Shown piece after piece: positions 1 through 36,018 of a stretch of 36,018 bases of DNA. The notes below the pieces were generated by a model. That model ran no database searches and had not been told where the DNA came from. It saw only the letters and a list, made by a program, of their open reading frames with translations. How positions within the stretch are numbered: the stretch's first letter is position 1; each line of letters opens with the position of its first letter. The position numbers and the translations under genes were made by a program. Source of the DNA: a virus; IMG/VR virus record IMGVR_UViG_3300017963_000510, positions 1 through 36,018 of that record; one strand, written 5' to 3'.

Positions 1-123
1 AACCGTCAGCCCGCCGTCAAATCCGCATAGATCCTCGTACCCAATGCCGCCGGTAAGGACTTGCACGCACGACGAGAACATATAGTCGCGCCCCTCTTCG
101 CCGTGCATTCCAACGTTCCAGCC
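1..123. repeat. Direct terminal repeat, left copy
   Basis: This stretch is identical to the last 123 bases of the window (35896-36018). It shows that the sequence is a closed circle or a circularly permuted molecule of about 35,895 bp. Because the repeat lies inside an ordinary coding region, it is more likely an assembly overlap than a physical terminal repeat. Confidence 0.95.
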
Positions 124-168
124 GAAAGGTAGCTTGCGCCTTACCCTTGCGGTGTTTAGAGAAACCAT
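1..168 (-). CDS. Virion-module protein, N-terminal part (continues at 35895)
   Basis: This is the 5' end of the gene whose remainder lies at 35284-35895. The ATG at 168 follows AGGGGG at a spacing of 6 bases, which is the typical strong start of this genome. Reading on across position 1 into 35895 keeps the frame: 20 codons lead into the MHGEEGRDY segment seen at the right end. The whole protein is 259 aa. It sits between the portal (ends 179) and the prohead protease, so a head or capsid-associated role is likely. I recognise no named family. It should be annotated once, across the origin of the circular map. Confidence 0.9.
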   Translation of the reverse strand, partial: MVSLNTARVRRKLPFGWNVGMHGEEGRDYMFSSCVQVLTGGIGYEDLCGFDGGLTV

Positions 169-178
169 AGTTAACCCC

Positions 179-2311
179 CTATTCCTTAATTACGTGGTAA
201 CCTTCCGTGCATCTACAATTGATAACGTTACCGGCCGACGCACCGTGCGTTATGTCGCCGGGGTATGTCAACTCTTCGCCACTAACTACGTATGCCTCGT
301 CCATTTTCGTACGTTGCCCGTCTGCGCTTAAGTGGTCAAAGTCACTGTCTATGCCGTCGCGCGTGCGGTCGTCTAGGGTGCTTATCCATTCCTTTTCTAG
401 TGGTAGGTCGGTAGCTATCGCACCAGCGCGCGAGCCGTAGTTACTTGCCGATATGGTTTCAGTGCGCGCGATTGTCTCGGCTCTTATCGGCGTAAACTTT
501 TCCTCGTACAGCGCGTTAATCTGTTGCTTTATCTTCGGTATGCTTAACCCTTCGGTAATGCCGCGGAGTACAACGCGTGCTACTTCTTTCTTCGTGGTCT
601 TAAATATATCCGATATCTTGCTGCCACTTATCTTGGCGGTATGCTCGGCAATGTTGGTCAGCCATAGTGACCGATTAGCGTCGAACAACTCTTCGCCTTG
701 CTTTATCTCTATCCCGACTTCTGCCTTAAGGCCACGGAATACGCTAGAGGCTACGTTGTCGCCTACTGGCAAGTAGATACCGTTAAGGTATAAGTCCTCC
801 CAAGCTGGCGCCTGTGAAGAAAGGACAGAACTCAGCGCGGCCTCTAGTTGGGCTTGCGTATCAGCGCCCTTTATGGCAGCGTTAACGGCTCGCCTTTCGC
901 GGTCAAATCGTTTGGCTACGTGCTTCTTTACCGTCTTCTCTAGCGCCCGTCTGCGCGCGTCAATCGCCTTCCAGTGTGCGCCGCGTTGCTCGTCGCCGGT
1001 AAGGTTGAACGCAAACAGCCTGTCGTCGTCGGCCTTGTTAAGCCGGCGCCGCTTGTTTCCGTTCTCGTCTTCGTCAATATCTGACGACCCGCCTAGCGGT
1101 ACTACCGATATAGGCACAAGCAGAACGTCATAGCCGGGCTTTTCGTCGTACCCGGTAGCGCGGCGCTTCTCGTTAACCTCTAGCCAGTCGGCGCTTGCTA
1201 CGCGTGTAAACAGGGCGTCGCGATCTTCCTGCAGCGCTGGCACCATATCGAAGTCTGGCACCATAACCAAATTCTCGCCTGGCCTTTCGAACTTGGGCAC
1301 CAGCCATACGTTAAGCTCGGCCGCTAGGTTGGTAACCTTCGGCGCTATGTTGTCTTGGTAGAGCGCCTTCCTTGCCTCTTGATAGTTGCTAAAGGTCTTC
1401 TGCGAAGCAATGCCGACAAGCTCGGCCGGTACTTCGTACGCCAGGGCAATTTCGGAAGCGCTTAGCTTCTGCGCGTTTAGCCAGTCCATGTCAACGGCGG
1501 TAAGCGCCCATTGCTCCCACTTCATACCGCCCTCAAGTAGCATAGGCCGGCGTGCGTTTATAGAACCGGCGTACTGCTCTTCTATTTCTTGCTTAAGGTG
1601 TGCAAACTGCTTATCGTCTAGCGGCTCTTCTGTCATTAAGGCGCCGGGCGGTATGGCTTGATTCTGCAACTGCGCTACATTCCATTTCTTAGCCTCATTC
1701 GAACTATCTACCGACCTACTAGCGGCCTTAAGCTGAGGGAAGCCGTACCAGTCGTTTAGCGGGTGAAACTCTTTAAGGTGCATAACGTCTTCGGCCTTGA
1801 ATTTCTGCTCGCTTCCGGGGTCACCAAACTTGTAGCCTAGAACCGGCTCCATTGGCGTACCGCTGATTATCTTGGTCTTGTCTGGCCGCAACGTATACAA
1901 CTCTCTAGGCGGCTTGTTGTCTGGCCCTACAGAATAGAGGTACGAGTCGCCCTTAATGAGAAGGTAGGCAAACAGAGCCTCTACTAGCGCGTTGCGGCCG
2001 GTTTCCGGGTTGGGCCGATTCCATAGCTTGAGTAACGGATGCGCCTTAAGCTCGGTGCGCTCACCGTTGTTGTCTTCTCGGTACAGCTTCCAAGGCACGG
2101 TAGACGCCGCCTTGGCTATCAGGTGTACGCAACCGAATACATACGGGTTACTCATGTAGCCTTCGGTTGCTAGCTTCCTGTAGTCGTTAGGGGTCCATAC
2201 CGGTTGCTTAAGCATTAAGACTAGCTGCCGGTTAAGCGGTCGCTCTTCGCCCTTTGCACCGCCGCTACCTGATAGCCAGCTAAACGGATTCCACAACTTG
2301 CGCTTGCTCAT
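179..2311 (-). CDS. HK97-type portal protein fused to a MuF-like head morphogenesis domain
   Basis: The portal forms the dodecameric ring at the capsid vertex through which DNA is packaged. Residues about 20-370 of this 710-aa protein carry the HK97-family portal signature: the YMSNPYVFGCVHLIAKAAS segment, PWKLYR, PNPETGRNALVEA, and the helical SASEIALAYEVPAELVGI region. Residues about 590-705 match the Mu gpF-like domain: RAETIARTETISASNYG, WISTLDDRTRD, HLSADGQ and the final NVINCRC. The usual HK97 portal is about 400-500 aa, so this is a genuine fusion. The start was moved from 2362 to the ATG at 2311, which overlaps the TerL stop as ATGA and has AAGGG upstream. Confidence 0.95.
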   Translation of the reverse strand: MSKRKLWNPFSWLSGSGGAKGEERPLNRQLVLMLKQPVWTPNDYRKLATEGYMSNPYVFGCVHLIAKAASTVPWKLYREDNNGERTELKAHPLLKLWNRPNPETGRNALVEALFAYLLIKGDSYLYSVGPDNKPPRELYTLRPDKTKIISGTPMEPVLGYKFGDPGSEQKFKAEDVMHLKEFHPLNDWYGFPQLKAASRSVDSSNEAKKWNVAQLQNQAIPPGALMTEEPLDDKQFAHLKQEIEEQYAGSINARRPMLLEGGMKWEQWALTAVDMDWLNAQKLSASEIALAYEVPAELVGIASQKTFSNYQEARKALYQDNIAPKVTNLAAELNVWLVPKFERPGENLVMVPDFDMVPALQEDRDALFTRVASADWLEVNEKRRATGYDEKPGYDVLLVPISVVPLGGSSDIDEDENGNKRRRLNKADDDRLFAFNLTGDEQRGAHWKAIDARRRALEKTVKKHVAKRFDRERRAVNAAIKGADTQAQLEAALSSVLSSQAPAWEDLYLNGIYLPVGDNVASSVFRGLKAEVGIEIKQGEELFDANRSLWLTNIAEHTAKISGSKISDIFKTTKKEVARVVLRGITEGLSIPKIKQQINALYEEKFTPIRAETIARTETISASNYGSRAGAIATDLPLEKEWISTLDDRTRDGIDSDFDHLSADGQRTKMDEAYVVSGEELTYPGDITHGASAGNVINCRCTEGYHVIKE

Positions 2312-3822
2312 GCTATAGCCCTTGCGCGCGGTCGCGCGGTTACTGGTTTCTCTTCGTACCAATTGATAAACTGAGTGATAACGTCTAACTGGTCGTCGTA
2401 GTCGGAACGCGGATAAGTTATTAGCTCGTCTTCGCAGTCGTTAACCCACTTGCGACCAGCCCAAAGGAAAAAGCGCCCGTCTTCCATTATCGGTGTGGCC
2501 GCGTGCGTACGGCTCTGCTTGTCCCTGTCAACCTTAACAGCTTCTATGATCTTGCCGAAAGTGGGGTTGCGCTTCGCCGTCTGTATCAGCGAATGACCGC
2601 TAGCTTTCTTCTCTATGAGGATTTTGCTTATCTTGTGGCCGAACTGGATAACCGCCCATGCGTTATGTTTAAGGTACAGCCGCAGTAGGTTAGACTCTAG
2701 CTCTGGAAACTCTACCTTATCGCGCCACATATCTAGCAGGTAGTAGCGGTTAAATATGGGCGACTCTTTGACAACGCCGAAGAAACCTATGGCGCTGTAG
2801 TCATTCTCTTCGCCCTTCTCGAAGGCACCGTCAACCGATAGGCCGAAGTAGTCGAAGCTCTCTGGCAACTCTTCGCAATAGCGCAACCATTCGGCCTTGA
2901 CTATGCTGCCCTCTTGCGGCGTAGGCTCTTGGTCTAGTTGCGCTGCAGCCGCCGCGCTGCCTAGCTTACGTCTTAGCTTAGCTATGTAGTCGGCATCAAA
3001 CCTTCCAGGCGTTAGTAAGTCGCCTACTTCGCGTACCCACTTCTCGCCCGTTATCGGCATGGTTATTACCGTGCGTTGCTTGGCTTCCATGGGTAGCTTA
3101 AGTACTGTGAAGTCTTCTAGCTCGCCGGTTTCGCCCATGTGGCCTATAAGGTCGCCGCAATGGCCGCGCTGCATTGTGATAACGAAGTGCGAGGTATTCG
3201 GGTTATTCTTGCGGGTAGATATCGCGGTATCCCATGCGTGACAACCGTCCTCGCGGTGTACCTTGCTATCTATCTTCTTAATGTTGTGCGGATCGTCTAC
3301 GCCGATAATGTCGCCGCCCTGACCTGTGCCAGCGCCATTGACCCCCAATGCTTGGCGTGTACCGGCTATACTGTTCTCGTAGTTGCCTTTTTCGTTTTGG
3401 TCGCCCTTAAGTTGGTAGCGGTCGGCCCAAGCTTGTTGATACCATTCGCTCTTAATGATATTGCGCGAACGTACGTTATCGCGTATCGCTAGGCCGGCTT
3501 CGTAGGCAAAGAAGAGCCAGCGTAGATGCGGGTACTTGATCCAAGCCCAAGGCTGCCAGCATACGGACACGCTCGTAGACTTGGTTGTACGCGGCGGCGT
3601 GAGTATTACCAAGTCGCGTATCTGATTCTCGGTAACTGCCTCTAGGTGTTCGCATACGCACTGTAGGTTTCGCGTACCTTGAAAGGGCGTCTTGGGCTCG
3701 AACACGTGCCAGCTATGGCGTACAAAGTCGTATAGGTGGCGTTGGGCTTGCTCGTACTGTACCTCTTCCAAGGTTGGTACGACCATGCCTTTGTAGGTGT
3801 GAGCCTGTTCGGGGTACGTCAT
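2308..3822 (-). CDS. terL: Terminase large subunit (TerL)
   Basis: This is the ATPase-nuclease motor that packages phage DNA into the prohead. Of 504 residues, 75-84 (LTPPRTTKST) are the Walker A site, which lacks the usual Gly before Lys. DIIGVDDP near 171-178 is the Walker B. The C-terminal RNase H-like nuclease shows LSVDGAF near 330, an IEKKASGHSLIQ segment near 402 (family form E-x-KASG) and a late DDQLD aspartate pair. The layout matches the phage terminase C-terminal family TIGR01630. The start at 3822 overlaps the stop of the upstream 64-aa gene as ATGA, so I prefer it to the TTG at 3858. Confidence 0.95.
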   Translation of the reverse strand: MTYPEQAHTYKGMVVPTLEEVQYEQAQRHLYDFVRHSWHVFEPKTPFQGTRNLQCVCEHLEAVTENQIRDLVILTPPRTTKSTSVSVCWQPWAWIKYPHLRWLFFAYEAGLAIRDNVRSRNIIKSEWYQQAWADRYQLKGDQNEKGNYENSIAGTRQALGVNGAGTGQGGDIIGVDDPHNIKKIDSKVHREDGCHAWDTAISTRKNNPNTSHFVITMQRGHCGDLIGHMGETGELEDFTVLKLPMEAKQRTVITMPITGEKWVREVGDLLTPGRFDADYIAKLRRKLGSAAAAAQLDQEPTPQEGSIVKAEWLRYCEELPESFDYFGLSVDGAFEKGEENDYSAIGFFGVVKESPIFNRYYLLDMWRDKVEFPELESNLLRLYLKHNAWAVIQFGHKISKILIEKKASGHSLIQTAKRNPTFGKIIEAVKVDRDKQSRTHAATPIMEDGRFFLWAGRKWVNDCEDELITYPRSDYDDQLDVITQFINWYEEKPVTARPRARAIA

Positions 3823-4013
3823 ACTCTGTAGTATCCGCAATAGTAAAGGCGGCCACAAACGAAGCTGTGGCGGCCTTTGTTTTCTGTCGGTGTAGTTATC
3901 GCCTTGTTCTCTGGCGCCGGACTCTCTGCCTTCTCTTCTTTGTCGTCAACGCTAGGCAAGTCTTTTGTTTCGTCGTCTTCCGGTACGGCGTCTACTATGT
4001 CGCCTTGCGTCAT
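3819..4013 (-). CDS. Small acidic protein upstream of TerL
   Basis: This 64-aa gene overlaps its upstream and downstream neighbours by ATGA, which is the main argument that it is real. Residues 1-40 are strongly acidic and Pro/Ala-rich (EDDETKD, DDKEEKAESPAPENK) and look disordered. The tail is Cys/Tyr-rich (CGRLYYCGYY). The last third is encoded by a 34-base hairpin (3845-3878), so the tail may be shaped by an RNA signal rather than by protein function. No family is recognised. Its place between the candidate small terminase and TerL suggests a packaging-linked role, which is inference only. Confidence 0.6.
   Translation of the reverse strand: MTQGDIVDAVPEDDETKDLPSVDDKEEKAESPAPENKAITTPTENKGRHSFVCGRLYYCGYYRV
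3845..3878. terminator. Hairpin with 13-bp arms just before TerL
   Basis: The arms AAAGGCGGCCACA and TGTGGCGGCCTTT pair with a single internal G-G mismatch around an 8-base loop. On the plus strand the hairpin is followed by GTTTTC, as in an intrinsic terminator. On the minus strand it is followed by TTTACTATT. It lies inside the end of the 64-aa gene and about 20 bases before the TerL start, so it may attenuate or stabilise the virion mRNA, or stop antisense transcription. Its function is inferred. Confidence 0.5.
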
Positions 4014-4246
4014 TTCTTATTGTCCATGCGAAAAATGTCATAAAGACAAAGATTTACTTCCCAATTCGCCCTACCTTCTCTTGGTACCGAAATATGCAAA
4101 CAACTAGAGCAATCTTCGCGCCTTGCATTATTGCAAACGCGGAATTTTTTAAGACTGCTATGCTCCGGTTCGCCGGCGTTGTCTATACCATTAGGTACGC
4201 CGGCGCCAGATTTACCCAACCAACATATAAGCCGATCTTGCGTCAT
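4010..4246 (-). CDS. Small cysteine-rich protein of unknown function
   Basis: This 78-aa protein is linked to both neighbours by ATGA overlaps. It has cysteines at residues 8, 38, 45, 48 and about 67, including a CSSC pair and a following LH, so metal binding is possible. There is no clear zinc-finger family match. It is encoded in the packaging-gene chain upstream of TerL. The region has somewhat more A/T than its neighbours. Function is not assigned. Confidence 0.65.
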   Translation of the reverse strand: MTQDRLICWLGKSGAGVPNGIDNAGEPEHSSLKKFRVCNNARREDCSSCLHISVPREGRANWEVNLCLYDIFRMDNKK

Positions 4247-4506
4247 TTCTTCTTTGCCTTGGCTTTCGACTTCTTAGCCTTGGCCTTGCTGGCTTTCTTC
4301 TTAGCCGGCGCTTTCTTCTTTGCGGGTGCCTTGGGCTCGGCCGGCGCGTCGGCCGTCGCTACTTCTGCTACTGGCTCGTACCGTGCTTCGAACTTCTTAG
4401 CCGGTACAATCTTGGCTTGCTGCCCCTCAGCCTTGACCGTATAGCTGCCGTCGTCGTTTCTCTCGGCGTCTACAACGCCTACTCGTTTCTTCTGATACTT
4501 AGCCAT
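4243..4506 (-). CDS. Lysine/alanine-rich protein with a histone H1-like tail
   Basis: Of 87 residues, the first half (MAKYQKKRVGVVDAERNDDGSYTV...) looks folded. The last 35 residues are low-complexity Ala/Lys/Pro with repeated KAPAKKK and KAKAKKSKAKAK units, like histone H1 or bacterial AlgP-type tails. Such tails bind DNA non-specifically by charge. AGGAAGTAGGA precedes the ATG at 4506, and the stop overlaps the next gene as ATGA. Its position between the DUF5681 protein and TerL suggests a role in DNA packaging or condensation, but this is inference. Ala/Lys tails also arise by slippage and need not be functional. Confidence 0.8.
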   Translation of the reverse strand: MAKYQKKRVGVVDAERNDDGSYTVKAEGQQAKIVPAKKFEARYEPVAEVATADAPAEPKAPAKKKAPAKKKASKAKAKKSKAKAKKK

Positions 4507-4508
4507 TC

Positions 4509-5039
4509 CTACTTCCTTTCTGTGGGTGTGCCTCTAGCTTGCGCCCTAGCTAGCATCTCTTCGAATGCGGATAGCTCGTTATCGTCTAGGGCTTCGAAAT
4601 CTACGTTGGGGTTGCCCTTCTGTACTACCTCAGCCTTAACGTGTTGCGTCGGCCGGCCTTCGAGTCTGTCCATTATTTCCGATATGGCTGGCAGCTTGCC
4701 CTCTGCCGCTAGCTCTAGTGCCTTCTCTGCTATGACTTCGCCGTAGGTGCGGTAGGCGGGGTCGTCCGGGTAACGCTCTTGTAGCTTCTCTGCGATTATC
4801 TCAGATATGTAGCGGGTATGTTTCGGCCGGCCGCCAGGGTTGCCAGAAACACCTTTAGGCCAGCGTCCTAGATTGTCGCGCGGCACTGGTACCCCATGCC
4901 CGTTTTTATGGGGCTTCTTGTTCTTAGGCTTGCGACCGTTGCCGCCGTTGTTGCCGGGACTAATCAAGGGCGCTTCCTGAGCATTCCTGCATAACACGAA
5001 TAGTACTATGCCGAATAGTCTTACCACGAAAAGTACCAT
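4509..5039 (-). CDS. DUF5681-type protein, candidate terminase small subunit
   Basis: The N-terminal half contains the DUF5681 signature NLGRWPKGVSGNPGGRPK at residues about 56-73, which is often found in phage proteins next to TerL. The C-terminal half is helical (ISEIIAEKLQERYP, YGEVIAEKALELAAEGK, AISEIMDRLEGRP). As the first gene of the virion operon and close to TerL, it is the best candidate for the DNA-recognition subunit. The ATG at 5039 has AGGGGG 7 bases upstream. The first 17 residues are hydrophobic and encoded by three 15-bp repeats, which is odd for a cytosolic protein. An alternative TTG start at 4967 has AGGAAG at 6 bases and would give 152 aa without that segment. Confidence 0.75.
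   Translation of the reverse strand: MVLFVVRLFGIVLFVLCRNAQEAPLISPGNNGGNGRKPKNKKPHKNGHGVPVPRDNLGRWPKGVSGNPGGRPKHTRYISEIIAEKLQERYPDDPAYRTYGEVIAEKALELAAEGKLPAISEIMDRLEGRPTQHVKAEVVQKGNPNVDFEALDDNELSAFEEMLARAQARGTPTERK
4997..5034. promoter_or_regulatory. Three tandem 15-bp repeats carrying CGAATAGT
   Basis: CGAATAGT starts at 4997 and 5012, and CGAAAAGT at 5027, giving an exact 15-bp period. The same motif recurs in the control region at 5325-5361. On the minus strand the repeats overlap the first codons of the DUF5681 gene and lie just downstream of a TTGACA (5046-5041). I read them as operator sites for a phage regulator. An alternative is a short coding repeat, since 15 bp equals five codons. 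Confidence 0.5.
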
Positions 5040-5040
5040 A

Positions 5041-5046
5041 TGTCAA
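5041..5046 (-). promoter_or_regulatory. TTGACA box at the start of the virion operon
   Basis: A perfect -35 consensus lies on the minus strand, followed after 17 bases by TAAGAC, a weak -10 match. It overlaps the spacer between AGGGGG and the ATG at 5039. If it is a real promoter, the DUF5681 gene must start further in, for instance at 4967. If it is only spacer, the ATG at 5039 holds. Confidence 0.3.
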
Positions 5047-5195
5047 CCCCCTAGAGCGCAATATAAGCCCTCGAAAGTTACGGGTACCCCAAGATAGGGT
5101 AGGCGGTACTCGCGCCCGGCTGTCGTCAACCTGGCTGGCTGGCTCTGCCGTGAAGGGGTCGGCTGTGATCCGTAGAGCGTCGCGCCGCGAGCCTT

Positions 5196-5243
5196 ACGTC
5201 GTACACGTCGTATACGTACATATACGTAACGGCTATGTAACGG
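5196..5243. repeat. Iteron-like cluster of short tandem repeats
   Basis: Three pairs of direct repeats follow each other. ACGTCGTA occurs at 5196 and 5205 (9-bp period), TATACGTA at 5211 and 5221 (10-bp period), and GTAACGG at 5226 and 5237 (11-bp period). The 9-11 bp spacing is close to one DNA turn, as in binding-site arrays for initiators or repressors. Confidence 0.5.
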
Positions 5244-5258
5244 ATAGGCCACGAGCAA

Positions 5259-5292
5259 GGATGTTGACAAGTTGCGCGCCGGATGTTGACAA
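5259..5292 (+). promoter_or_regulatory. Twin GGATGTTGACAA elements
   Basis: The 12-mer GGATGTTGACAA occurs at 5259 and 5281, 22 bp apart (about two helical turns). Each copy contains a consensus TTGACA, but neither has a good -10 at 16-18 bp. They may therefore be protein-binding sites rather than two promoters. Confidence 0.4.
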
Positions 5293-5324
5293 CCTCCAGT
5301 GGGGCTTGGGCTGGCTTGATAGCA

Positions 5325-5361
5325 CTAATAGTATGGTACTATTCGTACCATGCCGAATAGT
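5325..5361. promoter_or_regulatory. Cluster of three CGAATAGT-type half-sites
   Basis: CTAATAGT (5325-5332) is followed by ACTATTCG (5338-5345) and CGAATAGT (5354-5361). The last two form a perfect 8-bp inverted repeat with an 8-bp spacer. The flanking 17 bases TACCATGCCGAATAGTC match those ending at 5020 with one difference. This is a likely operator for the same factor that binds 4997-5034. Confidence 0.55.
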
Positions 5362-5441
5362 CACGCAGGGCAAAACAGCTACCAGTTGCGTGCAACTTCT
5401 GTACCAGCATAGGGTTACGTCGCGATTTTCTACAGAATCTC

Positions 5442-5470
5442 TAAAATTTTGGCCCGAAACGTACTGTCAA
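5442..5470 (-). promoter_or_regulatory. Possible leftward promoter
   Basis: On the minus strand TTGACA (5470-5465) is followed, 17 bases later, by ATTTTA in an AT-rich stretch. The -35 is perfect and the -10 is weak. It would drive the virion operon with a leader of about 400 nt containing both operator clusters. Weak evidence. Confidence 0.3.
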
Positions 5471-5697
5471 ATCGTGTACCTGGCGGTAGCTAAGTCGTTA
5501 TCTGATAAGGACTTACGGAAGTGGTTACAACAAATTATTTTAACACGACCCCTATTATATATAAAAACGCCCCTTGTTTCCCTTTTTAGTTTCACATATG
5601 CAACAAAATATGGAAACACCATGCTTTTCACAATATAAGTAGGGTTGTATTAGAGAAATAGCCATTACAAACTGTGTAACTTTGCAAGGGGCATAGA

Positions 5698-5728
5698 GTT
5701 GTGACTACCCACAACGCGATTTGATATA
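5698..5728 (+). promoter_or_regulatory. Possible rightward promoter with an inverted repeat
   Basis: GTTGTG (5698-5703) and CACAAC (5710-5715) form an inverted repeat with a 6-bp spacer. It overlaps a -35-like TTGTGA (5699-5704), and TGATATA follows about 17 bases later. This would transcribe the early operon starting at 5823. Both boxes are imperfect. Confidence 0.3.
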
Positions 5729-5822
5729 GGGGTTTTTGGCAAAAAGTTAGGTTTTTCGCTTGAAACAGCCTCGTAAGTCACTAGGCTCGCTAGCTTTATG
5801 GGTACATGGTAGGGGGTGCGAA

Positions 5823-6368
5823 ATGAAGCGGCGCGGATGGAAGGGTCAGAAGTCTGTAGTCCGGCATGTACTGAGGCTACTTGTGACTAGGTACTTCATG
5901 TATCACGACGGGCGAGCTTCGTCTACCGTCTTGCATAAACAAGACATCGTTACGACTACCTTTCACTGGGAGCTAGATCATTATGCCCCGCAGACTCGTA
6001 CGAGCGACCTAATCAACACCAAGCGGCGCCAGATACCCAAGGATGTGTCTAGCGCGCTCTGGCTGTTGAAGAAACGCAAGCACATAAGGAAGGTCGGCAA
6101 AGGGCATGACGCTAAGTGGCGCGCCACGGACGAAGGGGTAGTCTACTTTCACCGCACCCAAGTCAACGTTATGCAGTTGATAGAATGGGGCATACCGTTT
6201 GACCTTGAAACCTATTGGGCCGATAAGAAGAAAGGCGCACGGCCGCCCTGGCAGTCCGGGTATAGGCTGTCTGGCGACTCGACACGCCGGCTAGGGCGCG
6301 GCCAGCAAGGGTATAGGGGCGATATGGGCAAGCTACGCCAGGGCGCCGAAAGCAGTGAGCCAGGGTAG
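5823..6368 (+). CDS. Winged-helix-like protein, first gene of the early operon
   Basis: This 181-aa basic protein has a central stretch, about residues 60-110, that looks like a winged helix-turn-helix: DVSSALWLLKKRKHIRKVGKGHD followed by AKWRATDEGVVYF, which reads as a recognition helix, wing and strand. The first gene of an early operon next to an operator-rich region is a usual place for a transcription regulator, but DNA target and role are inference. The start was set at the ATG at 5823, which has AGGGGG at a 6-base spacing, instead of the TTG at 5760. The C-terminal 50 residues are Gly/Arg-rich and look disordered. Confidence 0.75.
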   Translation: MKRRGWKGQKSVVRHVLRLLVTRYFMYHDGRASSTVLHKQDIVTTTFHWELDHYAPQTRTSDLINTKRRQIPKDVSSALWLLKKRKHIRKVGKGHDAKWRATDEGVVYFHRTQVNVMQLIEWGIPFDLETYWADKKKGARPPWQSGYRLSGDSTRRLGRGQQGYRGDMGKLRQGAESSEPG

Positions 6369-6621
6369 GCGCGCGCAATGCGGCGCTACGCGGTTTCGTA
6401 AGTGGTTATTGGGCCAGTACTTATGTTTTCGGGTTGTAGCACTAGCCCACTTCCGGCAAGACCCCAAAAACGATTTCGCAAAAAACTCAAATTCTACTTT
6501 GGGCCGTAGTGGCCGTATATGGCCGTTTCCGGCATTGGGGCAAGTGGCGCCCAAATAGCGCTATACGCAGCTTCTTATTAGCAGTATATTAAGGGTGTCA
6601 AGCCAAGGAAAGGGGGCAGCT
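6369..6621 (+). other. Gene-free spacer with repeats
   Basis: This 253-base gap within the early operon holds three near-tandem GGCCGT units between about 6502 and 6530. It also holds a long imperfect inverted repeat: CCACTT plus CCCCAA near 6449-6470 against TTGGGG plus AAGTGG near 6535-6546. I see no good promoter and no open frame with a ribosome binding site. Confidence 0.5.
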
Positions 6622-6933
6622 ATGCGAATCACATTCAACAAAGGAAACTGGACAGGCGAGGAAACGACAATTAACGTGCGGAAACAAGATCATAGTTGGC
6701 TCCTGAATGGTACGCGCTACTGGTTGGTTTTCAGCTATCGGGACAACAGACAGCCATACTTTGCGGAACTACACGGCGACGCATGGAATCCTACTGGGCC
6801 ACTCGCAAAGGGATACCGCCTAACTCTAACCCCTGGGTATAACCGAATCTGGCAATTTGAGGCCGTAGGATGCCAGCGCGAGCACGAGTCCCCGTATGTT
6901 GCGGCGTCTCAGATTATCTTCAACACCGTTTAA
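6622..6933 (+). CDS. Hypothetical protein
   Basis: This 103-aa protein starts at the ATG at 6622 behind AAGGGGG. It is rich in aromatic residues and predicted strands (SWLLNGTRYWLVFSYRD, YRLTLTPGYNRIWQFEAVG), suggesting a small beta-rich fold. No family is recognised. It is separated from its neighbours by gaps of about 80-250 bases, unlike the tightly packed genes downstream. Confidence 0.75.
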   Translation: MRITFNKGNWTGEETTINVRKQDHSWLLNGTRYWLVFSYRDNRQPYFAELHGDAWNPTGPLAKGYRLTLTPGYNRIWQFEAVGCQREHESPYVAASQIIFNTV

Positions 6934-7016
6934 GACACAACCCCTAGCCCTTTCGAGAGCTAGAGACTGTGCCTTATGGGGAAGGGACAGAAGCCAAGGA
7001 AAGGAAAGGAGAGACC

Positions 7017-7700
7017 ATGCATTACCATTGCGAAGTGATTATGCCGCCGACAGAGGATATCGAAGGCGCGCTGCAGACAATCCTAGCACCGTTTGACGAG
7101 AATCACCAAGCAGAGCTAGGCTTTTGGGACTGGTACGTAATTGGCGGTCGCTTTGCTGGCGAGAAGCTGATAGCCAAGTACGACAGGGCTAAAGTCGAAC
7201 AGTTTCACCAGTGGCTACGCAACGAAGGGGTAACCGTGTCCGGGCTCCAATTCGGGAAGCAAGAGCTAAGCCCGGCCAACCAAATCCCAAAGGTAGACGC
7301 CAAGTGGAATGAAATGTTCCCAAGCAAGGACGGCCAACCAATGCGCTGTCCTATTTTCCGACATTCTAACGACCAACTCGCCGATGGTATGGACGGCACC
7401 ATTCCGGGCAACGTATGTAAGTTAAAGGATTTGCCCGATATGGAATGCTACAGGGTTATCATTGCTTGCCCAAGCTACGACACCAAAAACGGAACTTGGA
7501 CCGGCTCTCTTAAGGCTGAGTTTATGATTAGCGAAGACGCATGGAACGGCGTTTCATGGATGAGGGTTGACTGGGATAAAAAGGTGTCGTCTGCGCTAGC
7601 CAGGCATACAGACAAGCTATCAGGCCGTAATCCAGAATACCTAGAGGCAGCGAAGCCTAACAACAACTGGCTTGTAGTTACAATCGACTACCATAGTTAA
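7017..7700 (+). CDS. Hypothetical protein with a WDWYVIGGRFAG motif
   Basis: This 227-aa protein starts at the ATG at 7017, which has GGAAAGGAGAG upstream. Residues about 35-47 read FWDWYVIGGRFAG. A W-D-W-Y-x-x-G-G-R-[FW]-x-G core is shared by a family of uncharacterised phage and actinobacterial proteins. The C-terminal half contains a further SWMRVDWD segment. Catalytic function is unknown. No membrane segment or signal is visible. Confidence 0.75.
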   Translation: MHYHCEVIMPPTEDIEGALQTILAPFDENHQAELGFWDWYVIGGRFAGEKLIAKYDRAKVEQFHQWLRNEGVTVSGLQFGKQELSPANQIPKVDAKWNEMFPSKDGQPMRCPIFRHSNDQLADGMDGTIPGNVCKLKDLPDMECYRVIIACPSYDTKNGTWTGSLKAEFMISEDAWNGVSWMRVDWDKKVSSALARHTDKLSGRNPEYLEAAKPNNNWLVVTIDYHS

Positions 7701-7709
7701 GCACCACCT

Positions 7710-7776
7710 TACCCCGCGACGGGGTAGGCCAGATAGGGAGAAAAGAATACCCCGCGCGGTAGACGGCACCGGGTAA
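7710..7776 (+). other. Two hairpins between genes
   Basis: TACCCCG-CGA-CGGGGTA (7710-7726) is a perfect 7-bp hairpin. Twenty bases on, TACCC (7748) pairs with a GGGTA near 7771-7775, with an inner GGT/ACC pair. Both elements begin with TACCCCGCG. Neither is followed by a T-run, so termination is unlikely. They may be mRNA processing or stability elements in the 166-base gap. Confidence 0.4.
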
Positions 7777-7866
7777 GCTAATACAAGACCGTCCAATATG
7801 TTCGCGCGCGATAAGGGTTGCCGGGTGGGGAATCCGGCCGCGGGATATAGAAAGAAGCCAGCAAGC

Positions 7867-8142
7867 ATGGAAATACCGAAACTCGTTTTAGAAGAGATGG
7901 AAGCCATTGCGAAATCCAAAGCCAAGTTTGCTAGCGAGCTAAGAAGGTGGGCAGAAAGGGCGCACAAAAACTACACAGATACCGCGCGCGCTTACGAAGA
8001 AAAGCGAATGGAAGTAGACGAAATAGCCGTATGGCTTGAAAACGTGCAAGACAAGACGCCGGGCCACTATCAGACGCCACTAGCGGCAATAATCGACGAA
8101 GAGGCCGAAGAAGAGGCCGCCAGGGAAGGCGCCGACGCATGA
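7867..8142 (+). CDS. Small helical, charged hypothetical protein
   Basis: This 91-aa protein is almost wholly alpha-helical and charged (LVLEEMEAIAKSKAKFASELRRWAERAHK; DEEAEEEAAREGADA), so a coiled coil is likely. The ATG at 7867 is preferred over the one at 7798 because a purine-rich AAAGAAG lies upstream. The stop overlaps the next start as ATGA. No family is recognised. Confidence 0.7.
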   Translation: MEIPKLVLEEMEAIAKSKAKFASELRRWAERAHKNYTDTARAYEEKRMEVDEIAVWLENVQDKTPGHYQTPLAAIIDEEAEEEAAREGADA

Positions 8143-8462
8143 CGCCCGACCAAGAACGCAAAGCCAACTCCCTAATTTATGAGCTACGGCTAGAAATGTC
8201 TAGGCTAAGGCTTTTCGATTATGACGATATGAAGCGCTTCCGAATAGAGGAAGTCTACGGCCCGGCCTTGCGTCGCCTACTCAACGAAGCCAACGGTAGG
8301 GATCAAGGTGTAATGTTAACTATGCAAGACTTCGGCGGCCGGCCTTCGACTTTCACGGTTAGCCTAAAGGGCGTTGACATATCTGCAGGTAACAACCTTT
8401 GGGAATTGGCAATGCAGATAAGCGACGCGGTAACGGCATGGGAAGAAAGGCCAAACGGGTAA
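8139..8462 (+). CDS. Hypothetical protein
   Basis: This 107-aa protein is translationally coupled to both neighbours (ATGA in front, TAATG behind). The N-terminal 50 residues are helical and the middle contains strands (VMLTMQDFGGRPSTFTVSLKG). No motif or family is recognised. Confidence 0.75.
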   Translation: MTPDQERKANSLIYELRLEMSRLRLFDYDDMKRFRIEEVYGPALRRLLNEANGRDQGVMLTMQDFGGRPSTFTVSLKGVDISAGNNLWELAMQISDAVTAWEERPNG

Positions 8463-8899
8463 TGCAAACCTTCTTACCGTACTCCGACTTCACAAAAAGC
8501 GCGCGCGTGCTAGACACAAAGCGGCTAGGAAAGCAGCGCGTAGAATGCTTGCAGATACTACGCACCCTTAGCGGCGAGTCGCAAGGCTGGCGCAATCATC
8601 CGGCTGTTAGGATGTGGTACGGGTACGAGTGGGAGTTGTACTGGTATAGCGGTTGCATCATAGACGAATGGATACGGCGCGGATACAAGGATAGGTGTCT
8701 AACGAAAATCAATAGCGTTAGGTGCGCGCATAGCCAAGACTGGCAATACCATAAGCCGCCCTGGCTTGGCAATCGCCGCTTCCACGAATCACACCGGAGC
8801 AACTTACTTCGCAAGAAACCCGAACATTACCGGCAATTCTGGCCGCGACTGTCTGCAGAGTTGCCTTACGTATGGCCTAAGGGAAGGAATGACAAATGA
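8462..8899 (+). CDS. Pyrimidine-dimer DNA glycosylase-like protein (MSMEG_6728 / Pyr_excise type)
   Basis: This 145-aa protein begins MQTFLPYSDFTKSARVLDTK and continues RLGKQRVECLQILRTL and GWRNHPAVRMWYGYE. That is the signature of the family related to T4 endonuclease V. T4 EndoV excises UV-induced pyrimidine dimers using an N-terminal Thr as nucleophile. Here the second residue is Gln and Thr is third, so classical catalysis is uncertain. The start at 8462 overlaps the previous stop as TAATG and puts MQTF at the N-terminus as in relatives. The last 30 residues are basic and aromatic. Confidence 0.85.
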   Translation: MQTFLPYSDFTKSARVLDTKRLGKQRVECLQILRTLSGESQGWRNHPAVRMWYGYEWELYWYSGCIIDEWIRRGYKDRCLTKINSVRCAHSQDWQYHKPPWLGNRRFHESHRSNLLRKKPEHYRQFWPRLSAELPYVWPKGRNDK

Positions 8900-9231
8900 T
8901 GACAGCCAAGCCTTTACCGGCCAAGCAGGCGAAGCAACTAACGCTAGACCTTTGGCTATGGCTAGCCGAAACCGGTGAGAACAAATGCGAATGGCCGAAG
9001 TACGACGAAACAGGCTTAGACGACATGGAAGGTCTTTGCCCACTTTGCCAATACTTCGAAACCATTTGCTTTGACGGTTGCCCATTACGTGACGGCGTTA
9101 CGGTATGCGGTGACGACGAATCTCTGTTTATGCAATGGGATAAGGCAGAGTACGAAAGCGACGAGCGCAAAGCACTAGCCAAGCAAATAGCCGACAAGGT
9201 AGCGGCATGGAATACGGAAGGGTTAGAGTAA
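8896..9231 (+). CDS. Cys-rich small protein, possible zinc binding
   Basis: In this 111-aa protein the central part has C-E-W-P, CPLC, C-FDGCPL and VCG, six cysteines arranged like a small metal-binding knot. Similar CPLC...GCPL proteins occur in many phages without known function. It is linked to its neighbours by ATGA and TAATG overlaps. Helices flank the Cys region, with LTLDLWLWLAETG in front and ALAKQIADKVAAWN behind. Confidence 0.8.
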   Translation: MMTAKPLPAKQAKQLTLDLWLWLAETGENKCEWPKYDETGLDDMEGLCPLCQYFETICFDGCPLRDGVTVCGDDESLFMQWDKAEYESDERKALAKQIADKVAAWNTEGLE

Positions 9232-9539
9232 TGGTAGACATAATCCGCAAGCCTATCGAAGCAATAGTAAACCCGCCGGAAGACTACACTGGTATAGCTG
9301 ATACCATAATGAGCAACCTAGATCATTCAATAGACGAAGTAGTAGCCAAAAGGTTGAAAGCCGGGAAGTTAGTGGCGCAATATGCCGCTTGGAATTTTTG
9401 CGGTACGGTTTGGTTCTGCAAAAAGCGCAAGCAATGGGCGTGCATGGTTGACCGTTACAGGGTTACCATATGCACTATTTTCTGCGATACGCTACAAGAG
9501 ATAATGGACGAATGTTGCAGACGCTTTGGGAGTGAATAA
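9231..9539 (+). CDS. Hypothetical protein
   Basis: This 102-aa protein starts at the ATG at 9231 in a TAATG overlap. It has a helical N-terminus and a cysteine- and aromatic-rich middle (AWNFCGTVWFCKKRKQWACMVDRY), probably a small alpha/beta fold. No family is recognised. Confidence 0.75.
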   Translation: MVDIIRKPIEAIVNPPEDYTGIADTIMSNLDHSIDEVVAKRLKAGKLVAQYAAWNFCGTVWFCKKRKQWACMVDRYRVTICTIFCDTLQEIMDECCRRFGSE

Positions 9540-9542
9540 CCA

Positions 9543-10241
9543 ATGACAACGCTGTATAAGTGGACGAAAAGCAACGGCAGAACCTACGACTATACGCAAT
9601 GGAAAAAGGGCAAGACGCATAAAGCTAGGCCGAATATATCTAAGCCATTATGTAGCGAGTACTGGATACACGCCTACCAGTCAATAGTGCTTGCGGTGTT
9701 ATTTGATTGCTGGCACGCGAACTATCGGCACAACCTATTGCACGGCAACGGCCTTTTGTGGCTGGCTAAAGGACACGTATCAAAGTCGGATGGTATCAAG
9801 ATCGGGACGAAGAAATGCACGCTCGTAAAGCTGATAGAGGAACCGCGCTTTACCTGCAAGCAAATACTGGCGGCCGTACTTTCGGTTTTTTCCTTGAGGG
9901 ATTTGCCGGACTACGCAAGCCAGCCAATACGCCAATGGCTTGAAGGCAAAGAACGCAACAACAACCAAAACTTAATGGCGGCAATTGAAAGGCTACAGAG
10001 AACGTCTAGGTATTGTATAGTCGCCCATTCGATACACGATTGCTTGAAATTCGCGGAAAGAATGAGCAAGCCGGAAATACTTAGGCCAGCACGCGAAGCG
10101 ATTTACCTATCCGTAAAACGCGCCGGCACTAATGCCGGGCTAGACTTAAAGTACTGCAAACAGATAGCCGAAACAATCGACACCGCCGTTAAGAAAGAAG
10201 GCGCGCTAACTGGCGGTCCTACGGAGTGGCCGACGCTATGA
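9543..10241 (+). CDS. Hypothetical protein with an LC-x(3)-W-x-HAY motif
   Basis: This 232-aa protein starts 3 bases after the previous gene. Residues about 35-75 (LCSEYWIHAYQSIVLAVLF... HANYRHNLL... GLLWLAKG) resemble a phage family seen in Siphoviruses, where PLC-x(4)-HAY and a later KCTLVKLIEEP are conserved. I cannot name the family with certainty. The region after about 110 is helical and more variable. No catalytic site is evident. Confidence 0.75.
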   Translation: MTTLYKWTKSNGRTYDYTQWKKGKTHKARPNISKPLCSEYWIHAYQSIVLAVLFDCWHANYRHNLLHGNGLLWLAKGHVSKSDGIKIGTKKCTLVKLIEEPRFTCKQILAAVLSVFSLRDLPDYASQPIRQWLEGKERNNNQNLMAAIERLQRTSRYCIVAHSIHDCLKFAERMSKPEILRPAREAIYLSVKRAGTNAGLDLKYCKQIAETIDTAVKKEGALTGGPTEWPTL

Positions 10242-10381
10242 AAAACCAACGATCAACGCACAAGCAACCGCCCATAGACTACTTCCGGCTTATCTTTTGG
10301 ATCGTCGCTGTAAACATTAGCGCTGTGTTTGTATGCGGCCTTGTCTACGGCGCCGCGAAGTTGCTTAATTGGATGTTTTGA
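10238..10381 (+). CDS. Small single-span membrane protein
   Basis: This is a 47-aa gene too short for most gene callers. The ATG at 10238 overlaps the previous stop as ATGA, and the TGA ends at 10381, 1 base before the next ATG. Residues 16-40 (FRLIFWIVAVNISAVFVCGL) form one membrane helix after a charged N-terminus. It forms a pair with the next gene, which is also a membrane protein. A holin or regulator role is possible but unproven. Confidence 0.7.
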   Translation: MKNQRSTHKQPPIDYFRLIFWIVAVNISAVFVCGLVYGAAKLLNWMF

Positions 10382-10382
10382 T

Positions 10383-10586
10383 ATGACGATCCCAATACTC
10401 GCCATTTGTATTTACTTCGTTGTCGGTGCAATCCTGATAGCGGCAACCTATTGGCGCAAGAGAAAGACCGACAACATAAAGATAACGCTAGCCGGCTGCA
10501 TTGCCGCGCTTGTCCTTTGGCTGCCCGTTCTTGTTAACGCTTGCTATTACGCCTATGTAGAAAAACGCAAATGGAAGGGCAAGTAA
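10383..10586 (+). CDS. Small two-span membrane protein
   Basis: This 67-aa protein has two clear hydrophobic helices (IPILAICIYFVVGAILIAAT and ITLAGCIAALVLWLPVLV) separated by a basic loop KRKTDN and followed by a basic C-tail KRKWKGK. This is the size and topology of a class II holin. The location in the early operon, away from the lysis-like genes at 22.6-23.4 kb, argues for caution. The ATG at 10383 was chosen because it begins right after the preceding stop. Confidence 0.7.
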   Translation: MTIPILAICIYFVVGAILIAATYWRKRKTDNIKITLAGCIAALVLWLPVLVNACYYAYVEKRKWKGK

Positions 10587-11038
10587 TGGCTAACAAAGAC
10601 CTAGCAGCGGACGTGAGGGAGGCGTTCATGTCATATGACACGGACGTTGCCGCCATTCACATCATGGAGTGTGACGGTTGTGCTGGTGGGTGTAGCGAGT
10701 CCGCAGAAGTCATGCTTCGTTTCGCCCGCCGCCTGCTGTCTCGGGAGCGGTTGGGGGAGGAACAGATACACAATGAGTTTATGCGGGGCAATCTCGCGAT
10801 ACGACTGGCACGGAAGGAAAACGAATTATCAAAGAAGCATATTACTTGGGATCAGTCTACTTGCGCTAATGTTGCTGTTGCCCTTTGGATGCAGGACCGC
10901 ATCTTCGGCCCGGTTGAGGAGTGCGGGACGTGTGGGGGTGAGAAGGTAGTCGATAGCGGAGGCCAGAACCCGGATGGCAGTTGGATCGACATAGCCTGTC
11001 CCGACTGCGGCCCTGCCGAGGACGGGGAGGGAGAGTAA
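10586..11038 (+). CDS. Zinc-ribbon-like protein ending in the shared PAEDGEGE tail
   Basis: This 150-aa protein has a CDGCAGGC cluster near residue 30. Near 113-142 it has CGTCGG-x(n)-CPDCG, a DnaJ-type or ribbon zinc site. The middle is helical. It ends in GPAEDGEGE, which recurs in the next three proteins. The GGAGGGAGAG that encodes the tail also serves as ribosome binding site for the next ATG at 11038. Base usage differs from the genes before it (more GGG, fewer CTA codons). The enzymatic role is unknown. Confidence 0.8.
   Translation: MANKDLAADVREAFMSYDTDVAAIHIMECDGCAGGCSESAEVMLRFARRLLSRERLGEEQIHNEFMRGNLAIRLARKENELSKKHITWDQSTCANVAVALWMQDRIFGPVEECGTCGGEKVVDSGGQNPDGSWIDIACPDCGPAEDGEGE
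11009..11030 (+). repeat. Junction repeat, copy 1
   Basis: This copy contains CCTGCCGAGGACGGGGAGG, which encodes the PAEDGE tail of the gene ending at 11038 and provides GGGGAGG upstream of the ATG at 11038. Confidence 0.9.
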
Positions 11039-11289
11039 TGGGGATATATCTCAAGCTGATATGTGACGGTTGCGGTGTGGTAGTGGAAAGCGAGAAGCGG
11101 CTAGAGTCCAGGTTTGTCTCGCTGTCGGGACGTTCGCATGGTCTCGGCAGACGTGTTGTCAATGAAATAGGGCCTATTGTTCCCGGGGGGTGGGAATCGC
11201 ATGACCCGCTCACGGGATGCACATACTGCCCTGAGTGTTGGGCTGGGATAACAGAAGGCCCTGCCGAGGACGGGGAGGGGGAAGCATGA
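11038..11289 (+). CDS. Small zinc-finger-like protein with the shared tail
   Basis: This 83-aa protein has CDGCG near residue 9 and CTYCPEC near residue 62, a likely four-Cys metal site joined by a Ser/Arg-rich linker. It ends EGPAEDGEGEA. The ATG overlaps the preceding TAA, and the stop overlaps the next ATG. The function is unknown. Proteins with two CxxC pairs in phages are often nucleic-acid binding, but that is only family-level inference. Confidence 0.8.
   Translation: MGIYLKLICDGCGVVVESEKRLESRFVSLSGRSHGLGRRVVNEIGPIVPGGWESHDPLTGCTYCPECWAGITEGPAEDGEGEA
11257..11278 (+). repeat. Junction repeat, copy 2
   Basis: This copy is identical to copy 1 over 22 bases. It encodes the PAEDGE tail of the gene ending at 11289 and supplies the ribosome binding site for 11286. 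Confidence 0.9.
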
Positions 11290-11528
11290 TCGTTACTCTT
11301 TACGGAGGCCCAAAGGCTAACCGACGATATCGTCTACGAAACGAGAACGTTTCGTTCCTTCGCTGTGGGGTCGGACACTATGCTCGCGTAAGGGGTGGGA
11401 AACGAGACGCTTTCTATTGGTACGATTTCGCCGCGCCTCTCGCTATTAGACGAGGCAATATGCTTGTTCCGGTTCAAGACTTCAAGCCTGCCGAGAACGG
11501 GGAGGGGGAGAACGATGCCGAAGCGTAA
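11286..11528 (+). CDS. Small hypothetical protein with a variant shared tail
   Basis: This 80-aa, basic, strand-rich protein (MIVTLYGGPKANRRYRLRN, HYARVRGGKRDAFYWYDF) has a C-terminus reading KPAENGEGENDAEA, a variant of the neighbours' tail. It overlaps the next gene by 14 bases because its stop lies past the repeat. No family is recognised. Confidence 0.75.
   Translation: MIVTLYGGPKANRRYRLRNENVSFLRCGVGHYARVRGGKRDAFYWYDFAAPLAIRRGNMLVPVQDFKPAENGEGENDAEA
11487..11506 (+). repeat. Junction repeat, copy 3
   Basis: This copy matches copy 1 with one change (GAGAAC instead of GAGGAC), which turns the encoded Asp into Asn. It supplies GGGGAGGGGG for the ATG at 11515. Confidence 0.85.
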
Positions 11529-11739
11529 ACACAAAGTGCCGCAAGCCTTCATGGACGAATTGAACGAAATGTGGAATCGCGTCAATGAATGGAGTCCTCC
11601 ATCAGATAACATAACCGGGAAGTGGACACACGACAACAGCAGGGGGGCCTATGAAACAATAGGTTATATTCTGTCTCGTGTGAAGCCCGAGCAGCCGGGG
11701 GAAGGCCCTGCCGAGGACGGGGAGGAGAACAAACAATGA
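11515..11739 (+). CDS. Small hypothetical protein with the shared tail
   Basis: This 74-aa protein has a basic N-terminus (MPKRKHKVPQAF) followed by an amphipathic helix (MDELNEMWNRVNEW). The C-terminus is GEGPAEDGEENKQ. It is the fourth consecutive gene ending in this peptide. Its start lies inside the previous gene, behind a strong GGGGAGGGGG site. The function is unknown. Confidence 0.75.
   Translation: MPKRKHKVPQAFMDELNEMWNRVNEWSPPSDNITGKWTHDNSRGAYETIGYILSRVKPEQPGEGPAEDGEENKQ
11704..11725 (+). repeat. Junction repeat, copy 4
   Basis: This copy is identical to copies 1 and 2 over 22 bases. The gene that follows (11736) does not carry the tail and has the usual codon style of the genome, so this copy marks the right edge of the block. 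Confidence 0.9.
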
Positions 11740-11945
11740 CAACCCCACAACTACAAACCCCGCGCCTTAAGGCCGGCGAAATAGTAACGCTATACCAAGA
11801 CCCGGTAACGTGTACGAAGTTTGACGCCAACGCCGAGCTAGTACAATTCATAGGCCGCGAAGACACACTAGAGCGCTGGCTAGTCGAGTTGCTAGACGAG
11901 TCTGGCGGCGTGGTAGAGCGTTGGCTTAACTTGGAGTGCTACTAA
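11736..11945 (+). CDS. Small hypothetical protein
   Basis: This 69-aa protein is coupled to the previous gene by ATGA. Its pattern (LKAGEIVTLYQDPVTCTKFDANAELVQFI, WLVELLDESGGVVERWLN) suggests a small beta-barrel. It resembles other short beta-rich proteins of this operon (for example 12081) in length and opening, but no named family is recognised. Confidence 0.8.
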   Translation: MTTPQLQTPRLKAGEIVTLYQDPVTCTKFDANAELVQFIGREDTLERWLVELLDESGGVVERWLNLECY

Positions 11946-11946
11946 C

Positions 11947-12084
11947 ATGGAAAACAAGCCTTGCCCGGTTCGGCCGGCGTCGCCCTTTCCTTGGCGAGAA
12001 GAGAATAAGACGCGGCGCCTTTATTGTCTGGGGACATTAAGCCGGGCAAGGCTTCCCCATTTCCTACGGAGTTTAACGCAATGA
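11947..12084 (+). CDS. Possible 45-aa protein over a structured RNA element
   Basis: The frame opens at ATG 11947, with GGAG 10 bases upstream, and closes with a TGA that overlaps the next ATG at 12081. The product is basic and Pro/Arg-rich with no recognised domain. Most of the frame is covered by a large inverted-repeat structure (11956-12054). The coding reading may therefore be accidental, and the region may act as RNA. Confidence 0.4.
   Translation: MENKPCPVRPASPFPWREENKTRRLYCLGTLSRARLPHFLRSLTQ
11956..12054 (+). ncRNA. Structured RNA candidate closed by a 13-bp inverted repeat
   Basis: AAGCCTTGCCCGG (11956-11968) is the exact reverse complement of CCGGGCAAGGCTT (12042-12054). Inside, TCGCC (11980-11984) pairs with GGCGA (11993-11997). 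GCGTC (11977-11981) can pair with GACGC (12009-12013), or GGCG with CGCC (12016-12019). The 3' arm can also fold locally (AAGCC/GGCTT). The stacked helices suggest a folded RNA such as a switch between two states. No known riboswitch class is recognised. Confidence 0.45.
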
Positions 12085-12311
12085 AAGTAGACGACTTAAT
12101 ACGTGTAGACCTATCAACGGGCATAACGTTGTGGTGGCAAGTTGTTGATATTCACCTGGGGGCAGAACTGCAGGAAGACGTAGTAAGGTTGGTGCCAATA
12201 GGACAATCGGCAAATATACTAGAATACCCAACATTGGTACCGGCACAACTCCTAGACATTGCGATACGAGACTGCCAGAACATTAGCCATTATGAGGTTG
12301 GCAAGAAATGA
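12081..12311 (+). CDS. Small hypothetical protein
   Basis: This 76-aa beta-rich protein (MKVDDLIRVDLSTGITLWWQVVDIH) has CGGAG 9 bases before the ATG. Both ends overlap neighbouring genes by ATGA. No family is recognised. If the upstream RNA element regulates anything, this gene is its closest target. Confidence 0.75.
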   Translation: MKVDDLIRVDLSTGITLWWQVVDIHLGAELQEDVVRLVPIGQSANILEYPTLVPAQLLDIAIRDCQNISHYEVGKK

Positions 12312-12613
12312 TAACCGCTTGCGTAAACCGAAAGGGCGAGCCACTTAACACCGCCGTAGCGCGCGCGAAGACGTTAGCCGCCGCAATCCTTAAGGCAGCC
12401 GACAAGTTAGGCTTGCAAGGCTATGGCGACATCGCAGAGCATGACGGCTACTGGGAATGCACGCTAGCGCCGAGCAAGGCAGAAGGTACCACGATGCAAA
12501 ACACCGTAGCGAGTGAAAACAGCGTGCCGCTAATCGTGCATGAGAAGATAAAGGGATACTGGGAACGGCCGCTATGGCATAGGCTACACGAAGAAAGGAA
12601 GGCTATTAGGTAA
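12308..12613 (+). CDS. Hypothetical protein
   Basis: This 101-aa protein is coupled by ATGA in front and TAATG behind. A helical segment (AVARAKTLAAAILKAADKLGLQG) precedes a short charged region and a WERPLWHRLHEERK tail. No motif points to a function. Confidence 0.75.
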   Translation: MITACVNRKGEPLNTAVARAKTLAAAILKAADKLGLQGYGDIAEHDGYWECTLAPSKAEGTTMQNTVASENSVPLIVHEKIKGYWERPLWHRLHEERKAIR

Positions 12614-12840
12614 TGCCGATAGAAGGAATACCAACGCCAAAGGAATTGGCCGACTTGCTTTCTAGCGCAACGCCGGAAGCTAGAACGCGCGCGGGTTGGG
12701 TAGAAATGCAAGCCGAATGTCCTCCGGCAATTGACCCTTGCTCAAATGAAATATGGATACAATACATACCAGGACCGTATACGCGTTTTACATTTGTAGG
12801 TGAACATAAAAACGAAAGGAAAAGTAATGGCTACTTTTAA
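12613..12840 (+). CDS. Small hypothetical protein
   Basis: This 75-aa protein starts inside the TAATG overlap. Its C-terminus overlaps the next gene by 14 bases. It contains PTPKELADLLSSATPEARTRAGWVEM and later strands. No family is recognised. Confidence 0.7.
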   Translation: MPIEGIPTPKELADLLSSATPEARTRAGWVEMQAECPPAIDPCSNEIWIQYIPGPYTRFTFVGEHKNERKSNGYF

Positions 12841-13102
12841 ATTCTACTACAAGGGCGAAGAGCTAACCGACCATAGGCATAACAACATTACCGCAACAGG
12901 CCAGGGCAGCGCCGTCATATTCAAGGGCAAGACGTACAGCAATTGGCGGCTTAACTTGCCTTGCGAAATCGAAAGCGAAGCAGTAACGGTCGTCGCCAGT
13001 GACTTCGAAGACGAAACCATAAAGGCCGTGCATATAGACGGCGAAGTAGAGACTATGTTTTGGTTAGTGCCGTACCGGGAAGGAATGTCGGAGGTAAGCT
13101 AA
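12827..13102 (+). CDS. Small beta-rich hypothetical protein
   Basis: This 91-aa protein starts at the ATG at 12827 behind GAAAGGAAAA. The sequence alternates strands and turns (MATFKFYYKGEELTDHRHNN, SAVIFKGKTYSNWRLNLP, IKAVHIDGEVETMFWLVP). No named family is recognised. It is separated from the next gene by 0 bases. Confidence 0.75.
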   Translation: MATFKFYYKGEELTDHRHNNITATGQGSAVIFKGKTYSNWRLNLPCEIESEAVTVVASDFEDETIKAVHIDGEVETMFWLVPYREGMSEVS

Positions 13103-13765
13103 ATGAAGGGCAAAGCACTACTCAACCTATCGTACGTCGTACTAGCGCTTAGCGTTTCGCTATTCGTCGGCAAGAAAGGCGTTAAGCCCAAAGAGATAGA
13201 CTACGGCAAGCTATCCATACCAAGGATTAGCAACACTATTGACTTTCCGGGCCAGGTAGAGCCGCTAGAGAAACAACCCATAGGCACCAACGGCAAGCCA
13301 GTCAATACAGATAGCCAATGGAAGCTAATCCTTAAGTACGTTGGCACGCTATCGCACGACGTATCAGGGTACACACCCTACGACGATCCTGGCTTCGGCA
13401 AGCGCTACGCCAACCGGAACTTCCTGCACGGCGGCCGGCTGTATCACCCTTCTCGGCCATTCCGTACGACTGAGACACACGTACGCCGGCACCATTACAC
13501 GGTAGCGATACCGAAGAGTTACGCGCACTTGCACGAAGACCTAATATACGACGGCCTGTATTGGAATCATCGTTACCGGCTAAAGATCAACGGCTACACG
13601 CCGGCCGACGTATACGCGGTGCCGCGCGACCGTATCATTACCTATGACAGATTTGATACACTTTTTACAGGCCATAACGCTGTACGCCGCGCTAAGAAAT
13701 GGGGAGTAAGGAAACGCCTTATAGAAGTCTACCGCTACGATTGGGTACTAGAGGTACAGCCATGA
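13103..13765 (+). CDS. Membrane-anchored or secreted protein with a possible 3D (double-psi barrel) domain
   Basis: In this 220-aa protein residues 4-22 (KALLNLSYVVLALSVSLFVGKK) form a signal anchor or signal peptide. The C-terminal 75 residues contain YTVAIPKSYAHLHEDLIYDGLY, then ITYDRFDTLFTGHNAVRRAKKWGVRKRLIEVYRY. The spacing of the D-x-F-D element, the A-x-x-W-G-x-R and the final V-Y resembles the 3D domain of lytic transglycosylase-like proteins. One of the three diagnostic Asp residues is not obvious. If the call is right, this is the best candidate for the phage's cell-wall hydrolase. No other endolysin is visible. Confidence 0.55.
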   Translation: MKGKALLNLSYVVLALSVSLFVGKKGVKPKEIDYGKLSIPRISNTIDFPGQVEPLEKQPIGTNGKPVNTDSQWKLILKYVGTLSHDVSGYTPYDDPGFGKRYANRNFLHGGRLYHPSRPFRTTETHVRRHHYTVAIPKSYAHLHEDLIYDGLYWNHRYRLKINGYTPADVYAVPRDRIITYDRFDTLFTGHNAVRRAKKWGVRKRLIEVYRYDWVLEVQP

Positions 13766-13995
13766 ACGAAAAAAACGAAATGAAGAGCCATTGCAAGACC
13801 TACCGAGAAAGAGCAACGCTAACGCGGCGTCAAGTCGTTATCGAACTAGACAAGCTAGGCCACAAGATAAGCGAAGGCACGCTCTACAACATGGAGCAAA
13901 ACCCGCCCAAGCACGTACCTAGCTACGGTACCATAGTAGTCTTGTCGCGGTTGTATGGTTGCAACTGCGAAGACTTATTTACACCGGCTGGATAG
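13762..13995 (+). CDS. XRE-family helix-turn-helix regulator
   Basis: In this 77-aa protein residues 13-75 (YRERATLTRRQVVIELDKLG, ISEGTLYNMEQNPPKHVPSYGTIVVLSRLYGCNCEDLF) follow the Cro/CI-type HTH layout, including the final sequence-specific L-x-x-L-F end. It is coupled to the preceding gene by ATGA and followed by 42 bases before the next. Such a short XRE protein inside a replication operon may act as a Cro-like switch binding the repeats at 5.0-5.4 kb. That link is inference. Confidence 0.85.
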   Translation: MNEKNEMKSHCKTYRERATLTRRQVVIELDKLGHKISEGTLYNMEQNPPKHVPSYGTIVVLSRLYGCNCEDLFTPAG

Positions 13996-14037
13996 AGCGC
14001 AAAGAACCTTCCAGCCACATCTTAAAGGGGGTAGTAA

Positions 14038-14319
14038 ATGGCTAATGGGGAAAGTACCGCGCAAAAAAAGCGCAGGGCACCGGTAAGGCAAGAATGCTTC
14101 ATAGTGACGGAGCGTGAAGCAAATCCAAACCAGCCCGGAACTAAGGCCGGCTTCGATATCGTAGCGCCGGCACCCGACATAACGTTGGGTAGGAAGTGGA
14201 TACAACAGAATGCCGAAGAGGGCGTGCGGTATCGTATGATTTGGTTGCGGCCGGAAGTCTACGAAATTACAGAGCAGACAAAGAAACGTCTGACAGTGAG
14301 CAAGGGCGCGGGGGAATGA
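14038..14319 (+). CDS. Small hypothetical protein of the replication block
   Basis: This 93-aa protein opens the replication/recombination block behind a strong AAAGGGGG site. The N-terminus is basic and probably disordered (AQKKRRAPVRQ). The rest is a small alpha/beta fold (FDIVAPAPDITLGRKWIQQNAEEGVRYRMIWLRPEVYEI). The stop overlaps the exonuclease start as ATGA, so the two are co-translated. No family is recognised. Confidence 0.8.
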   Translation: MANGESTAQKKRRAPVRQECFIVTEREANPNQPGTKAGFDIVAPAPDITLGRKWIQQNAEEGVRYRMIWLRPEVYEITEQTKKRLTVSKGAGE

Positions 14320-15041
14320 TACTAGAGAAACAAGACCAAACGATAGAAGTACCAAAGCTTAGCAGCCCGTTAGCTTTCGACTTCGAAACGATAGCGAATG
14401 AAGACATAGTAGGCAAGCTACCAGAACCGAAACCGGACTCACGACTTAAAGACCCTGAGAAGATCAAAGCCGACATAGAGAAGAAGAAAGCCAAAGCGGT
14501 AGACAAGATGCCGCTTAACCCGAACACGGCGCGCATTGTCGCTTGCGGCTTCGCTGGCGTACGTGCCGATAGCGGCGAACTCTGGCAAGATTGCCTAGTA
14601 ATGACACGGCAGACGGGCGAAGCGTACTTGCTGTACCGTATATGGGATTGCCTAGCAGAGTCTAAGCTATTCGTTACCTTCAACGGCAACGGCTTTGACT
14701 TGCCCATGCTGTTACGGCGCGGTATGGCGTTAAACATAATACCGGCCGTAACCATTGCGCGCGGTCGGTACGACATACCGCCGAAGGGCAACCATTACGA
14801 CTTGCTGCAAATCCTGTCTAGTTTCGGTAGCATGGAAACTGGCGGCCTTGACGGTATCTGCAAGGCTGTACTTGGCGTAGGCAAGACGATAGAAGGCGCT
14901 GGCGAAAGTGACCAGATAGGCGAGCTATGGAAGCAAGGCAAGCTAGAGGAAATCGGCAAGCGCGCGAGTCACGACGCCGGGCTTACGCTGCAGCTATGGC
15001 TTAAGGCTCGCGGCGTCTACTTTGACCAGCCGGCCATATAG
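14316..15041 (+). CDS. DnaQ-like 3'-5' exonuclease
   Basis: This 241-aa protein has DEDD-type exonuclease motifs. Exo I is AFDFETIA (D22, E24). Exo II is FVTFNGNGFDLPML near residue 118. The third is RASHDAGLTLQLW near residue 217. This is the layout of the phage and bacterial predicted PolB-like exonuclease family (pfam10108-type), which degrades single-stranded DNA from the 3' end. Its place next to a Sak4-like ATPase fits recombination or end processing. The start overlaps the previous gene as ATGA. Confidence 0.9.
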   Translation: MILEKQDQTIEVPKLSSPLAFDFETIANEDIVGKLPEPKPDSRLKDPEKIKADIEKKKAKAVDKMPLNPNTARIVACGFAGVRADSGELWQDCLVMTRQTGEAYLLYRIWDCLAESKLFVTFNGNGFDLPMLLRRGMALNIIPAVTIARGRYDIPPKGNHYDLLQILSSFGSMETGGLDGICKAVLGVGKTIEGAGESDQIGELWKQGKLEEIGKRASHDAGLTLQLWLKARGVYFDQPAI

Positions 15042-15051
15042 GGGATGCGTT

Positions 15052-16326
15052 ATGATTTGGAAGCGCGCAGTACACGAGCCGAAAGGACCAAAAGTAGTAA
15101 TGGCTGGCCCTACTGGCAGCCGCAAGACACGTACCATAATGGCCGCTGCAGACAGTGACAAAGACCCTAGACTACTGCTAATAGACTACGAAGACGGCGG
15201 CGACTGGTTCGAAAAAGACTTCAATTTTTCGCGTGTGAAGATAGAGCAAGTCATAAGTCTAAGTGACCCCAGATACGAAATAACTAACCAAGAGATAGAG
15301 AACCTCAGACGCGACCGCTTCGTATGGCTACCCATGCTTGAACGCGGCCAGGTACACGGCGTAGACTTTGCGCGCGTTACTCTGCTAGACCGTATCGCCA
15401 AGAATCCTATTGATATGGTTAGTGTAGACTCTGCAACGGTTCACTATTCATGGACTATAGACAAATGGCATGATATATTCATAGTGCGCGAGAAAGGCGC
15501 TGGCAACAAACGCGACTACTACACGCTGCAACCGCGCGACTGGGATAAGATCAAGCGCGAGTTTTGGCATTACCTAGCGCGCCTAAAGGCTTTACAGGTT
15601 GGTGTATTTGTCACTTGCCACACGAAAGACAAATACGCCGATAGCTCTAACGGTGCCGACTTCCTTAAAAAGATAGGCATGATGGCTGATATCGAAAGGA
15701 AGTTGCCGTACTACATGGATACCGAAATTTTGATAGAGCGCGAAGAAGAGGGCAAGGCTAAGAGCGCCGAAAAGAGACACGACAAGTTTGTAGCCATTGT
15801 CAAGAAAGACAGAACGCATAGCCTACCCGGTAGGTTTGTTTGGGTTAACGGCGAAGACGAAGGCCATAGCAAGTCATTTGTCGAGCGCATGCGCGGTATC
15901 ATTTCTTGGCAAGGCAGAGTAACCGAAGACCTAGACGAAGCAGCACCGCCGCAAGACTCGCCAGAGAGGGAAGCGGAAGCCATACGCGAAGCAACGCAAA
16001 GCGAGCCAATGGCAACTAGGGATAACCTAGAACGGCTCGTATACCTAAAGGACAAGCTAGGCATAGCTACCGAAAAATGGCGTAGCGTACTTGAGAAATT
16101 ATTTGATGTTGAAACCGCAAAGCGCTTAACCAAAAAACAAGCCAACAGCCTTATAGAAATGCTCGTACAGAAACTACCCAACGACCAAGAGGCTCTAGCA
16201 TACGAAGCGCATTTTGCGAGAAAGGAAACCGGTACCGACGCCGACGGGTTTCGCAATAACGAAGGTTGCCGAAGCGTGCCTGACCGTATTGGGCTTTCCG
16301 TACAAGATGGTAACGCTAAGTACTGA
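15052..16326 (+). CDS. Sak4-like AAA ATPase (RecA-fold recombinase)
   Basis: This 424-aa protein has a Walker A at residues 19-26 reading GPTGSRKT, where Arg replaces the usual Gly before Lys-Thr. LLLIDYEDGG follows near 42. DMVSVDSATV near 120 is the Walker B, and GVFVTCHTKDK near 183 is the sensor region. The layout matches phage Sak4 / AAA_24 single-strand annealing ATPases. After residue 290 a linker leads to a helical module (LERLVYLKDKLGIATEKWRSVLEKLF, LTKKQANSLIEMLVQKL) usual in this family. Partners are the exonuclease in front and the DUF669-like protein behind. Confidence 0.85.
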   Translation: MIWKRAVHEPKGPKVVMAGPTGSRKTRTIMAAADSDKDPRLLLIDYEDGGDWFEKDFNFSRVKIEQVISLSDPRYEITNQEIENLRRDRFVWLPMLERGQVHGVDFARVTLLDRIAKNPIDMVSVDSATVHYSWTIDKWHDIFIVREKGAGNKRDYYTLQPRDWDKIKREFWHYLARLKALQVGVFVTCHTKDKYADSSNGADFLKKIGMMADIERKLPYYMDTEILIEREEEGKAKSAEKRHDKFVAIVKKDRTHSLPGRFVWVNGEDEGHSKSFVERMRGIISWQGRVTEDLDEAAPPQDSPEREAEAIREATQSEPMATRDNLERLVYLKDKLGIATEKWRSVLEKLFDVETAKRLTKKQANSLIEMLVQKLPNDQEALAYEAHFARKETGTDADGFRNNEGCRSVPDRIGLSVQDGNAKY

Positions 16327-16365
16327 GGCTAGAAAGGTTCTAGCCCATTTGAGAAAGGGTCAGCA

Positions 16366-16875
16366 ATGACAGATGCAAGCCTTGACGACATCCTTAGAAC
16401 TAAGGATACGTACGTTGACAAAGACTTTGACGAAGGGGGCGAGCCGGTATTGCCGGGCGAACACCTGGCGGAAATCGAAGAGGTAACCGGCGATATGTAC
16501 GAGTTTAAGGGCTACACCGGGCCGCGCGCAACGCTTAAGCTTCGCGTGATAGACGAGAAAGACGAAAGCTATAACCGTTGCGTATGGGATAGAATCAACC
16601 TACCGCACCCGGAAGAAAAAGACGGCAACCGCAAGCGGCGCGCGCTCATTCTTTCGCGGCTTGGCTTCCTTACTCGCGGTGACCAAGAAATAGAGTTTGA
16701 CTGGAAGCGCCTTGAGGGAATGCAAGTAGTGATCGACACCGAAGAAAACAACTATACCGACAGCAACGGCAAGCCAAGACAGGGCGCCAGCGTCAAGTTT
16801 TCTGGTTACTGGTTGCCCGATAAGCAACCGGGCGAACTCGTCAAGGACTTTGACGACGCATTCGGTGAAGTCTAA
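16366..16875 (+). CDS. DUF669-like protein, probable ssDNA-binding partner
   Basis: This 169-aa protein has a central part reading PGEHLAEIEEVTG, TLKLRVIDEKDESYNRCVWDRINL, RRALILSRLGF and GMQVVIDTEENNYTDSNGKPRQGASVKFSGYW. This is the beta-barrel pattern of DUF669-type proteins that accompany phage AAA recombinases. The C-terminus is acidic (ELVKDFDDAFGEV), as in SSB-like proteins that recruit partners. GAAAGGGTCAGCA precedes the ATG. Confidence 0.75.
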   Translation: MTDASLDDILRTKDTYVDKDFDEGGEPVLPGEHLAEIEEVTGDMYEFKGYTGPRATLKLRVIDEKDESYNRCVWDRINLPHPEEKDGNRKRRALILSRLGFLTRGDQEIEFDWKRLEGMQVVIDTEENNYTDSNGKPRQGASVKFSGYWLPDKQPGELVKDFDDAFGEV

Positions 16876-16880
16876 ATCAA

Positions 16881-19025
16881 ATGGCACCGACGAAGACGCA
16901 AGAAACCGTCGCCGGTATCTTGTCTCGACAAGTATACTACGGTAACAATTTTCTAGTAGGGCGGCTTGATACCGGCGCAACGGTTGTAGGCAGCATCGTT
17001 GACCCGACCATTGGCGACGAGTACGAGTTTTACGGATCTTGGGATAAACACCCAACCTACGGCAAGCAGTTTCGCTTCCGTCAGTACGTAAAGAAGCTTC
17101 CGCAATCGCAAGCAGGAATAGTACGCTATCTAACGCGCGCGAAATGGTTAGGCACGAAGCGAGCCAACGCCGTAGCGCAAGCGTACGGCAAGGATACGCT
17201 AGAGGTACTTCGTACAAATCCGCAACGAGTGGCCGAAGATATAGCCGGCATAACCGAAGAGCGCGCGCTAGAGATACAAGCGCACCTGCAGAAACATAAG
17301 GCATTAGAAGGCGCAACGGTACAGCTAGAGGAAATGCTAGCCGGCGTTAAGGGGTTGCCCAAGGACATAGCCGTAAGGTTGCTTGCAGACTTGGGAAGCG
17401 ACGCACCGCACGAGCTAAAGCGCAACCCCTACCGGTTGGTAGGCTTTCGTGGCGTTGGCTTCCTGTTGGCCGACCGCTTCGCCCTGTCTATTGGGTACAA
17501 GCCCGAAGGCATACATCGGCGCTCGGCCGCTGTTGAGTACGTGCTAAAGACGGCCGCCAGCAACGAAGGGCATACGGTCTTGCCAGCAGCCGAAATCGTA
17601 ACTCGCGTACGCTCCCTTATCGGCATTGACCCGTCACCGGGTCTAGCCAATTTGGCCGCCAAAGGTAGCATAGTGTTACGGCCGGGTGACAGAATCGCGC
17701 TGCAGGGCATGTATAAGGCAGAAAAGGGGGCCTCAGAGGCTCTACGGCGGCTTATTTCGGCGCCTGTTGTGCCCTGTAGCGCACCTCTAGACAACCTTAC
17801 CCCCGACCAAAGGGGCGCCGTAAAGGCTATTTCCGGCGCTTCTGTAGCCGTGCTTACCGGGCCGCCAGGTAGCGGCAAGACATATACCCTAGCCCGGATC
17901 GTCAAGGGCTGGAAGGCTGCCGGGGTGCGCGGTATCGCCTTTTGTGCGCCGACAGGCAAGGCGGCGACTCGAATGACGGAGAGCCTAGCAGACACACTAC
18001 CGGGCGCTAGAGCGTCTACCATACACCGATTGCTAGACCCTCAGCCTATGCCAGACGGCAGTTTTAGCTTTGGGTATGGGCCAGACAATCAGCTAGAGCT
18101 AGGCGGCATTGTCGTAGACGAAGTAAGTATGCTAGACGTAAACCTAGCCGCGAGTCTCTTCGGCGCCGTGAAGACTGGTACCCGCTTGCTGTTGGTTGGC
18201 GACGTTGACCAACTGCCTAGCGTTGGCCCTGGCGCGGTACTTGCCGATATGATAGGCGCTGGCATACCAACCGCGCGTCTAGATAGCATCGTACGCAACG
18301 CCGGCCAGATAGTGAAGGCGTGCAGCGACATACGCAAAGGCAAGCCGTTTGCATGGGCAGAACGTTTTGATATTGACGCTGGCGAAAATCTGCGGCATAT
18401 TAAGAAGGTCAGCGGCCGTGACATCATAGCCACTATCGTTGCCCTTGTAGACAAAATGCCGTCATTGGGCTTTGACCCGTTCTGGGATTTCCAAGTACTG
18501 GCGCCAATGAATACGCGAAGCCAAACCAGCGTAGCAGCACTTAACAAAGCATTGGGCGACAAACTCAACCCCGGACCATTGCCCAAAGGGCTAGACTTCC
18601 GCGTAGGTGACAAGGTAGTACGCACCAAGAACGCGCTAGCCAAGACGGTAGACTTGGGCGTAGTTGAGATTGTCAACGGTGATATAGGCATAGTAGACAA
18701 GATAGAAGGCAGTGAGATTGTAGTTAGCCTAGTCAACCCGCCACGGCAAGTAATCCTTCCGCGACTCGAACACCACTTGCAGCGTGCCTTCTGTATGACT
18801 TGTCACAAGCTGCAGGGCTCCGACGCGCCAGTAATAGCTATGCCGTTGCATAGGTCTTTCGGTACATTCCCAACTAGAGAATGGTTGTATACGGCGATTA
18901 GTCGCGCAAAGACTCTCTGCCTAACGGTAGGCAGTAAGGGCGTTGCGCTAGATATGATAGCGCGCCGCGCAGCTAAGCGGCGCACTATGCTAAAGGGGTT
19001 GTTAAGTGAAGCTAGGAACCCGTAG
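16881..19025 (+). CDS. RecD2-like SF1 DNA helicase
   Basis: In this 714-aa protein residues 1-200 hold the N-terminal region with helix-hairpin-helix-like turns (GVKGLPKDIAVRLL; LVGFRGVGFLLADRFALSIGYKPEG) typical of RecD2. GPPGSGKT near 325 is the Walker A. VVDEVSML near 410 is motif II. GDVDQLPSVGPG near 439 is motif III. FCMTCHKLQGSD near 637 is motif V, and YTAISRAK near 670 is motif VI. It is a 5'-3' helicase by family. The length equals cellular RecD2. It probably serves phage replication or recombination. No strong ribosome binding site is seen, only GGTGAAG. Confidence 0.95.
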   Translation: MAPTKTQETVAGILSRQVYYGNNFLVGRLDTGATVVGSIVDPTIGDEYEFYGSWDKHPTYGKQFRFRQYVKKLPQSQAGIVRYLTRAKWLGTKRANAVAQAYGKDTLEVLRTNPQRVAEDIAGITEERALEIQAHLQKHKALEGATVQLEEMLAGVKGLPKDIAVRLLADLGSDAPHELKRNPYRLVGFRGVGFLLADRFALSIGYKPEGIHRRSAAVEYVLKTAASNEGHTVLPAAEIVTRVRSLIGIDPSPGLANLAAKGSIVLRPGDRIALQGMYKAEKGASEALRRLISAPVVPCSAPLDNLTPDQRGAVKAISGASVAVLTGPPGSGKTYTLARIVKGWKAAGVRGIAFCAPTGKAATRMTESLADTLPGARASTIHRLLDPQPMPDGSFSFGYGPDNQLELGGIVVDEVSMLDVNLAASLFGAVKTGTRLLLVGDVDQLPSVGPGAVLADMIGAGIPTARLDSIVRNAGQIVKACSDIRKGKPFAWAERFDIDAGENLRHIKKVSGRDIIATIVALVDKMPSLGFDPFWDFQVLAPMNTRSQTSVAALNKALGDKLNPGPLPKGLDFRVGDKVVRTKNALAKTVDLGVVEIVNGDIGIVDKIEGSEIVVSLVNPPRQVILPRLEHHLQRAFCMTCHKLQGSDAPVIAMPLHRSFGTFPTREWLYTAISRAKTLCLTVGSKGVALDMIARRAAKRRTMLKGLLSEARNP

Positions 19026-19596
19026 CGTTCTTTTTGGCGTACATCAATTTCTAATACATCCTTGGTTTGTGGCGGCCGCATGGTGTAGGCTCTATGGGTT
19101 TCCGCTTGACCCGCGCCTTTGGGTTGCTTTTTTCGTACATGACTTGGGCTACATAGGCAAACCAAACATGGACGGCCCGGAAGGTGACTTACACCCGTAT
19201 TTAGGCGCGCGCATTATGGGCGCGATATTCGGCCGTTATTGGTATGAGTTTTGCCTTTACCATTCTCGTTTCCTTGCGAAGAAAGAAGCCAAGCACATTT
19301 CGCAACTGTGCATTGCTGATAAGCTGGCAATTGTATTAACCCCGGCCTGGCTTTATATCCCTATGGCTAGGCTAACAGGCGAAATAAAAGAGTATATGGC
19401 TTTGGCGGATACACGCGGCAAGGATGACAACAAGTATGCATTTATGCAAGTGCATAGCAAAGACCGGCAAGTATGGTTTTGGAACGTCAAGGAATATCTA
19501 CGCGCATGGGTTGCAGAGCATAAAGACGGCCGAAAGGATACATGGACACCGGTTGTTGGCAAGACGGCGAAAGATAAAAGCGGCGTTTGGAAATGA
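19006..19596 (+). CDS. HD-domain hydrolase-like protein
   Basis: This 196-aa protein starts at GTG 19006 behind AAAGGGG with 7-base spacing, overlapping the helicase end. The metal-binding set typical of HD phosphohydrolases is visible: H13, HDLGYIG (H45, D46), H63, YHSR (H86) and ADKLA (D105). It may act on nucleotides or nucleic acids. The substrate cannot be read from sequence. HD proteins next to replication genes are frequent in phages. The N-terminal 30 residues are hydrophobic but broken by charged residues. Confidence 0.85.
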   Translation: MKLGTRSVLFGVHQFLIHPWFVAAAWCRLYGFPLDPRLWVAFFVHDLGYIGKPNMDGPEGDLHPYLGARIMGAIFGRYWYEFCLYHSRFLAKKEAKHISQLCIADKLAIVLTPAWLYIPMARLTGEIKEYMALADTRGKDDNKYAFMQVHSKDRQVWFWNVKEYLRAWVAEHKDGRKDTWTPVVGKTAKDKSGVWK

Positions 19597-20078
19597 TAAT
19601 AGCAATCGACACCCGCGAGCAACGCCCGTTTAGCTTCGGCCCTGGCATAGAAACCGAAGTAGCCACGTTAAAGACTGGCGACTACTCAATAGTCGGCATG
19701 ACTGACCGCGTAACGATAGAGCGAAAGTCTGTACCTGACCTTTTCGGCGTAGTCGGCCGGCACCGCGCGCGCTTCGAGCGTGAGCTAGAGCGTATGGCCG
19801 AAATGGATTACGCCGCAATCGTCATAGAAGGAACTTGGGAAGGCATGATACGAAGGCCGCCAAGTCAGTTTACGGTAGTAACGCCGAAAATGGCCGTGCG
19901 CTCGTTGGTAGCATGGTCACAACGTTATGGCATCCATATTTGCGCCGCTGGCCCTAGACCGCTAGCGGCGCGTTTGACTTATCTAACCCTCTTGCGTTTC
20001 TGGCAAGACGCCAAAGAAGGGAAAAATAGTAGTGGCACGCGACTTGATAGCAAAGCTAAAGGCACTTCCTCACTTTGA
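19593..20078 (+). CDS. ERCC4-type (XPF family) nuclease
   Basis: This 161-aa protein carries the full catalytic pattern: IDTREQRPF (D6), LKTGDYSI (D30), and TIERKSVPDLFG (E43-R44-K45, D49). It has only the nuclease domain, without helicase or HhH tail. Members cut branched or flap DNA. A single-domain form in phages is consistent with recombination-intermediate processing. The start overlaps the HD gene stop as ATGA, and the end overlaps the primase gene by 47 bases. Confidence 0.92.
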   Translation: MIIAIDTREQRPFSFGPGIETEVATLKTGDYSIVGMTDRVTIERKSVPDLFGVVGRHRARFERELERMAEMDYAAIVIEGTWEGMIRRPPSQFTVVTPKMAVRSLVAWSQRYGIHICAAGPRPLAARLTYLTLLRFWQDAKEGKNSSGTRLDSKAKGTSSL

Positions 20079-22341
20079 GCCGAGAACGTATTACCGACAG
20101 CACTTCGCCAGCGTAGACGACAACAAAAGTAGCCTATCTGCTTGCTGCCCGTTTCACGAAGACCACAACCCTAGCTTTTCGGTTGATCTATCCACCGGGA
20201 AGTGGGTTTGTTGGGCGGGATGTGGCAACGGTGACCAGCTAGACTTTCAAGCAAGGATAGAAGGCAAGCAGCTAGACAAGCCGTTTATTGCCGACTTAGC
20301 AAAGCGTTTTCTACCACAAGAGCCAAAGCAAAGAAGCCGAAAGGGGGGCAAGTCTGCGGGGCGTGCGGTTGGCCCGGAAAACTTCAATATATCCAAATTT
20401 GCAAAGCAGAAGGGACTAACCGTTGACGCCCTGCAGACAATACATGCTACCGAAGTTGACAAGGGTAGCGACTTAGAGATTTGCTTTCCTATGGTTAACG
20501 TTACTGGTAAGCAGGTAGGGTATAGGCGCCGGCTTGCAGACGGTTCGGTAAGGACCAACAAAGGCGGCCGCCTAGGGCTCTTTATCCCAAAGACATTCGA
20601 CAAGACCAAGAAACTAGTACACATTTGCGAAGGTGAAACCGACACGGCCGCTGCCGTTATGGTTGGCCTGACTAACCCTATTGGCACGCCAGGTACGGGC
20701 AAGTGTATTGCCGATATAACCACGATAGTAAAGGCAATGAAGGCCAAGGCCGTAGTCTTTCCCGACAATGACAAGCCCGGCAAGGCTGGCGGTATGCGCT
20801 TGGCCTACACGCTGGCGGCCGAAGGCGTCAAGGTCAAGGTATGCGAAGTACCCGGCAACGACCTACGCGAAGCAATCACGGCAAAGAAGCTAACGCTAGA
20901 GGCATTGCAAAAGCTAATAGACGGTACGAAGTACCTCAGCAATACGAGTAAGTATATACCCGAATGCCTTAAGTATAACGCCGACAAGCAAGAGCCGCCA
21001 GCCGACGCGATAGCGCGCGATTATCTGCAAATGAATTGCCGCAATGGAAAGACGCCGCTTGCGTTGCTTCGCCATTGGCGCGGCGAGTATTTCAAGCATA
21101 AGGGCAACGCATGGGAGCCTATACCCATAGACGACCTTAAGAGCAAACTCTGGCGCTTTGCTTCGCCATTCTACATTCGTAGCGGCCCAACGCGTCAGAA
21201 GGTAACAAACATACTCGAAGGCTTAAGCGGCGAGATTCACTTAAGCGACAATCTCAATATGCCACTATGGTTAGACGATAACCAAGGCCACAAGGCAAGC
21301 GAGATTGACCCGGTGCGCTATATCTCTATGACCAACGGCTTGCTAGATACTAGCAAGTATGTACTAACCGAACATGCTCCGTACTACTTTTGCCGAAATG
21401 CCATACCCATAAACTTTGATATGGGCGCGGATTGCCCGGAATGGCTACGCTTCCTTTCGGAAACCTTCGAGGATGACGACGACCGCATACGCGTCTTGCA
21501 GGAGTTTTTCGGATACAGTCTTGTACCGGACAATAGGCACCAAAAGTTTATGCTAATGCAGGGTGCCGGCGCCAACGGCAAAAGCCAAATCATAGACGTA
21601 CTCTCTCTAATGGTTGGCGCGCACAATGTATCAGCCGTACCGTTAGACCAGTTTGGCGATAGGTTCGGCATGTACCCCATAATCGGCAAGCTAGTCAACG
21701 TATGTGGCGACGTAGCAGAACTAGACAAGGTAGCCGAAGGGTACCTAAAGATATTCACTAGCGGCGACTTACTTACGATTGACCGCAAGCACTTGGCGCC
21801 GGTAACGATGCGCGCTACCACGAAATTAGTAATGGCGTGCAACAACCCGCCGCGCTTCCGCGATAGATCGTATGGGCTTTGGCGCCGTATGATTATGCTA
21901 CCCTTTAACTACGTGGTGCCGGAAGGGAAACGCATACAGGCGCTAGGCCGCAAGATATTCCGCAAGGAAGCGGCTGGCATATTCAATTGGTCCCTACAGG
22001 GCATGGAACGCCTAAACGCGCGCGGCGGTTTCTCGCTGTCAAAGGCCGTTACCGAAGCGCATTCCGACTATCAGCTAGAATGCAATCCGACTATGGCCTT
22101 TCTGCAGGACTACATAGTTGTATGTGCCGAAGGAAAAATAGACGTAGACAGACTATATCGGGCATATCAGCGTTGGTGCAAGTTGAACGGCTACCGACCG
22201 CTTAACGCAACCCACTTTGGGCGTGAGGTGTTTACGGTGTACCCGGCCGCCAGAAAGGAAAAGAAGACAACGCCAACCGGTAGGCGCGAAGTATCATACG
22301 TAGGCATTACCACTACCGGCAACCTGGATATGGGAGAATAG
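20032..22341 (+). CDS. Primase-helicase: CHC2 zinc finger, Toprim and D5/SF3 helicase
   Basis: In this 769-aa protein residues 38-64 hold the CHC2 zinc site (C39, H42, C60, C64). ICEGETDTAA near 198 and VVFPDND near 240 are the Toprim motifs. GAGANGKS near 511 is the Walker A of the SF3 helicase, followed by NVCGDVAEL and KLVMACNNPPRF (Asn sensor) near 596. One polypeptide therefore makes primers and unwinds the fork. No DNA polymerase is encoded, so the host enzyme must be recruited. The GTG start has AAGGGAAAAA upstream. Confidence 0.95.
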   Translation: MARDLIAKLKALPHFEPRTYYRQHFASVDDNKSSLSACCPFHEDHNPSFSVDLSTGKWVCWAGCGNGDQLDFQARIEGKQLDKPFIADLAKRFLPQEPKQRSRKGGKSAGRAVGPENFNISKFAKQKGLTVDALQTIHATEVDKGSDLEICFPMVNVTGKQVGYRRRLADGSVRTNKGGRLGLFIPKTFDKTKKLVHICEGETDTAAAVMVGLTNPIGTPGTGKCIADITTIVKAMKAKAVVFPDNDKPGKAGGMRLAYTLAAEGVKVKVCEVPGNDLREAITAKKLTLEALQKLIDGTKYLSNTSKYIPECLKYNADKQEPPADAIARDYLQMNCRNGKTPLALLRHWRGEYFKHKGNAWEPIPIDDLKSKLWRFASPFYIRSGPTRQKVTNILEGLSGEIHLSDNLNMPLWLDDNQGHKASEIDPVRYISMTNGLLDTSKYVLTEHAPYYFCRNAIPINFDMGADCPEWLRFLSETFEDDDDRIRVLQEFFGYSLVPDNRHQKFMLMQGAGANGKSQIIDVLSLMVGAHNVSAVPLDQFGDRFGMYPIIGKLVNVCGDVAELDKVAEGYLKIFTSGDLLTIDRKHLAPVTMRATTKLVMACNNPPRFRDRSYGLWRRMIMLPFNYVVPEGKRIQALGRKIFRKEAAGIFNWSLQGMERLNARGGFSLSKAVTEAHSDYQLECNPTMAFLQDYIVVCAEGKIDVDRLYRAYQRWCKLNGYRPLNATHFGREVFTVYPAARKEKKTTPTGRREVSYVGITTTGNLDMGE

Positions 22342-22343
22342 CA

Positions 22344-22712
22344 ATGGAAGCAAGCAAGGTAATACAACAGCTAAAGGACGCGCTGCAAGCTGCCGAAGGC
22401 AACATAGAGCAACTGACCGTAAGCAACCTTTCGCTACAAAAGCAGATTGCCGTTAAGGATGGTATATTAGCGAATGCTAACGCGACTATAGCAAAGTTGC
22501 GCGAGCAAGGCGACGCGCCGCTAACTGTTAGGCAAGAGCTAGCGGCGCGGTTTTTTTCGTCTTGGTTGACTTGCGCTAGCCGGCAACCCTTCGAAGTAAG
22601 CCGCGAAATACCGTTGTTCTTTAAGGTTGCCGACGCAATCCTAGCCGAGAATCCCCCTGCTAACAAGCAAGTTGATAAGCCAGACGACAACACCCAAAAG
22701 GGCAGTAGCTAG
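22344..22712 (+). CDS. Coiled-coil protein, last gene of the early operon
   Basis: In this 122-aa protein residues 5-55 form a continuous heptad-like coiled coil (VIQQLKDALQAAEGNIEQL, LQKQIAVKDGILANANATIAKLREQ). The second half (LTVRQELAARFFSSWL, IPLFFKVADAILAEN) is helical. The last 24 codons overlap the opposing gene. GGGAGAATAGCA precedes the ATG. No named family is recognised. Confidence 0.8.
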   Translation: MEASKVIQQLKDALQAAEGNIEQLTVSNLSLQKQIAVKDGILANANATIAKLREQGDAPLTVRQELAARFFSSWLTCASRQPFEVSREIPLFFKVADAILAENPPANKQVDKPDDNTQKGSS

Positions 22713-22946
22713 GCCACTTAGAATCCATATCTTAAGCGCGCCTATGCGGCTCTTGTTCTTCGCTATGCCTTGAAAAAATAGGGCGTGGTCGTGCGCGTTG
22801 TTTCGGCCATTCTCGGCAATGCCCTTTTCGATTCGCGCGAGCGTTTCGGTTTGGCCCGATTGCGAAGCAAACAGACTGTCAACCTTGCCCTTAAGGTACT
22901 GGTGTTCCGAATCCTTAAAGACTATATCGGCGGTACCATCTGGCAT
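22641..22946 (-). CDS. XhlA/holin-like protein with C-terminal membrane segment
   Basis: This 101-aa protein has the haemolysin XhlA-type layout: a hydrophilic helical half (KVDSLFASQSGQTETLARIEKG) followed by one strong membrane helix (IWILSGLATALLGVVVWLINLLV) and a tiny C-tail. Such proteins help phages lyse the host membrane. It is the last gene of the virion operon, next to a lipoprotein, which supports a lysis role. AAGAAGGACAACTAGCA precedes the ATG. The 3' end overlaps the early operon by 72 bases. Confidence 0.75.
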   Translation of the reverse strand: MPDGTADIVFKDSEHQYLKGKVDSLFASQSGQTETLARIEKGIAENGRNNAHDHALFFQGIAKNKSRIGALKIWILSGLATALLGVVVWLINLLVSRGILG

Positions 22947-22948
22947 TG

Positions 22949-23407
22949 CTAGTTGTCCTTCTTCTTTGCCTTCTTTACGTCGGCCTTAATGCTTTCGTAT
23001 AGCTTCGAGCCTTTCGCAAATGCGCCTATAACTTCGTTGAAGCCTTCGGCGTCGGCAAGCAACTCAATAGCGTGGCTGTACTTCTTTGCCTTGATTGCCT
23101 TTACGACTAAATCCTTCTGCTTATCAAGGTACCGAAAGCCACGGTCTACAGATTGCGCCACTACCTGAAACTCTTTACCCTTTCGCCTGGCCTTGTAGGC
23201 ACCTAGCAAAGTAGTAAGCAGAAAGACGCCATTGCCTACCCATGCCGGCGCAAGGTTCGCACCCCACTTAACCGCCTTGTAGGCTACGGTGGCATCTTCG
23301 CCGGGCAGCGGTGCGCCTACGCTATCGGCTAACATATCTAGCGCGGCACACCCGCAAACCATAGACACAATAGCAAACAGCGCGGAAACCAGTATTGCCC
23401 TTCTCAT
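22949..23407 (-). CDS. Putative lipoprotein of the lysis region
   Basis: This 152-aa protein has an N-terminus (MRRAILVSALFAIVSMVCGCAAL) that is a signal peptide with a lipobox-like V-C-G-C. A second hydrophobic stretch (WVGNGVFLLTTLLGAYKARRKG) lies near residue 65, and the rest is a charged helix. A lipoprotein plus an XhlA-like protein at the end of the late operon suggests spanin- or holin-related work. The homology is not clear. The start at the ATG at 23407 is behind AAAGGGGG. Confidence 0.7.
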   Translation of the reverse strand: MRRAILVSALFAIVSMVCGCAALDMLADSVGAPLPGEDATVAYKAVKWGANLAPAWVGNGVFLLTTLLGAYKARRKGKEFQVVAQSVDRGFRYLDKQKDLVVKAIKAKKYSHAIELLADAEGFNEVIGAFAKGSKLYESIKADVKKAKKKDN

Positions 23408-23422
23408 AACCAACCCCCTTTC

Positions 23423-24304
23423 TTAACTGCCCCCAATTTCTAAGAGTATCAAACGCGAGTTAAAGGCTTCGGCGTCAAAATCAACGCCGCTACTTTTTAC
23501 AGCGGTAACTTTAATCGTATTCGCTATGGTTTGGTCTATGCCCTCTAGCACTTCCTGAAAGGAAACGGTTACGGTATCATCGTCGCCCGAAGCATCAAAG
23601 GTCTTTCTTTCGATTGTCGTATACTGGTCAGCGCCATTAAGCTTTAGCTTAAAGGTAATGCTTCGTGTTACCGTGTCGCCTGGCTCCCTTTCTACATAGC
23701 AAGAAAACATGCAGAGTATGTCAGGGTCGCGACCCTTTAAGTCGCCCTTGGCAATCGTTATCGAAACCAAGTCAGTGTCGCTCGTGCCTATGTCTTCGGC
23801 CGCGTCTGTATCTCTACCCCGGTATAGGTCAAGCGAGCGGCCCGTTATCCGGTCCTCCTTGTATGGGTCGGTGTTCTTCGTCGTCGCGCGCGCAGTCATT
23901 CCGGAGCCGTCCGTAACGCATCGAGCGAGCTCTATCGAGTTCGACGGGGGAGTTCCGGTTGTATTCGAGACTAGCTGGACGACGTCGACGTTATCGTTCC
24001 CGTCGAGGGTAATCTGAATATAGACGTAGTTAGTGGTACTCGGCGCGAGTGTTATGTCGTTAGCCCCGTCGACCTTTATCCTATGTCCGGCTATGTAACA
24101 GACTCCAGAATTAACCGGGACGTCTAGGTCCCCATGAGTCGGGCTCGCTATGTTGAGTCCGGACTTTACGACGTCGGCGATCCATCCGTCGGCGTACTCA
24201 CTATGATTAGACTCCTGCCCTCGACTCCCCTCGTATTCTGTTGTTTCGATCTGATTCTCTGAGGGATAGACCGTCGAGTCCGTTGTGATATCTGTCGTCG
24301 CCAT
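23423..24304 (-). CDS. Tail fibre / receptor-region protein
   Basis: In this 293-aa protein residues 25-110 are beta-rich with the pattern VPVNSGVCYIAGHRIKVDG and NYVYIQITLDGNDNV seen at the N-terminal side of phage tail fibres. The later part contains repeated strands (TDLVSITIAKGDLKGRDPD, RSITFKLKLNGADQY). It follows the hub and duplicated tail protein, the usual place for receptor-binding proteins. Base usage in the first 155 codons differs strongly from the rest, consistent with module exchange. Confidence 0.8.
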   Translation of the reverse strand: MATTDITTDSTVYPSENQIETTEYEGSRGQESNHSEYADGWIADVVKSGLNIASPTHGDLDVPVNSGVCYIAGHRIKVDGANDITLAPSTTNYVYIQITLDGNDNVDVVQLVSNTTGTPPSNSIELARCVTDGSGMTARATTKNTDPYKEDRITGRSLDLYRGRDTDAAEDIGTSDTDLVSITIAKGDLKGRDPDILCMFSCYVEREPGDTVTRSITFKLKLNGADQYTTIERKTFDASGDDDTVTVSFQEVLEGIDQTIANTIKVTAVKSSGVDFDAEAFNSRLILLEIGGS

Positions 24305-24307
24305 TGT

Positions 24308-25150
24308 TTAAGCCTCCGCTATATCATACTTCCAGGTTAGAACCGCGGTCGCCGCGGGACTCGTTACCTTGTCGATAACCGGACTCGTCAAGACTCGAGT
24401 TAGCATCGTTCCGCCACTCGCCGCGTTGAATAGGCCGGCTTCCCTGAGCACATACCCGCTAGCGTCGCCGGCGGCTATATCCATTTGGAACGATATGCGC
24501 TTGCTATCGTCTTTGCGGCGCGCTATCTCTTCTCGGTATACCTCATTGCCCAAGGCCGTGTCGCTCGCGCTCCATGCCGTGTTATCGTCGCCTACAGCGG
24601 CATATATGGGCGCCAACTCGGTACCAGCTAGTAACTTCGCCAGGTAGGTCAAGCCAGCATCGGTTATGTTGGTACTTGCACCCCGGCTAAACGTAATCTC
24701 CCAAGACAGGGTAGCGGTTGTCTCGGCGTCTTTGTCTATTGTGGGCGACAAGATAACCCGCGACAGCATAGGGCCGCCGTCTGTTGCCATATTCGAGAAT
24801 ACGGCAGCCTCTTTTAGCTCGTTGCCGTTGGCGTCGCCAGCGTCTAGGAATAGCTGAAAGGTAACCTTTTGGGGGTCTATGTCGGTTAGAGTAATAGCGT
24901 TGCGGAATACCTCAGTACCCAAGGTAGTGTCACCCGCAACCGGCGCCGTATTGTCAGTACCAACCGCGATATGGGAAGGCTCGTAGTTGGCATTGCCTAG
25001 CAAGTCGCGCACTAGGTTAAGACCAACGTCTACGACCTTGTTGCCGTTCCAGTAGTCGGCTTTGATAATGCCCGTCTTGGCGTCGCGTAAAGTAACGCGT
25101 AGCCTACCGCTAATGCCTACTTTGCCGATAAAGGGCAGTGCGATTATCAT
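24308..25150 (-). CDS. Tail-tip protein with two tandem copies of one domain
   Basis: In this 280-aa protein residues about 41-154 and 164-277 are copies of the same module. Each has L-L-x(n)-A-V-G-x-D-N-T-A, then D-T-x-L-G-x-E-V-[FY]-R, a DA-x-G-x-x-L-x-E-A core, a G-G-x-M-L-[ST]-R stretch and a P-x-I-D-K end. The gene is coupled to the hub gene by ATGA. The repeat suggests a fibre or adaptor with internal pseudo-symmetry. Its exact role in adsorption is unknown. Confidence 0.8.
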   Translation of the reverse strand: MIIALPFIGKVGISGRLRVTLRDAKTGIIKADYWNGNKVVDVGLNLVRDLLGNANYEPSHIAVGTDNTAPVAGDTTLGTEVFRNAITLTDIDPQKVTFQLFLDAGDANGNELKEAAVFSNMATDGGPMLSRVILSPTIDKDAETTATLSWEITFSRGASTNITDAGLTYLAKLLAGTELAPIYAAVGDDNTAWSASDTALGNEVYREEIARRKDDSKRISFQMDIAAGDASGYVLREAGLFNAASGGTMLTRVLTSPVIDKVTSPAATAVLTWKYDIAEA

Positions 25151-26661
25151 ACCGGCGGCGCCCCCCAGAATGCCTTACCCCATGTTGCGCCCGTAGTGCC
25201 AAACTTAAGGCGCGTATAAGGGTCGTCGTCTTCGTCTATTAGTGCGTCGGCTTGCGTATACGTTTCGGTTAACTCTATATCCTCTTCGGCAAGGTTAAGT
25301 ACCTGTAAGGTTTCGCCTTCCCTTAACGAGTAATCCCTTCCGGCGTCGAATAGCTTTTTGTAGAATTCGGCCCAACTGCCTACGTGGTCGCCAGATACCG
25401 CCTTAACCTTGTACCGTAACAGCTTGCCGTCTATGTCTACGGTCTTAACGGATTCTATTAGGTAGGTCTTTTCGTCTAGGTCGGTGCCGCGAGTGGGAAG
25501 GTCAATACCCTGCAATTGCCCGGCACGTAGCCCGGCGTCGTCGGTTTCGTATTCTATGTTCGTCGGTACGCCGTCGCCTAGAAGGTCTAACAGGCCGTCG
25601 GCCTTTTCTTCGGCAAAGTCGCTAGATTCTATGCTATTGTCGTCTACGACGTTTTCGTATATGCCGGAACCGCCTTCTATCGCTTGGCGCGCGACTATTT
25701 CGGCGTTGTTGTTGCGTAGTACGATGATAGGGAATAAACCTCTATAGGTAACCGACAAGGTATCTGTAGAACTTATCGCAGTACCGGTCGGCTTTTGCGA
25801 TATAGTCTTGTCTTGCGCGCGATAGTACCAATCAAAGGCCGTGTCGTCGTCTATGCCGCGTATGCCTACCGTTTGCGCCGCCGGGCCGCCGCCAGTATCC
25901 AAGGTAATAACGGGTGCCGGTTCCGGCGAACCCGCAACCGGGTAAACGACTTCGAAAGACTTGCGCTTACCGTCGCCGGCGAATTGCTCTGTTTGGCTAT
26001 CGGTAGTGTCGAAACCGGCGCGTATGTATTGCTTGTTGCGGTACTGCGTTCGCGTTCTGGTTATTCGCAAGTTGCGATAGTTATACGAATTGTCGGCAAG
26101 TGAGAAGGGCGCCGAAAAGGTAGTGCGGTCGAAAAACTGCAAGTCTTTGTTTTCGTCAACGTACCAAGCGAACCCGACTATATCGGCCAATTCCTTTATG
26201 CAATCGGAAGCCTTGCGATAGCCGAAGACAACCTTACCCAAGCTAAACCCGTCTTGCACGCCCGTATACGTTATGCCTTCGTCGTCGGGTATGAACCGGT
26301 CGATTATGTCCTTAACAATGTCGCCGGCTTTTAAGCCTTCGTACTTACGGAAGACTACGAACCTATCTAGTATGTAGTTATAGTTGACCGGTTCTAGGTC
26401 GTAAATGACGCCGTTACCTTTTTGGGGTTCGCGCTCTTTTATGCTATGTATGGACCCGCCGAAGACCAAGGTAGAGTTAATGTACGCTTCGAAGGTTTCG
26501 CCAACAAGCGGCCGATAGTAGGGCGTCGGCCCTTCGACCACGAGCCTACACTTGCAAGTACTTCGCTTGCTTAATTCATCCGACCACGAGAACCCGCCGC
26601 CGGCCTTTAGGTATTCGCTACGGTCGGTACCATCTATGTAAACTTCTACGTTCGTAGCCAT
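25147..26661 (-). CDS. Tail hub / tail-tip protein
   Basis: This 504-aa protein lies directly after the tape measure. The N-terminal region (EVYIDGTDRSEYLKAGGGFSW, STCKCRLVVEGP, LVGETFEAYINSTLVFGGSI) matches the beta-barrel of Tal/gp27-type hub proteins. AGDIVKDIIDRFIPDDEGI and DCIKELADIVGFAWYVDENKDLQFFD near 120-185 are also characteristic. The C-terminus is variable and acidic. It should close the tail tube and bind the fibres. Confidence 0.85.
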   Translation of the reverse strand: MATNVEVYIDGTDRSEYLKAGGGFSWSDELSKRSTCKCRLVVEGPTPYYRPLVGETFEAYINSTLVFGGSIHSIKEREPQKGNGVIYDLEPVNYNYILDRFVVFRKYEGLKAGDIVKDIIDRFIPDDEGITYTGVQDGFSLGKVVFGYRKASDCIKELADIVGFAWYVDENKDLQFFDRTTFSAPFSLADNSYNYRNLRITRTRTQYRNKQYIRAGFDTTDSQTEQFAGDGKRKSFEVVYPVAGSPEPAPVITLDTGGGPAAQTVGIRGIDDDTAFDWYYRAQDKTISQKPTGTAISSTDTLSVTYRGLFPIIVLRNNNAEIVARQAIEGGSGIYENVVDDNSIESSDFAEEKADGLLDLLGDGVPTNIEYETDDAGLRAGQLQGIDLPTRGTDLDEKTYLIESVKTVDIDGKLLRYKVKAVSGDHVGSWAEFYKKLFDAGRDYSLREGETLQVLNLAEEDIELTETYTQADALIDEDDDPYTRLKFGTTGATWGKAFWGAPPV

Positions 26662-26665
26662 AGGG

Positions 26666-28750
26666 TTAGAACGTTCCTACTTCTGCCCGTACTATTTCGG
26701 GCATATCGCGTACGACCATTCTGGCAATCTCGGTTCTATCCATTTCTACTATTAGCGTTTGTTCGCGCGGCCCTAGCATATCGCCCATACGGCTAAGGGG
26801 TATAACGGCTTCCGGTTCGCCGCCTTCTGCGATTGCCGCAATAAGCGGTCGAGTTGCTAGGCCACCTTCGGCAAGGCCGGCTACCATTTGCGCGGCCGCG
26901 CCGGCCTTCATTTTCGTAGCCATAGACGTAGCAACCGCCGGCGCCGTTAGGTTGATAGGGAAGGGCGCTTGCGATACGGCCTTAAATTGGCCCATATAGG
27001 TTTGCGCCGCCGCCGGCCCGGCTTCGCCTAGCGTTTGTTTCTTCGCCATTGCTACCGCGAAGATAGCTTGCGCCGCGCGTTGTATGCCGATCTTGATAAG
27101 CGTTGCTATAATGGTCTTGGCTATGTTGCGAAGCAACGCCGACAGTTGTTGCCCAAGGTTCTTTCCTAGCAAGATAGTATCGGCTATCGCATCGCCTATG
27201 CCTTGCGCGAACTGCCCGAATACGTCGCGCGTTAACGACTGCATATCTTCTAACACCGTACCTATATCGGCAAACCATAGCGCGAATTCTTCTTTGCTGC
27301 CGGCTATCTTGTCGTTTAGGGAAAGTATCTTTTCGCCTATACTTTCTATTGCTTGGGTTACTGAGTCTTCGGCGCTTTCCGAATCGCCAGCAATGTCGTC
27401 AACGAAACCGGTTAGTTTGCCGGTAAGACCGCCGAACATATTGCCAACGTCTTCGACTATCATACCCATTTCGGCCTTAAAGTTGTCGCCGGCAATGGCC
27501 GCTAGGTCGGTTGCGGTATCTATGGCTTTCTTTGCGCCTTCGGGTATCTTTTTTAGCGGCGCGGTTATCTTGGTTACTGCCTTCTTTACGCTTTTGCCGC
27601 CGCCTATCCCTAATTCCCTACCTATGAATCTACCCATACGGCCGACCTTCGTAGAAACTTCGCTTACCTTGTTCTTTATCTTTTCTACTGCGTTCGTAAC
27701 GGCGTCAACCAATCTCTTAACTTCGCTAATAATGAACCGTACTGCCTTGCTTATCGAATCCTTTAGCTTATCCCAATTGCGCGCAACAATTAACGCAAGC
27801 AAACCAACCGCCAATAGTGCAACGCCAACAGCAACAAACGGCGCGCTAATGCCGGTAATAATTGCAAGCAAACCGCCGAAAACTGCGATAACTTGCGATA
27901 CCGCGCTAATGAGTAAGCCTAATGCAATAAGCAACGGCCCAACGGTTGCCGCCAGAACGGCAATTGCCGCACCTAGTATTAGTGTTCGTTTCGGTATGGC
28001 CGCTATTTTAGTAGCTATCGTTTCGAAAACATTAGTAAGGGTAGGGCCGACAACCGAAGCAATCTTAAGCGCTACGCCAAGGAAGGCCGCGCGCATACGA
28101 GTTATAGCGTCGGTTAGGTCTTCGGCCGCCTTTGCCGTACCTTCGTCGAATACAATGCCTAGCCTTTCGGCTTCTTCCATTTGCTCGCGGATAGCGGCCG
28201 ACCCTTGTTGTAGCAACGGGATTAACTGCAGCCCGGCACGCCCGAAGACGTCTTGCGCCAACGCCGCCGCCTTGGTTTGATCTTCCATTTGGGCTATACC
28301 GTCGGCTACGTCAAAAAAGATATCTTCCATGCTTCGCAAGTTACCGCGAGAATCGGTTACGCTTACGTCCAATTCGTCAAAGGCGCGCTTGCTTTCTGCT
28401 AAACCCGACTTTGCATCAAACGCCGCCGACGATAGCCGACGAAACCCGGTTACCAACTCGCGGAAAGACGAACCTGCAAGGTCGGCCGATAGGCGAAGAC
28501 CGGAAAGCGTCTTAGTGCTTATGCCTACACGCTTCGAAGTCTTGGCTATTTCGTCGCCAACCTTGGCGAATTGACGAACCGCCAAAGTACCGAAGGCGGC
28601 AACGGGCGCCGTAACCTTAAGCGATAGCGACTTGCCCATACTACGAAGCGACTTCCCTACCTTGTCTACGCCCTTGACGGCCTTTGCTAATCCCTTTTGG
28701 AAGCCGGTAAGGTCTAAGCCTAGGCGTACCGTCATGTTGGCAACGGCCAT
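26666..28750 (-). CDS. Tape measure protein
   Basis: In this 694-aa protein the N-terminus (LGLDLTGFQKGLAKAVKGVDKVGKSLRSMGKSL) is the usual tape-measure coiled start. Long hydrophobic helices near 240-320 (LILGAAIAVLAATVGPLLIALGLLI, VAVGVALLAVGLLALIV) form the membrane-active part, and helical repeats follow. It determines tail length and enters the host with the DNA. At this size a short-to-medium siphovirus tail is expected. AAGGG precedes the ATG. Confidence 0.95.
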   Translation of the reverse strand: MAVANMTVRLGLDLTGFQKGLAKAVKGVDKVGKSLRSMGKSLSLKVTAPVAAFGTLAVRQFAKVGDEIAKTSKRVGISTKTLSGLRLSADLAGSSFRELVTGFRRLSSAAFDAKSGLAESKRAFDELDVSVTDSRGNLRSMEDIFFDVADGIAQMEDQTKAAALAQDVFGRAGLQLIPLLQQGSAAIREQMEEAERLGIVFDEGTAKAAEDLTDAITRMRAAFLGVALKIASVVGPTLTNVFETIATKIAAIPKRTLILGAAIAVLAATVGPLLIALGLLISAVSQVIAVFGGLLAIITGISAPFVAVGVALLAVGLLALIVARNWDKLKDSISKAVRFIISEVKRLVDAVTNAVEKIKNKVSEVSTKVGRMGRFIGRELGIGGGKSVKKAVTKITAPLKKIPEGAKKAIDTATDLAAIAGDNFKAEMGMIVEDVGNMFGGLTGKLTGFVDDIAGDSESAEDSVTQAIESIGEKILSLNDKIAGSKEEFALWFADIGTVLEDMQSLTRDVFGQFAQGIGDAIADTILLGKNLGQQLSALLRNIAKTIIATLIKIGIQRAAQAIFAVAMAKKQTLGEAGPAAAQTYMGQFKAVSQAPFPINLTAPAVATSMATKMKAGAAAQMVAGLAEGGLATRPLIAAIAEGGEPEAVIPLSRMGDMLGPREQTLIVEMDRTEIARMVVRDMPEIVRAEVGTF

Positions 28751-28753
28751 TAG

Positions 28754-29065
28754 TTACCCTTTCGCTTGCGCCTTTGTCTTTGCTTGGCGCCGCCTAACCT
28801 TTTCTAGTACTGCGTCGCGTGCAGACATTTTCTCGCTTGGTAGCATTTCACTAGAACGCCGTTTCTTCTTCCCTAGTATCGCATCTATGGCGTTCTTAAC
28901 GATGCTCCCTTGCTTGCCTTTCTTTACGTACGGCATTAGTAAGTTGCCAACAATCCAACCGAAAGACTCTTTCAGCTTTTCTTGTTGCAACTCCCAACCT
29001 AACGTAGCGTCGTCAAACTCGCCCGGCGTCATGCTATAGAACGTTTCCGGCGTTAGCCGTATCAT
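28754..29065 (-). CDS. Tail assembly chaperone, downstream part (probable frameshift product)
   Basis: This 103-aa stand-alone reading begins MIRLTPETFYSMTPGEFDDATLG, as in phage tail chaperones. The frame stays open upstream of this ATG and joins the preceding gene in the -1 frame, where two slippery heptamers lie at 29194-29203. The functional form may be a 267-aa fusion rather than this short protein. The C-terminal 40 residues are basic (KKKRRSSEML, RRRQAKTKAQAKG). Confidence 0.75.
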   Translation of the reverse strand: MIRLTPETFYSMTPGEFDDATLGWELQQEKLKESFGWIVGNLLMPYVKKGKQGSIVKNAIDAILGKKKRRSSEMLPSEKMSARDAVLEKVRRRQAKTKAQAKG

Positions 29066-29118
29066 CCCGAACGCTACCGGCCGCGCTTCGCTTAACCAAT
29101 CTTCTAGCCGGCTAACCT

Positions 29119-29556
29119 CTAAGTCTGCGTCGTCGTCGGCTTCGGCTTGTCGCTTTCTTTCTCTTCGTCGTTTGGCGAAGACGCGGCGTTTTCTTTTGGG
29201 TTTGCGCCTTCGTCTTCGTCTTCGCTATAAAGACCGGACTTCTTAACGGCTTCCATAATAACGGTACCCATTTCTTCTAGGTCGCCGTGGTCTTCTATGT
29301 ATTCTTGGATAACGCGCCCGGCCAAGTCGGGCGTCATGCGTCGGTTGAAACGCTTGGCGCCGGCCCATAGTAAGACGCGAATAACGTCTAGCCTTACGTC
29401 GCCGGTTTCCTGTATTTCGCCAAACACTTCACCTATCGGCTTGTCTAACTCACGTTCGATATTCGCAAGCGCGTTAATGTCGTAGCGAAGATTTGCTACA
29501 CCGTCGCGTACCGTACCCGGCCGCAACCCGCCTAATGGAACGGAACCCCATACCAT
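29119..29556 (-). CDS. Tail assembly chaperone, upstream part
   Basis: In this 145-aa protein residues 20-85 (NLRYDINALANIERELDKPIGEVFG, DVRLDVIRVLLWAGAKRF, MTPDLAGRVIQEYIEDHGDL) match the GTA gp10-like / TAC family, which guides tail tube assembly around the tape measure. The C-terminal 35 residues are acidic and Pro/Thr-rich. GGGAGTGTAAATC precedes the ATG. It corresponds to the lambda G protein position. Confidence 0.88.
   Translation of the reverse strand: MVWGSVPLGGLRPGTVRDGVANLRYDINALANIERELDKPIGEVFGEIQETGDVRLDVIRVLLWAGAKRFNRRMTPDLAGRVIQEYIEDHGDLEEMGTVIMEAVKKSGLYSEDEDEGANPKENAASSPNDEEKESDKPKPTTTQT
29194..29203 (-). other. Candidate -1 ribosomal frameshift site
   Basis: On the minus strand the bases AAACCCAAAA read A-AAC-CCA-AAA in the frame of the upstream chaperone gene. 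They hold two overlapping X-XXY-YYZ heptamers (AAACCCA and CCCAAAA). A shift here enters a frame that is open through the start of the downstream gene to its stop at 28754. This mirrors the lambda G/GT arrangement. No pseudoknot was tested. Confidence 0.7.
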
Positions 29557-29571
29557 GATTTACACTCCCGC

Positions 29572-29634
29572 AAAAAGTGGCCCCATAGGGAAGGAATCCC
29601 ATACGCCTATTCGGCGCACCTGCAGTATGGGGCC
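29572..29634 (-). terminator. Intrinsic terminator after the tail tube gene
   Basis: On the minus strand GGCCCCATA (29634-29626) pairs with TATGGGGCC (29587-29579), with a small CGCC/GGCG hairpin inside the loop. The structure ends with AC then TTTTT. It lies between the tail tube stop and the chaperone start, so it probably lowers transcription of downstream tail genes relative to the tube. Confidence 0.75.
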
Positions 29635-29652
29635 TAATCCCCCTGCAGGATT

Positions 29653-30063
29653 TTATTGAGTACCGTCTACGGGCGCGCCGATACCTTGCATCTCAATAGA
29701 GATAAGGTCAGCGTCATCGTTGGGCATTGCCAACTCCCAAGACGTTACGCCAACCGTACCCGAAATGACGCGGCCGCTACCGTCTACCGGGCGCAATTCG
29801 AAGTCGATAGAAGACTGGTCGAAAATCTTATCTATCAATTCTTCCTGCGCCGCGTCGTCCGCTATATAGAGATATTCGGCCGAAAGGGTATAGCCTTTAC
29901 GCCCGGCTATACTTACGTCCCAAGCGTCGTCATGCGTAGTTGTGTCGATTCGCCGGCCTTCGATAGATATACTAACTTCGCGTATATCGGCTATCTTGGT
30001 AGGCGTCGCGCTAACATCTACGTATAGAACGCCGTCAAAACCCGCTTGCCCATTGGTAGACAT
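29653..30063 (-). CDS. Major tail tube protein
   Basis: In this 136-aa protein IADIREVSISIEGRRIDTTTHDDAWDVSIAGRKGYTLSAEYLY is the typical tail-tube opening. A central helix (AAQEELIDKIF) and strands VISGTVGVTSWELAMPNDDAD follow, as in TP901-type major tail proteins. Position and length fit. The gene has AAAGGGGG upstream and is followed by a terminator, as expected for a protein needed in many copies. Confidence 0.9.
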   Translation of the reverse strand: MSTNGQAGFDGVLYVDVSATPTKIADIREVSISIEGRRIDTTTHDDAWDVSIAGRKGYTLSAEYLYIADDAAQEELIDKIFDQSSIDFELRPVDGSGRVISGTVGVTSWELAMPNDDADLISIEMQGIGAPVDGTQ

Positions 30064-30093
30064 TTTCTATATGCCCCCTTTCCCTTTCCCTAG

Positions 30094-30447
30094 TTACGTT
30101 AGACGAACGGCGGCAACTTCCATAGCGGCGCCGCTATAGTCTATAGTTGCCTTACCGGCGTCGTCGCCGGTTCTTTGGTTAAAAATACTCTTTTGCCAGG
30201 GATAGATAACCGCGTATTCATCGTCGGCCAAACTATCAGTAGTTATGTCGCCGGTTCTTTCCCATTGATCGGGAACGCTATTAACCGTTGCCGTTGTCGG
30301 CCCGGCGCCGGTCGTATGGAAGATAAGAACCGTACGCCCGTCGTTTATGACTACGTTACCGTTGGGTTGGTCTACCGCGTCAAAGGTAATTTCGTCGCCG
30401 CCAAACTTGCCGCTAAACTCCTGTACTGTTATTTCTGTTCGTGCCAT
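30094..30447 (-). CDS. Small virion-module protein with a beta-sandwich look
   Basis: This 117-aa protein is strand-rich throughout (ITVQEFSGKF, NVVINDGRTVLIFHTT, DEYAVIYPWQKSIFNQ) and ends ATIDYSGAAMEVAAVRL. It lies between the tail completion protein and the tail tube. Similar genes occur in this position in other siphoviruses and are presumed head-tail or decoration proteins. No function is proved. Confidence 0.75.
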   Translation of the reverse strand: MARTEITVQEFSGKFGGDEITFDAVDQPNGNVVINDGRTVLIFHTTGAGPTTATVNSVPDQWERTGDITTDSLADDEYAVIYPWQKSIFNQRTGDDAGKATIDYSGAAMEVAAVRLT

Positions 30448-30463
30448 TGCCTACGCCCTTTCC

Positions 30464-30892
30464 TTATGGTTGTTCCAACATCTTAAAGCGATACTTGGCT
30501 ATTAGGTGCCGTATTAGTCTTTGGTCTTTCGCTACTTCTAGTTGTATCGTCGAACTCTGATACCAAGACGCTATAACGTCGTAGCCGTCTACCGATATGT
30601 TGGTAACGTCGCCCGTTAGCCGGTTTACTTCGTCTAGGATTTGCCATAGTACCTTATTGCCGCGCGCGGCCCGGTTGTCGTCTTTGTAGATATGTACCGT
30701 GACTACAACCTGTTCGCCCGGCCGCGAATGGGTACGCCATTCGCTAGAGTCGAATTCACCTATACGGATAAACGGATAGGCTTGGTTGCCCGGTACGAAG
30801 TCGAAGACGCCAGTAACCAAGGCCATTAACGTACCGTCGCCCGTATACAATTCGTATAGCGAAGTCTGCAGGGGTAATAGTGCGGTTTGCAT
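30464..30892 (-). CDS. Tail completion protein, DUF3168/gp17-like
   Basis: In this 142-aa protein LQTSLYELYTGDGTLMALVTGVFDFVPGNQAYPFIRIGEF is the usual DUF3168 opening. TVHIYKDDNRAARGNKVLWQILDEVNRL and a closing RLIRHLIAKYRFKM follow. It joins the connector to the tail tube. It is coupled to the gp10-like gene by TAATG. Confidence 0.85.
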   Translation of the reverse strand: MQTALLPLQTSLYELYTGDGTLMALVTGVFDFVPGNQAYPFIRIGEFDSSEWRTHSRPGEQVVVTVHIYKDDNRAARGNKVLWQILDEVNRLTGDVTNISVDGYDVIASWYQSSTIQLEVAKDQRLIRHLIAKYRFKMLEQP

Positions 30893-31320
30893 TACTTGGT
30901 TACCAACCTTCTAACGATTGACTTTACACGCTTTTCGAATTCCGGCTTTTCTTGTTCGAACGCCGGATTAAGAAACGGTTGGGCCGGCTGCCCGGCGCTT
31001 TCCCCATGCTGGTAACCTTCCGGCAATTCAGGATGTTCGCTAGACGCGCCGGCGTCGCCAGTGCCATACTCAACAAACGGCGCATATTCTACGGCCGTAC
31101 CCACTTGCCCGACCAAACCGCCTTCTAGCAATTCCAACTCAATAGACGACCGTAGCCGGCCAGTATCTACCGGGCATAGGCGCCGTGCTTCGCGTTGTAC
31201 GTTTATAGCGCCTTCGTTTATCGTAAGGCGCAAGGCGTTAAATAGCCTTTTGCCTAACGTAGCCAAGGCAAGGCGTAACGACGGTATACCCTGTAGCGAA
31301 ACCGTATAGCCCTTAGCCAT
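30892..31320 (-). CDS. HK97 gp10-like head-tail joining protein
   Basis: In this 142-aa protein the core AINVQREARRLCPVDTGRLRSSI and YAPFVEYGTG followed by QPFLNPAFEQEK is the HK97-gp10_like signature. It joins head and tail. The start was placed at the ATG at 31320, overlapping the preceding gene's end (GAGGTTAAC upstream), rather than at the earlier non-ATG start. Confidence 0.92.
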   Translation of the reverse strand: MAKGYTVSLQGIPSLRLALATLGKRLFNALRLTINEGAINVQREARRLCPVDTGRLRSSIELELLEGGLVGQVGTAVEYAPFVEYGTGDAGASSEHPELPEGYQHGESAGQPAQPFLNPAFEQEKPEFEKRVKSIVRRLVTK

Positions 31321-31693
31321 TGTTGTAGTTAACCTCACGACAAAGCATTTCGTAAATCGTTTGTCTATCGCCCGGCGTCACCGCCGATAGTATTTCGAAG
31401 TACCGGCTACCGTACTTGACTAACAAAGAACCGCTATACAAGTTAAGCGCGCCTACTTGGTCGTCGTACCGTATCGTTATTCTATGGTCGGCAACCCCGC
31501 GTATCGCGTCGCCTTCGTGTACCTTCATTTGCTGTACTGGTTCGATCATTGCCGGCACGTTTTCAAGTGCCGCCGTATCGGCCGTATTCGTTATACCGCC
31601 CATGCCATCAGAAGTACCGGCGGCGTCGGGTTCGATAAAGTCGATAAGCGCTTGCATATCGCCGGCTGATACGAACCTGTTAGCGGTCTTCAT
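31313..31693 (-). CDS. Head-tail adaptor (SPP1 gp16 / H_T_join type)
   Basis: This 126-aa protein has the family pattern: an N-terminal strand-rich region, VADHRITIRYDDQV in the middle, LLVKYGSRYFEILSAVTPGDRQ near the end and a final EMLCREV. It closes the head and forms the stopper. The start overlaps the connector gene as ATGA. Confidence 0.88.
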   Translation of the reverse strand: MKTANRFVSAGDMQALIDFIEPDAAGTSDGMGGITNTADTAALENVPAMIEPVQQMKVHEGDAIRGVADHRITIRYDDQVGALNLYSGSLLVKYGSRYFEILSAVTPGDRQTIYEMLCREVNYNNG

Positions 31694-32307
31694 AGCATCG
31701 GTACCCTATACTGCCTTAGTATCGCCTTGGCGCTTACTGGTACGTCGCCGGAAATGGTACCCACTATCCTATCCTCGCGGAACGTCCACAAGGAACCGGC
31801 AATTTTGATAATGCCGCGTTTGATTCTTTCCGGTACGTCGTCGGCGTCGTCGCCATATCCGGCCTTATAGTCAACTACTAGGCCGTCGGCCCTGCGTAAT
31901 CCGGTCGGCCAAGCAGCGCCGTTTACAAGCGTTATACGGCCCTTAAGGCGTTCGTCGGATACTATGTAGTTATCGGAGCTAAATACCGTTTCGGTATCGT
32001 CGTCGTCGTACCACTTTACCGACGTAATAGATTGCAACGGCGGTCGGGGTAATTCTATGTAGTCTTCGCAAGGTACCGCGTCTAACCAAACCCGTATTTG
32101 GTGCGTCATAAAAACGCGCCGGGTAAAGGATTCGGCTATATGGCGCGCGTCTTTTATCAATTCGTCTATTAGGTCGTCTTGGTCGTCCGTACGTATTCGC
32201 ATATAGTCTTTAACTTCGTCTTTGGTTACCGGTTCGCTTGCCGGTACTTGGTGAAAGTACATTTTATTGGCACGATGTACCGGCGCCCTTTTGTAGCTAG
32301 ACAACAT
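31690..32307 (-). CDS. Head-tail connector, gp6-like
   Basis: In this 205-aa protein EPVTKDEVKDYMRIRTDDQDDLIDELIKDARHIAESFTRR is the diagnostic helical start of gp6-like connectors. PLQSITSVKWYDDDDTETVF and RIKRGIIKIAGSLWTFRE follow. It sits under the portal ring. The ATG at 32307 has AGGGG upstream. Confidence 0.92.
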   Translation of the reverse strand: MLSSYKRAPVHRANKMYFHQVPASEPVTKDEVKDYMRIRTDDQDDLIDELIKDARHIAESFTRRVFMTHQIRVWLDAVPCEDYIELPRPPLQSITSVKWYDDDDTETVFSSDNYIVSDERLKGRITLVNGAAWPTGLRRADGLVVDYKAGYGDDADDVPERIKRGIIKIAGSLWTFREDRIVGTISGDVPVSAKAILRQYRVPML

Positions 32308-32333
32308 AGTAAACCCCTATTGCCGTTAAGGTA

Positions 32334-32385
32334 GCGGGTAGGCGACTCTCTTTGCCAGTAGGGTTTATCGAAAACGCCTACCCGC
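32334..32385 (-). terminator. Perfect 11-bp hairpin between head genes
   Basis: GCGGGTAGGCG (32334-32344) and CGCCTACCCGC (32375-32385) pair exactly around a 30-base loop. On the minus strand no T-run follows, so it may be an mRNA-stability element rather than a terminator. Confidence 0.45.
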
Positions 32386-32414
32386 CACAAACCTAACTTA
32401 CTGCGTACTACAAC

Positions 32415-32843
32415 TTACGGCTGTTGTGTCGCATCCGGCATGTCGGTACGGTGACCGCGTACTGCAATCGCGCCAATAACCGCGCCCGAACTGGTGTTAG
32501 TCGAAACGATTGCAAGGCGTACCCATGCCTTCGTGCCGATATAGCCAATCTTGGATACCTTGTCGTCATCGTCATCGGCATCAAACGACGCGCCGGCTTC
32601 GGTGCCGATAAGGTCGGCATCTGCGACTTCCGCGTAGGTATCCGGCGATCCTGCGCCATCGTCGTCGGCTTCCTCAATCATTACTGCGTAGTCGCCGTCG
32701 GTTACGGTGCCGGTTGCTACGATAAACTCGCAAGACTCAAAATTAGCCATCGCTATGTCTTCGCCGTCAGTGGTTGTGTCGGTCGCTATCGTCTGCAACT
32801 TAAGAGCGATTGCAGGAGTGATATTGTTATGTAGGTCTTTCAT
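32415..32843 (-). CDS. Auxiliary head protein (possible decoration)
   Basis: This 142-aa protein is acidic with a beta-rich core (CEFIVATGTVTDGDYAVMIEEADDDG, DLIGTEAGASFDADDDDDKVSKIGYIGTKAWVRLAIVS). The family is common next to HK97 capsid genes in siphoviruses and is thought to be a virion component. Its position between the capsid and gp6-like genes, and flanking hairpins that may boost its mRNA, fit a high-copy capsid decoration. This is inference. Confidence 0.75.
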   Translation of the reverse strand: MKDLHNNITPAIALKLQTIATDTTTDGEDIAMANFESCEFIVATGTVTDGDYAVMIEEADDDGAGSPDTYAEVADADLIGTEAGASFDADDDDDKVSKIGYIGTKAWVRLAIVSTNTSSGAVIGAIAVRGHRTDMPDATQQP

Positions 32844-32885
32844 TGCTGCACCTTTCCTTTAGAACTCCCTAGAAAACTACTACAA

Positions 32886-32927
32886 GGGAAGGCGGCAAGA
32901 GCGCAAAGAACCCTTGCCAACCTTCCC
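32886..32927 (-). terminator. Hairpin after the major capsid gene
   Basis: GGGAAGG (32886-32892) pairs with CCTTCCC (32921-32927) and GGCAAG with CTTGCC just inside, with a small bulge. On the minus strand TTGTAGTAGTTTTC follows, a weak T-tract. It is probably a partial terminator or 3'-end protector for capsid mRNA. Confidence 0.55.
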
Positions 32928-32939
32928 GGCTATCCATTA

Positions 32940-34097
32940 CTACGCGCTCACCTTCTGCTTGCGGATTGCTTCGGCAAGCAACACACCGCCGCCAGTCCGG
33001 CGCGTGGTGTAGAACTGCACGTAAGGTTTGCTTGAGTAAGGGTCTCTCACGGTCGTAATCTGCTTCTTATCGACAATCACGTAACCGCGCTTGAAATCAC
33101 CGAAGAGAATAGGGTACGCATTCGCCGCAACCGCTGGCATGTCTACGGCCTCTTGGTAAGGATGACCCAAGATCGTAGGCGGATCGCCAGCAGCGTAGGC
33201 CGGCTGCCACAAATACTGCCCGTTCTCGTCTTCGAACTTACGAATGGCTTTGACCGAACCGCGCGCCAGCATGAAGCTTGCAGCCCTGGCATAGTCGGCG
33301 GGAAGGTCGTAAACAAGGTCAATAACGCCGCCAGCGGTCAATACGTTAGCATCGCCACTAACAACCTCGTCTATGTCGCCATTAGTGAGCAAGCCTTCCG
33401 GCTCTAGTACGTTGTCGCCCTCGATAAAGCCGGCGCCTTCCGTCTTGGCGAACCGGTCAGAAAGGGCGCCAGTAAGCCAAGCCTCTACGTTATAGGCCGC
33501 GTCGTCAAGCTCGCCTTGCGTTACGTACGGGTTAGCGTACATTTCGCGCACAAAAATTTCCTTCATAGCAACGGTTCCGGCTACGGTTTCGGTACGGCTT
33601 GTACGCTCACCAACCCAACCAGTAGCAAAGGCCGTAGAACCTTCCTTCGGAAACTTAACGCTATTGCCCTGAGAAATGGTACGCACCGTAGCAACTTGCC
33701 TTACCGGCGAAACCTCGACAAGCAGCTTAACTATTTCGTTAGCGTACTCAGGGACTACCAAATAACCACCTTCGGCGTCGTTATCGGTAGCGAGCGACTT
33801 CCTTTCCTCTTCGCTAAGCTTGTTCTCGCCGTGCCTAATGAAAGACTCGAAAGCCTTTGCTTCGGCGGCGCGCTTCTGCTTTTCCTCAAGGTCGTCATTG
33901 TCAACCCCGCCAGGTCGTTTCATTCGCGTTTGCAGGTCTTCTATTGCCGCGTCTAGTTTCTCTAGCTTCTCCTGTGTCTGGCCTAGCTCCGTGCCGTGCT
34001 TCTCGATCTCCTTCTTGGCTTCCTCGTTTGTAGTCTTGAACTCTTCGAAAGCCTTTTTCTGTGCGTCAAGCAATTCCTTTACCTGAGTCTCGTCCAT
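32940..34097 (-). CDS. Major capsid protein, HK97 fold
   Basis: In this 385-aa protein residues 1-85 are a coiled-coil delta domain that acts as internal scaffold. The capsid fold begins near 105 with TDNDAEGGYLVVPEYANEIV, then RQVATVRTISQGNSVKFPK and WVGERTSR, and the A-domain end is GGVLLAEAIRKQK. The protease upstream should remove the delta domain near residue 100. The ATG at 34097 has AGGGG; the longer reading at 34178 would overlap the protease gene. Confidence 0.97.
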   Translation of the reverse strand: MDETQVKELLDAQKKAFEEFKTTNEEAKKEIEKHGTELGQTQEKLEKLDAAIEDLQTRMKRPGGVDNDDLEEKQKRAAEAKAFESFIRHGENKLSEEERKSLATDNDAEGGYLVVPEYANEIVKLLVEVSPVRQVATVRTISQGNSVKFPKEGSTAFATGWVGERTSRTETVAGTVAMKEIFVREMYANPYVTQGELDDAAYNVEAWLTGALSDRFAKTEGAGFIEGDNVLEPEGLLTNGDIDEVVSGDANVLTAGGVIDLVYDLPADYARAASFMLARGSVKAIRKFEDENGQYLWQPAYAAGDPPTILGHPYQEAVDMPAVAANAYPILFGDFKRGYVIVDKKQITTVRDPYSSKPYVQFYTTRRTGGGVLLAEAIRKQKVSA

Positions 34098-34131
34098 TGC
34101 TTTAACCCCTATTACTTCTGCGTTATGCCTT

Positions 34132-35271
34132 CTATTGGGCTTTGGCGTATTCCCCCAAGTCGGATATGAAGTCAGCAACCGACTTGCTTATACCGTCATC
34201 GCTCGGCGCGGGTGCTGGCTCGTCGTCAGGGTCTTCGATAGAGTTAGCTTTGCCACTAGGGTCTATCTGGTACCCATTCGACACCAACAGTACGCCCAAC
34301 GATTCGTGAACAGACTTAACCAGCTTGCCGTCTATCGGCTCTGAGCCGTCCTTACACATTTCCGAAAAGCCTAGCACTTCGCTTAGCGCCGACTTAAACA
34401 GCCGTGCTTTGCTCCAAGGCGGCGTAAGATCCATCTTCGAGTAGTACTTACCAAGGTGCGCGCGTACGGCTCCCATTTCGCCGTCGGGAATGTCAACGCC
34501 GCCACGAGCGCCCATAACGGCCGCTGCAGCAGCGAAGATAGCGCGCGGTATGGCGGTTAGCTTGCCGTCAACAATGTCAGCAATGAGCAACTTGTACGAC
34601 GTAAGCTTGTCGCCTTCCCCGGTCTTGTAGTACACCCAACCGCGTTGAAACTTCTTTTGCTTGTCTTCGTCTTCTAGGTCTTCTTGTTCGGCTATACCAG
34701 CCCAAGAGCGTACGCGCTTCTCGGCGGCTGCCTTATCCCAATCGGCTTCTCTGTCGCCAAGTGGTAGATTCTGATACGGTACAACTGACTTAACCGAAGA
34801 GATAAGCGCGCCAGGGGTTGCTTGAAAATTCTTAGTTATCAAGCTGCCTTCGTATAGCTTCAATTCCTTAAGCCGTCGTGCACCGTCGTCGTCGTACAAC
34901 TGCTTAATGGTTTCGTAGCCGATAGAAAGGCCGTTGATATAACCCTTGCGTACGCCGGACAATTTCTCGCGTGCAAGTTGTAGCTCTAGATCAAGCGCCG
35001 CGTCTATCCATAGTCCTTTTTCATCCTCTTTGGCCTTGAAGCCGCCTATGGGCTCCCAAGGGCTATGAAACCAGAGCAAGGGAAATTCGCCCTTGTTGGA
35101 CTTTAGGGTGCGCTTGAATGCGCCGCGCTCTACTACATCGCCGTATGAATCGGTTACGCCGAAGACGGAAAGGTAACCGCTAAACGTACCCTCTTGTTCG
35201 TCAACGGCTTTAATCTGCAGTGGGTAGTCGCGCGTTTCCGGCGCCTTAAAGTCGTGCGCTAGGTTCTGCAT
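34132..35271 (-). CDS. Prohead protease, HK97 type, with an extra C-terminal domain
   Basis: In this 379-aa protein the serine protease core lies in residues 15-160, with catalytic H69 (LLWFHSP) and S116 (NGLSIGYE). E141 is a likely third member. HK97 proteases are about 220 aa. The additional region 170-300 (WAGIAEQEDLEDEDKQKKFQ, SYKLLIADIVDGKLTAIPRAIFAAAAAVMGARGG, VRAHLGKYYSKM) is a domain found attached to several phage proteases. It matures the capsid by cleaving the scaffold. AAAGGGGG precedes the ATG. Confidence 0.95.
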   Translation of the reverse strand: MQNLAHDFKAPETRDYPLQIKAVDEQEGTFSGYLSVFGVTDSYGDVVERGAFKRTLKSNKGEFPLLWFHSPWEPIGGFKAKEDEKGLWIDAALDLELQLAREKLSGVRKGYINGLSIGYETIKQLYDDDGARRLKELKLYEGSLITKNFQATPGALISSVKSVVPYQNLPLGDREADWDKAAAEKRVRSWAGIAEQEDLEDEDKQKKFQRGWVYYKTGEGDKLTSYKLLIADIVDGKLTAIPRAIFAAAAAVMGARGGVDIPDGEMGAVRAHLGKYYSKMDLTPPWSKARLFKSALSEVLGFSEMCKDGSEPIDGKLVKSVHESLGVLLVSNGYQIDPSGKANSIEDPDDEPAPAPSDDGISKSVADFISDLGEYAKAQ

Positions 35272-35283
35272 TACATACCCCCT

Positions 35284-36018
35284 TTATACATCCCAGAGAA
35301 GGAAGGATAGTTGGCCGTACGCAAACTCGGAAGCGCTAGCCGAACCAGCCATTTTGACAATCGTGCCGGCCGGCCAAGACGGCCCAACCGCAAGGACTCC
35401 ACTACCAGCGCCAAGCAAGCTCGTATTGGGCAGCGCATGAATCTTGAATATCTCTCCGGGCTTCTGCGTCTTGATGACGGCTTGCGGATCATGCGAAGCA
35501 TCTAGCACTAAGCCATACTGCGCCATAACCATCAATCCGCGCTTGCCAGCCGGAACCATAAACGCTGTGTTGGGGCTTTCACCAGAGGTAGCCGGTATGT
35601 TGAGTTTCTTCTTCGCTTGCGTTTGCGGTACACCGAGAGTAAAGGTGTCGTCTTCTGCGATCCAAACCGTTTTGCCTGCCGTTATGTCGGCATCGCCCAT
35701 AATCTCGGCAAGGTGCGCCATTCGCCAAGTTATTTCGTCGCCGTCTTCGTCCTTAACCTCAACTTTTGTCTGGCCGTTAAGGGTCGCGTATCCGTACTGT
35801 AGCTCTAGGTTGTCGTCAAGACCATGAATCTTGATAACTTGGGTTGTATCAAGGGTACCTGTCGAAGCGACAAACAGCTTAAACTCCGTTGCCGGAACCG
35901 TCAGCCCGCCGTCAAATCCGCATAGATCCTCGTACCCAATGCCGCCGGTAAGGACTTGCACGCACGACGAGAACATATAGTCGCGCCCCTCTTCGCCGTG
36001 CATTCCAACGTTCCAGCC
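35284..36018 (-). CDS. Virion-module protein, C-terminal part (continues at 168)
   Basis: This is the rest of the 259-aa protein whose N-terminus is at 168-1. It is beta-rich with strands such as TEFKLFVASTGTLDTTQVIKIHG, ELQYGYATLNGQTKVEV and GKTVWIAEDDTFTLG, and it ends SFLLWDV. It lies directly upstream of the prohead protease, a place where capsid or portal-associated proteins occur. No family is certain. At the right end the frame remains open beyond the window, as expected for a cut gene. Confidence 0.9.
   Translation of the reverse strand, partial: GWNVGMHGEEGRDYMFSSCVQVLTGGIGYEDLCGFDGGLTVPATEFKLFVASTGTLDTTQVIKIHGLDDNLELQYGYATLNGQTKVEVKDEDGDEITWRMAHLAEIMGDADITAGKTVWIAEDDTFTLGVPQTQAKKKLNIPATSGESPNTAFMVPAGKRGLMVMAQYGLVLDASHDPQAVIKTQKPGEIFKIHALPNTSLLGAGSGVLAVGPSWPAGTIVKMAGSASASEFAYGQLSFLLWDV
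35896..36018. repeat. Direct terminal repeat, right copy
   Basis: This stretch is identical to bases 1-123. See the left copy. It lies within the coding region of the junction-spanning virion gene, so it carries no extra information beyond circular closure. Confidence 0.95.

Follow-up and report, generated by a model that had tools for sequence, protein, structure and literature searches.

Start-associated sequences (SAS), described in Cluster K mycobacteriophages (PMC3203893), with a similar motif in Microbacterium Cluster EF phages (PMC7302621), are repeated, unusually conserved sequences at the Shine-Dalgarno (SD) position of successive genes. The SAS is a 13-bp motif, GGGATAGGAGCCC, found a few bases from gene starts and mostly in intergenic gaps of over 50 bp (in TM4, one of ten lies inside a gene), and its extended form carries 17-bp inverted repeats upstream. 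Conserved boundary sequences (PMC3233612) are short stretches of conserved DNA at gene boundaries that enclose different genes in different phages, and there is continuing debate over whether such short shared sequences are where phage genes are shuffled, or whether genes are joined at random (PMC3945230, PMC3233612).

The lambda nin region offers a further likeness in layout, with small genes chained by ATGA-type overlaps, the SD of each lying inside the end of the preceding gene, and with NinB, NinC and NinG sharing a two-residue AA end. The locus described here provides a concrete and testable case, in which one repeat is both the end of a gene and the start signal of the next, and two structurally unrelated phages carry it on different genes.

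A chain of small genes joined by a repeat

The window, meaning the whole stretch of DNA analysed, is a circular viral contig; it measures 36,018 bases and has a terminal repeat of 123 bases. The phage is a siphovirus whose genes for an HK97-type head, portal, terminase and tape measure lie on the minus strand, and those for a RecD-like helicase and primase on the plus strand. Its terminase has counterparts in Roseobacter phages, at about 39% identity; 80 relative loci collected through the terminase had no other gene in common with the window and no array, and queries with g1, a 232-aa gene and the primase recovered no close relative of the phage among viral contigs. The genes of interest and their surroundings are as follows.

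positions 1 to 36,018, the window, record IMGVR_UViG_3300017963_000510
10238..10381, plus strand, small membrane protein upstream of the array, left synteny mark
10586..11038, plus strand, g1, 150 aa, zinc-ribbon-like C terminus, tail CPDCGPAEDGEGE, end CGPAEDGEGE
11038..11289, plus strand, g2, 83 aa, two CxxC pairs, tail EGPAEDGEGEA
11286..11528, plus strand, g3, 80 aa, without known relatives, tail KPAENGEGENDAEA
11515..11739, plus strand, g4, 74 aa, without known relatives, tail EGPAEDGEENKQ
11736..11945, plus strand, g5, 69 aa, window-type codon usage, without the tag, SD supplied by repeat copy 4
13103..13765, plus strand, 220-aa protein downstream of the array, right synteny mark
11009..11034, plus strand, repeat copy 1, coding 3' end of g1 and SD of g2
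11257..11282, plus strand, repeat copy 2, coding 3' end of g2 and SD of g3
11484..11509, plus strand, repeat copy 3, the most diverged, coding 3' end of g3 and SD of g4
11704..11729, plus strand, repeat copy 4, coding 3' end of g4 and SD of g5, where the block read as imported has its right edge

The genes g1 to g4 were assigned to no Pfam or PHROG family, and no homologues were found in named phages or plasmids. They are tightly packed: the start of g2 overlaps the stop of g1 (TAATG), g2 and g3 overlap by ATGA, and the start codon of g4 lies inside g3.

The initial annotation had claimed that four consecutive genes share one C-terminal peptide, and this is what we find, with peptide cores of PAEDGE, PAEDGE, PAENGE and PAEDGE at the ends of the genes that terminate at 11038, 11289, 11528 and 11739. 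The encoding DNA is likewise as it had been described, since the 22 bases GGCCCTGCCGAGGACGGGGAGG are identical in copies 1, 2 and 4 (25 bases are common to copies 2 and 4), and the central 19-mer, CCTGCCGAGGACGGGGAGG, is exact at 11012, 11260 and 11707 and carries a single change at 11487. Similarity drops abruptly on both sides of the repeat, DNA identity falling to background. Dinucleotide shuffles produced no copy of the repeat (expectation 0.00 with up to 3 mismatches). The four window copies are read in one common frame, which has a probability of 1/27 by chance; a pure SD role does not need a common frame, and a role as gene end explains it.

The second role that had been ascribed to the repeat, as the translation signal of the following gene, is also borne out by its spacing and predicted pairing. 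GGGGAGG ends 7, 7, 9 and 10 bases upstream of the next ATG in copies 1 to 4, and pairing of the repeats with the anti-SD is predicted at −11.0 to −11.5 kcal/mol. For almost all of the other window genes that were checked, the values lie between −4.4 and −7.8 kcal/mol (the exception, the gene at 13103, reaches −10.9), so that the strength of the repeats exceeds that of nearly all native genes checked and is typical of G002, the second phage described below.

The repeat is confined to this block, with no copies at the other operons of the window phage. Elsewhere, exact 19-mer matches amounted to two in viral and seven in genome collections; these were single, mid-gene or in the wrong frame, and were taken as chance. 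A degenerate search for the pattern PAE[DN]GE gave 51 loci and no array, and the same junction test applied to 1.3 Mb of other viral DNA returned no junction repeat longer than 17 bases.

Shorter junction repeats do occur in other phages. An independent small-gene chain in L012 (IMGVR_UViG_3300021171_000026; 3756, 3905 and 4048) has its own 14–15 base junction repeat, CAGGCCAAGCCGTGA, in three copies (0.03 expected) that provide a QAKP end and a GTG start, and L139 (3217/3402) and L143 (5533/5865) have 15–17 base repeats at two junctions apiece, taking in SD, stop and start. L012 was also considered as a relative of the window through an SD leader, CCGCCGAGGACGGGGAAGGGGAG, and was rejected, the leader being single-copy, non-coding and not kept in the relatives of L012.

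G002, a probable imported block and the likely origin of the element

The recurring element was located in one other contig. This contig, G002 (IMGVR_UViG_3300028920_000098, 48.6 kb), was found by scanning viral contigs with GCCGAGRACGGGGARGG, and by its terminase and structural genes it is a phage different from that of the window. It holds four copies of the element.

G002 4844, in gene B, DCGPAEDEEDSNA, gene end and SD of the next gene
G002 5286, in gene C, GHAEDGEGE, gene end and SD of the next gene
G002 5851, in gene E, CPDCGAAEDGEGT, gene end and SD of the next gene
G002 9271, in gene G, CPDCGPAKDGEGE, inside the gene, which runs on for 28 more residues

The gene that follows gene G is served by a different SD and not by the element. 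The two loci are bracketed by related genes: on the left, the window membrane protein (10238-10381) is similar to a G002 protein at 3646-3762, and on the right, window 13103-13765 and G002 8113-8778 share 79% amino acid and 75% DNA identity. Relatives of this 220-aa gene were seen only in G002 when phages and 45 other tag-like records were searched, and none in plasmids.

On comparison of the two sequences, the same element is shown to end, or to lie within, different genes at the corresponding locus of G002, a contig from a structurally unrelated phage, and this is what a modular array predicts. To that extent the modular cassette array put forward in the initial annotation stands; the notion of a free-standing tag that went with it does not. 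G002 contains no homologues of g2, g3 or g4 and, because these genes lack a counterpart there, is regarded as a relative of the donor and not as the donor.

Other repeats were observed in G002. Gene C (4866-5309; L192) includes six 33-base repeats encoding DDEYDAKxKPL, a low-complexity Gly-Asp/Tyr/Ser tract lies upstream of it at 4065-4255 (L192), and two consecutive genes at 45673 and 45855 (L194) end in KEKA and have in common an 18-base sequence, AAGGAGAAGGCATGAAGG, that spans stop, start and SD.

The unusual base usage previously remarked on for the block is confirmed by codon usage and by segmentation. By codon log-likelihood, each of the 25 native window genes tested groups with the window and each of the four tagged genes with G002, and a blind maximum-scoring segmentation yielded one G002-like segment on the plus strand, 10613-11727, with a score of 39.7 (the maximum in 500 simulations of the null was 12.0). 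Given G002-like codons in g1 to g4 and window-like codons in their neighbours, the window phage most likely acquired the g1–g4 chain as a single block from a lineage resembling G002. The left edge of the segment falls in the first conserved patch of g1 and the right edge in repeat copy 4. The codons of g5 are strongly window-like and its SD is supplied by that copy, so the chain appears to have been inserted in such a way that its last repeat came to serve a gene already present. Elsewhere in the region, slightly G002-like codons (0.047 per codon) occur in one further gene alone, at window 8494-8899, which is possibly a separate import.

The relationship between g1 and G002 suggests where the element came from. 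The protein g1 is homologous to G002 gene G (8917-9354), a zinc-ribbon gene with the element inside it (42% identity over 100 aa, E 2e-25); its N-terminal part is also homologous to gene A (4359-4664) and its C-terminal part to gene E (5560-5874). Near-identity of the DNA between g1 and G002 is limited to patches of 30–56 bases, and the repeat lies inside the last of these, TGTCCCGACTGCGGCCCTGCCGAGGACGGGGAGGG.

10598..10627, plus strand, g1 patch 1 (DLAADVREAF), 30/30 identical to G002 4365-4394
10730..10769, plus strand, g1 patch 2 (RLLSRERLGEE), 38/40 identical to G002 4491-4530
10883..10938, plus strand, g1 patch 3 (QDRIFGPVEECGTCGG), 91% identity with G002 gene G over 56 bases, recurring in gene A and, partly, in gene E

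Where the amino acid is shared, the codon is also the same in 28 of 30 cases within the patches and 4 of 17 outside them for g1 against G002, and in 30 of 31 and 4 of 12, respectively, against gene A. The patches in these counts are themselves defined by identity, hence a run test without preset patches was applied; it gave a moderately significant clustering (p = 0.009 and 0.05, with 0.45 for the 220-aa control gene). Since the element is the last of several patches of the g1 family, it probably derives from the 3' end of this mosaic zinc-ribbon gene family, from which it would also have become attached to other genes, and it is not a free-standing tag.

Junction segment, peptide tag and other explanations

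Taken together, these observations make it reasonably probable that the repeat is a portable segment, comprising a 3' end and an SD, that joins genes at their junctions and likely derives from the g1-type family, with the four-gene block imported, genes being swapped by recombination and the shared peptide arising as a by-product. Four neighbouring genes would have the same end because the segment is a reusable gene-joining piece that carries the next start signal. The small genes would be chained by overlap, the SD of each lying within the shared end of its predecessor; g1 to g4 would have arrived as one block, leaving the last repeat as the SD of the native g5; and recombination between copies of the repeat or the patches may then swap genes in and out, since a newcomer cut at a patch would retain its frame and stop codon and bring along a working SD for the gene that follows. 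What weighs against this reading is that G002 is the only known relative and is not the direct donor, and that no genome shows the locus before or after such an exchange. The common frame of the window copies, the continuation of gene G past the element with a separate SD for its successor, and the no more than moderate significance of the patch clustering count against it as well.

A broader form of the proposal is possible, if doubtful, namely that this is a hypervariable small-gene locus of structurally unrelated phages, where interchangeable pieces are joined at near-invariant coding patches, the last patch acting as a plug (an in-frame end with a strong SD) that lets any gene carrying it be stacked in series and still be translated, and where a phage recombinase would use the patches as homology arms. 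An AAA_24 ATPase is encoded in the window at 15022-16326 (Pfam PF13479, 3e-8). The AAA_24 family includes Sak4-like proteins, and we take the ATPase to be a possible Sak4-like recombinase.

The initial annotation had further suggested that the acidic tail may bind a common partner. A functional tag selected on each protein, be it an acidic docking or a degradation signal, with the SD overlap as a secondary matter, would account for the in-frame, C-terminal position of all four window copies and three of the four in G002, and for the acidic tail that every copy encodes. The pattern of substitutions speaks against it. Codon third positions in the repeat all match, being as conserved as the other positions (p ~1e-6 if selection acted on the peptide only), and across eight copies, GGAGG is invariant while the replacements D>N, G>E, P>H, P>A and E>K occur in the PAEDGE core, together with one silent change that is seen twice. 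Five of six, or five of seven, of these changes alter the amino acid, against 76% expected without constraint (small numbers, from eight copies); the absence of any sign of purifying selection on the peptide therefore points away from a selected tag. Furthermore, g5 and the G002 genes D and F belong to the same chains and lack the peptide, and in the structure model of g1, itself of low confidence (pLDDT 56), the last eight residues are among the least certain parts and the tail is modelled as disordered, again with low confidence. Binding of a common partner is accordingly not borne out, a functional tag is rather improbable, and we infer that the PAEDGEGE peptide is a by-product. For annotators, the locus is a warning against taking a C-terminal peptide for a functional tag on the ground that neighbouring phage proteins share it unchanged.

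The remaining explanations concern the origin of the copies and what else might maintain them. Tandem duplication of one gene, whose bodies then diverged to leave the repeat as a remnant of paralogy, draws on the CxxC zinc-ribbon-like segments that precede the element in g1, g2 and G002 genes B, E and G, and on the further patches common to g1, A, E and G. The claim that the protein bodies are unrelated holds for g3 and g4; g1 and g2 both end in a Cys-x-x-Cys zinc-ribbon-like segment, g1 having in addition a true homologue in G002. Duplication is nevertheless unlikely, since g3 and g4 resemble neither g1 and g2 nor each other outside the repeat (g1 against g3 is borderline, p 0.027 among 15 pairs), DNA identity is at background beyond the repeat edges, the body of G002 gene C is unrelated and repeat-built, and divergence sufficient to erase the bodies should have altered the silent sites of the tail too. 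A specific DNA or RNA site bound by a regulator, a recombinase or a translation factor, whose place at the junctions is incidental, like the Cluster K SAS, would explain why the repeat exceeds the needs of an SD, with 17 conserved bases upstream of GGAGG. The element alone can also fold into an SD-covering hairpin of −8 to −11 kcal/mol; this hairpin is weak and absent from the predicted structure in the 91-base context, and was dropped as the role of the repeat. The 17 upstream bases vary in G002, where the SD is constant, and copies occur in the imported block but at none of the phage's other operons, which leaves a binding site with a low probability. Finally, acidic Glu/Gly-rich ends could be common because in-frame GAGG or GGAGG encodes Glu and Gly, and indeed the unrelated loci L175, L048 and L164 have AEDGEG- or AENGEG-like gene ends that double as the next SD and look like convergence. 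For the array this explanation is barely credible: convergence accounts neither for 22–25 identical bases in four successive genes nor for the further patches shared by g1 and G002, and as the origin of the whole array it is largely refuted.

Comparison with known gene-boundary systems

The repeat shares with the SAS its SD function alone. The repeat, GGCCCTGCCGAGGACGGGGAGG, is different in sequence from the SAS and longer, all four copies are coding ends instead of mostly intergenic elements, and the inverted repeats of the extended SAS have no equivalent here, the sequence upstream of the four copies being about 25% identical. Because sequence, coding position and the missing upstream inverted repeat all differ, the repeat, judged on these sequence features, is not a Cluster K-type SAS.

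With a lambda ninR-type chain the array has only its layout in common: the longest stretch shared between the nin junctions is 10 bases, compared with 22–25 in the window. The defining feature of conserved boundary sequences, different genes between copies across phages, is present here in g1 to g4 of the window versus B, C, E and G of G002. The window boundary differs from those described in that it is fully coding, gives unrelated proteins a common tail, recurs at four consecutive junctions and contains the SD of the gene that follows. The locus fits the conserved-boundary-sequence model, in an unusual and fully coding form.
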